A stretch of DNA of 64,000 nt, taken from positions 62,001 to 126,000 of the forward strand of contig NZ_LMDU01000014.1 in assembly GCF_001425165.1 (NCBI RefSeq). The letters run 5' to 3'. Shown one piece after another: positions 1-64,000 of this stretch (position 1 is the stretch's first letter; each line of letters starts with the position of its first letter). Below the pieces are notes generated by a model. That model did no database searches. It was not told where the DNA came from and worked only from the letters and a program-made list of their open reading frames with translations. The position numbers were made by a program, and so were the translations under genes. The DNA comes from Pelomonas sp. Root405 (GTDB taxonomy: Bacteria; Pseudomonadota; Gammaproteobacteria; Burkholderiales; Burkholderiaceae_C).

Positions 1-2
1 GC

Positions 3-116
3 CTGGAGGAAAAGCTCGATGCCATCCTCAGGAAGGTCGATCCGTCCAACGCCAACCGGCTGATCGATGAACTCAACGCCCGCTATCCCGGCCGCCACGT
101 GGGCCCGCAGCTTTAG
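3..116 (+). CDS. 3' end of an unidentified gene
   Basis: The window opens inside a reading frame that runs for 37 codons to a TAG. The visible tail reads LEEKLDAILRKVDPSN, then NRLIDELNARYPGRHVG. It is charged, probably helical and cytoplasmic, with normal GC-rich codon use. The rest of the gene lies outside the window, so no family can be assigned. It is followed at close distance by the hybrid kinase on the same strand. Confidence 0.5.
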   Translation: MEEKLDAILRKVDPSNANRLIDELNARYPGRHVGPQL

Positions 117-157
117 GGTGACGCTGAACGAGCTTCCTCGCGCTGTGTATCCCTGTT

Positions 158-2353
158 TTGGGTGGTTGCGCACGGGGTTCGTCCCACATTGCGCGGCTGG
201 CGGCGCTCAGGCACGATGCCTCGGCCAACCTGCACAACGTGGTGTCAGACCTCGACGATCCCTCTCGACTCACGCTTCTGCGGACGCTTGATCTGCTGCG
301 TCCTCACGAGGACGCGTCGTTCGACCGGGTGACCGCCATGGCCGCGCTGGCTACCGGGCGCCCGACGGCGCTGATCACCTTCATCACGCCCGACGGCCAA
401 TGGGTCGCGTCCCGCGTCGGCTGGGACCGCCTCTTCCATCCCTTGTCGGAGTCGTTCTGCGTTCACACCCTCGGCAGCGACGCGCTGCTGCAGGTCTGCG
501 ACGCGACGGCCGACCCGCGCTTTCGCGGCAACGTGCTGGTCACCGAGGGGCCGATGGTCAGGTTCTACGCCGGCCAGCCGATCTGCTTCGACGGGCACCT
601 GCTGGGCGCAGTCTGCGTGCTCGATGCCGTGCCGGGCGCGCTCACCCCCGACCAGGTCACCGTGCTCAGGCACCTGGCCGATCTGGTCGCCGACCTGTTG
701 CGCGTGCGGCTGGAGCGCTCGCAAGCCGAGCAGCAGCGGGCCAAGGGCGAGGCGCTGATGGCAGCGCTGGCGCGTTCAGAGGTGACGCTGCGCGAAAGCG
801 AGGAGCGCTACCGGCTGCTGTGGCAGACGACGACCGACGCGGTGCTCATCATCGACGACGCAGCCATCATCCGTTTCGCCAATCCGGCGCTGCAGACCCT
901 CTTCGGCCACAGGCCCGAGGATGTCATCGGCCAGTCGCTCGCGATGGTGCAGCCGCCGCGGCTGCGCGGCGCGCACGACCGCGGCTTTGCCGCCTACCTG
1001 CGCAGCGGCGAGCGCCGCCTGGACTGGCGGGCGACCGAGACGATCGGCCTGCGGGCCGATGGCAGCGAGGTGCCGATCGAGGTGGCCTTCAGCGAGCTGG
1101 AGGTGGGCGGCCGGCGGCATTTCGCGGCCTTCATGCGCGACCTGACCGAGCGCAACCGCGCCCAGCATGAACTGCGCCGCAACGAGGCCGCACGTCGCGA
1201 ACTCGAAGACCATCTGCGCCAGACCCAGAAGCTCGAAGCCATCGGTGTGCTCGCGGGCGGCATTGCGCATGACTTCAACAACATCGTCGCCGGCATCCTT
1301 GGCAACACCCAGCTCGCGCTGGACGACCTCGACCCGCAGCATCCCGCCGTGCAAAGCCTGCAGCAGATCCGCAAGGCCGGGCTGCGTGGCCGTGAGATGG
1401 TCCAGCAGATCCTGACCTTCGCGCGCCGCCGGCCGCAGCGCGCGGGCCATTGCGAATTGCAGGCGCTCGTCGACGAGACCATGAGCCTGTTGCGGCCGAC
1501 CATCCCCACCTCGGTCAAGATCGAGACACAGCTGCCCGGCCGGCCGCTGCGTGTCTTTGCCGATGCGACCCAGGTCGAGCAGGCCCTCATCAACCTGTGT
1601 GCCAACGCCTGGCAGGCGATGGCCGGCCGGCCGGGGCGCATCGTGATCGGCGCTAGCGAGACGCCGCTGGACCGCGAAGCCGCCGAGCGCCTGGGCGGGT
1701 TGGCGCCAGGGCGCCACGTGCACCTGTTCGTGCGCGACGACGGCCCGGGCATGGACGAGGCCACCGTCAAGCGCGTGTTCGAGCCCTTCTTCACCACCAA
1801 GCCCGAAGGCGAGGGCACGGGCCTGGGCCTGTCCGTCGTGCACGGCATCGTCACCGGGCATGGCGGTGCCATCACGGTGGACAGCGCCCCTGGCAAGGGC
1901 ACCACCTTCCACATCTGGTTGCCGGCCGGCGACAACGCGGCCGCCACCGAGCCCATGCCGATGCAGCCGCAGCCGGCCCACGGTGCCGGCCGGCATGTCA
2001 TGTACGTGGACGACGACGAGGTGATGACGCTGATGGTGTCGCGCCTGCTGGAGCGCGCGGGCTACCGCGTGTCCGTCTTCGGCCATGCAACCGACGCGCT
2101 GCGGTGCTTCGAGAACGCGCCGTCGGATGTCGACATCGTCGTGACCGACCTGAACATGCCCGGCCTGTCGGGGCTGGACGTGCTTCGCGAGATCCATGCC
2201 ATACGGCCGGGCGTGCCGGTCGTCATCGGGTCGGGCAACCTGCCGCCCGAGCTGCTGGCGGACGCCGAGCGGGCGGGTGTGCGCGCCACCTTCCAAAAGC
2301 AGAACACGCTGGAGGAACTCCCCGCGCTGCTGGCCGAGCTGCTGGGCCTGTAG
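158..2353 (+). CDS. Hybrid sensor histidine kinase/response regulator (GAF-PAS-HisKA-HATPase-REC)
   Basis: This is a soluble, probably cytoplasmic, sensor kinase of about 700-731 residues with no membrane segment. An N-terminal GAF domain (about residues 45-180) is followed by a short coiled coil and a PAS domain (about 210-335, EERYRLLWQTTTDAV). The HisKA box contains the phospho-acceptor His in GGIAHDFNN (about 365). The HATPase domain has the N box (NLCANAW), DDGPGM and GTGLGLS. The C-terminal receiver has DDDE, the phospho-acceptor Asp in TDLNMPG and a Lys near the end. This family autophosphorylates on His and passes phosphate to its own receiver, which has no output domain. The start is uncertain: the longest frame begins with TTG at 158, but GTG codons at 239 and 242 just before the GAF domain are equally plausible. 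Confidence 0.88.
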   Translation: MGGCARGSSHIARLAALRHDASANLHNVVSDLDDPSRLTLLRTLDLLRPHEDASFDRVTAMAALATGRPTALITFITPDGQWVASRVGWDRLFHPLSESFCVHTLGSDALLQVCDATADPRFRGNVLVTEGPMVRFYAGQPICFDGHLLGAVCVLDAVPGALTPDQVTVLRHLADLVADLLRVRLERSQAEQQRAKGEALMAALARSEVTLRESEERYRLLWQTTTDAVLIIDDAAIIRFANPALQTLFGHRPEDVIGQSLAMVQPPRLRGAHDRGFAAYLRSGERRLDWRATETIGLRADGSEVPIEVAFSELEVGGRRHFAAFMRDLTERNRAQHELRRNEAARRELEDHLRQTQKLEAIGVLAGGIAHDFNNIVAGILGNTQLALDDLDPQHPAVQSLQQIRKAGLRGREMVQQILTFARRRPQRAGHCELQALVDETMSLLRPTIPTSVKIETQLPGRPLRVFADATQVEQALINLCANAWQAMAGRPGRIVIGASETPLDREAAERLGGLAPGRHVHLFVRDDGPGMDEATVKRVFEPFFTTKPEGEGTGLGLSVVHGIVTGHGGAITVDSAPGKGTTFHIWLPAGDNAAATEPMPMQPQPAHGAGRHVMYVDDDEVMTLMVSRLLERAGYRVSVFGHATDALRCFENAPSDVDIVVTDLNMPGLSGLDVLREIHAIRPGVPVVIGSGNLPPELLADAERAGVRATFQKQNTLEELPALLAELLGL

Positions 2354-2374
2354 CTGCCCGGCCGGGAACGGGGT

Positions 2375-3334
2375 TTGCCGCAGGGCGGCGTGCAGACCGA
2401 TGCTGTTCCCTCCCGTGCCCCTCAGCGCGTTGCCAAGGCCGACCTGCCTCGCACGGGCGATGCGTCGCGCTGGTCATTGGCCAACTGGTGGGCGCTGATC
2501 AAGGCGGCCCTGTCGGCCTGGATCGACGATTACGCGCCCAGCATGGGGGCGGCGCTGTCCTACTACACGGTGTTCTCGCTGGCGCCGCTGCTGGTCATCG
2601 TCGTGTCGGTGGCGGGGCTGTTGTTCGGCGACGAGGCCGTGCGCGGCGAGCTGTTCGCGCAGATCGCCGGCCTGATGGGGCCGGAGGCGGCCAAGGCCAT
2701 CCAGGACATGCTGGCCGCCGTCAGCAAGCCTGGCGCCGGAGCGCTTGGCACAGTGGTCGGCGGCGTCGTGCTGCTGGTCGGCGCGACCACCGTGTTCGCC
2801 GAATTGCAGGACGCCCTGGACCGCATCTGGCGCGCGCCCGCCAGGTCCGGGTCCAGCGGGTTGTGGGGGCTGCTGCGCGCGCGGCTGCTGTCCTTCGGCC
2901 TGATCCTTGGTGTGGCCTTCCTGCTGGTGGTGTCGCTCGTCACCAGCGCGGTCATCGCCGCATTGGGGAAGTGGTGGGGCGGCTGGTTCGAGGGCTGGGA
3001 GATGCTGGCCCAGGGCATCAACACGGTCGTTGGTTTCGGCCTCACGACCGCGGTGTTCGCGCTGATCTACAAGGTCATGCCGCGCGTCAAGGTGGGCTGG
3101 GGCGACGTGTGGGTGGGCGCGGCGGTGACGGCGCTGCTGTTCACGCTGGGGCGCCTGCTCATCGGCCTGTACATCGGCAAAAGCGGCATCGCCAGCGGCT
3201 TCGGGGCGGCCGGCTCGGTGGCCATCGTGTTCGTCTGGGTCTATTACTCGGCGCAGATCTTTCTGGTCGGGGCCGAGTTCACTTGGGTCTATGCCCACCG
3301 CATGGGCTCGCTGCGCCATCGCTCGGCAAGCTAG
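2375..3334 (+). CDS. YihY/BrkB (UPF0761) family membrane protein
   Basis: This is an inner-membrane protein of about 319 residues. The family core starts around residue 40 with a W-rich segment and the diagnostic ALSYYTVFSLAPLL. About six hydrophobic segments follow (VIVVSVAGLL, VVGGVVLLVGATT, FGLILGVAFLLVV, VGFGLTTAVFALIY, VGAAVTALLFTLG, and a last one ending VYYSAQIFLVGAEF). Family members were once called ribonuclease BN, but they are integral membrane proteins of uncertain function. The annotated start is a TTG 22 bases after the kinase stop. Translation could begin slightly downstream, because the first 40 residues are not conserved-looking. Confidence 0.85.
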   Translation: MPQGGVQTDAVPSRAPQRVAKADLPRTGDASRWSLANWWALIKAALSAWIDDYAPSMGAALSYYTVFSLAPLLVIVVSVAGLLFGDEAVRGELFAQIAGLMGPEAAKAIQDMLAAVSKPGAGALGTVVGGVVLLVGATTVFAELQDALDRIWRAPARSGSSGLWGLLRARLLSFGLILGVAFLLVVSLVTSAVIAALGKWWGGWFEGWEMLAQGINTVVGFGLTTAVFALIYKVMPRVKVGWGDVWVGAAVTALLFTLGRLLIGLYIGKSGIASGFGAAGSVAIVFVWVYYSAQIFLVGAEFTWVYAHRMGSLRHRSAS

Positions 3335-3349
3335 CCGGCAGGAATTGCA

Positions 3350-3366
3350 AGGCATGCGGTTTGCCT
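3350..3366 (+). promoter_or_regulatory. Sigma-54-like promoter upstream of katE
   Basis: The site is GGCATGCGGTTTGCC, with the -24 GG at 3351-3352, ten bases, and the -12 GC at 3363-3364. It matches the sigma-54 pattern (TGGCAC-N5-TTGC) closely and predicts a transcript start near 3376, 56 bases before the catalase ATG. Nearly the same sequence recurs before other operons here, which raises confidence. No activator gene is in the window. Confidence 0.5.
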
Positions 3367-3385
3367 AAGCGTGCACGAACACGAA

Positions 3386-3404
3386 GCGCCCTTGCCAAGG
3401 GCGC
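3386..3404. other. Inverted repeat between yihY-like gene and katE
   Basis: A perfect 8-bp stem, GCGCCCTT/AAGGGCGC, closes a 3-base loop. It lies after the yihY-like gene and in the predicted katE leader. No T-run follows, so it is not a classical intrinsic terminator. It could be a leader hairpin or a rho-dependent end. Confidence 0.35.
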
Positions 3405-3431
3405 CATTCCGTTTCGTCACCTGGAGACTCC

Positions 3432-5846
<2,415 letters not shown>

Positions 5847-5861
5847 CGCGGGGCGGCCGCC

Positions 5862-6266
5862 TCAGTGGCGGGGCAGCGAGCGCTCCGCTGCCGCCTCGGC
5901 CAGCACCGACTCCAGCTTGTCGATGTCCATCGGCTTGACCAGGTGGTGGCGAAAGCCGACGGCGGCGCTGCGCTCGCGGTCGTCCAGCGTGCCGTAGCCG
6001 CTCATCGCGATGGCATAGACCGGGTGCGACGGGCTGAGCTGGCCCAGCAGTTCATAGCCCTCGCCATCGGGCAGGCCGAGGTCGGAAATGATGACGTCCA
6101 CGTCGGTGTGCCGCAAATCTTGCACCGCCTGCCTGATCGTGCCGGCGCTGCTGACCTGGTGACCCATCACCTGCAGCAGCTGCGACAGGATGTTGCGGGT
6201 GTCCTCGTTGTCCTCGACGACAAATATCCGCAGGCCGCCACTGGGTTGGGTAGAGCTGGTCGCCAT
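5862..6266 (-). CDS. Stand-alone receiver-domain response regulator
   Basis: This is a single CheY-like domain of about 134 residues without output domain. It has the acidic pocket VVEDNED near the N-terminus, the phospho-acceptor Asp in ISDLGLPDG, the conserved Ser in AMSGYG and the Lys in VKPMD. It starts 7 bases after the stop of the histidine-kinase fragment on the same strand (ATG at 6266 preceded by GTGAGG; a GTG at 6269 is possible). It is therefore the downstream partner of the CheB-CheR-PAS-kinase gene and the likely phosphate acceptor of that kinase. Confidence 0.88.
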   Translation of the reverse strand: MATSSTQPSGGLRIFVVEDNEDTRNILSQLLQVMGHQVSSAGTIRQAVQDLRHTDVDVIISDLGLPDGEGYELLGQLSPSHPVYAIAMSGYGTLDDRERSAAVGFRHHLVKPMDIDKLESVLAEAAAERSLPRH

Positions 6267-6273
6267 CACCGCC

Positions 6274-6894
6274 TCACACTTCTGTCAACGGCAGATGCAT
6301 GGCAAATGTCGCTCCCTGGCCGCGGCCGGGGCTCTGCGCCAGCAGGTGGCCGCCGTGGGCTTCGACGGTGGCCTTGGAGATCGACAGGCCCAGCCCCAGC
6401 CCGCCAAACTCGCGCGCCACCCAGGTGCCGCCCTGCACGAAGGCCTCGAAGATGCGCGGCAGCGTCTCGGCGTCAATGCCCACGCCGTTGTCGGTGATGG
6501 CCATGACGAAGCTGCCGTCCTGTACCGAGGTCGTCAGCTGGATCAGGCCCTCGGGCGGCGTGAATTTGCAGGCGTTCTTCAGCAGGTTCCACACCACCTG
6601 CTGCAGCCGGTGGCCGTCGCCGACGATGCGGTGCTCGGGCGCGTCCAGCGTCAGTTCCAGCTGCTGCTGTTTGTCACGCAGGTCGGGTTCGCAGATCTCG
6701 CAGGCGCTGCGGATGACCTGGTGCAGGTCGACCGGCCCGCGCTCCAGCGCCAGCGTGCCGCGCGAGATGCGCGTCAGGTCGAGCAGGTCGTCGATGAGGC
6801 GCGACTCGACGGCGATGTTGCGGTGGATGAGCTCCAGGGTCTGGTGCACCTCGGCCGGCATGTCCTTGCGCCGTGACAGCAGCTGCAGCGCCAT
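6274..6894 (-). pseudogene. Histidine kinase C-terminal fragment (third piece of a broken CheB-CheR-PAS-kinase gene)
   Basis: The fragment encodes the rest of a HisKA dimerisation domain (IDDLLDLTRISRG) and a full HATPase domain (NLLKNACKF, DNGVGID, GGLGLGLSI). In the same frame just upstream the sequence reads FLAVL-stop-HELRTPL. The Ser of the usual LSHELRTPL H-box is replaced by TAG at 6928-6930, and the phospho-acceptor His is the next codon. Translation restarting at ATG 6894 would omit the phosphorylated His, so this piece cannot work alone as a kinase. No frameshift is present. Confidence 0.8.
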
Positions 6895-6927
6895 GACGGC
6901 GGGCGTCAGCGGCGTGCGCAGCTCGTG

Positions 6928-7848
6928 CTACAGCACGGCCAGGAACTGGTCCTTGGCGGCATTGGCGGCCTCCAGCGCGGCGCGCGCCGCCTCTTTGTCG
7001 TGCAGCGCCTGCAGCAGGTCGGTCCGGCTGCGCTCCAGCTCCTGCTGCGCGAAGCGGGCGTCGGTCTGGTCGCGCAGGATCTTCAGGAAACCGACATGGC
7101 GGCCCTCGCCGTCCAGCATCTTCATCATGACGCCGCTGGCCCAGAACAGGCCGCCGTCCTTGCGCTTGTGGAAGCGGTCATCGCCAGCGCGGCCCTCGGT
7201 GCGGGCCTGCCCGGCCTCGGCCTCGGGCGCACCGGCGATGCGGTCTTCCTCGGTGAAGATCATGTCACCGCTGCGGCCCACCGCCTCGGCCTCGCCATAG
7301 CCCAGGATGCGCTCGGCACCCGGGTTCCAGCCGGTGATGCGGCGCTCGGTGTCGGTCGTGAAGATGGCGTATTCGCGGGCGTTTTCCAGCACCATGCGCA
7401 GGTGCTCGTCGCTGTTGCGCAGGGCCGCCTCGGCGCTTTTGCGCTCGGTGATGTCCACGCAGACGGCGATGACGGAGCCGGCATCGCTTTCGGTCGCCGG
7501 CAAGGCCGTGACGCTGTTGTGAACCCAAACGGCGCTGCCGTCGCGGCGCAGCACGCGTTTCTCGATCTCGTAGGACTGGCCCTGGTGCAGCAGCCGGTCC
7601 AGGCGCTCACGGTGCAGGGCCATGTCGTCCGGATGCACCAGCCGGTCCACCGGCATGCCGACGAGTTCCTGCTCGGCGTAGTCGAGCAGGCTGCACATGC
7701 GGCCGTTGACGAAGGCGACGCGGCCCTGCAGGTCCACCTGCAGCACCCCGACGGTGGCCTGGTCGACGATGGCGCGAAAGCGCGCATCGGCATTGCGCAG
7801 CGCTTCCTGGGTGCGCTTGCGCTCGGTGATGTCGACGAAGGTCAGCAC
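6928..7848 (-). pseudogene. PAS-domain fragment (middle piece of the broken CheB-CheR-PAS-kinase gene)
   Basis: This middle fragment has the end of one PAS/PAC unit (VDITERK) and two more PAS/PAC repeats, each ending with a DITERK-like or QTDAR-like PAC signature. A coiled coil follows and reaches the H-box at the 3' end. It lies in frame with the CheB/CheR piece, from which it is separated by TAA at 7867-7869, and with the kinase piece, from which it is separated by TAG at 6928-6930. Restarts could occur at a GTG near 7848, but no good ribosome binding site is evident. Protein-level conservation is intact on both sides, so the lesions look recent. Confidence 0.75.
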
Positions 7849-7866
7849 GACGCCGGCGATGCGGTC

Positions 7867-10452
7867 TTAGATGGTGCGGTAGGGCCGCAGCCGCGCCAGG
7901 TACCAGCTGTCGCCCGCCTCGCCGACTTCGCGCTCCACCGACACCAGCGTCTCCAGCACCTGCTGGGCGTCTGCCGCCAGGTTGAAGTAGCGCAGCCGGC
8001 TCTTCAGGTCGGTCAGCGGGCGGCCGACGTCGGTGGCGATGAGGTTGAACAGGCCCACGGCCGACGGCGTGAAGCGTGTGATGCGCAGATCGCGGTCCAG
8101 GAAGACGGTGGCGATGGCCGTCGCATCCATCAGGTTGTGCAGGTCGCTGTTGGCGTGGCCCAGTTCGTCGACGTTGCTCTTGAGCTCGTGGTTGACCGTC
8201 GTCAGCTCTTCGTTGATGGATTGCAGCTCCTCGCGACTGGTCTCCAGCTCCTCGGTGGCCGAGCGCAGCTCCTCGTTCATGGCCTGCAGCTCTTCGTTGC
8301 TGGCCTTGAGCTCCTCGGTCGACGCCTCGTACTCCTCGACGGTGTCGCGCAGATGCGTTTTCAGCCGCTCGATCTCCAGTTCCAGCTGGCGCGCCAGGGG
8401 CTCGGCGGTGCGGGGCGGCACATGCGTGCCTTCCGCCGTGTCCGGCGTACCTTCCTGGAAGGTCACCAGCAGGAGGCCGGGCGAGACATCGCGCGCCGGA
8501 TAGACCCGCACGTCCACCTTGACCGTGTCGTCCTGCAGGGCCACGGCCGCGGCCGGCACGGAGGCGGGCTCACCGCTCTTGGCGACCTGAGAGAGGGCCG
8601 CGCGCAGCTCGATGCGCAGCGCCGGGTGCACGGCGCGCAGCAGGTTGCGGCTGGGTTCGCCACCGCTGAACTGCAGGAAGCGCCCCACCGCCGGCGACAG
8701 GTGCAGCATCTCGTAGTCGGCATCCACCAGCACCGACGGCGGCGCCAGCCGGTCCACCAGGCGCAGGTGCACGTCGCCCCAGGGCACCATGCGCGTGCTC
8801 GTCAAGCGGTCCACGACCCGCGGGCCCGTCTGGCCCTGCTCGAAATTCCGTCCGATCACGTGGGGGCTGTCGGCCTGCATTTGCTGGGCCTCCAGCGCCA
8901 GGGCCAGCGTGCCGGGGCCGCTGGGCACGGGCAGGCCGGTGCGCGGCGCAGGGCGCTGGCAGAACAGTCGGTTCTTCTTGTCGAGCACCGAGAACAGCGC
9001 GGTGCCGTCCTCGACAGACTCCGACGAGCCCAGGAACAGCAGGCCGCCCGGGCGCAGCGCGAAGTGGAAGATGTCCAGCGCGCGGGCCTGGGCCTCGCGG
9101 TTCAGGTAGATCAGCAGGTTGCGGCAGGTGACCAGGTCCAGCCGCGAGAAGGGCGAGTCCTTGAGCAGGTCGTGCATCGCGAAAAGCACCATCTCGCGCA
9201 CCTCGCGGCGCACGCGGTAGCCGCGGGGGTCCTTGCTGAAGTAGCGGCGCAGCCGCTCCTCTGACACATCGCCCTCGATGGCGCCCGGGTAGACACCCTC
9301 GCGCGCCACCTGGATGGCGTCCTCGTCGAGGTCGGTGGCGAACACCTGCACCACCGGCGGCGAATCGAGCGTGCGCGCATGCTCGTTCAGCAGCATGGCC
9401 ACCGTGTAGGCCTCCTCGCCGGTGGCGCAGGCCGCCACCCAGACGCGCAGCAGGTCCGACGGCCCCTTGCCGCGGAACAGCTCGGGGATGCGCGCCTGCA
9501 GCGCATCGAAGCAGTCGCCGTCGCGGAAGAAGTTGGTGACGCTGATCAGCAGGTCCTGCAGCAGGGCGCCCGACTCGCCGGGGCGGGTGCGCAGGCAGTC
9601 CAGGTAGCCGCCCAGATCGTCGATGGCGTTGACCTGCATGCGCCCGCCGATGCGGCGCAGGATGGTCGCGCGCTTGTAGTACGAGAAATCCCGGCCGGTG
9701 CGGCTGCGCAGGTAGTTCAGCACGTCGCGCAGCAGCGCCTCGTCCTTGGCGGTGTCCTGCAGCTCGACCTGCGGGCCGTCCTCGGGCGGCAGGCGCACGC
9801 GCCGCTCCTGGCGGTTGTAGTCGAGCAGCCGCTCCGGCATGTTGGCGACCGGCAGTATCCAGTCGACCATGCCTGTGGCGATGGCCGCGCGCGGCATGCC
9901 GTCGAACTCGGCCTCGCCCGGGTCCTGGGCCACCGTCAGGCCGCCGCGCTCCTTGATGCGCTTGATACCGATGGCGCCGTCGCCGTCGCCGCCGGACAGC
10001 ACGACGGCCGATGCATGCGGGCCTTGCGTATCGGCCAGCGTGCGGAAGAAGTGGTCCACCGCCACGTGGCGGGTGCGGTCGCTGGGCAGCTCGAACAGCC
10101 GCAGGTGGCCGTCCATGGTCCGCAGCCCCTTGCCCGGCGGGATGACATACACCTGGTTGGGCTCCACCAGCACCGCCTCCGTCACCTTGCTCACCGGCAT
10201 CGTGGTGGCGCGCTGCAGCACCTCGGCAAGGTTGCTGTCATGGTCGCGCGACAGGTGCAGCACGACGACGAAGGCCATGCCGGTATCCGGCGGCATGCGC
10301 TCGAAAAACTGCTGCAGCGGCACGATGCTGCCCGCCGACCCGCCCAGCCCCACCACCGGGAGCATCTGGTAGCCCCGCGTGGGGACCACGTTGTCGATTT
10401 CGTCGGCCAGATCCTCCTCGGCGTGGTCGGGCTGTGTGGGGTCGTGCTCCAT
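7867..10452 (-). CDS. CheB-CheR fusion protein (first, possibly still expressed, piece of the broken chemosensory kinase gene)
   Basis: An N-terminal CheB methylesterase domain (about residues 30-215) has the catalytic Ser in GLGGSAGS, His in VVLHLSRDH and Asp in SGGDGDGAIG. A CheR methyltransferase domain (about 235-500) has NFFRD, the SAM-binding ACATGEEAYT, ATDLDEDAI and TCRNLLIYLN. A Glu/Leu-rich coiled coil (about 690-770) leads into a PAS domain. CheB-CheR-PAS-kinase chimeras usually continue to HisKA/HATPase. Here TAA at 7867-7869 stops the protein after YRTI, where relatives continue in the PAC motif, and the downstream frame continues in phase for 1,393 codons in total. The truncated product could still be a CheB/CheR enzyme. 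Confidence 0.85.
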   Translation of the reverse strand: MEHDPTQPDHAEEDLADEIDNVVPTRGYQMLPVVGLGGSAGSIVPLQQFFERMPPDTGMAFVVVLHLSRDHDSNLAEVLQRATTMPVSKVTEAVLVEPNQVYVIPPGKGLRTMDGHLRLFELPSDRTRHVAVDHFFRTLADTQGPHASAVVLSGGDGDGAIGIKRIKERGGLTVAQDPGEAEFDGMPRAAIATGMVDWILPVANMPERLLDYNRQERRVRLPPEDGPQVELQDTAKDEALLRDVLNYLRSRTGRDFSYYKRATILRRIGGRMQVNAIDDLGGYLDCLRTRPGESGALLQDLLISVTNFFRDGDCFDALQARIPELFRGKGPSDLLRVWVAACATGEEAYTVAMLLNEHARTLDSPPVVQVFATDLDEDAIQVAREGVYPGAIEGDVSEERLRRYFSKDPRGYRVRREVREMVLFAMHDLLKDSPFSRLDLVTCRNLLIYLNREAQARALDIFHFALRPGGLLFLGSSESVEDGTALFSVLDKKNRLFCQRPAPRTGLPVPSGPGTLALALEAQQMQADSPHVIGRNFEQGQTGPRVVDRLTSTRMVPWGDVHLRLVDRLAPPSVLVDADYEMLHLSPAVGRFLQFSGGEPSRNLLRAVHPALRIELRAALSQVAKSGEPASVPAAAVALQDDTVKVDVRVYPARDVSPGLLLVTFQEGTPDTAEGTHVPPRTAEPLARQLELEIERLKTHLRDTVEEYEASTEELKASNEELQAMNEELRSATEELETSREELQSINEELTTVNHELKSNVDELGHANSDLHNLMDATAIATVFLDRDLRITRFTPSAVGLFNLIATDVGRPLTDLKSRLRYFNLAADAQQVLETLVSVEREVGEAGDSWYLARLRPYRTI

Positions 10453-10569
10453 GCTCTGTGGTCTCTCCCCGCGGCGCTTTTCGGTTTTAGAAGCGGCGAA
10501 TTAAGGTTGCGCCGGGGCAGGCACAGTGCCCGTTGGTATCCCGCGTTTGACAGTGCCGTTAGGGCGCCG

Positions 10570-10587
10570 CGGGCATGTGCCTTGCCA
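10570..10587 (+). promoter_or_regulatory. Orphan sigma-54-like site facing into the SDR gene
   Basis: GGCATGTGCCTTGCC has GG at 10572-10573, ten bases, and GC at 10584-10585. It resembles the other sites in the window but points along the plus strand into the 3' end of a minus-strand gene. It could drive an antisense or non-coding transcript, or be fortuitous in GC-rich DNA. Confidence 0.25.
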
Positions 10588-10595
10588 AGGGCCGC

Positions 10596-11624
10596 TCAGG
10601 GCCCCGGCCGGCCGCCGGTCACGCCCAGCACGCTGCCTACCATGTAGCTGCCCTCCTGCGAGGCCAGCAGCACGAAGGCGGCGGCCAGCTCCGCCGGCTG
10701 CCCCGGCCGGCCCAACGGCGCGTCCTGCCCGAACTTGGGCAGCTTGTCGGGCAACTGGCCGCCGCTGGGCTGCAGTGGCGTCCAGATCGGGCCCGGCGCC
10801 ACGGCGTTGACACGGATGCCGCGCTCGGCCAACTGCTTGGCCAGCGCCTTGGTGAAGATCACCAGCGCACCCTTGGTGCTGGCGTAGTCCAACAGGTCCT
10901 GTGGCGGGTCGTAGGCCACGACCGAGACCGTGTTGATGACCACGCTGCCCGGCTTCAGATGCTTGAGGGCCGCCTTGGTCAGCCAGAAGGGCGCATAGAT
11001 GTTGGTCTTGAAGGTGGCGTCGAACTGCTCGCTGTCGATCTCGGCGATGGACTTGCGCGCCTGCTGCTTGGCGGCGTTGTTGACGAGGATGTCCAGCCCG
11101 CCCAGGCCCTTGACGGCATCTTCAATCAGCTGCTTGCAGACGCTCTCGGTGCGGATGTCGCCGGGCAGGGCCACCGCGCGGCGGCCTTCGGCGCGGATCA
11201 GCGCGATGACCTCGCGCGCGTCTTCCTCCTCGGCGGGCAGGTAGCCGATGGCCACGTCGGCGCCCTCGCGGGCGTAGGCGATGGCGGCCGCGCGGCCGAT
11301 GCCGGAATCACCGCCGGTGATGAAGGCACGCCGGCCCTTGAGGCGCCCGGAGCCGACATAGCTGCTCTCCCCGTGGTCGGGCCTGGGCTTCATGCGCGCG
11401 GTCAGGCCGGGGGGCTCCTGCCGCTGCGCCGGGAACGGCGGCTTGGGGTATTGCTCGCGCGGGTCCTGCATCGGCGGGCGGGTCGAGCTTGACGCGCCAC
11501 CGGGCGGCGTGCCGCTGGGCGTGGGCGCGTCGGCGGCCTGGGCGAGCATGGCGGGGGCGCCGACGAGGCCGGCGCCGGCCAGCGCGAGGGCCTGGCGGCG
11601 TTGCGTATTGGTGGGTTGGGTCAT
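10596..11624 (-). CDS. SDR-family oxidoreductase with a Tat signal peptide
   Basis: This is a 342-residue short-chain dehydrogenase of the YghA-like type. The Rossmann glycine motif TGGDSGIG is about residue 105, NNAAKQ lies in the middle, and the catalytic YASTK motif is about residue 250. The N-terminus reads NTQRRQALALAGAG and then AMLAQAADA, a twin-arginine signal with a cleavage-like AxA, followed by a Pro/Ser-rich linker. This predicts export of the folded enzyme to the periplasm, unusual for an NAD(P)-dependent SDR. The ATG at 11624 is chosen over an upstream start because AGGAG precedes it and the signal peptide begins there. It is the last gene of the minus-strand glycan arm. The substrate is unknown. 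Confidence 0.87.
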   Translation of the reverse strand: MTQPTNTQRRQALALAGAGLVGAPAMLAQAADAPTPSGTPPGGASSSTRPPMQDPREQYPKPPFPAQRQEPPGLTARMKPRPDHGESSYVGSGRLKGRRAFITGGDSGIGRAAAIAYAREGADVAIGYLPAEEEDAREVIALIRAEGRRAVALPGDIRTESVCKQLIEDAVKGLGGLDILVNNAAKQQARKSIAEIDSEQFDATFKTNIYAPFWLTKAALKHLKPGSVVINTVSVVAYDPPQDLLDYASTKGALVIFTKALAKQLAERGIRVNAVAPGPIWTPLQPSGGQLPDKLPKFGQDAPLGRPGQPAELAAAFVLLASQEGSYMVGSVLGVTGGRPGP

Positions 11625-11665
11625 GGCTTGCTCCTGGGATGGCGAGAAGGGAAATGCGCCGCGAA

Positions 11666-12823
11666 TCACGGCTGCGTCATGCGCTTGAAGGTGGCGAGCG
11701 CCTGGGCCACGACCTGGTCCATGTTGTAGTACTTGTAGCTGGCCAGGCGGCCGATGAAGGTGACGTCGGACAGCGCCTCCGCGTCGGTCTCATAGCGCCG
11801 GTACAGGGCGGTGTTCTCGGGGCGCGGCACCGGGTAGTAGGGCTCTCCCTGGGAGCGCGGGTACTCATAGACCAGCGAACTGGCCTCATGGCGCTGGCCG
11901 GTCAGGTGCTTGAACTCGGTGACGCGGGTGTAGAGGTGGTCGTTGGGATGGTTGATGGTGCCGACCGACTGCACATGCGCCTGGCCATCGGGCGGCTGCA
12001 CGGTGACATGCTCGAACTGCAGGCTGCGGTAGGGCAGCTGGCCGTGGCGGTGGCCGAAGAAGCTGTCGACGGGCCCGGTGTAGACCATGTGCTTCCAGGG
12101 CACGACATGCACGATGTCGCGGTAGTCGGTGCCCGTCATCACGTGGATGTTGGGGTGGGCCAGCATGCGCTCGAACATGCGCGTGTAGCCGTGCAGCGGC
12201 ATGGCCTGGTAGGTGTCGGTGAAGTAGCGGTCGTCGCGGCTGGTGCGCGTGGGCACGCGGGCGGTGACGCTGGCGTCCAGCTCCGACGGGTCCAGCCCCC
12301 ATTGCTTGCGCGTGTAGCCGCGGAAGAACTTCTCGTACAGGTCGCGCCCGACGCGCGACACCACGACGTCCTCCGACGTGCGCACCCGGTCCACCTTCTC
12401 GGCCACACCGGCCAGGAATTCGTCCACCTGGAAGGCGCTCAGCGAAAGGCCGTAGAGGCGGTTGATGGTGTCCAGGTTGATGGGCATGGGCAGCAGCTGG
12501 CCGTCAACGCTGCAAAGCACGCGGTGCTGATAGGGCCGCCACTGGGTGAACTGCGACAGGTAGGCGAACACATCGGCCGAGTTGGTGTGGAAGATGTGCG
12601 GGCCATAGGGGTGGATGAGCAGGCCGTTCTCGTCGTAGCGGTCATGTGCGTTGCCGCCGATGTGCGGCCGCTTGTCCACGACCAGCACGCGCTGGCCTGC
12701 CTGCGAGGCCAGGCGCTCGGCCATGACGCTGCCGGCAAAGCCGGCGCCGACCACGAGGGTGTCGTAGCCCGGGGTGCCGCCGGGAGCGGCGGGGAATTGG
12801 CTCTTGAAGGTGTGCATGCTCAT
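11666..12823 (-). CDS. glf: UDP-galactopyranose mutase
   Basis: This FAD enzyme interconverts UDP-galactopyranose and UDP-galactofuranose, supplying Galf for surface polysaccharide. The 385-residue length is typical. The N-terminal FAD-binding motif is VVGAGFAGSVMAERLA, followed by the family-specific HIGGNAHDRYDENG and HPYGPHIFHTN. Further on come the conserved YTRKQWG and the C-terminal RLASYKYYNMDQVV. The start overlaps the stop of the upstream glycosyltransferase (ATGA), so the two are translationally coupled. Their presence with a carbamoyltransferase implies a glycan that may contain carbamoylated Galf residues, which is an inference. Confidence 0.96.
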   Translation of the reverse strand: MSMHTFKSQFPAAPGGTPGYDTLVVGAGFAGSVMAERLASQAGQRVLVVDKRPHIGGNAHDRYDENGLLIHPYGPHIFHTNSADVFAYLSQFTQWRPYQHRVLCSVDGQLLPMPINLDTINRLYGLSLSAFQVDEFLAGVAEKVDRVRTSEDVVVSRVGRDLYEKFFRGYTRKQWGLDPSELDASVTARVPTRTSRDDRYFTDTYQAMPLHGYTRMFERMLAHPNIHVMTGTDYRDIVHVVPWKHMVYTGPVDSFFGHRHGQLPYRSLQFEHVTVQPPDGQAHVQSVGTINHPNDHLYTRVTEFKHLTGQRHEASSLVYEYPRSQGEPYYPVPRPENTALYRRYETDAEALSDVTFIGRLASYKYYNMDQVVAQALATFKRMTQP

Positions 12824-14036
12824 GAAGTTCCAGTGCGTGAGGGGCGTGGCGCCTTCCCGGATCGGGTGTCGGCGCCGCTGAGTTGATGGGGCGCGGCGGG
12901 CCGGCCCAGCCGTTCGAGCAGCGCGCTGACGCCGGCGGCGCTGGCGCCCAGGCCCAGGCGCTGCACGGCGCGTTGGCGGGCACGGGCGCCGGTGCTGCGG
13001 CGCAGGTCGGGGTCGGCCAGCAGCCGCGCGCAGCAGTAACCGATGGCGTCGAAGTCGCAGGGCGCGACCAGCCAGCCGGTGGCGCCCTGCTCGACGATGT
13101 CGGGCACGCCGCCCACGCGCGTGGCCACGGCGGGCAGGCCGCAGGCCATGGCCTCCATCAGCGCCAGCGGCATGGCCTCGGTGTGCGAGCAGCAGACCAG
13201 CACGTCCAGCTCGCCGTACAGCGCGGGCATGTCGTGGCAGACACCCGCCAAGTGCACCTGGCCCGCCAGGCCGAAGCGGTGCACCAGCGACTGCAGCTCG
13301 CCATGCATGGGGCCTTCGCCCACCAGCACGGCGTGCGCCTCGGGCATGCGCGCCTTCAGCATCAGCGCCGCGCGCACGAAGATCTCGGGGCCCTTCTCGG
13401 GCGACAGGCGGCCCACGAAGCCGACCAGTGGTGCCTCGGGCCCCAGGCCCAGCCGGGCGCGCAGCGGCTCGCCCGCAACGCGTTCGCGCGGCTTGAACAG
13501 CTCGGTGTCAACGCCATTGGGCTCGCAGCTCAGCAGCGCCGGATCGACCCCAGGCCCAGCGCGTGGAAATAGCTCTGCCGCGCGACCACGCTGACATGGC
13601 TGCGCGCCAACCGGTGCACTTCCAGGTCGAGCGTGGTCAGCTCGCGGGCGTGGATGGTGGCCAGTACCGGCCGCTGTGTCAGCCGCCCCGCCAGGCCGGC
13701 CAGCATGTGGGCGGTTGGCAGGTGGGCGTGCAGCAGCTCGATGCGGCGCTGGGTGATCAGCGCGCAGGTGGCCTGCAGCGTCGGCCACGGCAGGTCGTCG
13801 GGAATCGGCGCGATCTCGACTTCCACGCCGTTGGCACGCAACTGGTCGGTCAGCGGGCTCTCGAAAGGGCACAGCGCCGTGAACGCGAAGCGCTCGGCCG
13901 GCAGCGCCTGCACCAGGCGCAATACCCAGCTCTCCATGCCGCCGACGATGGCGTTGCCGAGCACTTCCAGCACCTGCACGCGGCCCTCACGCTGCGGTGG
14001 CAGCGGCGGCAGCGGCGTGACGGTGTTCAGCAGCAC
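12820..14036 (-). pseudogene. Glycosyltransferase family 4 gene with a single-base frameshift
   Basis: Two frames join into one GT4 protein. The N-terminal half reads VLEVLGNAIVGGMESWVLRL and runs to YFHALGLG. The C-terminal half resumes as VDPALLSCEPNGVD, with LVGFVGRLSPEKGPE, the EAMPLALMEAMACGLP donor-site motif and VGGVPDIV. At the junction one G is missing from a homopolymer (CCCC on the plus strand at 13548-13551). A fifth G restores LGLGVDPALLSC, exactly the pattern of the paralogue at 39367-40527 (LGLGVSAERLSC). The GTG start at 14036 overlaps the upstream gene's stop. It is either a recent frameshift, a phase-variable tract or a sequencing error. The role would be addition of a sugar to the surface glycan. 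Confidence 0.8.
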
Positions 14037-14896
14037 ACCGGTCCCCAGCGGCCTGAGCCCAGCTTGAGCAGCGGCCGGCCCGGCACATGCGGCGGTGGCC
14101 CGTCCAGCCAGGCGGCGGCGGTGCCGCTGAAGATCTTGTCGAGTGCGTCGGCCGGCGTCTGCAACTCGTTCAGCAAATTCTCCAGCCAGCCGCGCCGTTC
14201 GCGCAGCTGCGCGCCGGGGCAGGGCAGGAAGCAGTCGCTGCCGAACTGCAGCAGGCCCGGGCCCAGCACTTCCAGCGCAAGCTTGAGCACTTCGCGCCGG
14301 TAGGGCGGCGGCGGGCCGAAGGACAGGTCGAAGCGGAACACCGCCTGCGCGTCCGGCACGCCGTGGATGCGGTCGATGAGGCCGACGGCAATGGCCTCGT
14401 CCGTCCACGGCCAACCCACATGCGCCAGCGCCACGCGCACGCCGGGGTGGTCGCGCAGGGCCTCGAAGAACACCGGGCGGCAAAAGCGCCCCGAGCGGCC
14501 GTCGATGAAGATGCCGCTGTGGAACAGCACCGGCAGCTTGAGCCTGGCCGCGCGTGCAAACACCGGCTGCACCGCGTCGTCGTAGGGGTACCAGCCGCTG
14601 GGCACCATCTTCACGCCGCGCAGGCCGCTGTCCACGGCGCGCTGCAGCTCATCCACCGCGCCGGGGTGCAGCGGGTTGACGACGGCGAAGCCCACGAGAC
14701 GGTCCGCCTCGCCGCGCACCAGCTCGGCCAGATGGCTGTTGGCCCGCGTCAGCGAGTCGGCGTCGCCCAGCGAATAGCCGTCCGACAGGAAGGGCGCCAG
14801 CAGCACGCCGATGTCCACCTCGGCCTCGTCCAGCGTGCGCAGCACGTCGGCCCGGGTCTCGCGGCCGGTGCAGTGCAGGTGGGCGTCGATCAGCAT
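14027..14896 (-). CDS. Amidohydrolase-family (TIM-barrel metal hydrolase) protein in the glycan operon
   Basis: This 289-residue protein starts with the metal-binding IDAHLHC motif. Later come LVGFAVVNP, VKMVPSGW, LFHSGIF (a second metal-ligand His), ALAHVGWPW and FGSDCF, the order expected of amidohydrolase_2 (PF04909) enzymes such as decarboxylases and lactonases. The ATG at 14896 was chosen because the HxH motif must be near the N-terminus; it lies 11 bases after the preceding glycosyltransferase. The substrate is unknown. Its place between glycosyltransferases suggests action on a sugar acid, lactone or acyl substituent of the polymer, but that is inference. Confidence 0.82.
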   Translation of the reverse strand: MLIDAHLHCTGRETRADVLRTLDEAEVDIGVLLAPFLSDGYSLGDADSLTRANSHLAELVRGEADRLVGFAVVNPLHPGAVDELQRAVDSGLRGVKMVPSGWYPYDDAVQPVFARAARLKLPVLFHSGIFIDGRSGRFCRPVFFEALRDHPGVRVALAHVGWPWTDEAIAVGLIDRIHGVPDAQAVFRFDLSFGPPPPYRREVLKLALEVLGPGLLQFGSDCFLPCPGAQLRERRGWLENLLNELQTPADALDKIFSGTAAAWLDGPPPHVPGRPLLKLGSGRWGPVCC

Positions 14897-14906
14897 CGCG
14901 CCAGGG

Positions 14907-16127
14907 TCAGTTGCGCAGGCCGCCGACCGCGGCGAGCGGCGCCGGGCGCGTCTCGGCGGCCAGTTGCTCGACCACCGCCGCCGGGCGGGCCAGGCGCACG
15001 ACCTGGGACAACAGCGCATGCACGGTGTCGGCGGCGAAGTCCCAGGAGAAGCGCGTGACGCTGGCCGCCATCGCCACGCGGCGCTCGGCGCGCTCTGCGG
15101 CGGTCTCGGCCAGCAGCTTCTCGCACGCCTGCACGAACTGCTGCGGTCCGTCGGCCACCTCGACGGCGTCGCCGTACAGCGAGACCACGTCGGCGACGGG
15201 ACTGCTGACCACGGGCTTGCCGCCGGCCATGTACTCCAGCGTCTTCGTCGGGCTGATGAAGCGCGTGGCCTCGTTGAGGGCGAACGGCATCAGCGCAACA
15301 TCCCAGCCGGCCAGCAGATAGGGCAGGCGCTCATAGCCCTGCATGCCCAGCCAGTGCAGGTTGGGGCGCTGGGGCAGCGTGGCCGGGTCGATCTTGGCGA
15401 CGGGGCCGACCATGACGATGGCCCACTCGGGGTGCGCATCGGCAACGGCGGCGACCAGGCGGGTGTCCAGGCGCTCGTCGATGACGCCGAAGAAGCCCAG
15501 GCGAGGCTGCGGCAGGTCGCCCTGCAGGCGGTCGACCTCGGCGGCATGCGGGCTGTCGGCCTGCAGCCGGTTGGCGTCGAAATGGTCGGCGTCCACGGCA
15601 CTGGGCAGGCAGACGACATGCGGATGCAGGCGGCGCTTGGCCTCGTACAGCGACGGCCCGCCGGTGAACACGATGGCGGCGCGCTTGAGCAGGGCCGATT
15701 CGCGCTGGCGCAGCTGGCGCGGCGCGTCCTTGAAGGCGGTCAGCTCATCCATGCAGTCGTAGACGACGCAGTCGGGCCGCACGGCGCTGACCAGCGGCAG
15801 GGCCATGGGCGTGTAGAGCCAGGCCACATCGACATGCAGCTGCTCGGCGGCGAAGTGGGCTTCCAGCAGGGTCTGCGTGGCGGCCAGCTGGTCGTCGTGG
15901 AAGCCGGTCGCGGGGACCGGCGTGTGCGGCACCAGCAGCTGCAGCTGCGGTGCGATGTCGCGCACCTCGACGTGGGCGGGGCCGTCGCAGCGCATCGGTT
16001 CCTCGACAAACACGACGCGCCATCGGCCGGCCAGGCGCGACATCAGATGCTGGGGGCGCTGATAGACGAAGCTCCAGCGGAGGTGGCAAAAAACGACCAG
16101 TACGGGTGGCGGCATGGTGGTGAACAT
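14907..16127 (-). CDS. Glycosyltransferase, GT4/GT1-like
   Basis: This is a 406-residue predicted cytosolic GT-B glycosyltransferase. The N-terminus VLVVFCHLRWSFVYQRPQHLMSRL is typical of a Burkholderiales subgroup found in exopolysaccharide loci. DCMDELTAFKDAP and TGGPSLYEAKR lie in the acceptor domain. The donor-binding half has LGFFGVIDERLD, MVGPVAKIDP, LHWLGMQGYERLPYLLAGWD and ISPTKTLEYMAGGKPVVSSP with the donor-contacting Glu. It begins 63 bases after the carbamoyltransferase stop on the same strand. Donor and acceptor cannot be read from the sequence. Confidence 0.88.
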   Translation of the reverse strand: MFTTMPPPVLVVFCHLRWSFVYQRPQHLMSRLAGRWRVVFVEEPMRCDGPAHVEVRDIAPQLQLLVPHTPVPATGFHDDQLAATQTLLEAHFAAEQLHVDVAWLYTPMALPLVSAVRPDCVVYDCMDELTAFKDAPRQLRQRESALLKRAAIVFTGGPSLYEAKRRLHPHVVCLPSAVDADHFDANRLQADSPHAAEVDRLQGDLPQPRLGFFGVIDERLDTRLVAAVADAHPEWAIVMVGPVAKIDPATLPQRPNLHWLGMQGYERLPYLLAGWDVALMPFALNEATRFISPTKTLEYMAGGKPVVSSPVADVVSLYGDAVEVADGPQQFVQACEKLLAETAAERAERRVAMAASVTRFSWDFAADTVHALLSQVVRLARPAAVVEQLAAETRPAPLAAVGGLRN

Positions 16128-16190
16128 CAGGTGGTTGAAAGGCGCGCCGGGGTGGACGCGGTCGTGTGGATCAGCGTTGTTTTCGCTGGC

Positions 16191-18041
16191 TTATTTCTCC
16201 AGGATGAAAGAGCCGATGACCAGGGCGTCGAGCGAGGTGCTGAAGAAGGCCTCGATGGCGGCCTTGGGTGTGGCGACGATGGGTTCGCCGCGCACGTTGA
16301 ACGAGGTGTTGACGAGCACCGGCACACCGGTGCTGCGGCCCACGGCGTCGAGCAGCTCGTGAAAGAGCGGGTTGGTTTCCTTGTGCACCGTCTGCACGCG
16401 GGCCGTGTGGTCGCTGTGCAGCGCCGACGGAATGCGGTCGCCGCGGCCGGGCTTGACGCGGTAGACGAACAGCATGAAAGACGACGCGCCGTCGTTGGCG
16501 TCGGCGGGCTCGAACCAGTCCGCCAGGTTCTCGGCATTGACGGCCGGCGCCACCGGCCGGAAGTCCTCGCGGTCCTTGAGCTCGTTGAGGCGGGCCTGCA
16601 TCTCGGGGTCGACCGGCGAGGCCAGGATGGAGCGCGCGCCCAGGGCCCGCGGGCCGAATTCCATATTGCCCTGGAACCAGCCGATGATCTTGTTCTGTGC
16701 CAGCAGTTGTGCCGTTTGGTCGGCGACGTCGTCGACGCGCCGGTAGGTCAGCTTGGCCCACTGCAGCAGCGCCTCGATCTCGTCGTCCTCGTAGGACGGG
16801 CCGAGATAGGGATGGTCCATCTGCCAGCGCCGCGGCGCCAGCGTGAACACGGCGCCCGATTTCGCGTCCGAGGCCTCGGCGCCTTCGGGTTGGGCGCTGT
16901 CGTCCTCCAGCCCGCGGCGCTCGCGGGCGTCAGTCCACAGCGCCGCGCCCAGCGCCGTGCCGGCATCGCCCGCGGCGGGTTGTATCCAGACGCGCTTGAA
17001 GATGTCGGCGTCCCGCAGCCGCGAGTTCATCAGGCAGTTCAGCGCCACGCCGCCGGCCATGGCCAGGTCCTGCTCGCCGCTGCGCTCGCGCAGCCAGCTG
17101 GCCAGCTGCAGCGCGGTTTCCTCCAGCACGCGCTGCAGCGAGGCAGCCAGGTCGAGGTGCTGCTGGCTCATCGTCGAGCCCGGCACGCGCGACGGGCCGA
17201 AGGCCTTGGTGAAGTCCAGCGGCTGCCAGCGGTACTGCCCCTCGGCACCCACGACGAGGTGGTCGCGCAGGATGTCCACATGGGCGGGCGTGCCCAGCGC
17301 CGCCAGCGCCATCACCTTGTACTCGTCGCTGCTGTGCAGGAAGCCCAGGTGCTGGGTGACCTGCTCGTACAGCAGGCCCAGCGAATGCGGCACGCGCACT
17401 TCGCCCAGGGCCTCGTAGCGGCTGTCGCGGTAGCGGCCATAGGTAGTGCTGGCATGCTCGCCGCGGCCATCCAGCGTCATCACGGCGCAGCGGGAGAAAG
17501 GTGCGGCAAGAAACGCACTGGCCTGGTGGCAAAGGTGGTGGGCGACGAAGTGCCAGCGGTAGGGCGGGTTGGCCTTGTCGGGCAGGGCGAAGCGCTTCTT
17601 CAGGTGATGGGGCGCACCGTCGCGCAGCTGGCGCGGGGCGTTCAAGATGTAAGCGGCGAACAGCGGGTCCCAGGGGCTTTCCCAGGCGCCGGGCTCAAAG
17701 TCGGAGGGCTGCAGCGGCAGCGTGATGCGCTCGTCCGGCGCGCGGTCGCCGATGAAGAGCTGCGGGTCGTAGCTGTAGGCCACATGCGAGACATCGGCCA
17801 GCGTCGCGCCGGCCTCCTTCAGGCAGAAGTCGATGGCGTTGTAGGGCAGCTCCCAGGCGGTGAAGGGCAGGGGGCGCTTGCCATGCTTGATGCGCGTGAA
17901 GCGCTCCTCCTCGGCGGCGGCCAGCACCTGGCCGTCCAGCACCAGCGCGGCCGCAGAGTCGTGGAAGCTCGCGTTGATGCCCAGCGTGAACAGACGCGGG
18001 GCTGGCGATCCGGGCTCGGCCGGTGCGGGGGCGGGTTGCAT
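16191..18041 (-). CDS. Carbamoyltransferase (NodU/CmcH/TobZ family)
   Basis: This 616-residue enzyme transfers a carbamoyl group from carbamoyl phosphate to a hydroxyl, probably on a sugar. The N-terminal Kae1-like domain has LGINASFHDSAAAL, AAEEERFTRIKH, and the HHLCHQASAF and TLDGRGEH metal and adenylate motifs. The C-terminal YrdC-related domain has GWFQGNMEFGPRALGARSIL and VLVNTSFNVRGEPIV. The ATG at 18041 is preceded by AGGAG; an upstream in-frame ATG is rejected because it overlaps the promoter-like site. It is the first gene of the minus-strand arm and may carbamoylate the polysaccharide assembled by its neighbours. Confidence 0.94.
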   Translation of the reverse strand: MQPAPAPAEPGSPAPRLFTLGINASFHDSAAALVLDGQVLAAAEEERFTRIKHGKRPLPFTAWELPYNAIDFCLKEAGATLADVSHVAYSYDPQLFIGDRAPDERITLPLQPSDFEPGAWESPWDPLFAAYILNAPRQLRDGAPHHLKKRFALPDKANPPYRWHFVAHHLCHQASAFLAAPFSRCAVMTLDGRGEHASTTYGRYRDSRYEALGEVRVPHSLGLLYEQVTQHLGFLHSSDEYKVMALAALGTPAHVDILRDHLVVGAEGQYRWQPLDFTKAFGPSRVPGSTMSQQHLDLAASLQRVLEETALQLASWLRERSGEQDLAMAGGVALNCLMNSRLRDADIFKRVWIQPAAGDAGTALGAALWTDARERRGLEDDSAQPEGAEASDAKSGAVFTLAPRRWQMDHPYLGPSYEDDEIEALLQWAKLTYRRVDDVADQTAQLLAQNKIIGWFQGNMEFGPRALGARSILASPVDPEMQARLNELKDREDFRPVAPAVNAENLADWFEPADANDGASSFMLFVYRVKPGRGDRIPSALHSDHTARVQTVHKETNPLFHELLDAVGRSTGVPVLVNTSFNVRGEPIVATPKAAIEAFFSTSLDALVIGSFILEK

Positions 18042-18072
18042 CGGTGATTTCTCCTGCGGTTTGCCAGCAGAT

Positions 18073-18088
18073 GGCAAGCCGCATGCCG
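18073..18088 (-). promoter_or_regulatory. Sigma-54-like promoter for the carbamoyltransferase operon
   Basis: On the minus strand the sequence is GGCATGCGGCTTGCC, with -24 GG at 18087-18086, ten bases, and -12 GC at 18075-18074. The predicted start near 18062 leaves a 21-base leader with a good AGGAG site. The same 15 bases occur before the NAD-epimerase operon near 52100. Confidence 0.55.
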
Positions 18089-18139
18089 CCGTACCTCCTT
18101 CAAGTTAGGTAGCGCCGGTTACCGGTACTTCGGGCTCTT

Positions 18140-18174
18140 CGGGCCGAGCACCGGGCCGCTCCCAAGCCGGCCCG
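18140..18174. repeat. 35-bp palindromic interspersed repeat, copy 1
   Basis: This GC-rich element has CGGGCCG and CGGCCCG inverted ends around a core GCACCGGGCCGCTCCCAAGC. It is identical at 34 of 35 positions to 44418-44452, and its core also occurs, reversed, at 36544-36563. All copies lie between minus-strand genes. It could be a REP-like element or act as a transcription or mRNA-stability hairpin. Confidence 0.6.
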
Positions 18175-18189
18175 CGCGAGAGCGCGCTT

Positions 18190-20874
18190 TCAGGCGTGCA
18201 CGCGAGACAGCTGGCGCAGCGCGCGCACCAGCTGGTCGGGCGCCACGGGCTTGGCCAGATGGCGCTGGAAGCCCGCCGCCAACGCGCGGATCCTGTCCTC
18301 CGGCTGGGCCAGACCGGTCAGCGCGATGGCCGGCAGGCGCTGGTTCAGCGGCACCTCGCGTCGCGCCTCCATCGCCCGCACGCTGCGCACCACCGCATGG
18401 CCGTCCTCGGCGCCCAGGGCGATGTCGCACAGCAGCACGTCGGGCCAGTCGTCCACCGGGCGGCCGGCCAGCAGCGACAACGCCGCCTGCCCCGAGGTCA
18501 CGCGCTCGGTGTGCGCGCCGTCCAGCTCCAGCAGGCTGCCCAATGAGGCCAGCGCGTCCTCGTCGTCGTCCACGCACAGGACCGTCAGGCCGGCCAGCGG
18601 CCGAGGGTCGGTGATGAGGGGTTCGTCGTCGTCGTCCAGCGGCATGGTGTCGCTCTCCGGCCAGGCCGGCTCGCTGGGAACGATGGCAGGCAGCGGGAAA
18701 ACGAGCTGGTATTGCTGCTCGCCGACCGCCGGGTCGCGCTGGATGGACAGGTCGGCGGCGGCCTCGCCCGCCAGCGTTCTGAGCTCCAGCGTGTCCGGCG
18801 CGCCGCCCGCCGCGGTGTCGATGTGGCCATGGAAGCCGACGGTGAGCTGGCTGCCGTTGCCGCGGCGCTCCAGCCTGACTTCCATGCGGCCGCGCTCGGC
18901 GCCCTGCAGGGCCAGCTCGCAGACCAGTTGCACGATGCGCGCGATGCGGCTGGCGTCGCCGATGACATTGGCCACGCCCATGTCGATGTTGGTGTAGGGC
19001 TCGGTACGCTTTGCCGCAAGCTCGCCGTGCAGGCTGTCGAGATTGATGACCAGCAGCGCGGCGAGGTTGACCGGATGCAGGGCCAGGCGGCGTTCCAGCG
19101 TCTGCGCCTGCTGCTGCTGGCGCTGCAGTTCCCACAGCTGGGCATACAGGCCCTGCTGGGCCAGCAGCGCCTCGTGGCGGCCGCGCTCGACGATGCGGCC
19201 GCCGTCCATGACGATGATCTCGTCGGCGCCGACGACGGTCGACAGCCGGTGCGCAATGATGAGCGAGGTGCGGTCGCGCGAGACGCGCTCCAGCGCGCCC
19301 TGAATGGCGCGCTCGGCGCGCGTGTCCAGCGCCGACGTGGCCTCGTCGAGCACCATGATGGGCGGGTTCTTCAGGAAGGCGCGGGCGATGACGATGCGCT
19401 GCTTTTCGCCACCCGACAGGCGCGCGCCGCGCTCGCCCACCAGCGTCTCGTAGCCGTCGGGTAGCAGGCGGATGAAGTCATCGGCCTGGGCGGCGCGCGC
19501 GGCCGCGATGATTTCCTCGCGCACGGCGCCCGGCCGGCCATAGCCGATGTTGTAGGCGATGGTGTCGTTGAACAGCATCGGGTCCTGCGGCACCACGCCG
19601 ATGGTGTCGCGCAACGCCTGCTGGGTCAGCGCCTGCAGCGGCTGGCCGCCGATCAGCACGCGGCCGGCATCGGGCTCGTACATGCGCATCAGCAGCCGCG
19701 CCAGCGTGGACTTGCCCGAGCCGCTGCTGCCAACCACCGCACAGGTGCGGCCGTGCGGGATCTCCAGCGAGAAGTCGTGCAGCACGCGCCGCTGCGGCTC
19801 GTAGCCGAAGTCGATGTGCTCGAAGCGCACGCCCGTGTCGCTGCCCTGCAGCGGCCCGGCGCCCGGGGCGTCCTGGATGTCGGGCGGCTGGCCCAGCAGC
19901 CCGAACAGCATCTCGGTGTTCAGCAGCGCGTCGCGCGTCTCACGAAAGACGAAGCCCAGCGTGTTCAGCGGCAGGAAGACCTGGATCAGGTAGGCGTTGA
20001 CCATCACCAGGTCGCCGATGCTCATGCGCCCGGCTGCGGTGTCGCTGCCGGCCATCAGCATGACCACGCCCACGCCCACGGCAATGATGCCGGCCTGCCC
20101 CAGGTGCAAGGACGACAGCGTCTTCTGGCTGTTGACGCTGCCGTCCACCCAGCGCGTCAGCACCTCCCGATAACGCGACCTTTCACTGGACTCGCGGCCG
20201 TGGGTGCGCACCGCCTCGTAATTCAGCAGCGTGTCCACCAGCAGACCGTGGGCGCGGGTGTCGTGCTCGTTCATGGCGCGCTGGCTCTCGACGCGCGCCC
20301 GGGTCTTCCAGCCGGTCCAGACGGCATAGGCCACCATGGTCGCGCCGATGACGATGACGTAGCTGAGGCCGTAGCCGACCGACACGATGACCAGCACGAC
20401 CAGGAACTCCACCGCCGTCGGCAGCACGGTGAACACGCCGGCACCCAGCAGATAGCCGATGCCGGCGATGCCGCGCTCCACCTCGCGCACCAGCGCGCCG
20501 GTGTTGCGCTTGGCGTGGAAGCGCGGGCTCATGGCCAGCAGGTGGGCGAAGGCGCGCTCCGAGAAGCCGCTGACGACCTGCTTGCCCACGCGCGAGAAAA
20601 CCAGGTCGCGGAGTTCGGTGAACAGCACCGCGGCAAAGCGCAGCAGCGCATAACCCGCCAACAGACCGAAGGGAACGCTCAGCGCGACTGTCGCCGAATC
20701 TGGCGACAGGTGGTCGACGATGGCCTTGAGCATGCCCGGCACCGCGACGGCCGCCAGCTTGGACAGCACCAGCAGCGCCAGCGCAAGCAGCACCGGCCGG
20801 CGCCATGGGCGCAGCGCGTCCCAGAGATTCGACAAGGCCTGCCTGCCCGCTGCCGGTGCTCTCGTGATGTCCAT
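18190..20874 (-). CDS. ABC exporter fused to a degenerate kinase ATPase domain and a receiver domain
   Basis: This 894-residue inner-membrane protein starts with an ABC exporter of the ABCB7/HMT1/Atm1-like type: six membrane segments (about residues 25-320), Walker A GSSGSGKST (382-390), signature LSGGE (486-490), Walker B IMVLDEATS (506-514) and H-loop His 542. A Gln-rich linker follows. Residues about 598-728 look like a histidine-kinase ATPase domain (VNLAALL, VIGDASRIARIVQLVCELALQ) that has lost the N-box Asn and glycine loops. Residues 763-892 form a receiver with DDDED, phospho-acceptor Asp 817 (CDIAL) and Lys 875. The ATG at 20874 lies almost at the predicted transcription start, so the true start is uncertain. 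The transported substrate is unknown; the neighbouring locus suggests a glycan-linked role. Confidence 0.85.
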   Translation of the reverse strand: MDITRAPAAGRQALSNLWDALRPWRRPVLLALALLVLSKLAAVAVPGMLKAIVDHLSPDSATVALSVPFGLLAGYALLRFAAVLFTELRDLVFSRVGKQVVSGFSERAFAHLLAMSPRFHAKRNTGALVREVERGIAGIGYLLGAGVFTVLPTAVEFLVVLVIVSVGYGLSYVIVIGATMVAYAVWTGWKTRARVESQRAMNEHDTRAHGLLVDTLLNYEAVRTHGRESSERSRYREVLTRWVDGSVNSQKTLSSLHLGQAGIIAVGVGVVMLMAGSDTAAGRMSIGDLVMVNAYLIQVFLPLNTLGFVFRETRDALLNTEMLFGLLGQPPDIQDAPGAGPLQGSDTGVRFEHIDFGYEPQRRVLHDFSLEIPHGRTCAVVGSSGSGKSTLARLLMRMYEPDAGRVLIGGQPLQALTQQALRDTIGVVPQDPMLFNDTIAYNIGYGRPGAVREEIIAAARAAQADDFIRLLPDGYETLVGERGARLSGGEKQRIVIARAFLKNPPIMVLDEATSALDTRAERAIQGALERVSRDRTSLIIAHRLSTVVGADEIIVMDGGRIVERGRHEALLAQQGLYAQLWELQRQQQQAQTLERRLALHPVNLAALLVINLDSLHGELAAKRTEPYTNIDMGVANVIGDASRIARIVQLVCELALQGAERGRMEVRLERRGNGSQLTVGFHGHIDTAAGGAPDTLELRTLAGEAAADLSIQRDPAVGEQQYQLVFPLPAIVPSEPAWPESDTMPLDDDDEPLITDPRPLAGLTVLCVDDDEDALASLGSLLELDGAHTERVTSGQAALSLLAGRPVDDWPDVLLCDIALGAEDGHAVVRSVRAMEARREVPLNQRLPAIALTGLAQPEDRIRALAAGFQRHLAKPVAPDQLVRALRQLSRVHA

Positions 20875-20885
20875 CTCTAGCGATA

Positions 20886-20901
20886 CGCAAGCGCCATGCC
20901 C
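20886..20901 (-). promoter_or_regulatory. Sigma-54-like promoter for the ABC-receiver fusion gene
   Basis: On the minus strand GGCATGGCGCTTGC has GG at 20900-20899 and GC at 20888-20887. The predicted transcript start is about 20875, one base before the chosen ATG. Either the mRNA is nearly leaderless or translation starts further in. It is divergent from the site at 21017-21033. Confidence 0.45.
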
Positions 20902-21016
20902 GCGGCTGCTGCAGGGCCGTGGTGCCGAGGGGAGGGGGACTGCAAGAAGTGCTGCACAAAGCGTTGCGGGCAAACAGCGTGCTGAGCAGCGTTACAGGTC
21001 AAACGCATGAAGCGGC

Positions 21017-21033
21017 TGGAATGTCGTTTGCCA
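21017..21033 (+). promoter_or_regulatory. Sigma-54-like promoter for the glycosyltransferase/UXS operon
   Basis: GGAATGTCGTTTGCC has GG at 21018-21019, ten bases and GC at 21030-21031. It predicts a transcript start near 21043, about 23 bases before the first ATG. The -12 half overlaps an inverted repeat (GTTTGCC...GGCAAAC, 21026-21047), which could be a protein-binding site or a 5' hairpin. Confidence 0.45.
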
Positions 21034-21065
21034 GCCGCCGGGCAAACAACGGAATGGGAATCGTC

Positions 21066-22409
21066 ATGACGGCAGCCTTGAGAATCGCGCTCATCAGCGA
21101 GCATGCGTCGCCCCTCGCCAGCCAGGGCAGTGTGGACGCCGGTGGACAAAATGTTTATGTCCTGCACGTCGCCCAGGCCCTGGCGCGCCGCGGCCACCAT
21201 GTCGACGTGCTGACGCGGCGCGACCAGCGCAGCCTGCCGACGGCCGTGGACATGCGGCCTGGCGTGCGGGTGCTGCACATCGACGCCGGGCCCGCCGAGT
21301 TTGTGCCCAAGGAGCAGCTGCTGCCGCACATGCAGGCCTTCGGCACCGAGACGCTGCGGCTGATGCGCGCCAGCCACCCGTATGACGTCGTGCACGGCAA
21401 TTTCTTCATGTCGGGCCTGGTCGGCCTGCGCGTTCAGCGCCGCCTGAACGTGCCGCTGGTGCAGACCTTCCACGCCCTCGGCGCGGTGCGCCGTCTGCAC
21501 CAGAAGGAGGCCGACAAGTTCCCCGCCGACCGCATTGAGCTGGAATGCCGCATCGCGCGCGAGGCCGACTGCGTGATTGCGGAATGCCCGCAGGACGCGG
21601 CGGACCTGATGCGCCATTGCGGCGTGCCCGCGCACCGCATTGCCCAGGTGCCCTGTGGCGTCGACCTGGACGAGTTCACGCCCGGTGACCGCCTGGCCGC
21701 GCGGCGCCGCCTGGGCCTGCCGGAGGACGAGTTCATCGTGCTGCAGCTGGGCCGCCTGGTGCCGCGCAAGGGCATCGACAACGTCATCCGCGCGGTCGGC
21801 CGGCTGGACAACACGAGCGGCGGCCGGCCGTGGCGGCTGCTCGTCGTCGGCGGCGAGGCGCGCGAGCCCGACGAGGCGCTGACGCCCGAGATCGGCCGGC
21901 TGCGCGCCGTGGCGCGCGAGGCGGGCGTGGCCGGGCAGGTGACCTTCACGGGGCGGCGCGACCGCCATGAGCTGCGCGACTACTACCAGGCGGCCGACGT
22001 GTTCGTGACGACGCCCTGGTACGAGCCCTTCGGGATCACGCCGCTGGAAGCGATGGCCTGTGGCACGCCCGTCATCGGCTCGGCCGTCGGCGGCATCCAG
22101 CACACCGTGGTGGACGGCCTGACCGGCTACCTCGTGCCGCCCAACGACCCCGAGGTGCTGGCCCAGCGCCTGGAAGACCTGCGCTGGCTGCCCGACCTGG
22201 GCCGGCTGATGGGCCGCGGCGGGCGGGCGCGGGTCGGCCGTGAGTTCACCTGGGATGGCGTGGCGGCCAAGCTGGCGCGCGTTTATGCGCAGGTCGCCGA
22301 GCGGCGCCGCAGCCGTGTGGCCGCAACCACGCTGCGGCTGCTGCCGCCCAAGCTCAGGCCGCAGCCGAGCGTGGTCATGCCGCTGCGCACGCTGGGGGCC
22401 AAGGTGTGA
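21066..22409 (+). CDS. Glycosyltransferase family 4
   Basis: This 447-residue GT-B enzyme is the first gene of a six-gene coupled operon. The N-terminal ALISEHASPLA and VDAGGQNVYVLHVAQALARRGH resemble sucrose-phosphate-synthase/MshA-like GT4 enzymes. VQTFHALG and the conserved CGVDLDEFTPG follow. The donor domain has LQLGRLVPRKGIDNVI, VTFTGRRDRHEL and YEPFGITPLEAMACGTPVIG with the catalytic Glu. ATG 21066 (TAALRIALIS) is preferred; an in-frame ATG lies at 21054. It probably adds a hexose or pentose to the lipid-linked glycan at the cytosolic face of the membrane. The donor sugar is not evident. Confidence 0.9.
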   Translation: MTAALRIALISEHASPLASQGSVDAGGQNVYVLHVAQALARRGHHVDVLTRRDQRSLPTAVDMRPGVRVLHIDAGPAEFVPKEQLLPHMQAFGTETLRLMRASHPYDVVHGNFFMSGLVGLRVQRRLNVPLVQTFHALGAVRRLHQKEADKFPADRIELECRIAREADCVIAECPQDAADLMRHCGVPAHRIAQVPCGVDLDEFTPGDRLAARRRLGLPEDEFIVLQLGRLVPRKGIDNVIRAVGRLDNTSGGRPWRLLVVGGEAREPDEALTPEIGRLRAVAREAGVAGQVTFTGRRDRHELRDYYQAADVFVTTPWYEPFGITPLEAMACGTPVIGSAVGGIQHTVVDGLTGYLVPPNDPEVLAQRLEDLRWLPDLGRLMGRGGRARVGREFTWDGVAAKLARVYAQVAERRRSRVAATTLRLLPPKLRPQPSVVMPLRTLGAKV

Positions 22410-23512
22410 GCGAGGCGCGCGAGCAGGCCTGGCGGGCAGCGCGGCGGGTGCTGCTGGTCCGGCTGGACAACCTCGGCGACGTGCTGATGACGACGCCGGC
22501 CATCGCGGCCGTGCGCGAGTGCCTGCCGGCCGCTCATCTGGCGCTGCTGGCCGCACCCATGGCGCAGGCGCTGGTGCCGCACCTGCCGGGGCTCGACGAG
22601 ATCATGGGTTTCAACGCGCCCTGGGTGAAGGCGGGCGCCGCGGCGCTGCAGGGCCAGCCGCCGGGGGAGGCCGAAGGCGCGCTGCTGCAAGCCTTGCAGC
22701 AACAGCACTTCGACGCCGCCATCATCTTCACCGTCTGCACGCAGAGCGCGCTGCCGGCCGCGCTGCTGTGCCGCCTGGCGGGCATCCCGCTGGTGCTGGC
22801 GCACACCCGCGAGCGCGCCTATGGCCTGCTCAGCGACGAGGTGCCCGATACGGAGCAGATCGCCGCCGGCATGCGCCACGAAGTCAGGCGCCAGCTCGAC
22901 CTGGTCGCCCAGGTGGGGCTGCGCACCAGCGACGAGCGCCTGCGCTTTGCACTGCGCGAGGCCGACCGGGCCGAGGCGCACCGGTTGCTGCTCGCAGCCG
23001 GCGTGAACCCGGTGCGGCCCTATGTGCTCATCCACCCCGGCGCCAGCGCGGCCTCGCGGCGCTATCCGGCGGCTGGCTTTGGTGCCGCGGCGGCTTTGCT
23101 GCAGCATGCCGGCGTGCAGGTGGTGTTCTGCGCCGGCCCCGGCGAGGGCGGCCTGCTGGACGAGGCCGCCACGGCCATGGGCGGCGGCGGCCGTCAGGGG
23201 TGCGTATTGGCGCCGCTGCAGCAGCTCGGCACGCTGGCCGCGCTGGTGGCCGGCGCGCGCGTGCTGGTCGCCAACAACAGCGGCCCGGTGCACCTGGCTG
23301 CGGCGTTAGGCACGCCGGTCGTCGACCTGTATGCGCTGACCAACCCCCAGCACACGCCGTGGCAGGTTCGTGCCCGCGTGCTCAACCATGACGTGCCCTG
23401 CCGCAACTGCCTGCAAAGCGTCTGCGCCCAGGGCCATCACGACTGCCTGCGCCAGGTGGCGCCGCGCCAGGTGGCCGACGCGACGCTGGCGCTGCTGGAG
23501 GACAAAGCATGA
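22406..23512 (+). CDS. Glycosyltransferase family 9 (heptosyltransferase-like)
   Basis: This 368-residue GT9 protein of the ADP-heptose:LPS heptosyltransferase family starts with VLLVRLDNLGDVLMTTPAI, the family signature. The donor-binding half has LIHPGASAASRRYPA and VANNSGPVHLAAALGTPVVDLYALTNP. A C-terminal Cys cluster (CRNCLQSVC) is common in related proteins. The GTG start overlaps the preceding stop by four bases (GTGA). The ADP-heptose synthesis genes further along the window make heptose a reasonable donor. Confidence 0.9.
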   Translation: MSEAREQAWRAARRVLLVRLDNLGDVLMTTPAIAAVRECLPAAHLALLAAPMAQALVPHLPGLDEIMGFNAPWVKAGAAALQGQPPGEAEGALLQALQQQHFDAAIIFTVCTQSALPAALLCRLAGIPLVLAHTRERAYGLLSDEVPDTEQIAAGMRHEVRRQLDLVAQVGLRTSDERLRFALREADRAEAHRLLLAAGVNPVRPYVLIHPGASAASRRYPAAGFGAAAALLQHAGVQVVFCAGPGEGGLLDEAATAMGGGGRQGCVLAPLQQLGTLAALVAGARVLVANNSGPVHLAAALGTPVVDLYALTNPQHTPWQVRARVLNHDVPCRNCLQSVCAQGHHDCLRQVAPRQVADATLALLEDKA

Positions 23513-24498
23513 CAACGGCACCGAGGATCAGCGTGGTGCTGCCGACCTTCCATCGCCCGGATCTGCTGGCGAGATGCCTGCACGCGCTGCTGGCGCAGAC
23601 CCTGCCGGCCGGGCGCTTCGAGATCATCGTCGTCGACGATGGCCATGACGATGCGACGCGCGAGCAGGTGCACGGCATGGCGGCCACCGCCGCGGTGTCC
23701 ATCCGCTACCTGCGCCCGCCGACTGGCCGTGGGCCCGCGGTGGCGCGCAACGCGGGCTGGCGCGCCGCGCGGGGCGACTGGGTGGCCTTCACCGACGACG
23801 ACACCCGGCCCGACGCCGACTGGCTGAAGGAGGGCCTGGCGACGCTCGCCTTGCATCCCGACTGGGTCGCCGCCGCCGGGCAGGTGAGGGTGCCTCGCGA
23901 TGGCGACGACAGCCGGCGACCGACGGACCATGAGCTGATGACGCGCGGCCTGGAGACGGCCGAGTTCGTCACGGCCAATGCCTTCGTGCGGCGTGACGTG
24001 CTGGACCGCATCGGCGGCTTCGACGAGCGCTTCCTGCGCGCCTGGCGCGAGGACTCCGACTTGCACTTCAGGCTCTTGCAGGCCGGCCCCATCGGCCGCG
24101 CGCCGCGGGCCGTCGTCACGCACCCGGTGCGGCCCGAGCGCTGGGGCGTGTCACTGCGCCAGCAGCGCAATGTCTTCTTCGACGCGCTGCTCTACCGCAA
24201 GCACCCGCGGCCCTACCGCAGCCGCGTGCGGCCCGTGCCGCCCTGGGACTACTACGCCATCGTGGCGCTGACGCTGGCCGTGCCGCTGCTGGCGCTGGCC
24301 GGGCAGACGCGTGCTTCTGCGCTGGCGCTGGCGGCGGCGCTGCTGCTCATCCTGGCCGTGGCCTGGCGTCGGCTGCGCCCGACCTCGCGTGCGCCTGGCC
24401 ACGTGCTGGAGATGCTGGCCACGTCGGCCGCCATTCCCTTCCTGTCGGTCTACTGGCGGCTGCGCGGGGCCTGGCATTTTCGTACTCCTTTCCTGTGA
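23509..24498 (+). CDS. Glycosyltransferase family 2 with C-terminal membrane segments
   Basis: This 329-residue GT-A enzyme has RISVVLPTFHRPDLLARCL, IIVVDDG (nucleotide-binding Asp), GPAVARNAGW, the metal-binding FTDDDTRP (DxD), and FDERFLRAWREDSDL with the likely catalytic ED. The last 90 residues contain one or two hydrophobic segments (IVALTLAVPLLALAG, LALAAALLLILAVAW), so the enzyme is probably membrane-anchored. The ATG overlaps the previous stop (ATGA). Confidence 0.9.
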   Translation: MTTAPRISVVLPTFHRPDLLARCLHALLAQTLPAGRFEIIVVDDGHDDATREQVHGMAATAAVSIRYLRPPTGRGPAVARNAGWRAARGDWVAFTDDDTRPDADWLKEGLATLALHPDWVAAAGQVRVPRDGDDSRRPTDHELMTRGLETAEFVTANAFVRRDVLDRIGGFDERFLRAWREDSDLHFRLLQAGPIGRAPRAVVTHPVRPERWGVSLRQQRNVFFDALLYRKHPRPYRSRVRPVPPWDYYAIVALTLAVPLLALAGQTRASALALAAALLLILAVAWRRLRPTSRAPGHVLEMLATSAAIPFLSVYWRLRGAWHFRTPFL

Positions 24499-25580
24499 TG
24501 AACCACGCCATCACCGGCCCGGTGCGCCGCATCGTCGTGCTGCGCGCGCTGATGCTGGGCGACACGCTGTGTGCGGTACCGGCGTTGCGCGCCATCCGCC
24601 GCGCCTGGCCCGACGCCCACATCAGCCTGCTGGGCGTCCCGGCCAGCCGTGACCTGGTGGAGCGCCTGCCCCATGTTGACGAATGGCTGCCGTTTCCCGG
24701 TTGGCCGGGGCTGCCAGAGCAGCCACTCGACGTGCGCGCCTGGCCCGACTTCCTGGCCGCGATGCAGGCGGCGCATTGGGACCTGGCCATCCAGTTGCAC
24801 GGCAGCGGCCAGCTCACCAACCCGCTGGTGGCGCTGCTGGGTGCGCGGCATGTCGCGGGCTTCCACGCCGAGGGCGCCCATGTGCCAGACGCCCGCCTGT
24901 TCTGCCGCTGGCCTGAGGGAGGCCACGAGGTGCAGCGCCTGCTGGGCCTGTGCCGCCACCTCGGCTTGGCCGTAGACGACGGCACGCTGGAGTTCCCGCT
25001 GCGGTCCGGTGACGACGCCATGCTGCGCCTGGCCTGGCACGGCTGGGAGGGCGGGTCGCCCTATGCCTGCGTCCATGCCGGCGCCCAGCTCGCATCCAGG
25101 CGCTGGCCGGTGGCGCGCTTCGCAGCCGTCGCCGAGGCCCTGCACGACCTTGGCCTGCGCATCGTGCTGACCGGCGCGCCGAGCGAGCAGGCCTTGGGCG
25201 AGCAGCTGTCGGAGCTGCTCGCCGTGCCCCATGTCAACCTGGTTGGCCGTACCAGCCTGTGGACGTTGGGCGTGCTGCTGCGCGATGCGCGCCTGCTGGT
25301 CTGCAACGACACCGGTGTGTCGCACATCGCGGCCGCGCTGCGCGTGCCCAGCGTCGTGGTGTCCTGCGGCAGCGAGGTGGCGCGCTGGGCGCCGCCCGAT
25401 GTCGAACGCCACCGCGTGCTGGCCGCGCCCGCGCCCTGCCGACCCTGTGCGCACGCCGAATGCCCCGTCGGCCACGGCTGCGCGCTGGACGTCGGCGTGA
25501 CCGAGGTCGTGCGCGCCGCACAGGACCTGCTGAGCCGTTTTGAAGAGGAGATCCGATGCCCCGTCGCCTGCGCATCCTGA
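24498..25580 (+). CDS. Glycosyltransferase family 9 (second heptosyltransferase-like protein)
   Basis: This is a second GT9 protein, about 360 residues. The N-terminal IVVLRALMLGDTLCAVPALRAI is the family motif. HAGAQLASRRWPVARFA, VLTGAPSE and VCNDTGVSHIAAALRVPSVVVSCG form the donor site. A C-terminal Cys-rich patch (CRPCAHAECPVGHGC) resembles that of the gene two places upstream. The start is ATG 24498, sharing its A with the preceding TGA; a GTG at 24495 is possible. Two GT9 genes in one operon point to two consecutive heptose (or similar) additions. Confidence 0.88.
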   Translation: MNHAITGPVRRIVVLRALMLGDTLCAVPALRAIRRAWPDAHISLLGVPASRDLVERLPHVDEWLPFPGWPGLPEQPLDVRAWPDFLAAMQAAHWDLAIQLHGSGQLTNPLVALLGARHVAGFHAEGAHVPDARLFCRWPEGGHEVQRLLGLCRHLGLAVDDGTLEFPLRSGDDAMLRLAWHGWEGGSPYACVHAGAQLASRRWPVARFAAVAEALHDLGLRIVLTGAPSEQALGEQLSELLAVPHVNLVGRTSLWTLGVLLRDARLLVCNDTGVSHIAAALRVPSVVVSCGSEVARWAPPDVERHRVLAAPAPCRPCAHAECPVGHGCALDVGVTEVVRAAQDLLSRFEEEIRCPVACAS

Positions 25581-26506
25581 CCTGGCATGTCCACGGCAAC
25601 TATCTGTACAACCTGACCCAGGTGCCGCATGACTTCTACCTGCTGACCGACCCCGAGCGCACGCCCGGCCGCGTCGGCCGAGTCGGTACGCTGCCCTGGG
25701 GGCCCAACGTGCATGAGGCGCCGGTCGAGCAGGTGGAAGACATGGACTTCGACGTCGTGCTCTACCAGCACCGGGTCGGCTGGGAGTCCGACCGCCTGCG
25801 CTGGCTCAGCCCCGCGCAGCAGAAGCTGCCGCGCATCTACCTGGAGCACGACCCGCCGCAGCAGCACCCGACCAACGAGCGCCACTGGGTGCAGGACCCG
25901 GGCACGCTGCTCGTGCATTGCAGCCACTTCAATGCGCTGATGTGGGATGCCGGCGAGACACCGTCGCGCGTCATCGAACATGGGGTCAAGCCCGTCGCCG
26001 AAGCGCGCTATGTTGGCGACAAGCCCTCCGGCCTGGTCGTCATCAACCAGCTCGGCAAGCGCGGCCGGCGCCTCGGCCTGGACCTCTACCTCGGCCTGCG
26101 CCATGACGTCCCGCTGACGCTGGCCGGCATGGAAAGCGAAACCCTGCCCGGCGGCATCGGCGAGGTCTCGCAGCTGGAGCTGCCCCAGCTGATGGCGAGT
26201 CACCGCTTCTACTTCCACCCGGTGCGCTACACCAGCCTTGGCCTGGCCCTCATCGAGGCCATGATGGTCGGCCAGCCTGTCATCGGCCTGGCCACCACCG
26301 AGCTGGCCACCGTCATCCAGAGTGGCGACAACGGCTTCATCGACAACCGCCCGGCCGCGTTGGCCGATGCCATGCGCCAGCTGCTGCGCGAGCCCGAGCT
26401 GGCGCGCAGCTGGGGCGCGCGCGGGCGCCAACTGGCGCAGCAGCGCTTCAACATCGACCGCTTCGTCGGCGACTGGTTGCACGCACTCCACGAGGTCACC
26501 ACATGA
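25556..26506 (+). CDS. Glycosyltransferase family 4-like protein
   Basis: This 316-residue protein starts RILTWHVHGNYLYNLTQVPHD. It has VVLYQHRVGWESDR and IYLEHDPPQQHPT in the N-terminal half, then VVINQLGKRGRRLG and RYTSLGLALIEAMMVGQPVIGL, which carries the GT4 donor-site Glu. It is shorter than most GT4 enzymes, and the N-terminal Rossmann domain looks compact. It overlaps the preceding GT9 gene by 25 bases and the following UXS gene by four, so all are made from one message. Confidence 0.85.
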   Translation: MPRRLRILTWHVHGNYLYNLTQVPHDFYLLTDPERTPGRVGRVGTLPWGPNVHEAPVEQVEDMDFDVVLYQHRVGWESDRLRWLSPAQQKLPRIYLEHDPPQQHPTNERHWVQDPGTLLVHCSHFNALMWDAGETPSRVIEHGVKPVAEARYVGDKPSGLVVINQLGKRGRRLGLDLYLGLRHDVPLTLAGMESETLPGGIGEVSQLELPQLMASHRFYFHPVRYTSLGLALIEAMMVGQPVIGLATTELATVIQSGDNGFIDNRPAALADAMRQLLREPELARSWGARGRQLAQQRFNIDRFVGDWLHALHEVTT

Positions 26507-27477
26507 GCGACACCACCACCGACACCGTGCTGGTCACCGGCGCCGCCGGCTTCATCGGCAGCCATCTGTGCGAAGCCCTGCTGGCCCGCGGCCACCGCGT
26601 CATGGCGGTGGACAACCTCAGCACCGGCGACGTTGCCCACCTGGAGCGCCTGCTCGGCCACAAGGGCTTCACCTTCAGCAAGCGCGACGTGGGGCTGGAG
26701 CCCACGCCCGAGATGAGCGACGCCGGCCGCATCTTCAACCTGGCCTGCCCGGCCAGCCCGGCCCACTACCAGCAGTGGCCGGTGGACACCGTGCTGAGCA
26801 GCGTGCTGGGTGCCTGGCGGCTGCTGGAGCTGGCCCGGGCCAGCGGCGCGCGGCTGCTGCACACGTCCACCAGCGAGGTCTACGGCGACCCGCAGCAGCA
26901 CCCGCAGCGCGAGGACTACTGGGGCCACGTCAACCCCAACGGGGCCAGGTCTTGCTACGACGAAGGCAAGCGCTGTGCCGAAGCCATGCTGATGGCCTGG
27001 CGCCAGCAGCATGGCGTTGACGTGACCATGGCGCGCATCTTCAACACCTATGGCCCGCGCCTGTCCCCGGGGGACGGCCGCGTGGTCAGCAACTTCATCG
27101 TGCAGGCCCTGCAGGGCGACGACCTCACCGTCTACGGCGACGGCCAGCAGACGCGCAGCTTCTGCTATGTCGACGACACCTTGCGCGGGCTGCTGGCGCT
27201 GATGGACAGCAGCGAGATCGGCCCCATCAACATCGGCAACCCCGGCGAGCACACCATGCTGCAGCTGGCCGAGATGGTCCTGCGCCTGACCGGCAGCCGC
27301 GCGCGACTGGTCTTCAAGCCCCTGCCGCAGGACGACCCGCGGCGGCGCTGCCCCGATATCTCACTGGCCAGGGAGCGCCTGGGCTGGCAGCCGGAAGTGG
27401 CGCTGGAGGACGGCCTGCAGCGGACCATCCATCACTTCCGCGGGCTGTTGGGGGCGCGAAGGGTGACGGTGGCTTGA
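26503..27477 (+). CDS. UDP-glucuronate decarboxylase (UDP-xylose synthase) family epimerase/dehydratase
   Basis: This 324-residue extended SDR has the NAD-binding TGAAGFIGSHL at the N-terminus, then FNLACPASPAHYQ, which is the UXS signature. STSEVYGDP, a YDEGKR catalytic Tyr-Lys motif, RIFNTYGPRL and GQQTRSFCYVDD follow. UXS converts UDP-glucuronate to UDP-xylose, supplying a pentose donor. It closes the plus-strand glycosyltransferase operon, coupled by an ATGA overlap. A few relatives make UDP-arabinose or dTDP sugars, but the APASPxHYQ-like motif favours UXS. Confidence 0.9.
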   Translation: MSDTTTDTVLVTGAAGFIGSHLCEALLARGHRVMAVDNLSTGDVAHLERLLGHKGFTFSKRDVGLEPTPEMSDAGRIFNLACPASPAHYQQWPVDTVLSSVLGAWRLLELARASGARLLHTSTSEVYGDPQQHPQREDYWGHVNPNGARSCYDEGKRCAEAMLMAWRQQHGVDVTMARIFNTYGPRLSPGDGRVVSNFIVQALQGDDLTVYGDGQQTRSFCYVDDTLRGLLALMDSSEIGPINIGNPGEHTMLQLAEMVLRLTGSRARLVFKPLPQDDPRRRCPDISLARERLGWQPEVALEDGLQRTIHHFRGLLGARRVTVA

Positions 27478-27676
27478 GGGTGGCGCGGTAGCTAGGCTGC
27501 CTGCCTGATTGAGCGGCGTGAACCGTGCGCACGATGGAAGCTTGGGAATTGAGTACGGAGGCAGATCCAGAGCGGTTGGCAGAGGCTGACTGCGCCGCAG
27601 TGAAGTCGGCGTTCAACGATTTAGCTCAGCGAGTGGCGGGTTGCAGCTCAAACTTTTCTCGCATGGAGTTGTCGGT

Positions 27677-28003
27677 TCACGGAGCAGGAGGCGACTTTCT
27701 CTTGAATCCAAGTCGTCCTACCAAGCGCACCAATTGCGGCTTGAAAGGAAGCAGTAGCAGGCATCCGGTGGCAAAGACGGCTGCGCTCGCTATGACGAAG
27801 ATGCCGAAAACCATGAGGAACGTGGTCACCGTGTGACGGAAATAGTCCGCACCCTGCGCCCCGTAGGCGGCAAACGCTACGCCAGCGAAAAGCGGAATTG
27901 CTAACCACGATCGACCTCGTGCTTTGACAATGAACGTCAATGAGACGACCAGCCCAATCAGGCCAATGAAGGCAAGCGGGAAGACTAGTGGCTCTGGTCC
28001 CAT
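27677..28003 (-). CDS. Small membrane protein of unknown function
   Basis: The 108-residue protein has three predicted membrane spans (LVFPLAFIGLIGLVVSLTFI, AIPLFAGVAFAAYGAQG, TVTTFLMVFGIFVIASAAVFA) and a basic C-terminus (GFKRKSPPAP). ATG 28003 is chosen because the upstream extension (to 28102) is polar and unlike a protein N-terminus. Base composition is lower in GC than the flanking operons. No family is recognised. Confidence 0.55.
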   Translation of the reverse strand: MGPEPLVFPLAFIGLIGLVVSLTFIVKARGRSWLAIPLFAGVAFAAYGAQGADYFRHTVTTFLMVFGIFVIASAAVFATGCLLLLPFKPQLVRLVGRLGFKRKSPPAP

Positions 28004-28073
28004 TTGGAGCCGACTGTAGAAGTGACTGGAACCCCGTAGGCGTTTCGACTGATTGGGATGCGAAGTCTTGCCG

Positions 28074-28448
28074 TCATCCCTCCCTCCACTGGGCGTCGAC
28101 ACCGCGCCTGCGCAGCTCAGACTTCAGCGCTTCGAGTGAGGCAAACCAAGGATTTGGATCAAGCGCACACGACTCGAATATGGCTAGGGCAATTGGATCG
28201 GCGATGCCCGGCTCTGCGGGTACAAGCTTGTACGCCCCAGATGAGAACCAAGCGAGATGACCGAGCAGCCGACCCCGGCGGTTCGGGGTGACGAAGTCAA
28301 CGCGCAACGGCTGCCCATGTTGGTCATAGAACGACACGGTGCCGCTTTCCACATCAACTCCTTCAAACGCGAGTTCCGCGTCTTTCACGCTGGCGAAGAG
28401 GCGCAGAGTGCCTCCCTCCTCAAATGCAAGCACTTCAGGGAACTTCAT
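28074..28448 (-). CDS. Hypothetical protein, 124 aa
   Basis: This soluble protein starts MKFPEVLAFEEGGTLRLFAS and is rich in short beta-prone segments (SGTVSFYDQHGQPLRVDFV). The second half is helical (SLEALKSELRRRG). No signal peptide or known catalytic motif is visible. It belongs to the lower-GC islet between the glycan operon and GspA. I do not recognise its function. Confidence 0.55.
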   Translation of the reverse strand: MKFPEVLAFEEGGTLRLFASVKDAELAFEGVDVESGTVSFYDQHGQPLRVDFVTPNRRGRLLGHLAWFSSGAYKLVPAEPGIADPIALAIFESCALDPNPWFASLEALKSELRRRGVDAQWREG

Positions 28449-28532
28449 CGTGAGATTTGATGTTTGAGATGAGGAACGCCCAAGGCTCTAGCTAGGAACC
28501 CCTTAAAAATCTTATTTGAACCGATGCTGAGC

Positions 28533-29441
28533 TTATTGGCCGTATAGGGTTTCAAGTTGGACCATCGCATTTTTCCATCGTTCATATACTTGGGTGTTTT
28601 TGTCTTTATATTGGCGCTCTATAAAGCCAAAGATGTATTCTCGGGTGTCTTTAACTAAAGAATCGTGAATGCCTGTAATGGTGTATGTCCGAATTGCGCC
28701 ATCGACTGGAAATATATCTGCCAACTGGACCGCATCCATGCAAGCTAAAAATCCATTTAGATAGTTCTCTAGTTTGGATCCTGTTGCTCTGCAAAACTCT
28801 GGAATATTCAGCGGCTTGCCCGTTTGATATGCCAGCACGCAGGCGTAAGCCAATGTGTTTGCCGCAAGTGACGACGTTGATAAAAATGTTTTAACTATGA
28901 CTGGGTCAATGCTCTTTGACGTTGTGGTTGATGCGGGCGTTACAGGCTTTATCCCCAGTGACTTCGTGGCATCAATCAGTTTAGTTTCGAGTTGATCCAG
29001 GCGTGTCGGTAGATCACCCAAAGAGCCGTGCAAAAATTCGGTATGGGTACTAATTGCGGAAAGCGTGGCAGATAGCGTTGCGAGATTGGCGCTGATTGAC
29101 GATGACGCGCCTTCAATTAGTTCTGCACTTCGCTGCGCTGATTTCGTAGTTTGGGTACTCAAATTTACTTGATTGACGATCTGATCTCGAGAAGCTTTCA
29201 CCTCGTCTGATACGGCCCCTATACTGCCCAGACTTTTGGAAAGTCCGTCGTTTGCGATGAACGAGTAGAAAATTGCAACCAGACCAAGTACAAGAGAGGT
29301 CATCGTGGCCGCGTTGCTTAAAAACTCAGTGAACTTCGGTTGCAAGGTCCAACGGTCGGTGGCAATTGCAATTATTACTAATGTTAAAATTACCGAGCAA
29401 TAGAAGAAGTGCAATCGCAGTTTATGAAGTGCGTGGTCCAT
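28533..29441 (-). CDS. Two-span membrane protein with a coiled-coil/cytoplasmic helical domain
   Basis: This 302-residue protein has two N-terminal membrane spans (FFYCSVILTLVIIAIAT; MTSLVLGLVAIFYSFIA). A long region rich in Ser, Gln and Leu follows (about residues 70-165) that looks like a coiled coil resembling the stalk of methyl-accepting proteins without their hairpin motif. A soluble C-terminal domain includes a Cys-containing helix. Codons and GC content are clearly unlike the neighbouring operons, so it is probably acquired. Such two-span/coiled-coil proteins occur as defence effectors, but nothing here proves that. Confidence 0.7.
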   Translation of the reverse strand: MDHALHKLRLHFFYCSVILTLVIIAIATDRWTLQPKFTEFLSNAATMTSLVLGLVAIFYSFIANDGLSKSLGSIGAVSDEVKASRDQIVNQVNLSTQTTKSAQRSAELIEGASSSISANLATLSATLSAISTHTEFLHGSLGDLPTRLDQLETKLIDATKSLGIKPVTPASTTTSKSIDPVIVKTFLSTSSLAANTLAYACVLAYQTGKPLNIPEFCRATGSKLENYLNGFLACMDAVQLADIFPVDGAIRTYTITGIHDSLVKDTREYIFGFIERQYKDKNTQVYERWKNAMVQLETLYGQ

Positions 29442-29779
29442 TATTTAAGTCCTCCCTAGATTGTTTTCATGCAAACATATTCAGCTACATGTGCGCTAGC
29501 GTTTGACAGCCGGGCATGCCAAGTCCATTGGGGGGGTGTTGGTATAGCACCGACCGATGCTCTCTCGGAACCACCCGCCCATTGACGGTCACGTCAGCGG
29601 CGGCGACAAGGAAATGTAAGTTTCAGTTGGCCCCGCGTACCAGCGCGGAATTACCTAGCGGATATGTCGGTCCGCTCGACTCGGCGGTACTGGGAGACGA
29701 CCTTGCTCTGGAAAGCCGTGATGCCGCCAAGGCGCATCCGCCTCCTGCCGCCCCAACGCACTGGTTATCCTGCCGCCCC
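29442..29779. other. Intergenic region before the gspA-like gene
   Basis: This is 338 bases without a convincing gene. The first part is low in GC and belongs to the islet; GC content rises from about 29,550. An open frame extends upstream of the gspA ATG, but its sequence is unlike the family. A possible sigma-54 site lies at 29692-29707. Confidence 0.5.
29692..29707 (+). promoter_or_regulatory. Weak sigma-54-like site upstream of gspA
   Basis: GGAGACGACCTTGCT has GG at 29693-29694, ten bases and GC at 29705-29706. The -12 half (TTGCT) matches well but the -24 half (GGAG) is poor. It would start a transcript about 62 bases before the ATG at 29780. Confidence 0.25.
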
Positions 29780-31465
29780 ATGTACGCGACCTTCTTCGGC
29801 TTGAAACAAGCGCCGTTCTCGATCGCGCCGGACCCGCATTACCTGTTCATGAGCGAGCGTCACCGCGAGGCGCTGGCGCATTTGCTGTATGGGCTGGACG
29901 GCGGTGGCGGCTTCGTGCTGCTGACCGGCGAGATCGGGGCCGGCAAGACCACTGTCTGCCGCTGCTTCCTGGAGCAGATTCCGGCGAACTGCAACGTTGC
30001 CTACATCTTCAACCCCAAGCTCACGGTGACCGAGCTGTTGCAGGCGATCTGCGACGAGTTCCATGCGCCGGTGCCGGCGGGCGCGCAGACGGTGAAGGAT
30101 TACGTCGACCCGCTGAACGCCTTCCTGCTGGCCCAGCACGCGGCCGGGCGCAACAACGTGCTGATCATCGACGAGGCGCAGAACCTGTCGGCCGACGTGC
30201 TGGAGCAGCTGCGCCTGCTGACCAATCTGGAGACGAGCGAGCGCAAGTTGCTGCAGGTGGTGCTGATCGGCCAGCCCGAGCTGCGCGGCATGCTGGCCCG
30301 GCCCGAGCTGGAGCAGCTGGCCCAGCGCGTCATTGCGCGCTTTCACCTGGGGGCGCTGTCCGAGCCCGAGACGGCGCAGTACATCCGCCACCGCCTGGCC
30401 GTGGCGGGCCACACGGGGGCGTTGCCGTTCGACGCCAAGGCGCTGCGCCTGATCCACGAGCTCACCCGCGGCGTGCCGCGCCGCATCAACCTGCTGTGCG
30501 ACCGCGCGCTGTTGGGGGGTTATGCCAGCGGCCAGGCGCAGGTCACGCCCGCCATCGTTCGCCAGGCCGCGGCCGAGGTGTTCGATGCGCAGCACGCCAC
30601 GCCGGTGCCCCGGCGTGGACCAGCGCCGGCCACTGTCGGCTTGGCCGTGCTGGCCGCGGCCGTGGCCGGTGCGGGGCTGACGTGGGGGCTGCAGCAGCAA
30701 CATGGCGGCGAAACCGCAGCGGTCGTGGCCACTGCGGCGAGCGCGACGTCCGCACCTGCCAGCGCGGTACCGTTGGCTGCGAGCGCTGCTTCACAACCCG
30801 CCCCGGCGGCCAGCAGCGTGGCGCCGGCGCCCGAGCCGCTGCAGCTGGCCGACTGGGCGCCGCACGATGGCGATGCCTGGGCCGCGCTGGCGCAAGCCTG
30901 GGGCCTGCCGCTGCCGGACGGCGTCGACCCCTGCACGGCAGCCGCCCAGCGGGGCCTGCAGTGCTATCGCACGCCCAGCGGCAGCCTGTCGCTGGTGCGC
31001 CTGATCGACCGCCCGGTGTTGCTGACGCTGCGCCGCCCCGGCCAGCCGCCGGCCCTGGCCGCGCTGGTGGGGCTGGATGCGGAGCAGGCCACGTTGATGG
31101 TGGACGGCAAGCGGCGGCGCGTCGCGCTGGCCGAACTGGCGCGCGCCTGGCGCGGCGAGTTCAGCACCTTCTGGCGCGTGCCGCCGGGCTATCTCGGCCG
31201 CACCGACAACATCGGCCCCTTGCGCGACTGGCTGGCGGCCCAGCTGGCTCTCACATCGGGTCCACCGGGCGCATCAGCATCCGCGGCTTCCACGGCCGCC
31301 ACCGCGCCGCCCACCTGGGCCGAGGTGACCGCCCAGGTGCAAGCCTTCCAGGCCAGCCAGGGCCTGCAGCCGGACGGCCGCGTCGGGCCCATCACGCTGA
31401 TGCTGATCAACCGGGCTGCCGGCATCGCCGAGCCGCGCCTGGACAACCCCGAATCTACCGACTGA
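29780..31465 (+). CDS. GspA/ExeA-like ATPase with C-terminal peptidoglycan-binding domain
   Basis: This 561-residue protein has an N-terminal AAA ATPase (MYATFFGLKQAPFSIAPDP, Walker A TGEIGAGKTT, Walker B NVLIIDEAQNL, about residues 40-135). One membrane span follows (about residues 280-300) after an Ala/Pro stretch. A C-terminal peptidoglycan-binding domain ends in VQAFQASQGLQPDGRVGPITLMLIN. GspA/ExeA works with GspB in placing the type II secretin through the cell wall. Relatives also sit beside exopolysaccharide loci, as here. ATG 29780 is chosen because the family starts precisely at MYxxFFGL. Confidence 0.9.
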   Translation: MYATFFGLKQAPFSIAPDPHYLFMSERHREALAHLLYGLDGGGGFVLLTGEIGAGKTTVCRCFLEQIPANCNVAYIFNPKLTVTELLQAICDEFHAPVPAGAQTVKDYVDPLNAFLLAQHAAGRNNVLIIDEAQNLSADVLEQLRLLTNLETSERKLLQVVLIGQPELRGMLARPELEQLAQRVIARFHLGALSEPETAQYIRHRLAVAGHTGALPFDAKALRLIHELTRGVPRRINLLCDRALLGGYASGQAQVTPAIVRQAAAEVFDAQHATPVPRRGPAPATVGLAVLAAAVAGAGLTWGLQQQHGGETAAVVATAASATSAPASAVPLAASAASQPAPAASSVAPAPEPLQLADWAPHDGDAWAALAQAWGLPLPDGVDPCTAAAQRGLQCYRTPSGSLSLVRLIDRPVLLTLRRPGQPPALAALVGLDAEQATLMVDGKRRRVALAELARAWRGEFSTFWRVPPGYLGRTDNIGPLRDWLAAQLALTSGPPGASASAASTAATAPPTWAEVTAQVQAFQASQGLQPDGRVGPITLMLINRAAGIAEPRLDNPESTD

Positions 31466-31471
31466 GCCGCC

Positions 31472-32119
31472 ATGTCCTACATCCTCGACGCCCTGCGCCG
31501 CGCCGAAGCCGACCGCGAACGCGAGCGGGGCCAGGTGCCGGGTCTGCACACGCAGGCGACGGCCGGCAGCGAGACCGCGCCGGCCGCTGGCCAACGCCGC
31601 TGGCTGCCCTGGGCCGGCGCCGGCCTGCTGCTGTTGGCCGGCATCGGTGCCGGCAGTTGGTGGGCGAGCGGGCCGCAGCCAGCACCGCCACCGGTGGCGC
31701 AGCCGGCGCCGCCGCCCGCCCCGGTTGCCGACGTCGGCACGCCGCCGGACCCCAGCGTGCCGGTGCCGCAGCCCGAAGCGGCCAGCTCGCCCTACCTGCC
31801 GCCCGCGCCACCGCCGGTCGCCGTGGCGCCTGCGCCGGCACCCACGCCCGCCACCGTGACCGCCCCGGCGCCCGCTGCCGCGGGCGAAGCGCGCATCCCG
31901 CGGCTGGCCGAGCTGCCCGAAAGCACGCGCCGCGAGCTGCCCAACCTGGCGATCAGCGGCTCGGTCTACTCCGACGATCCGGCCAGCCGCTTCGTGATGG
32001 TCAACGGCGAAGTCGTGCGCGAGGGCGCCAAGCTGGGCGCCGACCTGGTGCTGGAACAGATCCGCCCGCGCGAGCTGGTGCTGAGCTTCAAGGGGCAGCG
32101 CTACCGGCTGCCGGTTTAG
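31472..32119 (+). CDS. GspB-like general secretion pathway protein
   Basis: This 215-residue bitopic inner-membrane protein has the hallmark N-terminus MSYILDALRRAEADRERERG, one membrane span (WLPWAGAGLLLLAGIGAGSWW), a long Pro/Ala linker crossing the periplasm, and a C-terminal GspB domain (LPNLAISGSVYSDDP...VMVNGEVVREG). It starts six bases after gspA. Its 3' end overlaps the convergent PEP-CTERM gene by 32 bases. Confidence 0.9.
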   Translation: MSYILDALRRAEADRERERGQVPGLHTQATAGSETAPAAGQRRWLPWAGAGLLLLAGIGAGSWWASGPQPAPPPVAQPAPPPAPVADVGTPPDPSVPVPQPEAASSPYLPPAPPPVAVAPAPAPTPATVTAPAPAAAGEARIPRLAELPESTRRELPNLAISGSVYSDDPASRFVMVNGEVVREGAKLGADLVLEQIRPRELVLSFKGQRYRLPV

Positions 32120-33110
32120 CGCCAAGCCAGCGCCGCAGCCACAGGCCTGCCAGGCCGAAACTCAGCAGCCAGCCAGCGGCCGGCTCGGGCACCGGCGATG
32201 GCGGTGTCCAGCGGCCATCCGGCTGCAGCAAGAGCCCGCTGTCCGCCGACACGCCCAGGCCGTTGCTCAGGCGCAGGCCACCGATGCCGGCGAAGCTGCC
32301 CGGCGCCGTGGCGGCGCTGTTGGCCGACGCGGCCAGTGCATCCAGCCCGGCCGGCGCGTTCAGCGGCACGCCGGCCGGCTGGCCGATCAGCACGAAGTAG
32401 CCATTGCTGGCCGTGGCGCCCACGTTGAACGAGATGTGGAAGCTGTCGCCCACGCTGGCCTCCAGGCTCAGCGAAAAGGGCTTGGACAGCCCGTTGAGCG
32501 GGTGGCTGCCGTTGTCGAAGCTTTGGGTCAGCGAGTCGAAGGCCTGGCAGCGTTGGGAACGGCAGGCGCTCTGGCCCGCGCCTGTCAGCACCAGGCCGGC
32601 GCCCAGGTCCACCGTGGCGGCGCTCGACAGGGCCGGTTGGGTCGACGGCGCCACGGCCGCGGCAAAGCTGCCATCGAAGGTGACCAGGCCGCGTGCGCCG
32701 GGCGTGCCGGTGATGGTGCCGGTGACAAACACCACGCCGCCGGCGGTCGCATAGCTGTAGGTACCGGCGTCGGCGGCCGTCAGCAGTTCCATGCGCGGCC
32801 GCCCGGCCTCCAGGCTGAAGCTGGCATTGGCGGTCGCGGCCATCAGGTTGCCGGTCCAGGGATCGATGGCGCTGCTGAAGTTGTCGACGCCGGTGAGCAC
32901 CGTGAAGCCATCGACCTGCCGCAACCAGCGGTCGTCGGGATCGGCCTTGAACTGGATCGGCTGGCCGCCCACGCGCACCTGCGTTTCGGAGCGCCCCCAG
33001 CTTTCGGCCGCGGCCTGGGCGGTGGCGGGCAGCAGCGTCAGCGCGGCCAGGGTCAACGCGGTCGCAGGGCGAAGGGCGCGTGGCAGGCGCGTGAGGTATC
33101 GATGTCGCAT
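32088..33110 (-). CDS. PEP-CTERM sorting domain protein
   Basis: This 340-residue secreted protein has an N-terminal signal peptide (RPATALTLAALTLLPATAQAAA) and a Gly/Ser/Ala-rich beta body. The C-terminal PEP-CTERM sorting tag is VPEP followed by a membrane span and Arg residues (LWLRRWLG). In PEP-CTERM/exosortase bacteria such proteins are cleaved and attached or released in company with exopolysaccharide. The ATG is preceded by GGAG. An exosortase gene is not in this window. Confidence 0.85.
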   Translation of the reverse strand: MRHRYLTRLPRALRPATALTLAALTLLPATAQAAAESWGRSETQVRVGGQPIQFKADPDDRWLRQVDGFTVLTGVDNFSSAIDPWTGNLMAATANASFSLEAGRPRMELLTAADAGTYSYATAGGVVFVTGTITGTPGARGLVTFDGSFAAAVAPSTQPALSSAATVDLGAGLVLTGAGQSACRSQRCQAFDSLTQSFDNGSHPLNGLSKPFSLSLEASVGDSFHISFNVGATASNGYFVLIGQPAGVPLNAPAGLDALAASANSAATAPGSFAGIGGLRLSNGLGVSADSGLLLQPDGRWTPPSPVPEPAAGWLLSFGLAGLWLRRWLGAKPAAGSAAP

Positions 33111-33184
33111 GGCAATCTCCGTTCATGAGCGGCCCGGAAGGCCTGCTTGAACGAACGCCATGCGTGGGCGAAACCGGCCATGCC

Positions 33185-33209
33185 CCACCCCCCAAGCTTC
33201 AGGGGGTGG
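33185..33209. terminator. Strong hairpin between two PEP-CTERM genes
   Basis: CCACCCCC at 33185-33192 pairs with GGGGGTGG at 33202-33209 around a short loop. It lies after the upstream PEP-CTERM gene and before the next one. No T-run is present, so termination is plausible but not shown. Confidence 0.4.
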
Positions 33210-33245
33210 CGCCCGTTGTCCCGCGCGGCCGGTGCAGGTCGGCGT

Positions 33246-34238
33246 TCAGCGCCGCCGCTGACCCAGCCTGGCCAGCCCGACCAGCCCGACCAGTATCAGC
33301 AACCAGATCGATGGTTCCGGGATGGCCGACGGGAAGGGCGTGGCGTAGTTGAGGCCGGTGCTGGCGCTGAGCGCCGAGAAGCCGGCCACCGGGTTGCCGG
33401 CGGCGTCCTGGACATTCTGGAAACCGCCCCAGGCCAGCGTGTTGCCAAAGTCGGCCAGGCCGTCGGCCTGCGCCATGCCGCCGCGCCCCTGCGTGCCGAA
33501 GACGGAGGTGCGCACCTCGCCCTCGATGCTGACCGACATCGTCTGGCCGCCGGAGAAGCTCAGGTTCATGAAATGCATGCCCAGCGCATCGCCGCCACAC
33601 ATGAGCTGCCCGCCGTTGAAGCTGGTGAGGCTGCTGCAGCCACCCGAGAGCGACAGGTCGCCGAGAACGCCGCTGGCGTCGCTCACCACCATGCGCGCGG
33701 TCCAGCTCAGGTAGACCTCGGCATTGCCGGGGATGGCGGGGTCGACAGAGCCTGCCACCTGCACCGCGCCGCTCAGCAGGGCATGAACGGAGAAGCCAGC
33801 CGTGCCTTGCAGCAGGCCCGCGGTGCCGGGCGCGTTGATGGTGAAGCTGTCGCCGAAGCCGCCGCTGGCGGTGGCATGGGCGGCGAAGGTGCTGAAGTAG
33901 AAGGGCTGCGCGTCCTCGATCAGGCCGCGGCCCCGGGCGACCAGGTGGACGCCGCCCAGGTCAGCGCGCGCAGTGGCCTGCGAATACACCAGGGTGTGCG
34001 ACTCGAAAGGTGCGGACGGCGGGATGGGGTCGTAGGGGACGAGCCGCGAGCCCTGGTGTTCGGACTGCGCCTGGACCGGTGCCTGGCCGGCGGCAAAGTC
34101 CTTGTGTTCGCCACCGGGGCCGGGCGTGCCGCTGGCCGAGGTACGGGAGACGAAGGTGGCGGCAGCGGCCGGGGCGGCTGCACCGAGTGAGGCGCAGAGA
34201 GCGGCCAGCAGCGGCCAGGCCAGACAGAGACGACGCAT
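33246..34238 (-). CDS. PEP-CTERM sorting domain protein
   Basis: This 330-residue exported protein has a signal peptide (CLAWPLLAALCASLGAAAPAAA), a beta-rich body with Gly/Ser repeats and one likely disulphide pair (GGCSSL, LMCGG), and a C-terminal tag IPEPSIWLLILVGLVGLARLGQRRR. ATG 34238 is preceded by AAGGAT. It parallels its neighbour and is expected to be processed by exosortase and to sit in the outer envelope or matrix. Confidence 0.86.
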   Translation of the reverse strand: MRRLCLAWPLLAALCASLGAAAPAAAATFVSRTSASGTPGPGGEHKDFAAGQAPVQAQSEHQGSRLVPYDPIPPSAPFESHTLVYSQATARADLGGVHLVARGRGLIEDAQPFYFSTFAAHATASGGFGDSFTINAPGTAGLLQGTAGFSVHALLSGAVQVAGSVDPAIPGNAEVYLSWTARMVVSDASGVLGDLSLSGGCSSLTSFNGGQLMCGGDALGMHFMNLSFSGGQTMSVSIEGEVRTSVFGTQGRGGMAQADGLADFGNTLAWGGFQNVQDAAGNPVAGFSALSASTGLNYATPFPSAIPEPSIWLLILVGLVGLARLGQRRR

Positions 34239-34339
34239 GGGGGATCCTTCAGATGACCCGCACAGGGGCGTCGGGGTGCGGCGGAACATAGCCCCCGCAT
34301 CGCCGCCGCGCCAGTCCCGACGTGGGCGTTTCGCCGTTT

Positions 34340-36424
34340 CTAGGGGGGCGACGCCTGGAGCCGGCCGGCGGCGGTTGGCCAGGCCGAGGCGCTGGTGGGA
34401 TGGGGCGCCGGCGGCGCTCGGTGGAGCCGCTGCACGGCCTGCAGCGCGGCATCCACCCTGGCGGCCACCGGTTCGGCGGCCGCCGCGCCGCCCGGCGTGT
34501 CGGCACCCGGCCAGCCGGGCGGCCCGCCCCAGCTGACGACGTGCGGGACGGCCGCCGCCAGCGCTTCATGCAGGCCGTCATGCACGCGGCCCAGCCAGTG
34601 CAGGTTGGGCGGCCAAGGTCGGTCGCTGGGCGGCGCCACAGCGTCGATCAGCCACTGCCGGCGCCGCCAATGCTTGGCGATGGCGCGCAGGCGCACGCCG
34701 ACGTCGACATGGGCCGGTGCCGCCAGCAGCCAGCAGTGCGGTTTGCGGATGCCGCGCAGCAGGCGCGCGATCTCTTCGGCTTCGTAGCTGTGTGCGGGCG
34801 GCCGGCGCGCAGCGGGCGACGGCCACAGCGGGGGCAGCGATGCGCGCGCGCGCTGCAGCAGTTCGGTGCTCGGCGGCTGCGCGGCGTCGGGTTGCAGCAC
34901 CAGCCCCGTGTCAGCCAGCTCGCGCCACCAGGCCGGGTGACCATCGCTGCGCCAGCCGGCCAGCCAGCAGGCCCAGCGGCGTGAGCCGGCTTCGGCCAGC
35001 GCGGCGCGCAAGAGCTGCAGCTGGGCGGCGGTCGGCGGCTCGGCCCAGCCGCCGCGGCCGGGGCCGTGCAGCAGCAGCAGGTCGGCCTGCGGCCACACGC
35101 CGTGGCAGCGCAGCAGTGGCTGGCCAGTGCCGGTACTGGCGCGTGGCGGTTCCAGCAGGCGCAGCGGGCCCTGGGCGGTCAGCGCCTGCAGCAGGCGCTC
35201 GCGCGGCGCGGTCCAGTCTTCCCAGGCGCAGGGCAGCAGCACCAGCAAGCCGGGGCGCTCGTCGCCAGGCGGGGCCGCCGGCGGCTTGTGCCACTGGCCC
35301 AGCGCGCGCGCAAAGGGCCGGTTCAGGCAGCGTGCATCCGGCCGGGCCAGGTGCCACAGGCCGCTGCGGTGCCAGCGCCGCGTGTCGTTCCAGTCGGGCC
35401 GGTCCAGCAGGGGGTACAGGCAAACGCCGCGCAGCGGAACGCCCAAGGCGCGGGCGCGCTGCGCCTCGGCCGCGATCTCGTGCAGCCATGCCGCACGGCC
35501 CACGCCGATGTGGCCGGTCTCGGCCAGGATCATCGGCCGCCGGTAGCGGCGCCAGACGTCGCCCAGTAAGGCCGACAGCGGCTGGCGGCGCGGGTCGCGC
35601 GCGTGCCAGGGCAGGCGTTTCTCGCTGGGCACTTCCCACTGGCTGCTGTGATAGTGGTTCAGGCCCACCCAGTCGAGCGCATCCACGTGGCCACCCAGCT
35701 GCGGGTCCATGCGGCCGGTCAGCATGTCCATGGTCTGCCACTGGTAGGCGGTGATGCGCTTGGCCTGCTCACGCTGCTCGGCATCGTTGCCGTCGCAGGG
35801 CACGACATGCACGACGGGTTCGATGTGCAGGAAGCGCGCGCCCGGGTCGGCGGCCTTGATGGCGGCCATGCCGGCCAGGGCGGCGCGCACCAGGCGCTGC
35901 TTGACGAGGTAGCCGCTGACGCGTGAGTCCTCGGTCATCGGCGCGTGCAGCACGCCGGCGGGCCCCATCTCGTTGGTCGCACTGGCCACCCAGGACAGGA
36001 AGCTGATCTCGTTGATCGGCGTGTAAAAGCGTGGCGCCGGGCACAGCGGCGCCAGCGTGCGCGCGACGGCGCCGGCAAAGCGGGCGAAGCGCGGGATCAA
36101 GGCATCGTCCAGCAGGGTCAGGTCTGGCGGCACCCCGTAGTGCATCAGCGTCCACAGGATGTGCACGCCCTGGCGACGTGCGGCCTCGGCCATGCGCACG
36201 GCCCGGTTGAGGTCGAAGCTGCCGTCGGCGCGCTCGGTCAGCCGCCAGCCGATGCTTTCGCGCAAGCAGCGCAGGCCCAGCCGGCGCGCGGCGCGGTAGT
36301 CGGCGTCCAGGCGGCGGTCGTGGCCGGTGGCGGCGACCATGTCGAGCGCCTCACCGACGCCGTTCACATGGTCGGCGCCTTCAAAGCCGCCCATCCAGAA
36401 GGAGGGCAGCGCGTCGGCGCTCAC
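34340..36424 (-). CDS. Glycoside hydrolase family 1-like domain fused to a glycosyltransferase-like domain
   Basis: The protein is about 694 residues. Residues about 10-400 resemble GH1 beta-glycosidases: WMGGFEGADH, the acid/base Glu in FYTPINEISFLSW and the nucleophile Glu in MILAETGHIG, so both catalytic Glu residues seem present. Residues about 420-690 form a second domain (LLVLLPCAWEDW, RLLEPPRAS, LLHGPG, CWLLAAPAHVDVGV, NLHWLGRVHDGLHEALAAA) similar in style to GT-B glycosyltransferases. The GTG at 36424 is chosen because the upstream extension runs through a repeat element; AAGGGTG precedes it. It sits downstream of the ADP-heptose genes. Its substrate is unknown; a role in trimming or building a heptose-containing glycan is inference. 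Confidence 0.75.
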   Translation of the reverse strand: MSADALPSFWMGGFEGADHVNGVGEALDMVAATGHDRRLDADYRAARRLGLRCLRESIGWRLTERADGSFDLNRAVRMAEAARRQGVHILWTLMHYGVPPDLTLLDDALIPRFARFAGAVARTLAPLCPAPRFYTPINEISFLSWVASATNEMGPAGVLHAPMTEDSRVSGYLVKQRLVRAALAGMAAIKAADPGARFLHIEPVVHVVPCDGNDAEQREQAKRITAYQWQTMDMLTGRMDPQLGGHVDALDWVGLNHYHSSQWEVPSEKRLPWHARDPRRQPLSALLGDVWRRYRRPMILAETGHIGVGRAAWLHEIAAEAQRARALGVPLRGVCLYPLLDRPDWNDTRRWHRSGLWHLARPDARCLNRPFARALGQWHKPPAAPPGDERPGLLVLLPCAWEDWTAPRERLLQALTAQGPLRLLEPPRASTGTGQPLLRCHGVWPQADLLLLHGPGRGGWAEPPTAAQLQLLRAALAEAGSRRWACWLAGWRSDGHPAWWRELADTGLVLQPDAAQPPSTELLQRARASLPPLWPSPAARRPPAHSYEAEEIARLLRGIRKPHCWLLAAPAHVDVGVRLRAIAKHWRRRQWLIDAVAPPSDRPWPPNLHWLGRVHDGLHEALAAAVPHVVSWGGPPGWPGADTPGGAAAAEPVAARVDAALQAVQRLHRAPPAPHPTSASAWPTAAGRLQASPP

Positions 36425-36540
36425 TGGTGCACCCTTCGGCCTGCGGCCTTGCCTTTCCGACGGATCGGCCAGGCGTTCGCCAGGCACGGCATGCCCTCAG
36501 GGCATCCCATGTCCAGGCTCACTCCCGCCGAGCGGGCGCG

Positions 36541-36565
36541 AGCTTGCTTGGGACGGCCCGGCGCG
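36541..36565. repeat. Interspersed repeat core, copy 2 (reversed)
   Basis: Read on the minus strand, GCCGGGCCGTCCCAAGC matches the core of the repeat at 18140-18174 and 44418-44452, apart from one missing base. The flanks differ. It sits immediately after the gmhA stop. Confidence 0.45.
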
Positions 36566-36569
36566 GCGC

Positions 36570-37175
36570 TCATGCGTCTTCTGCCAGCGCCTGCTCGACA
36601 AGGGCGCACCAGCTGTGGCCGATGAAGATGTGGGCCTCCTGGATGCGCGCCGTGTCGGCATGCGGCACGACCAGGCAGAGGTCGCACAGCGCCCGCATCT
36701 CGCCGCCGTCACGGCCGGAAAGGCCGATGGTGGTCAGTCCCAGCTCGCGCGCCTTGTCCAACGCGCGCAGCACATTGGGCGAGCGGCCCGAGGTGGAGAT
36801 GCCGATGACGCAGTCGCCCGGCTGGGCCAGGCCCTGCAGCTGGCGCGCGAACACGTGCTCGAAGCCGTAGTCGTTGCCGATGCAGGTCAGCGCCGAGGTG
36901 TCGGTTGTCAGCGCCAGCGCGGCCAGCGGCCGGCGCTCGTGCTGGAAGCGCCCAGTGAACTCGGCGGCCAGGTGCTGGCAGTCGGCCGCCGAGCCGCCAT
37001 TGCCCATCAGCAGCAGCTTGCGGCCCCGGCGCAGGGTCTGCGTCATCAGCTCCGCGGCGCGCTCGACGTCGTCCTGCAAGGCATGGATGCGCTCGAACAG
37101 CGCGCGGTGCGAGGCCAGTCCGGACGCAAAGATGTTGCGGCGAGCAGGGACGATGACTGAGGGCAGGGCGCTCAT
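36570..37175 (-). CDS. gmhA: Sedoheptulose-7-phosphate isomerase
   Basis: This 201-residue SIS-domain enzyme makes D-glycero-D-manno-heptose 7-phosphate, the first step to ADP-heptose. It has the motifs [53 protein letters not shown] and [16 protein letters not shown], with catalytic Glu and His residues in place. The ATG overlaps the preceding kinase stop (ATGA). It is the last step-gene of the four-gene pathway operon. Confidence 0.94.
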
Positions 37176-38122
37176 GTGACGGCTTCCAGTTCTTCGGGTG
37201 TGATGGCGGCGGTACCGAACTTGCCGACGACCAGGCCGGCGGCGCGGTTGGCGGCGCGCACGGCGCTCTCCAGCGGCTCGCCGCGGGCCAGCCAGCAGGT
37301 CAGCGCCGCCAGCACGGTGTCGCCCGCGCCGCTGACGTCGTAGACCTCGCGCGCTTCGGTGGGCACATGCAGGCAGCGTCCGCCGCGCGAGTACAAGCTC
37401 ATGCCGTCCTCGCCGCGGGTCAGCAGCACGTGCTCGATGTCGAGCTGCTGCTGCAGCTCGGCCAGGCGGGCGCAAAGCTCCGCCTCGCTGGCCCAGTCGC
37501 CCACGGCCTCGCGCAGCTCGGCCAGATTCGGCTTGAGCAGCCAGGCGCCGCGGTAGGCCGACAGGTCCTTGCGCTTGGGGTCCACCAGCACCAGGCAGCC
37601 CTCGGCGCGGCAATGCGCGACGAGGGCCTGCAGCTCGCCGCCCAGCGCGCCCTTGCCGTAGTCGGACAGCAGCAACCAGCGGTGGCGCGCACTCAGCTCG
37701 CGCACGCGGGCAGCCAGCTCCTCGACACACTCGGGCGGCGGCGGGCCTTCGACGTCCATGCGCAGCAGCTGCTGGCGCTGGCTGACGAGGCGGATCTTCT
37801 GCGTCGTCTGCAGGTGAGCGCTGCGCACGAAATGCTGGGTCAGCCCGGGCTCGTCCAGCAGCTCGACGAGGCAGGCGCCAGCCGTGTCGGTGCCGACCAG
37901 GCCGGTCAGCGTGACGGGGCAGCGCAGCCGCGCCAGGTTCAGCGCCACATTGGCCGCGCCGCCGGCCCGCTGGGACTGGCGGTTCAGCTTGAGGATGGGC
38001 ACCGGCGCCTCGGGCGAGATGCGGTGCACGGCGCCCTCCAGGTAGACGTCCAGCATGCAGTCGCCGACGACCAGCACCTTGGGCGGTGCGCTGAGCTGTG
38101 CCGAGAAATTGCCCATGCTCAT
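37172..38122 (-). CDS. rfaE1: D-glycero-beta-D-manno-heptose-7-phosphate kinase
   Basis: This 316-residue PfkB-family kinase corresponds to the N-terminal half of HldE. It has [62 protein letters not shown] and the PfkB signature [13 protein letters not shown] with the catalytic Asp. The function is phosphorylation of heptose 7-phosphate at O-1. In this genome the kinase and adenylyltransferase are separate proteins, with starts and stops overlapping on both sides. Confidence 0.94.
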
Positions 38123-38619
38123 GCTGCCTCCGCCTCCAGCTGCATCATCAGCCGCGTGCTGGAGTGGCCCGGCAGATAGGGCACGACGACGACACGCCCG
38201 CCCCAGGCGCGCACCTGCGGCGTCTCGGGCAGGCTGTCCTCGCTGTAGTCGCCGCCCTTGACGTAGACGTCGGGCCGCAGCTTGTCCAGCAGCGCGGCGG
38301 GCGTGGCCTCGTCGAACCAGGTGACCCAGGACACGCAGCCGAGCGCCGCGATGACGAGGCTGCGTTCCTGCAGCTTGCAGTAGGGCCGCATGTCGGTCAT
38401 GCCGGGCTTGCCCAGGCCGCGCGCCGAAGCGTCGCTGTTGAGCGCCACCACCAGCGTGCTGCCCAGGCGCCGCGCGGCCTCCAGGCAGCTGACATGGCCG
38501 ACATGCAGCAGGTCGAACACCCCATTGGTGAACACCAGGGGCCGCTCAAGCCAGGGCTCGCGCTCGATCAGCTGGCCCGGGGCGAGGCACTTGAACGCGC
38601 TGTTCCAGTGTTGCTGCAA
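38119..38619 (-). CDS. rfaE2: Heptose-1-phosphate adenylyltransferase
   Basis: This 166-residue nucleotidyltransferase corresponds to the C-terminal half of HldE and transfers AMP to heptose 1-phosphate, giving ADP-heptose. It has [22 protein letters not shown] (the HxGH motif), [31 protein letters not shown] and [16 protein letters not shown]. The C-terminus ([13 protein letters not shown]) carries the usual STT/S-like end. It overlaps the gmhB 3' end by 52 bases and the kinase start by four. Confidence 0.94.
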
Positions 38620-39257
38620 GGGGCGTCTCCTGTGGCGGGGGGTCGGATCCAGGCCGGTGGGCAGCCGGTGTTCCCGGCCAGGGCTTTCTCGACGTAGTCG
38701 GCCAGCGCCGTCCAGTTGGAAAAGCTGGCGTCGGCGTTGCGAAGCGGCGAGCGGCGCCAGACGGTTTCGCCGCCGCTGTTGAAGAACAGGCCGCCGGCAC
38801 CCGCGCGGTGGCCGGCCTCAACGTCGTCCAGCGTGTCGCCCACGATCCACGAGCGCGCCAGGTCCAGCCCGTGTTGCTGCGCCGCGCGGATCAGCATGCC
38901 GGGCGCGGGCTTGCGGCAGGGGCAGGCGGGTCGGCCCTCATCGTCGGGGCCGTGCGGGCACATCTCGACGCCGTCGATGCGCACGCCGAATTCCTGCTGC
39001 AGTCTTTGCAGCAGCGCTTGCTGCAGTGCATCGAACTGCGCCCGCGTGAAGAAGCCGCGGGCCAGGCCGCTCTGGTTGGTCACGATGACCAGCGCCAGCC
39101 CCGCCCGCTGCAGCCGCGCCAGCGCTGCACCCGCGCCGGGCATGAAGCGCAGCAACGCGGGGTCGACGTTGTAGGGAACGTTGTGAACCAGCGTGCCGTC
39201 CTTGTCGATGAACAGGCAGGGGCGCAGCGGGCGGGTCACATCCTGGGGCATGAGCAT
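38568..39257 (-). CDS. gmhB: D-glycero-D-manno-heptose 1,7-bisphosphate 7-phosphatase
   Basis: This HAD-superfamily phosphatase of 229 residues removes the 7-phosphate before adenylylation. It has the nucleophile motif CLFIDKDGTLVHN, VTNQSGLARGFF, the zinc-binding CPHGPDDEGRPACPCRKPAPGM and IVGDTLDDVEAG. It is the first gene of the operon, 30 bases after a predicted sigma-54 transcript start. The C-terminal 40 residues beyond the family core overlap the next gene and may be dispensable. Start at ATG 39257; a second in-frame ATG follows two codons later. Confidence 0.93.
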   Translation of the reverse strand: MLMPQDVTRPLRPCLFIDKDGTLVHNVPYNVDPALLRFMPGAGAALARLQRAGLALVIVTNQSGLARGFFTRAQFDALQQALLQRLQQEFGVRIDGVEMCPHGPDDEGRPACPCRKPAPGMLIRAAQQHGLDLARSWIVGDTLDDVEAGHRAGAGGLFFNSGGETVWRRSPLRNADASFSNWTALADYVEKALAGNTGCPPAWIRPPATGDAPCSNTGTARSSASPRAS

Positions 39258-39297
39258 GCCGAGTGGGTCGAGATGGGTGTTCACAAGGGGCTCGTTT

Positions 39298-39313
39298 GGC
39301 AAACTGCATACCC
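39298..39313 (-). promoter_or_regulatory. Sigma-54-like promoter for the ADP-heptose operon
   Basis: On the minus strand GGTATGCAGTTTGCC has GG at 39312-39311, ten bases and GC at 39300-39299. It predicts a start near 39287 and a 30-base leader to gmhB. It is back to back with the plus-strand site only seven bases away. Confidence 0.5.
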
Positions 39314-39318
39314 GTCGT

Positions 39319-39334
39319 GGGCATCGGTATTGCC
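39319..39334 (+). promoter_or_regulatory. Sigma-54-like promoter for the glycosyltransferase at 39367
   Basis: GGCATCGGTATTGCC has GG at 39320-39321, ten bases and GC at 39332-39333. It predicts a start near 39345 and a 22-base leader. It is divergent from the gmhB site. Confidence 0.5.
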
Positions 39335-39366
39335 AAGCGCTGCCGTCCCGACTTGCAGCAGCCCCG

Positions 39367-40527
39367 ATGAGCCAGCTTCGCAATGCGGCCACTGGTCGCG
39401 CTCCCCTGCACGTGCTGGAGGTGATCGGCAACGCCATCGTCGGTGGCATGGAAACCTGGGTGGAAAAGCTGATCGAGCACATGCCCCGAACGCAGGTGCG
39501 CTTCACGGCCGTCTGCCCGGCCGACGGCGCGTTCGCTGACCGGCTGCGCGCGCTTGGCGTGGACGTGCACATGATGTCCATGGCCGACAGCCCACCCTGG
39601 GACAGCATCCAGGCCACCGCCGCGCTCGTGCGATTCACCGACGTGGACCTGCTGCATGCCCATCTGCCGCGCGCCCATGTGTTGGCGGGCATCGTCGGGC
39701 GGCTGACGTCGCGGCCGGTGCTGGCCACCGTGCATGGCCGGCAGCCGACCGTGCTGGACCTGGAAGTGCACCGCCTGGTGGACAGCCACGTGAGCACGGT
39801 CTGCTGGCCCAGCTACTACAGTGCGCTCGGACTTGGCGTCAGCGCCGAGCGGCTGAGCTGCGAGACCAATGGTGTCGACCTGCACGCCTTCCGGCCGCAG
39901 CGCCGCGGCGCCAGCGCGCTGCGATCCGCGCTCGGCCTGGCCCCGCAGGCTGCCGTGGTCGGCTTTGTCGGCCGGCTGTCGCCCGAGAAAGGGCCGGACG
40001 TTTTCGTTCGCATGGTGCAGCGGCTGCCGCCCGATGTGCATGGCGTCGTCATCGGCGACGGTCCGATGCGCGCCCAGCTCGGCCAGCTTGGCGAAGCGCT
40101 GGGCCTGCAGCAGCGCCTGCACCTCCTGGGTCTGCGCGAAGACGTGGCAAACCTCTACAAGGAGCTCGATGTCGTCGTGTCCAGCTCGCATTCGGAGGCC
40201 ATGCCGCTGGCGCTGATGGAGGCCATGGCCAGCGGCCTGCCGGTCGTGGCGACGCGCGTGGGCGGCGTGCCGGCGCTGATCGAGCAGGGGCGCAGCGGCT
40301 GGTTGGTGGCACCGGGGGACTTCGACGACATGGCCGGCCGCTGCGCCGCGCTGGTTGCCGACCCGGCGTTGCGCCGGCGCATGGGCGAATGCGGCCGCCA
40401 GCGTGCCGAGGCGCGCTTCGACCTCGCCGACAGCGTGGCCGCGGTGGGCCGACTGATGCAGCGGCTGGTGCATGGCGACGACGCGATGGCGCTGGCCATG
40501 CCACCTGCCGCCAGGGCCACCGCCTAA
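39367..40527 (+). CDS. Glycosyltransferase family 4
   Basis: This 386-residue GT-B enzyme has HVLEVIGNAIVGGMETWVEKL, DLLHAHLPRAHVLAGI, VLATVHGRQPTVLDLEVHRL, CETNGVDLHAF, VGFVGRLSPEKGPDVFVRM and SEAMPLALMEAMASGLPVVATR with the donor-binding Glu. It is an intact paralogue of the frameshifted gene at 12820-14036, collinear through the whole length. It is divergent from the ADP-heptose operon and may use ADP-heptose or another local sugar nucleotide. Confidence 0.91.
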   Translation: MSQLRNAATGRAPLHVLEVIGNAIVGGMETWVEKLIEHMPRTQVRFTAVCPADGAFADRLRALGVDVHMMSMADSPPWDSIQATAALVRFTDVDLLHAHLPRAHVLAGIVGRLTSRPVLATVHGRQPTVLDLEVHRLVDSHVSTVCWPSYYSALGLGVSAERLSCETNGVDLHAFRPQRRGASALRSALGLAPQAAVVGFVGRLSPEKGPDVFVRMVQRLPPDVHGVVIGDGPMRAQLGQLGEALGLQQRLHLLGLREDVANLYKELDVVVSSSHSEAMPLALMEAMASGLPVVATRVGGVPALIEQGRSGWLVAPGDFDDMAGRCAALVADPALRRRMGECGRQRAEARFDLADSVAAVGRLMQRLVHGDDAMALAMPPAARATA

Positions 40528-41117
40528 GCAGCGAGGCGCGCCGTCCTGAAGGTGATGGACCAGCGCAGCGCCTCCACCGGCGCCACGCTGTGCTGCCAGG
40601 CCCAGCGCGCGCGGCCCCGCAGCGCGTAGATGGAGCGCGGCTCGACGCGCAACCGGACGATGTCCTCGCGCCGCGGCCGCTCGGGCGGGTAGGGGCGCAG
40701 GCGCAGCAGGGCCTCGCTGCCCAGAGACACGCCGAACACGTCCTCGAAGTCCGGCACATCGCGGTGCCAGCCCAGCGGTGTGCCGGGGCAGTATTCGGCG
40801 ACCAGCCCATGCACCAGGGCGGCAGCATCAAGGCCCGCCCATTGCGCCACGCGCTCGCGCAGCGGCTGCAGTTCCTCGATCAGCTCGGCGGAAGGCAGCA
40901 GCGCGTTGGCGTCGTAGTCGAAGCTGCCGCCGTAGCTGACCACGCGGCGGCGCGCGGTGTAACCCTTGTATTGCGCCTCCTGCAAAGGCAGGCCCTGCAC
41001 CAGCGCGATCAGTGCCGCTTCCTCGTCGGTGCCCAGAAAGCCCGTCTCATAGCGCAGGCCATCGGGCAGCGCGCCGGGCGAGGGCGGCAGGTCGTCAAAC
41101 AGCGATGGCTGTTCCAT
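40524..41117 (-). CDS. AlkB-like 2-oxoglutarate/Fe(II) dioxygenase
   Basis: This 197-residue protein of the alkylated-DNA-repair dioxygenase family has the iron-binding HRD (GWHRDVPDFEDV), the distal His in WAWQHSV and an Arg for 2-oxoglutarate (LRWSITFRT), following the HxD...H...R order. YTARRRVVSYGGSFDY is the substrate-recognition segment. It probably reverses N-alkyl lesions in DNA or RNA. It follows xthA by one base and overlaps the end of the convergent glycosyltransferase. Confidence 0.88.
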   Translation of the reverse strand: MEQPSLFDDLPPSPGALPDGLRYETGFLGTDEEAALIALVQGLPLQEAQYKGYTARRRVVSYGGSFDYDANALLPSAELIEELQPLRERVAQWAGLDAAALVHGLVAEYCPGTPLGWHRDVPDFEDVFGVSLGSEALLRLRPYPPERPRREDIVRLRVEPRSIYALRGRARWAWQHSVAPVEALRWSITFRTARLAA

Positions 41118-41118
41118 G

Positions 41119-41922
41119 TCAGGCGCGCTTGGCCGCCCGCGCGCGCTTGGGCTTGCCCACCTTGATCTCGGCCCACACCGGCGCGTGGTCGCTCGCGCTT
41201 TCGCGGCCGCGCTCCTCCCGGTCAACGCCAGCGCTGAGCACGGTCACCGCGGCGCTGACCAGGATGTGGTCGATGCGCAGGCCGGCGTCGCGCTCCCAGG
41301 CGCGGCGGCGGTAGTCCCAGAAGGTGAACGGCACCTGGCCGGGGTGGGTGGCCTTGATGGCGTCGGTCCAGCCCTGGCTCAGCACGTCGGCGAAGGCGGC
41401 ACGCGGCTCGGGCTGCAGCAGCGCGTCGTCGCGCCAGCTGTCGGGCTTGTAGATGTCGGCATCGGTCGGCACGACATTCCAGTCGCCCAGCAGCACGACC
41501 GGCTGGCCCGAGGCCCACAGCGCCGCCGCCCGCTGGCGCAGTCGCTCGAACCAGCGCAGCTTGTAGTCGAACTTCGGGCCCGGCTGCGGGTTGCCATTGG
41601 GCAGGTAGAGGCCGGCGAACAGCACGCCGTTGATGGCGGCCTCCACATAGCGCGCTTCCTTGTCCTTGGCGTCGCCGGGCAGGGCGGTGACGACCGGCAG
41701 CAGGTCGTGGCCGCGGGCCAGCAGGGCCACGCCGTTCCAGGTGCGCTGGCCGACCACGACCGACGCATAGCCCGCGGCCTGGAGCGCCGCGGTCGGGAAG
41801 GCCTCGGTCGGGGCCTTCAGCTCCTGCAGCGCGACCACATCGGGTTGCGTGCGCGCCAGCCAGTCCAGCAGCAGTTCGGCTCTGCGGCCGATGCTGTTGA
41901 TGTTCCAGCTGGCGACGCGCAC
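41119..41922 (-). CDS. xthA: Exodeoxyribonuclease III
   Basis: This 267-residue AP endonuclease/3'-exonuclease of the EEP superfamily has VASWNINSIGRR, VVALQELKAPTEAFP (metal-binding Glu), FAGLYLPNGNP, VVLLGDWNVVPTDAD, FTFWDYRRRAWERDAGLRIDHIL and ASDHAPVWAE with the catalytic His. The C-terminal 12 residues are basic (KPKRARAAKRA). It lies between a DUF3606 gene and alkB, forming a small DNA-repair operon. Confidence 0.93.
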   Translation of the reverse strand: MRVASWNINSIGRRAELLLDWLARTQPDVVALQELKAPTEAFPTAALQAAGYASVVVGQRTWNGVALLARGHDLLPVVTALPGDAKDKEARYVEAAINGVLFAGLYLPNGNPQPGPKFDYKLRWFERLRQRAAALWASGQPVVLLGDWNVVPTDADIYKPDSWRDDALLQPEPRAAFADVLSQGWTDAIKATHPGQVPFTFWDYRRRAWERDAGLRIDHILVSAAVTVLSAGVDREERGRESASDHAPVWAEIKVGKPKRARAAKRA

Positions 41923-41925
41923 GGC

Positions 41926-42114
41926 TCAGCGCCGGTTGCTGCCTTGAAGATGCGCCTCGACGGCCGCAGCATCGCTGCCGACCGCCTTCACCGCGGCGCG
42001 AAGCTCGTCGGGTGTGACGCCGAACTTCTTGCTCCAGTCCTTCACTTCGTAGTCCTGCTCCAGGCTGATGCGCTTGCGGTCCTGGCCGCCGGACTGGCCT
42101 TTGTCGTCGGACAT
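41926..42114 (-). CDS. DUF3606 domain protein
   Basis: This 62-residue cytosolic protein has the family pattern DRKRISLEQDYEVKDWSKKFGVTPDELRAAVKAVG. DUF3606 proteins are small, stress-associated and of unknown activity. It is the first gene of the xthA-alkB operon, three bases upstream of xthA, with a GGAG ribosome site. Confidence 0.85.
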   Translation of the reverse strand: MSDDKGQSGGQDRKRISLEQDYEVKDWSKKFGVTPDELRAAVKAVGSDAAAVEAHLQGSNRR

Positions 42115-42262
42115 GTCGTCTCCTTCGTGGGGTTGCGGGTGTCTCGCATGGTGGCCTGTTGCGGTGCGGCAGTCGCGCCGGACAAGCGCTCGGGCGCGCG
42201 CAGTCCTAAACCTACGTTTGAGATGACCCTGGCGGGTGCCGCCGACGCGGCGCCTCGAAGGT

Positions 42263-43270
42263 TCACGCTCGCCCCGCGCTAGTCGCGACCACGCGCAGGG
42301 ACCGCGCTCTCAAGGCGTCCAGCCCAGCCTGCGCCGCGATTCGCCCCGCCTCGATCAGCGCCTCGATGCGCGGCGTCGAGTAGTCGAACTGGCCCGAGAT
42401 GTTGTCGTGCGGTTCTGGTGCACGGGTGATGTCAATGTGGTGCGTGACGTCCAGTGGTTCGGCCAGCTTGTCGGCCAGCATCAGCTGCAGCGAGCGGTCC
42501 AGCAGTTCCTGCGACGTGCGTGGTGCCCTGCCGGCGTTGCGGCAAAACTGACCGATGGTGACCAGCTGCAGCGGCTCTTCCGCGGTGATGCGCCCCCCGT
42601 CGCGCAGCGCGTTCACCAGCGGGGCGACGGGGGAGCGGCGGTTGACCTCGCCGTCGCAGTACAGCCGCCCTTCGATGGTGACCGGCTCGAACATCAGCGG
42701 GATGGCCGCGCTGGCGCTGAGCTGCACCGCATCCACCGGCGCGTCGGCGCTGCTGAAAAGGCGCAGCGCGCCACTGAGCACATCGGTCGCCGCGACAGCC
42801 AGCACCGGCGCGCTGGCGTCGCTGACATAGCCGTCACCGACGATGCGTTCGAACATACTCCGCATGCGCTGCTGCGAGTAGAGCGGCAACGCGACGCGGC
42901 GCAGGCCGGCCAGCGGATGCCAGTTCTGGTAGAGCGGCGCGAACAGCGCGGGGTTGCCCAGCGCAAAGCCCGTCCACCAGCCCGACCATGCCCGCATCTC
43001 GTCCGTCATGGGCGGCACGCTGGGCAGAGGCACCGCAATGTCGCGGCGCCAGAGGCGGTCCAGCGCCGCAGCGCCCAGGTCGTCGTGCTCATCCTGCGCA
43101 TGGCAGGCGACCACCGCGCTGTTGAGTGCGCCGATCGACGCGCCGGCCACGGCGACCAGCTCGTGCCCCTGCCGGCGCAGCCAGGGCGCGACGACCTGCC
43201 AGGCGCCGCAGCCGAAGGCGCCGAGCGGGCCGCCACCCTGAAAGACGACGGCCGTTTTCATGCCGCTCAA
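42263..43270 (-). CDS. Patatin-like phospholipase
   Basis: This 335-residue protein has the patatin oxyanion-hole motif FQGGGPLGAF, the nucleophile elbow GASIGA and the catalytic Asp in DGEV. VATDVLSGALRLF and AIPLMFEPVTIEG are typical of a proteobacterial subgroup. There is no signal peptide. It is likely a lipid acyl hydrolase acting on membrane phospholipids or storage lipid. The start overlaps the 3' end of the small upstream gene; a second in-frame ATG lies three codons later. Confidence 0.87.
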   Translation of the reverse strand: MSGMKTAVVFQGGGPLGAFGCGAWQVVAPWLRRQGHELVAVAGASIGALNSAVVACHAQDEHDDLGAAALDRLWRRDIAVPLPSVPPMTDEMRAWSGWWTGFALGNPALFAPLYQNWHPLAGLRRVALPLYSQQRMRSMFERIVGDGYVSDASAPVLAVAATDVLSGALRLFSSADAPVDAVQLSASAAIPLMFEPVTIEGRLYCDGEVNRRSPVAPLVNALRDGGRITAEEPLQLVTIGQFCRNAGRAPRTSQELLDRSLQLMLADKLAEPLDVTHHIDITRAPEPHDNISGQFDYSTPRIEALIEAGRIAAQAGLDALRARSLRVVATSAGRA

Positions 43271-43587
43271 CCGGGGATGTCCTGCGGCGCCGCCGCCTCG
43301 TCCTCGGACGCCTGGCGCTCGGGCGCGTCGGGCGCGTCATCCACCGACGCGTCGTTGGCCGCCCCGCGGGCGTCGCCATCCGCATTGGCGTCGCCATGCG
43401 CATGGGCCACGGCGGCCGCGGCCGTCAACGGCACAGCCATGGCACCGGCCATGGCGCCGGCGATGTTGCCGGCCACCTGGGCCACACCCATCGCGACGGT
43501 CTGCGTCAGCTTTCCGCCGGCATCGAGGAAATGGGCGGCCGCATCGACGCGGCCGTGGCCGGGCGGGTTCGGGTCAAGTTCGCTCAT
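43267..43587 (-). CDS. Small Ala-rich protein of unknown function
   Basis: This 106-residue protein has a central Ala/Gly/Met-rich hydrophobic helix (VAQVAGNIAGAMAGAMAVPL), which may be membrane-interacting, and an acidic, disordered C-terminus (SEDEAAAPQDIPG). It begins 17 bases after the ferritin-like gene and overlaps the patatin gene by four bases. No known domain is visible. Confidence 0.6.
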   Translation of the reverse strand: MSELDPNPPGHGRVDAAAHFLDAGGKLTQTVAMGVAQVAGNIAGAMAGAMAVPLTAAAAVAHAHGDANADGDARGAANDASVDDAPDAPERQASEDEAAAPQDIPG

Positions 43588-43603
43588 GTCGATTTCTCCT
43601 GGT

Positions 43604-44386
43604 TCACATCATTCGGTCGGCCACGCCGGCGTCCGCCAGCGTCAGCCGGCCCACCAGCTCGGTGAGGGTGCGCAGGTGCAGGGCCTCCTGCTGCACGGCG
43701 ATCTCGAATCGCTCGGCCAGCGCGTCGTGGCCGGCGCTGCGGGCCAGGCGGCCCAGCAGGTCCCAGCTGGCGTTGTCGATCAGCTCGGCATCGAGCATGA
43801 CGTGCAGCGATTGCAGCAGCGAGGTGCGCGGGTCGTTCATGGCCTGCACCAGGCCCATGCTCTCGGTGCCGACCAGATCGGCGCTTGGCGTCTGCGCGGT
43901 CGGGTCGCCGCCGAGATCGACAAGGGCGCTGGCCACCAGCTCGAAATGCTGGGCCTCCTGGTCGCGAAAGCGCTGCAGCATCGCGATCTCGCCATCGCCC
44001 AGCACGCCCATCGCTGTGCGGCATTTGACGAGCAGCCCGTCGTAGAGCCGCACGCCGCCGCGCTCAAAGGCCAGCCGCTCGCCGAGCTTGTCCATCAGCA
44101 CCTGCGGGCGCTTGCCGGTCAGCATGTCGACGCCGGACTTGGCCACGCCGGTCAACGTGGCCGGCATTGGCACGGAGCCCAGGCCGTCGGCCTCGCTGGC
44201 ATAGCTCTCGCGCAGCTGCGCATCGGCCAGATCGCCGCGCACATCGGCCGAGAGCAGTTCGGCGTCGACATCGGTCGGCTCGATGGCGTCAGCAATCTCG
44301 TCAGCGCCGTGGCGCATCGCGGCCGTGTCCATCGGCGACATCTGGATGCCGGTTCGGTTGTGGCCCAGGTGGGTTCTCGTGTCCAT
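43604..44386 (-). CDS. Ferritin-like four-helix protein
   Basis: This 260-residue protein has a central region with the diiron ligand pattern: Glu in LGERLAFERGGVRLYD, ExxH in DQEAQHFE, Glu in LDAELIDN and ExxH in VQQEALHLR. The first 90 residues are acidic and probably flexible. ATG 44386 is preceded by AAGGAA. The likely role is redox or iron handling during stress, as for other ferritin-like domain proteins in Burkholderiales; the exact reaction is unknown. Confidence 0.8.
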   Translation of the reverse strand: MDTRTHLGHNRTGIQMSPMDTAAMRHGADEIADAIEPTDVDAELLSADVRGDLADAQLRESYASEADGLGSVPMPATLTGVAKSGVDMLTGKRPQVLMDKLGERLAFERGGVRLYDGLLVKCRTAMGVLGDGEIAMLQRFRDQEAQHFELVASALVDLGGDPTAQTPSADLVGTESMGLVQAMNDPRTSLLQSLHVMLDAELIDNASWDLLGRLARSAGHDALAERFEIAVQQEALHLRTLTELVGRLTLADAGVADRMM

Positions 44387-44417
44387 GGTGATTCCTTTCG
44401 TTGGGTATTCAGTGTTC

Positions 44418-44452
44418 CGGGCCGAGCGCCGGGCCGCTCCCAAGCCGGCCCG
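44418..44452. repeat. 35-bp palindromic interspersed repeat, copy 3
   Basis: This copy is identical at 34 of 35 positions to 18140-18174, with CGGGCCG/CGGCCCG ends. It lies in a 170-base gap between two ferritin-like genes. The remaining part of that gap has a second weak inverted repeat (ATCCCCTCGGGGGAT, 44491-44505). Confidence 0.6.
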
Positions 44453-44556
44453 TCAGGCGATGTGTGAGCGGGGCCCCCGCGAGCATCGCCATCCCCTCGG
44501 GGGATCGGTCAGACTCGCCCGCGTTCAGCGCGGCGAGGCTGGGCGAGGGGCTCCAT

Positions 44557-45717
44557 TCATGCCGCTCGCTTGAGCTCGGTGCCGGGGCGCCAGCGGTAGC
44601 CATCGGCGACCTGCTCGGTGGGCGAGCCGTCGGCGTTCAGTTGCTCGCGGTAGTCGATGGAGCGCTGCGGCTCCTGCGACTTGTCGACGAACTGCTTGCC
44701 GTCGGCGCGCAGGTCCACCTCCTGGGCCAGCACCTTGCGCACGAACTCGCGTTGCGACTCGATGGGGATGGGGTCGGGCAGCACGCTCGGCAGGATCTCC
44801 GCGACGTCGCGGCCGTCGTGCTTCTGGAAGTGCTCGATGGCCACATGCAGCTGGCCCAGCTCGTAGTCCAGGAAGCGCTCCCACACCGCCTTCAGCCGCG
44901 GGTTGGTCTCCTGCTCGGCGCAGCCGTGGTAGTTGTAGACCTCGGTGGCCTCGTGCAGCACCCACTTCTCCAGTCAGCCTTCGCTCGGATCGATGATGGA
45001 TTCGTACTGCGTGGTGTGCTGCTCCTCGATGGAGGCGATCTCCGCGTACAGCAGCCGCGCCATCGGGTCGCTGAACAGCGGGCCCACATTCATGTAGTAG
45101 TTATGCGTCTGCTGCTCGGCGGCCATGATGGTCAGCGCGTGCAGCTTGGACAGCGGATGCACCGCCGTGCGGTCGTAGGGTTCGCGCAGATCGTCCAGCG
45201 GGTCGCGGTGCTCCACGATGGTGGGCCGGCCGGGCAGGATGTCGGTGTAGCTCTGCAGGATGTTGTTGGCGTCCTTGCCTTCGAGCCGGTCAAGCAGCGC
45301 CGAGTAGCGGTACATGTGGTCGAAATCTTCCAGCAGGCCGAAGCGGTAGACCTGGGCCAGGTATTCATCGGGCTCGCGCAGCGCGACGCCGGCGGTCACG
45401 TCGATGGCGACCTGTTCGTAGGCGATGGTTGTCTCCAGCGGCGAGTGGTCGGCGCCGATCAGCCAGTTCACCGTCGTGGCCTGGTGCTGCTCCACGCGGC
45501 GCAGCTGGGCCAGCACCGGCTGAAGCTCCTTGTTCATGCGTGCGCAGCCGTGCGAGAAGCGCAGCGCCTCCATCTCCAGGCCGTTGAGCAAGATGATGTG
45601 CACGCGCGAGTAGGCGTCGTCATCGAGCTTGCTGATCGGCTTGCCGACCATGTCGCGCCAGGTGAAGCGCTGGCGGTCGAGCGGCGTGCCGCGGTTGTCC
45701 ATGATGTTCAGTCCCAT
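44557..45717 (-). pseudogene. Ferritin-like protein gene interrupted by an in-frame TGA
   Basis: The frame runs 387 codons from ATG 45717 (AGGAGA site) but is cut by TGA at 44974-44976. It reads DPSEG-stop-LEKWVLHEATEVYNYHG. Relatives usually have a hydrophobic or aromatic residue there, so TGG to TGA is the simplest change. Before the stop are VEQHQATTVN and ASIEEQHTTQYE. After it are HEATEVYNYHGC and LDYELGQLHVAIEHF, which hold the last helices of the fold. The stop removes about 138 residues including metal-ligand candidates. A 134-residue C-terminal piece could restart at a GTG near 44961. The upstream 247 residues may be made as a truncated protein. Confidence 0.75.
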
Positions 45718-46133
45718 TGCAGGTTCTCCTTGGTTCGGGCCTCTGGACCGCATGCCGGAAGGGCCGACGGCCATGCGCGCTTTAAGGCAACGAGCGCGCC
45801 TGTCAGACAGCGCGTTGAGGGCCTCGCCGGAGCGTCTGGCGGTCGACGAGATTCAAAGCATCAGAAGATTGCTGCGTCGATTTGCCCGCGCATCTCGCCC
45901 ACGCGCTGACCGGCTCCTGATACGACCGATCGATTCAGCTTTTTTGAACATGTAGGTTTTGCCGAACAAAACGCGGCGTGCCGGCTGCGGCCTCGCATGT
46001 CGCTCGCGCGGCGCACGCGTTCTTTTCTAGGGGACGCTGCGCCGCGATGTGGTGCACCGCTGCGCCAGGACCGGGCACCGCCGTTGCTACAGGGGGGTGT
46101 CGGCAGATGCCGATTAACTTTCAGGAGATCCAC
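45718..46133. other. Divergent intergenic region, ferritin-like gene / Gln-rich gene
   Basis: This is 416 bases without a convincing gene. It contains an AT-rich patch around 45,931-45,972 with TTTTTTGAAC and an inverted repeat GTTTTG-N5-CAAAAC (45956-45972), a plausible promoter/operator zone, in otherwise GC-rich sequence. No sigma-54-like site with the correct spacing was found. Confidence 0.45.
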
Positions 46134-46436
46134 ATGTCCCAGCAAAACCGCAACGAGAACCAGCGCAACGAGCAGTCCGGCTCCAACCAGCAGGGCGGCC
46201 AGCGTCAGGAAGGCGGCTCCAACCAGCAAGAGCAGCAACGCGGCAGCCAGGGCCAGCAAGGCGGCCAGCGCGAGCAGGGCTCCAACCAGCAGGAGCAGCA
46301 GCGCGGCAACCAGGGCCAGCAAGGTGGTCAGCGCGAGCAGGGCTCGAACCAGCAGTCGCAACAGCGCGACAGCAACCAGAACCAGCAGGGTTCGCAGCGC
46401 AATGAAGGCTCCAACCGCCAAGGCGGCCAGCGTTAA
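46134..46436 (+). CDS. Gln/Gly/Asn-rich low-complexity repeat protein, 100 aa
   Basis: The protein consists almost wholly of Q, G, N, S, R and E, with no hydrophobic core, signal peptide or Cys. Its middle is a 21-residue repeat (GSNQQEQQRG-S/N-QGQQGGQREQ), present twice in full and in part on both sides. ATG 46134 has a clear AGGAG site and the stop is followed by a strong intrinsic terminator, so it is a real single-gene transcription unit. Composition resembles disordered stress-response proteins with GGQ-type repeats. Function is unknown; it could be a desiccation-type protectant or a phase-separating protein. Confidence 0.75.
   Translation: MSQQNRNENQRNEQSGSNQQGGQRQEGGSNQQEQQRGSQGQQGGQREQGSNQQEQQRGNQGQQGGQREQGSNQQSQQRDSNQNQQGSQRNEGSNRQGGQR
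46215..46340 (+). repeat. 63-bp in-frame tandem repeat
   Basis: There are two complete 63-bp units (46215-46277, 46278-46340) and partial copies before and after. The unit encodes 21 residues. The two units differ at a handful of positions, mostly synonymous, suggesting selection for the repeated peptide. Confidence 0.75.
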
Positions 46437-46446
46437 TTGGCTGAGT

Positions 46447-46481
46447 GCGGCCCGGCTGGCGCCGGGCCGCTTTTCTCTTTT
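46447..46481 (+). terminator. Intrinsic terminator after the Gln-rich gene
   Basis: A perfect 9-bp stem GCGGCCCGG/CCGGGCCGC (46447-46455, 46462-46470) with a 6-base loop is followed by TTTTCTCTTTT. This is the clearest rho-independent terminator in the window. Confidence 0.85.
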
Positions 46482-46511
46482 ACCTCTTCGTGTGCATGAG
46501 GTGGCCTGCTC

Positions 46512-48551
46512 ATGGCCGACAAGCTTCGCTTCGAACCCGACGACCTGCTGCAGGAACAGCTCATCACCGACGTCCACGTCGTCCCGACCCGGCCGCTGGC
46601 CGTCTGCGCGATCAAGTCGATCAACACCAATTCCAGGCAGTACGAAGGCCCGCTGTGGACCTTCGCACTCGATACGGGCGAGGCCCGGTGCTTCACCCGA
46701 GGCGATGCCCTGGTCGAATCGCCACGCTGGTCGCACGACGGCAAGACCATCGCCTTCCTGGCGGACCGCGAGGAGCCCGGTACGCCCCAGGTCCATTTGA
46801 TTCCCTTCGACGGCGGCGAGTCCCGCCAGCTCACCCATCTGGCACGCGGCGCGACGGCGATCTGCTGGCGGCCGCAAGGCGACAAGCTGCTGGTGGTGGG
46901 CTATGCCACTGTCGACCCCGACGAGCGGGCTGCGGGCTGTGATCGCCAGGACGGCGCCGTGGCCGAGGCGCCCGACAAGGACGCGCCGCAGGTCTGCTGG
47001 CGCCTGCCGTACAAGATGGACGGCACGGGCTACACGCTGGACACGCGCCAGCATCTCTTCCTCATCGACGTGCAGACCGGCGCGAGCACGCAGCTCACCA
47101 GTGGCGACTTCGACGTGTTGTCGGCCGATTGGTCACCCGACGGCAAGCGGCTGTGCTACTGCCGCAGGCGCACCGAGGCGGGCAAGGAGCATTGCTCCGA
47201 CATCTGGCTGATGGAGCTGGATGGGGACCAACCGGGTGAAGCGCGGCGACTGAGCTTCGACCAGGCCAACTCCGCCGCGCCGGCCTGGTCACCGGACGGG
47301 CGCTGGATCGTCTTCAGCGGCAGCCTCGACGAGGGCGACGCGCAGATGCGGATGTGGCTGATCGATGTCGAACAGGCCAGGGTCGAGCCGCTGGGCGACG
47401 AGGGCATCGAGGTGATGCCGGGCGACCTGCACTGGCGCCGCGATGGCAGCGAGGTGGCCTTCATCCAGGTCGTGCGCGGCCTGCAGCATGCCGCCGCCGT
47501 CGCCGTGCCCGGTGGCGAAACGCGCGCGATTGCCGACGGTGAGCGACACATCGGCAAGCTGGTGGCCAACGACTATGTGGTGTACAGCAGTGAGACGGCC
47601 GCATCGCCGCTGGCGCTGTTCTGCAACCGCTGGGAGGGCGGCGAAGAGCGCCAGCTCAGCCACTTCAACGACTGGTGGCAGGACCGCGAGATGCCCCAAG
47701 TCGAGTACCGCCGCTTCGAGGTGCCCGACGGCGATGGCGGCACGGAGCAAATCGACGGCTGGCTGCTGACGCCCGGGGCGGCAGACGCCACCCGGCCCGG
47801 CCCGCTGCTGGTGGACGTGCATGGCGGCCCGGCAGCCTATGTGCAGCTGAAGTTCTCGACGCATCCTTACTGGCAGGGGCTGTGCGCGCGCGGCTGGTCG
47901 GTGCTGGCGTTGAACCCCGTCGGGTCGAGTAGTTATGGCCGCAAGTTCTCCGCGCGGCTGCGCGAGCGCTGGGGCGAGCTGGACCTGCCGCAGCACCTGG
48001 CAGCGATCAAGCAACTGCGCTGCGACGGCCTGGCGGACGACTGCATCGCCATCACCGGCTCGTCCTATGGCGGCTACCTCAGCGCCTATGCCATCGGCCA
48101 CAGCGACCTGTTCCGCGTGGCTGTCGTGTGCGCGCCGGTGGCCAACATGGAGTCGCACTTCGGCACGTCCGACAGCGGCTACTACGCCGATGCCTATTCG
48201 ACCGATGGCGAGCCCGACGAGCAGCGCGAGCTGATGGGGCGCCTGTCGCCGATGACGACCATCGAGAAGGTGCGCACGCCGACGCTGTTCCTGCAAGGCG
48301 CCGACGACGAGCGCTGCCCGCGTGGCCAGTCCGAGGAGCTGTTCGTCAAGCTGCGCCGCGCCGGTGGCACGCCGGCGGAAATGGTCCTCTACCCCGGCGG
48401 CAGCCACCATGTCTTCGGCGAAGGCAAGGTCGCCCACCGGCTGGACATCCAGCACCGCATCGTCGACTGGCTGGAACGCTGGATCGACGAGCCGCTGCCC
48501 GAGCCGAAATCGGACAGGCAGTCCGGCGGCAAGACTGACGACGGCAAGTAA
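46512..48551 (+). CDS. S9-family prolyl oligopeptidase-like serine peptidase
   Basis: This 679-residue protein has an N-terminal beta-propeller with WD40-like/TolB-like repeats (SPRWSHDGKTIAFLAD, SADWSPDGKRL, APAWSPDGRWIVF) and a C-terminal alpha/beta hydrolase domain. The catalytic Ser is in ITGSSYGGYLSAY (about residue 516), Asp in LFLQGADDERCPRGQSEE and His in GGSHHVFGEGK, the S9 order. VDVHGGPAAYVQLKF gives the oxyanion hole. No signal peptide, so probably cytosolic; it degrades short peptides. Confidence 0.92.
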   Translation: MADKLRFEPDDLLQEQLITDVHVVPTRPLAVCAIKSINTNSRQYEGPLWTFALDTGEARCFTRGDALVESPRWSHDGKTIAFLADREEPGTPQVHLIPFDGGESRQLTHLARGATAICWRPQGDKLLVVGYATVDPDERAAGCDRQDGAVAEAPDKDAPQVCWRLPYKMDGTGYTLDTRQHLFLIDVQTGASTQLTSGDFDVLSADWSPDGKRLCYCRRRTEAGKEHCSDIWLMELDGDQPGEARRLSFDQANSAAPAWSPDGRWIVFSGSLDEGDAQMRMWLIDVEQARVEPLGDEGIEVMPGDLHWRRDGSEVAFIQVVRGLQHAAAVAVPGGETRAIADGERHIGKLVANDYVVYSSETAASPLALFCNRWEGGEERQLSHFNDWWQDREMPQVEYRRFEVPDGDGGTEQIDGWLLTPGAADATRPGPLLVDVHGGPAAYVQLKFSTHPYWQGLCARGWSVLALNPVGSSSYGRKFSARLRERWGELDLPQHLAAIKQLRCDGLADDCIAITGSSYGGYLSAYAIGHSDLFRVAVVCAPVANMESHFGTSDSGYYADAYSTDGEPDEQRELMGRLSPMTTIEKVRTPTLFLQGADDERCPRGQSEELFVKLRRAGGTPAEMVLYPGGSHHVFGEGKVAHRLDIQHRIVDWLERWIDEPLPEPKSDRQSGGKTDDGK

Positions 48552-48571
48552 GGCCGGACGGCCGGGCCCGC

Positions 48572-49048
48572 TCAGCGGTCTCCGTCGCGTGCCAGCACGC
48601 CGTCGGCCAGCAGCTGGCGCAGATGCTCCAGGCTGATGTCGCGCTGCTGCGCGGCACCGCCGGCGTCGGTCCAGCGCAGGGTGGCGGTCTGCTCGGACTG
48701 CTCGATGCAGCAGGGCCCGGCGGGCACCACCACGTCGTCGAGCTTCACCGCCTGATGCAGGCGTGCGTCGCAGGGTGCGGAGCGCGGCCGGCCCTGGCCG
48801 TCGTCGCAAGGCTGGCCCACGGGCTTGCAGCCGCCCGGCTCAAGCGTCCAGTCGATGCTGTCGCGAGGGGTGGTGTGGGGCTCGTGCACATGGGCGGCGG
48901 CGCTGATGGCGGGCGGGTCGCTGGCGGGAAAGGTGTCGTCCAGCGCGGTGTCCAACAGGTCTTGGTAGCTGGGCAACTTGGCTTCGGGGCGGGCGGCGCG
49001 GCCGCTGGTGCGCTCGTCCTCCTTGGCGATCTGGTCGGGCTGCAACAT
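48572..49048 (-). CDS. Hypothetical protein, 158 aa
   Basis: This soluble protein has an acidic N-terminal part (LPSYQDLLDTALDDTFPASDPPAI, a pattern seen in small Burkholderiales stress proteins), a Cys-containing middle (GCKPVGQPCDDG, CDARLH) and a C-terminal segment with SEQTATLRWTDAGGAAQQRDISLEHLRQLLADG, which looks like a separate small beta-alpha domain. It is translated from an AGGAG site 16 bases after a predicted sigma-54 start. Function unknown. Confidence 0.65.
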   Translation of the reverse strand: MLQPDQIAKEDERTSGRAARPEAKLPSYQDLLDTALDDTFPASDPPAISAAAHVHEPHTTPRDSIDWTLEPGGCKPVGQPCDDGQGRPRSAPCDARLHQAVKLDDVVVPAGPCCIEQSEQTATLRWTDAGGAAQQRDISLEHLRQLLADGVLARDGDR

Positions 49049-49074
49049 GTCGGTCTCCTCGGACGAGGATTGCC

Positions 49075-49090
49075 GGCAAGTGCCGTACCG
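49075..49090 (-). promoter_or_regulatory. Sigma-54-like promoter for the 158-aa hypothetical gene
   Basis: On the minus strand GGTACGGCACTTGCC has GG at 49089-49088, ten bases and GC at 49077-49076. The predicted start near 49064 lies 16 bases before the ATG, leaving room for the AGGAG site. Confidence 0.45.
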
Positions 49091-49114
49091 GCCGCTAGCG
49101 GCGCCGCCGCCGGA

Positions 49115-49561
49115 TCAGCGCCGCGCCGGCCACCACATCAGCGTTCCCCAGGCCAGGAAGAGCAGGTCCGCGGGCAAGGGGTTGGTGGCGCCGTCCATCA
49201 CGTGGTGCAGTTGCAGCAGGTGGTGGTCGATCACGCCTTCAACGAGGTTGAACAAGCCCCAGCCCAGCAGCGCGCCGCCGCACAGCACGCGGCCCGACCA
49301 GACCGCGTCGTCGCGCCGGCCGGCGCGGAACAACAGGCCCACGCCGGCGACGGTCATCAGCCACACGGCGGCGTGGAAGACGCCGTCCCAGAACATGTTG
49401 ATCTTGGCGTCGACCAGGTTGTCGGGCGGCAGCCGCGCCGACAGCATGTTGTGCCACTGCAGCAGCTGGTGGAAGACGATGCCGTCGAAGAAGCCGCCCA
49501 GCCCGGCGCCAAGCAGCAAGCCGGCGGCCAGCAGCGGTGATCGGCGTTGGGTGTTGATCAT
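49115..49561 (-). CDS. DUF2243 family membrane protein
   Basis: This 148-residue protein has four predicted membrane spans. The family pattern is GAGLGGFFDGIVFHQLLQWHNM, with conserved Asp and His residues inside the membrane, then FWDGVFHAAVWLMTVAGVGLL, WGLFNLVEGVIDHHLLQLHHV and FLAWGTLMWW. The His-rich spans suggest metal or heme/copper binding, known only by resemblance. It is the last gene of the minus-strand membrane-protein operon; its ATG overlaps the previous stop. Confidence 0.87.
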   Translation of the reverse strand: MINTQRRSPLLAAGLLLGAGLGGFFDGIVFHQLLQWHNMLSARLPPDNLVDAKINMFWDGVFHAAVWLMTVAGVGLLFRAGRRDDAVWSGRVLCGGALLGWGLFNLVEGVIDHHLLQLHHVMDGATNPLPADLLFLAWGTLMWWPARR

Positions 49562-49746
49562 GGCTTTCTTCCGGCAATGAGGATGCCGGCGGCAACGAGC
49601 ACCATCACGGCGACTGGTGCGGCGAGCCCGAGCAGGGCGGTCCACGAGAACTCCGCGGCGATGCGCGCGAAGACCAGCGGCCGGCACGAGCCGCAGGCAA
49701 GGGCTGCGCCCGGCAGCGCGAGCAGGCAGGGCAGCAGCCGGTTCAT
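49558..49746 (-). CDS. Small exported/membrane protein, 62 aa
   Basis: This tiny gene starts MNRLLPCLLALPGAALACGSCRPLVF: a signal-peptide-like N-terminus with a CGSC pair, then a membrane span (ALLGLAAPVAVMVLVAAGILI) and a short basic tail. It overlaps both neighbours by four bases (ATGA at each end), strong support for being translated. The CxxC pair suggests a metal- or thiol-linked role with the DUF2243 protein. Confidence 0.7.
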   Translation of the reverse strand: MNRLLPCLLALPGAALACGSCRPLVFARIAAEFSWTALLGLAAPVAVMVLVAAGILIAGRKP

Positions 49747-50309
49747 GTTGAAACGCCGCGCTGGCGCGCCCGCAGGCTGCGCCAGGCCTCGTGCAGGAAG
49801 GGCAGGCCGTTGAGCAGCAGCGCCGCCGTCAATGTCGCTGCCGTGTAGACGGGGTGCGGCGGCGTGGCCTTCAGGCGCAGCGACCAGTCGGGCGCTTCGC
49901 CCGCCAGGCCGAGCAGCGCCTGGGCCTGGCCCGGCGACAGCGCCATCAGCCCCGCCAGCCCGGCCCAGGGCAGCACATGCTGGAAGCCGTGCACCCATTG
50001 CTCGATGGCCGGGATGCGCCGCCGCGCCAGCGCCACGCGCAGGTCCAGCGCATACGTGGCCTCATGCAGCAACAGGGCCAGCGCAATCAACACGAACAGC
50101 CCGGCCGTGGGCTGCAGGAACAGCGCCGCCAGCAGCGCCGTGCCCAGCTCGGCCAGCATCAGCAGATGCAGCAGCGATTCGCTCAACCCGGCGTTCAGCT
50201 CGATGCGCTCGTGGCGATGGCAGGCCCAGTCCAGCGCGCCGGCCAGCACGAGCGCGGGCGTCCAGACGAAGGCCAGCAAGGCCTGGACGAGAGCGGCGCT
50301 GTCGTCCAT
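49743..50309 (-). CDS. Multi-span membrane protein of unknown function
   Basis: This 188-residue protein has about five membrane spans (LVQALLAFVWTPALVLAGAL, LLHLLMLAELGTALLAALFL, GLFVLIALALLLHEATYAL, VLPWAGLAGLMALSP, TLTAALLLNGLPFL). Conserved-looking His residues occur in WACHRHER and HGFQHVLP. It overlaps the small CGSC gene and begins one base after the DUF2269 stop. It probably belongs to a membrane complex with the other products of this operon. Confidence 0.7.
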   Translation of the reverse strand: MDDSAALVQALLAFVWTPALVLAGALDWACHRHERIELNAGLSESLLHLLMLAELGTALLAALFLQPTAGLFVLIALALLLHEATYALDLRVALARRRIPAIEQWVHGFQHVLPWAGLAGLMALSPGQAQALLGLAGEAPDWSLRLKATPPHPVYTAATLTAALLLNGLPFLHEAWRSLRARQRGVST

Positions 50310-50310
50310 G

Positions 50311-50775
50311 TCAGACCGGCTTGGCGACCATCAGCCAGAACACGACGACCAGCGCGAGGAAGGCCGGCACGCCCAGCGCCGTCCAGACCTTGAGCATGCG
50401 GAAGTACTGCGGCGGCAGCGGCAGGCCGGCCTGGGCCGCCGCCTGCGCCATGCCGCGCATGCGGATCTGCAGCCACACCACCGGCAGCCAGCACACGCCG
50501 GCCAGCACGTAGAGGGCGAAGGACCAGACGATCCACTTCGACGTCAGCGGGATGCCCACCAGGTGGGCCAGGTAAAGGCCGCTGAGCGGCTGGAAGACGA
50601 TGGTTGTCGTCGTGAACAGCCAGTCGGCCCAGACGACCTGGCGCACGACGATGGCCGTGGCCGCCGGCTGACGGCTCAGGCTGGTGAAGAACATGTAGTA
50701 GGCCGAGCCCAGGCCAGTGCCGAACAGCACGGTCGACGACAAGATGTGCAGCCATTTGACGATGAGGTATTCCAT
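50311..50775 (-). CDS. DUF2269 family membrane protein
   Basis: This 154-residue protein has four membrane spans. The N-terminus YLIVKWLHILSSTVLFGTGLGSAYYM is the hallmark of DUF2269, with the His in the first span. VWLQIRMRGMAQAA lies in a loop and LGVPAFLALVVVFWLMVAKP ends the protein. Related proteins look like small heme- or quinone-linked membrane subunits, but function is not known. It starts 12 bases after the epimerase-DoxX gene. Confidence 0.85.
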   Translation of the reverse strand: MEYLIVKWLHILSSTVLFGTGLGSAYYMFFTSLSRQPAATAIVVRQVVWADWLFTTTTIVFQPLSGLYLAHLVGIPLTSKWIVWSFALYVLAGVCWLPVVWLQIRMRGMAQAAAQAGLPLPPQYFRMLKVWTALGVPAFLALVVVFWLMVAKPV

Positions 50776-50787
50776 GCCGCTCGCTCC

Positions 50788-52083
50788 TCATCGCTCGCCG
50801 CGGCGCGGCTCGAGCTGCCAAAGCAGCAGCAGCAGCGCCAGCATCGGCAGGTTCTTGGTCATGGGGCCATAGGGGTGCAGCCAGAACTCGGGCAGGCTCA
50901 CGCTGATGACCACGCTGTAGAACAGGATCAACCCGGCCTGCGTCAGCCATAGCCAGCGGCGCGAGCGCATCGGCCACAGCGTCAGCAGGCCGAGCAACAG
51001 GTCCAGCGCGACGGCACCCCACAGCGCGGCCGGCTGCAGTTCTGCGGGCACACCGGCGCGGCCCAGCAGTTGATGGCTCAGCTCGACCGGATAGAGGCCG
51101 GCCGACACGGCCGCCGTGGCCAGCCACACCGCCGCCAGCGACAGGCGCAGCAGCGGCAGCAGCCAGGCCAGCTGGGCCTGCGTGCGCACGGCGGCGCGCT
51201 GCTCGTTCGGGATGAAGGCCGAGGCCGGGCGCGGCGAGCGGCCGAGCAGGCGGGCGACCAGCGTGGCGTCGCCGGTGTTGCCGTGTTGCAGCATGGCCCA
51301 GGCGGCACGGTTGAACAGCGAGCGCGGCTGGTGGTCGCCCAGCCAGGCGGCAACCGCCATCAGCCAGGCCGGCAGGGGCAGCACCAGCGCGCCGGGCGCA
51401 AAGCCCATGCCGCGGCGCAGGGCCAGCAGGTAGTCCTGCAGCATCAGCGGCCGCGGGCCGACCAGCGGCACGCGGCGGCCGCGCAGGTCGCCGCCCGGCC
51501 ACTCGACCAGCGCGTGCAGCGCATCGACCGCGTCGTCGACATGGATGGGCTGGATGCGCTGCCTGCCACCCGCCGGCAGCGGCACGACGGGCAGGCAGGC
51601 CAGTGTCAGCAGGCGCCGCGCACTGAGGCCATCGGGCGCGAACACCAGCGAGGGCTGGGCGACGCAGCCATCCAGCGGCAGGGCGAGCAGATGGCGGTCG
51701 GCTCCATATTTGCTGCGCAGGAACTCGGTCTCGGCCTGCGCGTCGGCGCCCAGCGCGGAGACCTGCACGACGCGCCGCACGCCCGCACTGGCGCAGGCAT
51801 CGAACAGCGCCTGCGGGCCGCGCGTGTGCACGGCGGCAAAGCTGGCCGCGCCGCTCTCACGGAAGATGCCGACGAGGTTGACCACAACGTCCACACCCTG
51901 CAGGTGCAGCACCCAGACGGCGGCCGGCGTCGCGGCGAAGTCCAGCTTCAGCCAGCCGCAGCGGCCATGCTCGATGCGCGGGGCGCTGCGCCCGGCGCAA
52001 ACCACCTGGTGGCCGGCCGCGAGCAGCTGTCGCAACAGCCGGCCGCCGAGGAAACCGGTGGCGCCGGTCAGCATGATCTTCAT
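50788..52083 (-). CDS. NAD(P)-binding epimerase-like protein with a DoxX-like membrane domain
   Basis: This 431-residue fusion has residues 1-210 as an atypical SDR/NmrA-like Rossmann domain (KIMLTGATGFLGGRLLRQLL, DVVVNLVGIFRE, VVQVSALGADA, YGADRHLL). Residues about 285-425 have four membrane spans (LLPLLRLSLAAVWLATAAVSAG, AALWGAVALDLLLGLLTLW, WLWLTQAGLILFYSVVIS, MLALLLLLWQL) like DoxX/DUF4267. Together with DUF2269, DUF2243 and two small membrane proteins it forms a five-gene operon behind a sigma-54-like site. ATG 52083 is nearly at the predicted transcript start. Confidence 0.87.
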   Translation of the reverse strand: MKIMLTGATGFLGGRLLRQLLAAGHQVVCAGRSAPRIEHGRCGWLKLDFAATPAAVWVLHLQGVDVVVNLVGIFRESGAASFAAVHTRGPQALFDACASAGVRRVVQVSALGADAQAETEFLRSKYGADRHLLALPLDGCVAQPSLVFAPDGLSARRLLTLACLPVVPLPAGGRQRIQPIHVDDAVDALHALVEWPGGDLRGRRVPLVGPRPLMLQDYLLALRRGMGFAPGALVLPLPAWLMAVAAWLGDHQPRSLFNRAAWAMLQHGNTGDATLVARLLGRSPRPASAFIPNEQRAAVRTQAQLAWLLPLLRLSLAAVWLATAAVSAGLYPVELSHQLLGRAGVPAELQPAALWGAVALDLLLGLLTLWPMRSRRWLWLTQAGLILFYSVVISVSLPEFWLHPYGPMTKNLPMLALLLLLWQLEPRRGER

Positions 52084-52094
52084 GCCGTTTGCGT

Positions 52095-52110
52095 GGCAAG
52101 CCGCATGCCC
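52095..52110 (-). promoter_or_regulatory. Sigma-54-like promoter for the epimerase/DUF2269/DUF2243 operon
   Basis: On the minus strand GGCATGCGGCTTGCC has GG at 52109-52108 and GC at 52097-52096, the same 15-mer as before the carbamoyltransferase. The predicted start (about 52084) is one base before the ATG, so either the mRNA is leaderless or the start codon is further in. Confidence 0.5.
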
Positions 52111-52111
52111 T

Positions 52112-52127
52112 GGGAGCGACGTTTGCC
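52112..52127 (+). promoter_or_regulatory. Sigma-54-like promoter for the membrane protein at 52160
   Basis: GGAGCGACGTTTGCC has GG at 52113-52114, ten bases and GC at 52125-52126. It predicts a start near 52138 and a 22-base leader. It is divergent from the 52095-52110 site, three bases away. Confidence 0.45.
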
Positions 52128-52159
52128 AGCCGTGGCGATACCGAACTGCGGGAGCCGTG

Positions 52160-52636
52160 ATGAAGCCTCTGTTGACCCACCTGGCCGGGCGTCTGCTCGT
52201 CAGCGACCTGTTGTCCAGCAGCCTGTCGGCCGCCGTGCTGGCCTGGCGCGGGCGCGCCGAGACCGGCAGCGCCGCCGCGCCGTTGAACGCGGTCAGCCAC
52301 TGGCTTTGGCCGCGCAAGGCCTTGCAGCAAAACGACGTGTCGGCCCGCTACACGCTGACCGGCACCGGCGTGCACTTCGGCGCCGCGTTGTTGTGGAGCG
52401 GCCTGTACGAGAGCCTGCGCAAGCGCCGCGAGGAGCGCGGCACGGCGACGGCCACCACGGCGGTGGCCGATGCTGTGGTCGTGAGCTCGGTGGCAGCCGT
52501 CGTCGACCTGGCCTGCGTGCCGGACCGGCTGACGCCCGGCTTCGAGAAGCGCATCTCCAACCGCAGCCTGGTGATGGTCTACACCGCGTTTGCTGCCGGG
52601 CTGGCGCTGAGCGGCCTGGCGGCGCTGAGGCGCTGA
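52160..52636 (+). CDS. Small membrane protein of unknown function
   Basis: This 158-residue protein is helical, with amphipathic or membrane segments (LVSDLLSSSLSAAVLAW, GVHFGAALLWSGLYESL, VADAVVVSSVAAVVDLACV, MVYTAFAAGLALSGLAAL). GFEKRISNRSLVMVYTAFAAGL resembles the end of a family of small Burkholderiales membrane proteins. The start ATG has GGGAG upstream. It ends one base before the folA stop on the other strand. Confidence 0.65.
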   Translation: MKPLLTHLAGRLLVSDLLSSSLSAAVLAWRGRAETGSAAAPLNAVSHWLWPRKALQQNDVSARYTLTGTGVHFGAALLWSGLYESLRKRREERGTATATTAVADAVVVSSVAAVVDLACVPDRLTPGFEKRISNRSLVMVYTAFAAGLALSGLAALRR

Positions 52637-52637
52637 A

Positions 52638-53129
52638 TCAGCGCCGGCGCAGGTAGTCGACGAAGTCGAAGCGCTGGCCGTTGGCGCTGGTGTGCGCTTC
52701 GCGCAGCGCCTCGGCGAACTGCTCGCGCGGCCAGGCGGGGAAGTGCCGATCCGCGTCGGGGAAGGCTGCGTCCACTTCCGTCAACGCAAGCTTGTCGGCC
52801 AGCGGCAGGGCCAATGCGTAGATGTCGGCGCCGCCGATGACGCAGACTTCCGCGTCGTCGCAGGCGGCCAGCGCCGCATCGAGCGTGCTGAACACCTCGG
52901 CGCCGGGCAGCTCGCTGACCGAGCGGCTGACGACGAGGTTGCGGCGCCCCGGCAGCGGGCGGAACTTGGCCGGCAGTGATTCCCAGGTCTTGCGGCCCAT
53001 GACGACGGGCTTGCCGGTGGTCAGCGCCTTGAAGCGCGCCATGTCCTCGGGGATGCGCCACAGCAGCGCGTTGTCGCGGCCAATGGCGCCGTCTTTCGCA
53101 ACGGCGGCGACGAGGGTGATCGAACTCAT
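52638..53129 (-). CDS. folA: Dihydrofolate reductase
   Basis: This 163-residue NADPH-dependent enzyme regenerates tetrahydrofolate. It has [24 protein letters not shown] (with the catalytic-loop Trp and the active-site acidic residue in PEDM), [19 protein letters not shown] and [16 protein letters not shown]. The ATG overlaps the thyA stop (ATGA), the usual thyA-folA arrangement. Since thyA is truncated here, folA may have lost its normal promoter and depends on read-through from the inserted element, an inference. Confidence 0.95.
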
Positions 53130-53483
53130 ACCGCGACGGGCGCCTTGATCGCGGGATGCGGGTCGTAGCCGCTGAGCTCGAAGTCCTCGTACTCGTAGTC
53201 GAAGATGGACGCCGGCCGGCGCTTGATCGTCATGGTCGGATAGTGCCGCGCATCGCGGGCCAGCTGGGTCTGCACCTGTTCCACGTGGTTGTCGTAGATG
53301 TGGCAGTCGCCGCCGGTCCAGATGAAGTCGCCGAGCTGCAGGTCGCATTGCTGGGCCAGCATCATGGTCAGCAGCGCATAACTCGCGATGTTGAAGGGCA
53401 CACCCAGGAAGATGTCGGCGCTGCGCTGGTAGAGCTGGCAGGAAAGTTTGCCGTCCGCCACATAGAACTGGAAGAACGCGTGG
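53126..53483 (-). pseudogene. thyA: Thymidylate synthase, C-terminal fragment cut by the inserted element
   Basis: This fragment encodes the last 118 residues of ThyA, from [21 protein letters not shown] to [14 protein letters not shown], collinear with the E. coli protein from His147 to the end. Immediately before His147 the sequence stops matching: relatives have PPC (active-site Cys146) but here the codons read CCA CAA AAC. The catalytic Cys and all the N-terminal half are missing from the window. A short frame starts at ATG 53545, but its first 21 residues come from the element. This copy cannot make an active enzyme. Confidence 0.92.
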
Positions 53484-53541
53484 TTTTGTGGTGCAGGCGT
53501 CCAACGAACCGTTTCAGTACACATGTGCAAGGCGGGAGCGG

Positions 53542-54708
53542 TCACGGTGGAACTTGTGCCGCAGTCTGCTGTACCTCGACTCCAAGGGACATGACCGCGA
53601 GATTGACGTAGTGCCGTAGTGTATCTAGTTCTTCATGACCTGCTACGTCCAAAACAAATCTTAGTATAGTTGCTATGTGCAATTCATCCAATTTGCCGGT
53701 GGCTTGGAGTTCACGGACTTTGCGCATTGTGAGTTGATAAAGATAATATGCTCGCGCGCGGTGAAGGTGAGAATCAATTCCTGCGAGTGCAAAGAAATTC
53801 GCAAAGAGCTTGCTAATCCATTGTTGACTTAACCTTCTGCCGTGTACGCTCAAGAAAATGTTTTTGTCGAGAGCGGATGCTTTGTAGTCGTCAGATTCAA
53901 AGTATTCGCGCGTGTCGGTTAGGAGGGAGAGAGGCGGTAACACCGTTCGAATCTTTCCCCCTTTTCCGTTTACTTTCATTTTTGCGACGCCTTCACGGAA
54001 GGTAGCTATCTTGGCCCAGCTCGGAAATGAAGTTCTAGTCAATGTCAGAATTTCGCTGTTTCTAAGTCCGACTTCCTTTGCCCATCGCCAGATAAGCATA
54101 TCGCGAGCAGCATGAGCCTTCCCATGCGCTGCAATCATTTGTGCCACTTGCTCGATTTCCTTGGTGGAGGGAGGGTCTAGGTAAGGTTCTTTCTTTACAC
54201 GTAGATTTGCGTTCTTTGGGGATATTCCGCCCTCCGCGCATTCCTCTTTCCACGTGCCGACGTACTTGTCGAACTGCTTATTAACGTATGCCCAGCGCAG
54301 AAGCATAAATAAGCAATTCAATTTGCTCTTTGTAGTCTTGCTCCTATTTCCTTTTGCCGCGTCCGCGTTTCGCCAGATTCTGATATCTGAGATGGTTGAT
54401 TCCCTCCAGCCCTTTCTGGAGCATTCTTCGTAAATGTGTTTAAAATATGAATTGACTGTGACCGCGTAGGCGCCTACCGTAGATTCGCCCACTTTCCCTG
54501 CCACAAGAAGGTGGCGAAACCAGTTGTTCACGGTATGGTCAGGTTTTCCGTCAATGGAAAATTGGAGTGGTATTAGAAAGCTCGCGCCTTCTATCTTCGC
54601 CGGGTGCGTTGGAAATATCAGCTTCGGACTGTATGTTTTGTATGAGATGATATTAGGCGCTTGGGTTTGTGCCGATATCGCTGACGAGTTTGAGACCTTT
54701 GTTTCCAT
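53542..54708 (-). CDS. Tyrosine recombinase (site-specific integrase), complete catalytic site
   Basis: This 388-residue recombinase has an N-terminal SAM-like core-binding region (about 60-165) and a catalytic domain from about residue 185. Arg216 is in GLRNSEIL, Lys in [10 protein letters not shown] (about 250), the HxxR box in [11 protein letters not shown] (314-317), His358 in [10 protein letters not shown] and the nucleophile Tyr367 in RHYVNL. All canonical positions are therefore filled. It is the last gene of the module, next to the thyA junction, and overlaps the coiled-coil gene by 56 bases. Probably the main strand-exchange enzyme. Confidence 0.85.
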
Positions 54709-55192
54709 CGTTTATCTGCCTTAATAGGTCAGTGAGCCGCCTATCCAGTGATTCTTCCTTTTGTACCGAACGCTTCAAGTCATCTCGCGAGGTTTGAAGC
54801 TCGGCGAGTAGTTCTTGGTAGCTCGCGGCTATTGCGTCGCGCTCTCGAGTTAATTCCACTACTTGGAGTTTGAGTAAATTGCAGGAATCCGCCGTTGGCC
54901 TAGCGTCTCCTCCTGGCCGGCCCGCGCGGAGGCGTTTGCACCTTTTGACAAGCCCATCCGCCCGTGCAAGTTCGCGAACGACGTCGTCTCTTCCAAGCTT
55001 GCGCTGCTGGGTGGTCGACACCGAACTCTTGCTTCCAATCAGTGCAATGCCCAGGTCCGCTGCAGTCCATACTCTGTACTCCGCCATGCAAGTCGGATAG
55101 CTTCCCTTGGGAAGTTGCCGAACCCCGTGGAGCAGCTCCTCGAGGACGTCATTCCGCAGCGATAGCTGTTCAAGTAAATTGCCTCTAGCCAT
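54653..55192 (-). CDS. Small coiled-coil protein of the recombinase module (TnpC-like)
   Basis: This 179-residue protein has an N-terminal helical part (NLLEQLSLRNDVLEELL), a segment with a possible DNA-binding helix-turn-helix (WTAADLGIALIGSK), and a long coiled coil (LLKLQVVELTRERDAIAASYQELLAELQ, about residues 105-165). Size, position and coiled coil resemble Tn554 TnpC, an accessory protein of the transposition module; the similarity is in layout, not proven homology. It starts one base after the preceding recombinase. Confidence 0.7.
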   Translation of the reverse strand: MARGNLLEQLSLRNDVLEELLHGVRQLPKGSYPTCMAEYRVWTAADLGIALIGSKSSVSTTQQRKLGRDDVVRELARADGLVKRCKRLRAGRPGGDARPTADSCNLLKLQVVELTRERDAIAASYQELLAELQTSRDDLKRSVQKEESLDRRLTDLLRQINDGNKGLKLVSDIGTNPSA

Positions 55193-55193
55193 G

Positions 55194-57149
55194 TCAGAGG
55201 TGGCCCTTCAACTTGTCTACTACAGCTGCCAGGTTCTTCTGACGTTCTGCGGCAAGTGCCCGCTGTTCGCTTGACGTGCTTGGGCTTGTGGCGACAGCGA
55301 TGGTTTTCTCCAGGCAGTCCGTTAGGTAGGGCAGGCGAGTCTTGTGCGTCGCTAGGAACCTGCACCCAGAGCAGATGCCGGGGCTCGAGGCTTCGGAGTT
55401 TGGTCTGCCGTCGAGGTCAACTGCTCCCACGCCTTCATTGAGACATCGCGCCCGCCTGATGTGGTTCTGACCAGAGCCACAGAAGCAGTAACCCCAGGCA
55501 TTTGGCTTTGCGACAATTCCGGTCTCTAGGAAAATCCTCGCCGCTGTTTTCTCAGGTGCTTCTGTTGAAGCACGCATACTGGTGCGCAACCTATGGGTGA
55601 GCCTCTTCAAGCGCTCACTTTGTTGGCCGGCATATTCCATCGACCCCGCCGCTACGCTTTCTACTATTTGGCTGGTCAACACGCGTGATGCCGCAGTGGA
55701 CCACTCGATGAAATCCGCGTTCGCTAAATAGACGCTGGTCCGCACGAAATCAAAGTGGAACATCGCGACGGATAACGCTGCGACCGGAAGTTCGAAGCGA
55801 TTGGCCCACAAAACGGCGGCGAAACGCCTGAACTGTCTAGGAGTAAAGTTCCATCGAAACTGGTTGCTAGCGGAGTCGGTCGCCATTGGCAAATTTGCCA
55901 ATGCAGCCAGCAAATCCAAGGTCGGGCCATCGAATGCTTTGAGTGTTACTCTTCCCGTGATTCTTTTGGACTGCTTAGCTAGTAAAAATTTGGAAGACAT
56001 CCTGAGGCGCCGAGCGCGGTATAACTCCTCGAAAAGTAGAATTCCGCGAGCGATTGTTGGATGCACCGGAGAACTTCGAGTTTGACGGTAGTTCTTCTCG
56101 ATGTATCTCGCGGCCCATTGACCAGACTCCTCTGTGCCGCTTATACAGCCAGCTTCCAACCCGCTAATTTCTCCAGGCCGAGCCAAGGTTAATGAGGAAA
56201 TGACGACAAAAAAGGCGTGTGGCAGAAGTTTCTCTGTAATGGTTACGAATTGAAGAACTGGCAATGAATCGTCTTTTCGCTCCCTGCCTTTGTAATCAAT
56301 ATCGAAGTTGATGCCTGCAATCTTTGCGGCGCGAACTATCTCGCGATAAATCGCTACCTTCACACGCTTGCAAGGCGCCGCTTGTGCTTTCAAGATGAGC
56401 GGTCCGAGTTGTTCTAGCCACACTATTGCGGTCCGCAACATAGCAGCCCCAACCTCTAGCGGTATTAGTGGCGAACTGTTCTGTCTGGTGGAGCCGTAAG
56501 TCTTCGCGAGGGTGTGTGCTCCGTTTGGGAACGGATTGACCCCTAGCTCAAATGGAAGTAAATCACGTGCCTCCCAAAGATGTATGAGCGGATTTAAAAG
56601 CTTAAGCACTCTGTCGGTAGAGGCGCTGGCGTCATTCGCTAGCGTCTCGTGGGAAGTATTTGATGCTTGGTCGCCGTCTGATTCGTCCGCGTCGATATCA
56701 TCGGCGCGCACTTCTGTCTCCAGCGGACATCCCGGCTCGGGCGACCCGATGGTCAAGCGTTTCGAACAGTGTTTTGCATACAGGTCCGCGACCTCGGGGG
56801 TGACATCTTGAACGTCAAAATTGTTTTGAACCAACCACCGAAAATAGGCCACAAAATGCAGCGCGTGGTAGTACATCGTTGAGCCATCGCGAATCCCGTA
56901 GCCGTGAGTCGCTCCTACTCGTTCCAATGCAACGTTCATGCTGTCCCGCCAAAGGGAATGGCTGGGGTCGTCAAGATAGAATCCGTTCCCTAAGTCTTGG
57001 TGCAGGCTGAAAGACAAGCGTCCTAAGTCAGGAGCCCGCGTAAAAATCCAAATCGCATCATCAATCTGGCTATGCATCCAGGGTGGTTGAACAGCCTTCG
57101 CAGCGTGATTTGAATCGAGGGCAGATTTCTGTTGAGTGGGCATCGCCAT
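55194..57149 (-). CDS. Large tyrosine recombinase-like protein (TnpB-like)
   Basis: This protein is about 651 residues. The C-terminal half has motifs similar to an integrase: Arg in LTLARPGEISGLEAG, an RxxR segment in FTPRQFRRFAAVLW and HFDFVRTSVYL with His and a possible Tyr. A Cys cluster near the C-terminus (YCFCGSGQNHIRRARCL, ICSGCRFLATH) could bind zinc. It is long like Tn554 TnpB (about 630 residues). ATG 57149 with a GGAG site is chosen over 57173. It begins two bases after the upstream recombinase stop. Confidence 0.72.
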   Translation of the reverse strand: MAMPTQQKSALDSNHAAKAVQPPWMHSQIDDAIWIFTRAPDLGRLSFSLHQDLGNGFYLDDPSHSLWRDSMNVALERVGATHGYGIRDGSTMYYHALHFVAYFRWLVQNNFDVQDVTPEVADLYAKHCSKRLTIGSPEPGCPLETEVRADDIDADESDGDQASNTSHETLANDASASTDRVLKLLNPLIHLWEARDLLPFELGVNPFPNGAHTLAKTYGSTRQNSSPLIPLEVGAAMLRTAIVWLEQLGPLILKAQAAPCKRVKVAIYREIVRAAKIAGINFDIDYKGRERKDDSLPVLQFVTITEKLLPHAFFVVISSLTLARPGEISGLEAGCISGTEESGQWAARYIEKNYRQTRSSPVHPTIARGILLFEELYRARRLRMSSKFLLAKQSKRITGRVTLKAFDGPTLDLLAALANLPMATDSASNQFRWNFTPRQFRRFAAVLWANRFELPVAALSVAMFHFDFVRTSVYLANADFIEWSTAASRVLTSQIVESVAAGSMEYAGQQSERLKRLTHRLRTSMRASTEAPEKTAARIFLETGIVAKPNAWGYCFCGSGQNHIRRARCLNEGVGAVDLDGRPNSEASSPGICSGCRFLATHKTRLPYLTDCLEKTIAVATSPSTSSEQRALAAERQKNLAAVVDKLKGHL

Positions 57150-57151
57150 AG

Positions 57152-59242
57152 CTATATCTCCAGGAAGTGACAAAAGCCAGCGTCAAATTCGCGCCTCGCG
57201 GCACGCTCAATGAAAGGCAGTCGGTTCGCCATCAAACTGACTGCCGCTTTCTCGAGCAAGGCTGTAGCCCAAGCAAGCTCGGGCATGCATCGCGTCATCC
57301 AATGCTCTCGGCGGGTCATAATAAGTATTTCGCTGGCGCGCTCCAGGCTCCACTTTGTTAGATACCCGTCCTTGCAGAGGGAGTCAGTTAGGTGAACAAC
57401 GAACGTCGCCGTGGAATCGCCCAGCACATAGTCGTCGTCTTCGTCTTTCTCAGGCGTAGCGAGGGCTTGGCTCGCTAGTTGCAAGGCTTTCTCTTGAAAC
57501 TGCCGCTGGTATGAAGACAGGCGAAGTCGTTGCAAGAGCTGGAACTGATACGCCGAAGTTGCATTCGATAGATGCGTATGTCCTCCTAGCGTTGCAACAA
57601 TTAGCGAGTCGGGACTTTTGCTAAGGTCCTTTAGCATCAGCACGCAAGGTCGTATAGCGGAAGGAGTAAAGGCGAAGCTGTCCGATATCCCTTCATCTCT
57701 TAGGAAATAGTCAAGCCGCTTGGCCAAAAAATGTCCGTTTGCTTTGGAAACCGATGACTGGTAGCGAAAGACGAAAAGGGGTGCACTTACTTTTTCGACT
57801 GGCCGGACCAGGCGCGGTTGGGACTCAGGTCGTTCGGGGATTTGAAGTAGCTGCGCCTCCCTTTTCTGTATGTCTTCCAAATATGCTTTTCGCTGGCGAG
57901 CGGCGGCATCGGATATGGCAGCCATGGCGTGGGTGGCTGGCACCATGTCGTTAAATGGCTTGGTGCTCAATACCGAGATTACATACTTTCCGTTCGCACG
58001 TTCTTTTATTGCTCCGACCACGACGGCGTCGTTGATGTCTGGAGCAGGGTGGTAGCCAAGCGGGATTTGGATATCGCAAAGGGGAGCGACATTCAAAGCG
58101 CTTTCGCACGCAGCAAGGAGCATCCCAGCAGCGACTGCATCGGGACTTGGAGCGAACATCGCGTCCAACTCAAACCTGCCCACGACTTGCGAGTACAAAA
58201 GTTCGCAGAAGGTCTTGTCCAAGGTGTCTTTGGCAGCGGGTGGCATGCCGCCGTAGTAGGTTTCGATGCACAGCAGGGCGTGAGGGATGAAGTCGCGCTT
58301 ATGCCGCCTAAATTTCCCAGCCAAGGTTTTCTTATGCGTCTTATCTCCAAGTAGCACCGCTTGAATCTGTGCGGCAATCTCCGGGTCCCCGGCAGATAGG
58401 AGGTCGGGCGTGGCTCGATATATTTCTTCCCAGTCCCGAAACTTCTGCGAGGCCACGGATTGAATCGTTTCAATGCACCGCTCAGCCAAACGCTTTAAGG
58501 CAAGCACTACTTCCTCGGGTGTTTTTGGTGCCAACTCAGGGAAATTTGCGGCGAGAGCGACCAAGGCCTCTGTGAGCTCTTCTCGGTCATTTGGGTCGAG
58601 CTCTTCCGCCAACTGGCCGAGAGTCTTTGTTATCAATTCTTCCCCCGCATCATCCTTTGGGAGACCAGTGGCAGTGTGCTCTGGCTTTTTAGTCGGCCTG
58701 ACTTGCTGAATGAGACTGCGCCGTTGCCGTGAACGCTTGTGGGAATTCGATGGAATCGTCGGGACGGATAATTTCGAACAAACGCCCATCCTATTAAGTT
58801 TCAGAAGGATTTGACGGACATATCCTAGGCGTTGACCGGCGGAGCGTGGTGCATCAATATGCGATTGGATGACAGCACCCGCCCATGCATTGATAGCGGT
58901 CTGCCATGCTTTCCGTTCATGCGAAGACGCGTTGGCGTCAAATGGGTGCAATTCCGGCAGGTTTTTATCCAGCCATTCGCCAAATCGGCGAATCTCGTTG
59001 GCGCGAGAGCGCGCGCCGTATAACGAGCCGGCAGCCCAGTCCCCCACTAACTCAAAACAGGCGTCGAATACTCGGCTTACGATGAACCTGCGCATGGCGC
59101 CAAGTCGCAGTAGAGTGGGATTCTTCTGCTCGGGCGGATGGATGAAAAAAATCAGGTTCTCAGCATTGACAACCCCATACGGGTATGTTCCGCCTTCCTG
59201 GCGCCGCGCTTCGAGAAAATGGCGATGCTCGAAACGAGTCAT
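57152..59242 (-). CDS. Large recombinase-like protein, degenerate active site
   Basis: This 696-residue protein is the first gene of the module. The N-terminal region (RSRANEIRRFGEWLDKNLPELHP) looks like a core-binding domain. A C-terminal domain has ESALNVAPLCDIQIPLGYHP, where the box-I Arg is apparently Asn. SFAFTPSAIRPCVLML stands for box II and ATLGGHTHLSNATSAYQF for the GH...Y box. It may be a non-catalytic partner or have a shifted active site. Assignment rests on motif order and operon context. Confidence 0.65.
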   Translation of the reverse strand: MTRFEHRHFLEARRQEGGTYPYGVVNAENLIFFIHPPEQKNPTLLRLGAMRRFIVSRVFDACFELVGDWAAGSLYGARSRANEIRRFGEWLDKNLPELHPFDANASSHERKAWQTAINAWAGAVIQSHIDAPRSAGQRLGYVRQILLKLNRMGVCSKLSVPTIPSNSHKRSRQRRSLIQQVRPTKKPEHTATGLPKDDAGEELITKTLGQLAEELDPNDREELTEALVALAANFPELAPKTPEEVVLALKRLAERCIETIQSVASQKFRDWEEIYRATPDLLSAGDPEIAAQIQAVLLGDKTHKKTLAGKFRRHKRDFIPHALLCIETYYGGMPPAAKDTLDKTFCELLYSQVVGRFELDAMFAPSPDAVAAGMLLAACESALNVAPLCDIQIPLGYHPAPDINDAVVVGAIKERANGKYVISVLSTKPFNDMVPATHAMAAISDAAARQRKAYLEDIQKREAQLLQIPERPESQPRLVRPVEKVSAPLFVFRYQSSVSKANGHFLAKRLDYFLRDEGISDSFAFTPSAIRPCVLMLKDLSKSPDSLIVATLGGHTHLSNATSAYQFQLLQRLRLSSYQRQFQEKALQLASQALATPEKDEDDDYVLGDSTATFVVHLTDSLCKDGYLTKWSLERASEILIMTRREHWMTRCMPELAWATALLEKAAVSLMANRLPFIERAARREFDAGFCHFLEI

Positions 59243-59865
59243 CGGCGCGCTCCTCTACGCACGCTGCAGTCGGAGCGCCTAGGCGTGCACTGCGCGTCGG
59301 CGCGCGAGGCATGCAGTACTTGCGCCAGAGGGCATGGCGAGTGGACTCTGGGGCCGGCGAATACCGGCGTCCGCCTGGTTCTAGGTAGCGCAACGGTCGC
59401 GTCAAGGCGACAAGCAGACAAGCGCATGCAGCAGCTCCACATTCGACGAATGTTTCATCGAAGGGAAGCCACCCTCTCTCGCTTGAGGCAGCGCCAATCC
59501 CGGACAGAGCCGGTGGGACATCCTTTGGCTGTCCCCTCTCTCGGCGCTTCAGTGAGAAGCGGTGGGTCTATAGATGCGAGCGCAGGGCCCCCGAGCCATC
59601 TCCATCAACGCGCAGACCTGCGTGCATCTGCTGCGGATGAGACCTTCCAGACCGAGAAAAGTGCGGGCACTTTATTGCCAGCTGAGTCGTCGGTTGGCCT
59701 AGCCTTGTACCGGAAATCAGGTTCAAGACAGGCGACCTTGAGCGGCGGAGTACTTACCCCATCGACGGCGGGGTCAGTGCGGCTGCGGCGGGAACGAAGT
59801 TCTTGCACCGCTTCCCACAGTTGCTCATGTGAGTCAGAATCGGCTTGTTTACTATTGACAGCAAG
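59243..59865. other. Gene-poor region upstream of the recombinase module
   Basis: These 623 bases lie between divergent genes. Open frames exist on both strands (for example 59605-59988 minus) but have no recognisable protein features and overlap each other. It probably holds the recombinase promoter and element regulatory DNA. No inverted copy of the left end at 53484 was seen here. Confidence 0.4.
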
Positions 59866-60309
59866 ATGTTCTTGACCTTTGACGGCCTTGAAGGCCGCGT
59901 TCCTCCAGTGATGCTTGAGGCAGGGTTTCAGTACTGGAGCGCTGCTGTGCTTCCGAGGCAGGTGCCGTGGTATCTCCTGAGCATCCAACGTGAGGGAAGT
60001 GCCCGACGGCAGGAGACGGTATTCATCGCCAGCGAGTCGATGCTGGTCGAGCTTCTAGGCGACGTCGACGTCAGTTCAGTTACGGGTCTCATGCGTTTCG
60101 ACGCCCGGCTAGACGTACTTGGCGCTTGGGACTTTGTGCAGGTCATCGAGGTATGGTGCGATTGGCTTCTTCCGGAAGGGTGCCGGCTTTTCTTCAGGCT
60201 GCAAGGAGAGCGCGGCCTTCGGGACGCGTCGCTGCGACGTACCGAGGCGCATGACATAGGGATGCTTTTGGCAAAGATGCCGCCTTTGGTTCCGTCGGCG
60301 CGGCCATGA
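59866..60309 (+). CDS. Hypothetical protein coupled to a HAD-like gene
   Basis: This 147-residue soluble protein starts MFLTFDGLEGRVPPVMLEAGF and has beta-strand/helix alternation (WYLLSIQREG, TVFIASESMLVELL, VIEVWCDWLLPEGCRLFFRLQG). No signal, membrane span or known motif is seen. The ATG at 59866 is preferred over a TTG at 59845. Its stop overlaps the next gene's start (ATGA), indicating a two-gene unit. Function not recognised. Confidence 0.6.
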   Translation: MFLTFDGLEGRVPPVMLEAGFQYWSAAVLPRQVPWYLLSIQREGSARRQETVFIASESMLVELLGDVDVSSVTGLMRFDARLDVLGAWDFVQVIEVWCDWLLPEGCRLFFRLQGERGLRDASLRRTEAHDIGMLLAKMPPLVPSARP

Positions 60310-60863
60310 GTCAGCAAAGCCCGTCTGCGCCCGGTGCAATTTATTTGGGCATCAGTGGTGTTCTGCATCCGAGCCGGTCCCTGTACGAGCTCGCAGAAGC
60401 AAGGTCGCCAGAAGACGACGGGCATACCGACTACGAAGCGGCTCCAATTTTGGACAGACTTTTGTCGGGCTGGCCGCGGATTCGCATCGTGCTCACGTCA
60501 ACCCAGCCGCGACAGGATGGATTGCACAACGTGCTTATCAAGCTCGGAGAAGGTCTTGCGTCACGCGTGATTGGGCACACCTACGAGGACCTCACTACGA
60601 AAGCAAAGCTAGGACCCCGACAGCGGCCGCTATCCGTCGATGATTACTGGCGCTGCAACAAGTCTGACATCGTGCGCCTCCACCAGCGATGGCTACGTCC
60701 AGTTGCTTGGGTGGCAGTGGACGACGAAACGATACTTTGGACGCCGGACGAGCGCCTCAACCACCTCGTGGCGGTTGACGGTTGTAAGGGCCTCTTGGAC
60801 CCTGCGGCGCAAGACCGGTTATTGACCTTGCTCTACTGCAACTTCGGTTCTCCGAAAACCTAG
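60306..60863 (+). CDS. HAD-fold protein (Swiss-army-knife RNA-repair HAD type) lacking the catalytic aspartates
   Basis: This 185-residue protein follows the small HAD domain often annotated as HAD_SAK: AIYLGISGVLHPSRS, RIRIVLTSTQPRQDG, DDYWRCNKSDIVRLH and WVAVDDETILW. In the family the first motif is normally DxDGVLHP, with the nucleophile Asp and the acid/base Asp. Here these are Gly and Ser, so the enzyme is probably inactive as a phosphatase or has become a binding module. The motif-IV acidic pair (DDE) is kept. It is coupled to the upstream unknown gene. Confidence 0.68.
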   Translation: MSQQSPSAPGAIYLGISGVLHPSRSLYELAEARSPEDDGHTDYEAAPILDRLLSGWPRIRIVLTSTQPRQDGLHNVLIKLGEGLASRVIGHTYEDLTTKAKLGPRQRPLSVDDYWRCNKSDIVRLHQRWLRPVAWVAVDDETILWTPDERLNHLVAVDGCKGLLDPAAQDRLLTLLYCNFGSPKT

Positions 60864-60867
60864 GCGC

Positions 60868-61179
60868 TCATTCCAAGGTGCTGCGACCGTACCGGCTCTC
60901 GACACGACCAGCTAGTTCCTCAAACGTCAGGTCAACACCGCGAGCCAAGCGGAAAAGGACGCTGAGGGTCGGTTGCTTGAGACCCACCTCCACCAAGGAG
61001 ACGTATGGCCGGTCGAGACCGGCCTTGGCCGCCAAGTCCTCTTGGGAATAGCCAAGCTCCGCCCGTCTTGCTTTCAGCTCGACACCTAGTGCCTCTACGA
61101 GGCCTTGAATTCTGCTTGGCTTCACAAGCCAGCAGTGTTGTTGTTCTGTTGCCAATAGACACGTGTCAATTGACGGCAA
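60868..61179 (-). CDS. XRE-family helix-turn-helix regulator
   Basis: This protein is up to 103 residues. The C-terminal 70 form a classic HTH_3 domain: VELKARRAELGYSQEDLAAKAGLDRPYVSLVEVGLKQPTLSVL. Such proteins usually repress their own promoter or a neighbour. The first 18 residues are doubtful; a GTG at 61125 would start right at the domain and would leave the palindrome at 61165-61174 in the promoter. It is divergent from the BPSL0761 gene. Confidence 0.83.
   Translation of the reverse strand: MPSIDTCLLATEQQHCWLVKPSRIQGLVEALGVELKARRAELGYSQEDLAAKAGLDRPYVSLVEVGLKQPTLSVLFRLARGVDLTFEELAGRVESRYGRSTLE
61165..61174. promoter_or_regulatory. Perfect 10-bp palindrome between divergent XRE and BPSL0761 genes
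   Basis: GTCAATTGAC lies in the short region between the XRE regulator and the divergent gene. A symmetric site of this kind is a plausible operator for the regulator. It falls inside the longest XRE frame, which supports the downstream GTG start. Confidence 0.3.
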
Positions 61180-61201
61180 AATTCTTTATCAGGGGACGCA
61201 G

Positions 61202-61432
61202 ATGACCACGCCGGATGAACGCACAAGGGCGCTCCTACAGACGAGGGAGTTCCTACTTCAGCTTGTGGCGTCGGACCAGATACCCAGCGTCTCTGAAGAG
61301 GTGCGGCGGCAAGCGCGCCATCTACTGCGGCACTATCCCGGACCGATGGAACTTAACTGGGCTCACCGCGCGTTGCCCATGCACTTCGGAGAGGTTTGGC
61401 CATCGCAGCTTTCTGGACCGAACGAGGTATAG
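61202..61432 (+). CDS. BPSL0761-family protein
   Basis: This 76-residue protein reads MTTPDERTRALLQTREFLLQLV and then VRRQARHLLRHYPGP, the typical pattern of the BPSL0761 family in Burkholderiales (ERTRAV..TREFL..L...VR.QAK.LLRHYP). Function is unknown. Members are often on plasmids and islands beside UmuD/ImuA-type or XRE genes. ATG 61202 is preceded by AGGGGA. Confidence 0.82.
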   Translation: MTTPDERTRALLQTREFLLQLVASDQIPSVSEEVRRQARHLLRHYPGPMELNWAHRALPMHFGEVWPSQLSGPNEV

Positions 61433-61472
61433 CGGACGTCCAGAGGTCACGACGTGGCGTCGGGCCGCTCTG

Positions 61473-64000
61473 TCATTTGAAGTCCCTGCTCTTCGCTCGT
61501 AGCCCCCGTATCAACGGCGTGTGGTCTTCAAGGTAGCCAGCGATGAGGTTACGGCCTCCTTCTTCGCACTGCCACCGTCCCTTCACACCCAGCAGCCTAG
61601 AGTGCAAAGCCACCTGTCGGAAGCGCTCAAAGACGCCGGAATAGACGATGACTTGAATGTCGCCGAACTCGTCTTCCAGCGAGATGAAGGTTACCCCCTT
61701 GGCGGTCTCCGGCCTTTGTCGTCCGGTGACCTTGCCGATGGCATAGACCTGTCGGCCGTCTGGGGCGTCGCGGAGGTCGGCGGATGTCATGAGTCGCTTC
61801 CCTTCGAACCGCGGGCGTAGCAGCGCAAGCTCGTGCGTCCGCAGGGTCAGGCCCAGCGAGGCGTAGTCCCAAAACACCTCTTCGCTCTCTGATGCTTGTT
61901 CGAGCTCCAGGTAGTCCTCGTCAACAGGCGCATCGCTGAGCAGCGGTGGATTCAAACGCGGCGCTGCCGCGTCCCAGACTTGCTGACGACGGTGACCGCT
62001 GAGGCTCATCAGCGCATCGCCAGAGGCGAGGGCGGTCATCTGCGCTCGGTTCAAGCCTGCACGGAGCGCTAGGTCTTCGGCGCTATCGAACGGCGCGGCC
62101 TGGCGCGCAGCCGTGATGGCCTCCGCAGAAGTCTTCCTGAAATGTTCGATGAGCCGCAAGCCCAGCCGAACAGCATGGCCGCGACCCTGGGGCTCCAACA
62201 CGCAGTCCCATTCCGAGCGCATTACGTCGGCCGGCAGCACGACAACTCCATGTCGCTTGGCGTCCTGCACCAGCTGGCTTGGGCTGTAGAAGCCCAACGG
62301 CTGAGAGTTGAGCATCGCAGTCAGGAACTCGGCGGGATGGTGATGCTTTATCCAGCAACTCTGCCAGACCAGCAGCGCAAAAGAGGCCGCGTGCGATTCT
62401 GGAAAGCCGTAGGACGAGAAGCCTTGAATCTGGGCAAAGATTGCCTCGGCGAACTCCGGCTCATACCCACGCGCGACCATGCCATCGACGATGCGGGAAT
62501 AGTGCTTGTCCAGCCCCCCTTTTCTCTTCCAGGCGGCCATGTCTCTCCGCAGTTCATCGGCCTGGCCGCCGGTGTAGCCCGCTGCAACCATCGCAATTTG
62601 CATCACCTGTTCCTGAAACAACGGGATGCCAAGCGTGCGTTCGAGTACGGCCTCCAGCTCCTTGCTGGGGTAGGTTACTGCTTCCTTGCCTTGTCGCCGG
62701 GCCTCATACGGCCCAACCATGCCACCTTGAATCGGTCCGGGCCTGACCACGGCCACCTGGATGACTAGGTCGTAGTACTTGCGTGGCCGCGTCACCGGCA
62801 GCTTCGCGCGCTGTGCCCTCGACTCGATTTGGAACACACCAATCGTTTCTGCGGCGCAAATCATGTCGTAGGTGGCTGAACAGTCTGGCGGGATGTCCCG
62901 CACTGAGAACTCGTAGCCCTTGGTCAGGCTGATGAGTTCGCACGACTTGCGAATTGCGGTGAGCATGCCCAAGCCGAGCACATCGACCTTCAGGAGCTTC
63001 ATCGCGTCAATGTCGTCCTTGTCCCACTGGATGACCGTGCGGTTTTCCATCGAGGCGTTTTCAACCGGAACGATGCGGGTCAACGGGCCTTGCGTCAGGA
63101 CAAAGCCGCCTGGATGCTGGCTCATGTGCCTGGGCATGCCCAAGATTTGCCGCACCATGTCGATGAGCTGCCGGACAGCGAGGTCCGTGATGTCAAGGCC
63201 GACTTCCACCAATCGCGTCTCGTCCAGCGTCTCGAGGTCCCACCACGCGTAGTTACCGCTCAGGGTCTCAAGCATCGGCAGCTCGAAGCCCAGCGCCTTG
63301 CCGACGTCCTTTAGGGACGACTTCACCCGGTAGCTGGTGACCACCGCTGTTAGGGCAGCTCTGTCGCGCCCATACTTGCTGTAGATGTGCTGAATGACCT
63401 CCTCGCGCCTCTGATGCTCGAAGTCAACGTCGATGTCCGGCGGTTCGTCGCGCTCCTTGGAGATGAACCGCTCGAACAGCGTCGACATGCGCGCCGGGTC
63501 GACCTCGGTGATGCCGCAGCAAAAACAAACGACGCTGTTGGCGGCCGAGCCGCGACCTTGGCAAAGAATGTTGCGGCTGCGAGCGAACATGACCACGTCG
63601 GCCACGGTCAAGAAGTAGTGCTCGTACTTGAGGTCTGAAATTAGCTCGAGCTCGCGCTCAATTTGGTCGTTGATGGCAGCCGGAATGCCATCGGGCCAGC
63701 GACGGCCCGCGCCTTGGTAGGTGAGCTGGCGCAAGTAGCTGGTGGCAGTTTCTCCTTCAGGCACCACCTCCGATGGGTACTGGTAGGCAAGTTCATCTAA
63801 GCTGAAGTTGCACCTGTCTGCGACCTTCAGCGTCTCGGCCAACAGGTCATCTGGGAAGGTGCGGGCCAGACGGCCCCGTGTGCGCAGATGTCGCTCTGCG
63901 TTGATGTCGAGGGCCTTTCCGCACTGCGTGAGCGGCTTGCCGATGCGCGTCGCGGTCATGACGTCCAACAGGGGCTTGCGACTGCGGCGATGCATCGTCA
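61473..64000 (-). CDS. dnaE2: Error-prone DNA polymerase DnaE2 (ImuC), 5' end outside window
   Basis: The C-terminal 842 or so residues of a C-family polymerase alpha subunit are present. The visible N-terminal end MHRRSRKPLLDVMTATRIGKP is the end of the PHP domain. The palm has GRGSAANSVVCFCCGITEVDP and PPDIDVDFEHQRREEV, with catalytic Asp residues. Then come ARPGPIQGGM-type thumb motifs, an HhH region and an OB-fold, ending in SRDF, the usual DnaE2 C-terminus. DnaE2 acts with ImuA and ImuB in SOS-induced translesion synthesis; those genes would lie beyond the window edge. Its place in the foreign segment suggests a mobile mutagenesis cassette. Confidence 0.93.
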   Translation of the reverse strand, partial: TMHRRSRKPLLDVMTATRIGKPLTQCGKALDINAERHLRTRGRLARTFPDDLLAETLKVADRCNFSLDELAYQYPSEVVPEGETATSYLRQLTYQGAGRRWPDGIPAAINDQIERELELISDLKYEHYFLTVADVVMFARSRNILCQGRGSAANSVVCFCCGITEVDPARMSTLFERFISKERDEPPDIDVDFEHQRREEVIQHIYSKYGRDRAALTAVVTSYRVKSSLKDVGKALGFELPMLETLSGNYAWWDLETLDETRLVEVGLDITDLAVRQLIDMVRQILGMPRHMSQHPGGFVLTQGPLTRIVPVENASMENRTVIQWDKDDIDAMKLLKVDVLGLGMLTAIRKSCELISLTKGYEFSVRDIPPDCSATYDMICAAETIGVFQIESRAQRAKLPVTRPRKYYDLVIQVAVVRPGPIQGGMVGPYEARRQGKEAVTYPSKELEAVLERTLGIPLFQEQVMQIAMVAAGYTGGQADELRRDMAAWKRKGGLDKHYSRIVDGMVARGYEPEFAEAIFAQIQGFSSYGFPESHAASFALLVWQSCWIKHHHPAEFLTAMLNSQPLGFYSPSQLVQDAKRHGVVVLPADVMRSEWDCVLEPQGRGHAVRLGLRLIEHFRKTSAEAITAARQAAPFDSAEDLALRAGLNRAQMTALASGDALMSLSGHRRQQVWDAAAPRLNPPLLSDAPVDEDYLELEQASESEEVFWDYASLGLTLRTHELALLRPRFEGKRLMTSADLRDAPDGRQVYAIGKVTGRQRPETAKGVTFISLEDEFGDIQVIVYSGVFERFRQVALHSRLLGVKGRWQCEEGGRNLIAGYLEDHTPLIRGLRAKSRDFK

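Follow-up and report, generated by a model that had tools for sequence, protein, structure and literature searches.

A probable site-specific island splits thyA at its active-site codons and brings a complete thyA in Pelomonas sp. Root405

This analysis concerned a 64,000-nucleotide stretch of the genome of Pelomonas sp. Root405 (the window), in which the host thymidylate synthase gene, thyA, is represented by its 3' part. Very probably, a site-specific island of 46.4 kb has been inserted into thyA at the codons for Cys146 and His147 by a tyrosine recombinase, bringing with it a complete thyA, and because the element carries this gene of its own the host survives the disruption of an essential one. 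The window corresponds to C14:62001-126000, C14 being the 802-kb contig (NZ_LMDU01000014.1) that bears both halves of the host thyA as well as the full copy, in a genome of 5.81 Mb in 18 contigs. The enzyme specified by thyX is unrelated to ThyA, and no match to thyX was found in this genome (the control search was positive in 6 of 14 known genomes), so that an essential gene is split in a genome without a thyX match.

An open reading frame at 53126-53545 on the minus strand matched only positions 147-266 of the 266 in the Pfam family Thymidylat_synt (PF00303, E 7.1e-53). The 3' part of the host gene proper, from the core described below to the stop codon, occupies 53126..53483 (minus strand), and a PF00303 search of the genome located the 5' half (Pfam positions 1-150) 46.4 kb away on the same contig, at C14:161878-162324 (minus strand). 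On the coding strand, the thyA end in the window reads ...CACCACAAAAC CAC GCG TTC, the 5' half stops at ...CCC TGC CAC G|TC TTT GTG, with element DNA after the G, and the corresponding stretch in most relatives of the same genus is ...CCC TGC CAC/CAT GCG/GCC TTC.... Comparison of the two junctions revealed a 5-bp core, CCACG on the coding strand, present as CGTGG at 53479..53483 and again outside the window at C14:161886-161890, which takes in the third base for Cys146, all of the His147 codon and one base beyond it (E. coli numbering). Since CCACG is common to both halves, the break lies within 5 bp of the active-site Cys-His codons. The initial annotation had proposed a mobile element at the active-site codon of thyA and had suggested extending the contig in search of the missing 5' part with its catalytic codons; both are borne out, the latter by the CCC TGC at the far junction. 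Its finer reading needs amendment, as the break is indeed at the Cys-His codons, but the Cys146 codon is retained whole in the 5' half, and the reading frame of the 3' part continues into the element, to 53545.

When the halves were joined over one copy of CCACG, an intact reading frame free of internal stops resulted. It specifies a ThyA of 271 residues that shares 92-96% identity with its counterparts in 14 genomes of the same genus (ten of the alignments cover residues 1-271, and four begin between residues 5 and 10). Of the 227 columns that are unanimous in 12 genus members, only 2 were altered in the joined halves, which points to a recent insertion. Relatives do not all share the core: among the 59 of their thyA genes examined, 22 have the exact CCACG at the corresponding place. 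Immediately downstream lies host folA, the gene for dihydrofolate reductase (52638..53129, minus strand; PF00186, E 7.8e-49), the ATG of which overlaps the thyA stop (ATGA), and folA was within 1.5 kb 3' of thyA in 22 of 30 relatives examined.

The element so delimited is 46,407 bp in length, including one copy of the core. Its left part fills the window from 53484 to 64000 (64000 being C14:126000) and it goes on to C14:161885, with a GC content of 0.61 compared with 0.68 in the fetched flanks. In the direction of the coding strand, the order is the host thyA 5' half, the element thyA, cargo genes, a recombinase operon (proteins of 696, 659, 179 and 388 aa), the host thyA 3' half, and folA. 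The end of the element at 53484..53545 (minus strand) is in frame with the thyA 3' part and holds a possible GTG start that overlaps the integrase stop (GTGA). Circularization of the element ends gives CACAAA-GACGTGGT-TTTGTG around the core, and an inverted pair at least as long as these 6-bp arms arose close to the core in 0.6% of shuffles (p 0.006). The element thus shows an identical short core at its two ends and an empty site equal to the sum of its flanks, as expected of a site-specific element. This integrase was not found in any other element, so the ends are defined by one copy and one rebuilt empty site. Pfam scans of 28 element proteins recognised no conjugation genes. Elsewhere in the window, a patch of low GC (0.50-0.55 at 28-30 kb; 27677-29441) holds three open reading frames amid high-GC genes and is possibly another small insertion.

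The full ThyA of the element has 264 residues (C14:160794-161585, minus strand; Pfam positions 1-265 matched at C14:160797-161582), and its gene lies about 0.3 kb inside the far end, in the same direction as the host gene. The protein can be aligned over its full length with the 264-residue ThyA of PDB entry 1aob, which we take to be that of E. coli, and keeps the active-site PCH, yet it is only 63% identical to the ThyA of its host. Its best non-self match in 398 Pseudomonadota genomes, among the matches listed, was 69% identical. In a tree of 80 ThyA sequences the joined host halves fell inside the clade of their genus, and the element ThyA grouped on a long branch with the ThyA of another family (support 100/100). 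That a break in thyA demands compensation had been foreseen in the initial annotation, which considered a second thymidylate synthase, a thyX, or an element-borne replacement of the N-terminal half; the compensating gene is indeed on the element, but as a whole thyA rather than an N-terminal replacement. A simple promoter scan near this gene gave no sigma-70-type candidate (0 found versus 0.6 expected).

The codons at the attachment site read CCACT in the element thyA, and the right half-site is also different. Compared with 60 ThyA sequences not borne by elements, the most divergent 15-residue window of the element protein starts at residue 148 (rank 1 of 250), while the control, the joined host ThyA, has rank 94; in the other elements tested, the highest rank of a window near the site was 1 (G206, G928, G955), 8 (G1028), 9 (G909), 13 (L142) and 38 (G999). 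Local recoding at the attachment site, as a form of self-immunity, was considered and set aside, since against the six nearest relatives unanimous positions were changed in 3 of 11 cases within residues 146-160 and in 20 of 151 elsewhere (p 0.19). With recoding thus unsupported against these relatives, the difference at the attachment site seems to have been inherited from the donor lineage.

At the window end of the element, a tyrosine recombinase gene (53542..54708, minus strand) has its stop about 60 bp from the junction, as had been supposed when a recombinase module was noted beside the broken thyA. The 388-aa product matched PF00589 (E 1.1e-10) and PF02899 (E 3.2e-6); its best NCBIfam match was XerC (TIGR02224, E 8.1e-17), far below the cut-off of that model, and it also matched PDB 4a8e (E 5.6e-5). 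Upstream of it, on the same strand, are genes for proteins of 179 aa (54653..55192), 659 aa (55194..57173) and 696 aa (57152..59242). None of the three was assigned to a family, the first and last having only sub-threshold matches. The 179-aa protein is perhaps a coiled coil. From a reading of sequence motifs, the 659-aa protein may be a degenerate tyrosine recombinase and the 696-aa protein is possibly a degenerate recombinase as well; single-sequence AlphaFold models of the two were unusable (pLDDT 33 and 37, respectively). Relatives of the integrase were confined to its own genome among 300 genomes of the order (E <= 1e-20), and none were found in the genome_contigs collection or in phages. 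The 659-aa protein likewise matched only its own genome among 369 genomes of the class, and neither it nor the 696-aa protein had relatives in viral contigs. Plasmids gave partial matches to proteins of the operon at 22-30% identity overall, including nine plasmid records with partial matches to the integrase (22-26%).

Within the window, the cargo comprises a 154-aa open reading frame without a Pfam match (59845..60309, plus strand), an HAD_SAK_2 protein (60306..60863, plus strand; PF18143, E 1.8e-14), a small helix-turn-helix regulator (60868..61179, minus strand; PF01381, E 3.4e-14), and a DnaE2-type error-prone polymerase (61473..64000, minus strand), which scored 1215 bits against NF004225 over its 841-aa in-window part and which in full is a reading frame of 1032 aa ending past the window (L034:11474-14572). 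Further cargo includes SRAP, the large subunit of exonuclease VII, a UvrD-like helicase, a large helicase-nuclease, a 2OG-Fe(II) oxygenase, DUF72, a response regulator, and Pfam-matched DUF3268 and Hypoth_Ymh proteins, as well as defence genes, namely QatA, QatC and QatD and parts of a CBASS system (two CD-NTases, a SAVED-PDDEXK effector, HORMA and TRIP13). ImuA, ImuB and QatB are named from gene position, the ImuB candidate having no Pfam match. Two arrangements on the element may be recorded: a CBASS-like locus in which two CD-NTase genes flank one SAVED effector gene (L036:3410-8724), and an 1116-aa protein in which an Exo_endo_phos domain is fused to LigD (phosphoesterase, ligase, polymerase; L035:2406-5756).

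The combination of a split thyA and a full thyA recurs. The element ThyA matched 297 of the 398 Pseudomonadota genomes searched, and, among the matches listed, all 17 other multi-match genomes and nine single-match, lower-scoring genomes were re-examined with PF00303. At least eight of the 398 carried the combination (G000, which is the host, G206, G909, G1028, G999, G1007, G928 and G955), a lower bound since other single-match genomes were left out of the re-examination. All three thyA pieces were on one contig in six of the eight, and on two contigs in G955 and G999. In Pfam positions, the breaks fell near 147-150 in the host, 172-185 in six genomes, and 207-213 in G206. Within the host family, 11 of 299 genomes gave no thyA match and 11 gave several; four of the latter (G000, G020, G025 and G206) had already been examined, and re-examination of the remaining seven brought the family's cases of a split thyA with a full copy to G000, G206 and G1209. 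Counting the host, seven others and G1209, nine genomes have two thyA halves clear of contig ends, and a full thyA was present in all nine. No second genome broken at Cys146-His147 was seen among those re-examined. Several multiple or partial matches were discarded as lying at contig ends or as not having the form of an insertion. Partial thyA extras in six genomes (G005, G020, G025, G806, G908 and G1130) were not counted because each lies about 50 bases or less from a contig end (judged from the start coordinate for G1130); the second match of G1094 was separate and full-length; G1150, G1161, G1164 and G1224 had weak matches to Pfam positions 51-225; and on re-examination with PF00303 the two-match entries of seven f253 genomes and G1038 proved to be single ThyA genes. 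Two loci are unusual in structure. G1209 (L164, L165, L172, L173) has one full and three partial thyA genes, probably nested, and in G928 (L110, 4723-11003) about 5.5 kb separates the thyA halves, with a full thyA inside and no integrase match in the two open reading frames scanned; this locus is possibly a deletion derivative.

Four of these genomes (G1028, G909, G1007 and G999) share an operon 3' of the thyA 5' half, consisting of an integrase (409-416 aa), a protein of 779-1410 aa that in G1028 has an integrase domain close to its end, an integrase-like protein of 689-711 aa, a protein of 158-169 aa, and a full thyA (277 aa). Insertion is near codons 172-173, a position established to the base only for G1028. 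When genome_contigs was scanned with the 699-aa family, 33 loci were recovered, 25 of them titled Pseudomonas and three judged to be from the same genomes as G909, G999 and G1007; the Pseudomonas-type elements as a whole comprise loci L109, L111, L114, L119, L116 and L125-L157. A ThyA was encoded beyond the query recombinase gene in 30 of the 33 loci, and the 5' part of thyA lay upstream in 25. The three without a downstream ThyA are L131, where the contig ends, L150 and L152; the eight without an upstream thyA are these last two and six loci in which the contig starts too near (L125, L129, L131, L139, L155 and L157). In L150 and L152 it is nadE that is split, a full nadE lying between its 5' and 3' parts (genome searches with PF02540). 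Such nadE-splitting operons are represented by L150, L152 and loci L174-L179, from Pseudomonas sp. S31 and P. cichorii. Elsewhere in this group, a replacement thyA has itself been cut and is followed by another full ThyA, in nested fashion (L148:11246-13061), and in a Marinobacter locus (L156, from 12436) the replacement ThyA belongs by type with the host gene of G1007 (82% over 188 residues) and the broken host half with that of G1028, whereas several Pseudomonas loci have the opposite arrangement.

The proposed insertion may be weighed against three other explanations. The sharp GC change at the junction, in a genome assembled into 18 contigs, could suggest that unrelated contigs had been joined and that the truncated thyA is an artefact, but there is next to no chance of this, as both halves and the full copy are on a single 802-kb contig and the halves rejoin over five common bases to an intact reading frame with 92-96% identity to the genus. 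A chimera would not restore thyA, which argues for precise insertion. Of the two outcomes that the initial annotation regarded as fatal to its proposal, this chimera was one, and the other, the occurrence in many genomes of the same truncated thyA with no element present, was not seen either, such a split occurring only in the host among the genomes re-examined. A highly improbable alternative is that the element ThyA is chance cargo, the host living by thymidine salvage or on a ThyA assembled from two half-proteins, a notion favoured by the fact that both halves are still open frames. The constant company of a full gene with the split one (nine of nine genomes), the ThyA beyond the recombinase gene in 30 of the 33 sister loci, and the holding of nadE instead by the two nadE-splitting relatives all speak against chance. 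In Pseudomonas putida KT2440, where an island splits tmk, the tmk halves are non-functional and the island gene is essential (PMC10653934), and survival on a split ThyA protein is judged unlikely.

It is rather unlikely, though clearly less so than these, that this element and the Pseudomonas thyA elements are of one recombinase family, only the site having shifted. The target gene and the replacement strategy are alike, and each of the two modules combines a single clear integrase with two long proteins and a small one, as multi-protein tyrosine recombinase modules accompanying a split essential gene and its full replacement. However, profile comparisons of the four operon proteins with the Pseudomonas families, made with a single sequence on one side, detected no relation beyond weak similarity in the catalytic region of the integrase (E 0.0025, prob 12), in contrast to the operon of G206, which is clearly related to the Pseudomonas one and sits at another thyA site (about Pfam 207-213). 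Gene order also differs, thyA directly following the small operon gene in the Pseudomonas type and lying at the opposite end from the operon in the Root405 element. As the modules have no detectable relation beyond the integrase catalytic region, the strategy seems to have arisen at least twice; a deep common origin is conceivable because the comparisons were single-sequence on one side.

Insertion with replacement has precedents. The island of P. putida KT2440 supplies a dNMPK (PP_1964) in place of the split tmk, and is called a first-case example (PMC10653934). Like the element described here, it is a large island that splits an essential gene of the dTMP pathway and supplies that function from its last gene, with tyrosine recombinases nearby, and in both cases the gene 3' of the split gene overlaps it. 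They differ in that the P. putida target is tmk and the replacement a T4-related dNMPK, whereas here the target is thyA and the replacement a close-type homologue; the function of the P. putida replacement has been proven by genetics. The constant neighbours of the tmk island are a TetR regulator, two recombinases and one protein of unknown function (PMC10653934). The Root405 element has a gene for the same function adjoining one end, but no TetR match and a single recognised recombinase among the 28 element proteins scanned, so that the tmk-type neighbour set is not present. Mobile elements in the chromosomal thyA have also been reported for Acinetobacter baumannii RCH52 and A. variabilis; these are ICEs, some with resistance regions, and the accessible portion of the source mentions neither a codon position nor a replacement thyA (PMC12904642). 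In Clostridioides difficile RT027, according to the portion available, an incoming thyA likewise disrupts the resident thymidylate synthase gene, which in that case is thyX rather than thyA; that portion describes neither the element nor a recombinase (PMC6700662). In the titles and abstract openings listed, with few subscription journals included, no report was found of an element at the Cys146-His147 codons of thyA, of recombinase operons in which thyA is a regular member, or of elements that split nadE. The view taken in the initial annotation, that no such element had been described, therefore stands for the codon, the thyA operons and nadE, but both the splitting of an essential gene with an island-borne replacement (PMC10653934) and elements in thyA (PMC12904642) were already published.

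The association of several proteins with one integrase also recalls other elements. Tn554-type transposons and the gamma-mobile-trio (GmtX, GmtY, GmtZ) combine several tyrosine recombinases with a small protein and insert site-specifically, the latter with defence cargo, and the Root405 element resembles this general description in its possible multi-recombinase module, site-specific insertion and defence genes. No NCBIfam match to families of either group, including GmtX, GmtY and GmtZ, was obtained, in a library that may lack the Gmt models.

The preferred reading, precise insertion by the element-borne recombinase, suggests the following course of events, in which transposition and expression of the element are inferred. 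The 388-aa integrase, with the three other operon proteins as likely helpers, would recombine an attP of the form CACAAA-8 bp-TTTGTG with an attB in thyA. The element ThyA would then be expressed, perhaps from the host thyA promoter upstream, and at the opposite end the recombinase operon may read out through the GTGA and ATGA overlaps, keeping folA expressed. The island ThyA presumably comes from a distant lineage and, differing at the attachment sequence, would not itself be a target. Loss of the island thyA without precise excision would bring thymidylate starvation, which would stabilise the island, and an addiction-like stability without a toxin is predicted.

Integrases often spare their target, by landing at the end of a gene and restoring it, or by using tRNA genes. 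The Root405 element instead disrupts an essential enzyme at its active site, for which it compensates with an entire spare gene. Whether this exemplifies a general class of islands, which insert at the catalytic codons of essential metabolic genes and bring along a divergent copy that is not a target, we regard as an evenly balanced question; the class would include three sites in thyA, nadE and the tmk of the published island, and at least two recombinase modules without relation to each other would have arrived at it separately. The nadE cases and the unrelated recombinase modules support such a reading. If it is correct, the gene swap would provide a landing site conserved across hosts and make the island hard to lose, and foreign enzymes would displace housekeeping ones, including in nested rounds that hit the replacement copies. 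Should the class prove general, it would explain puzzling duplicate and split housekeeping genes in annotated genomes, offer conserved attachment sites usable as landing pads, and represent a route by which core enzymes are replaced through horizontal transfer.
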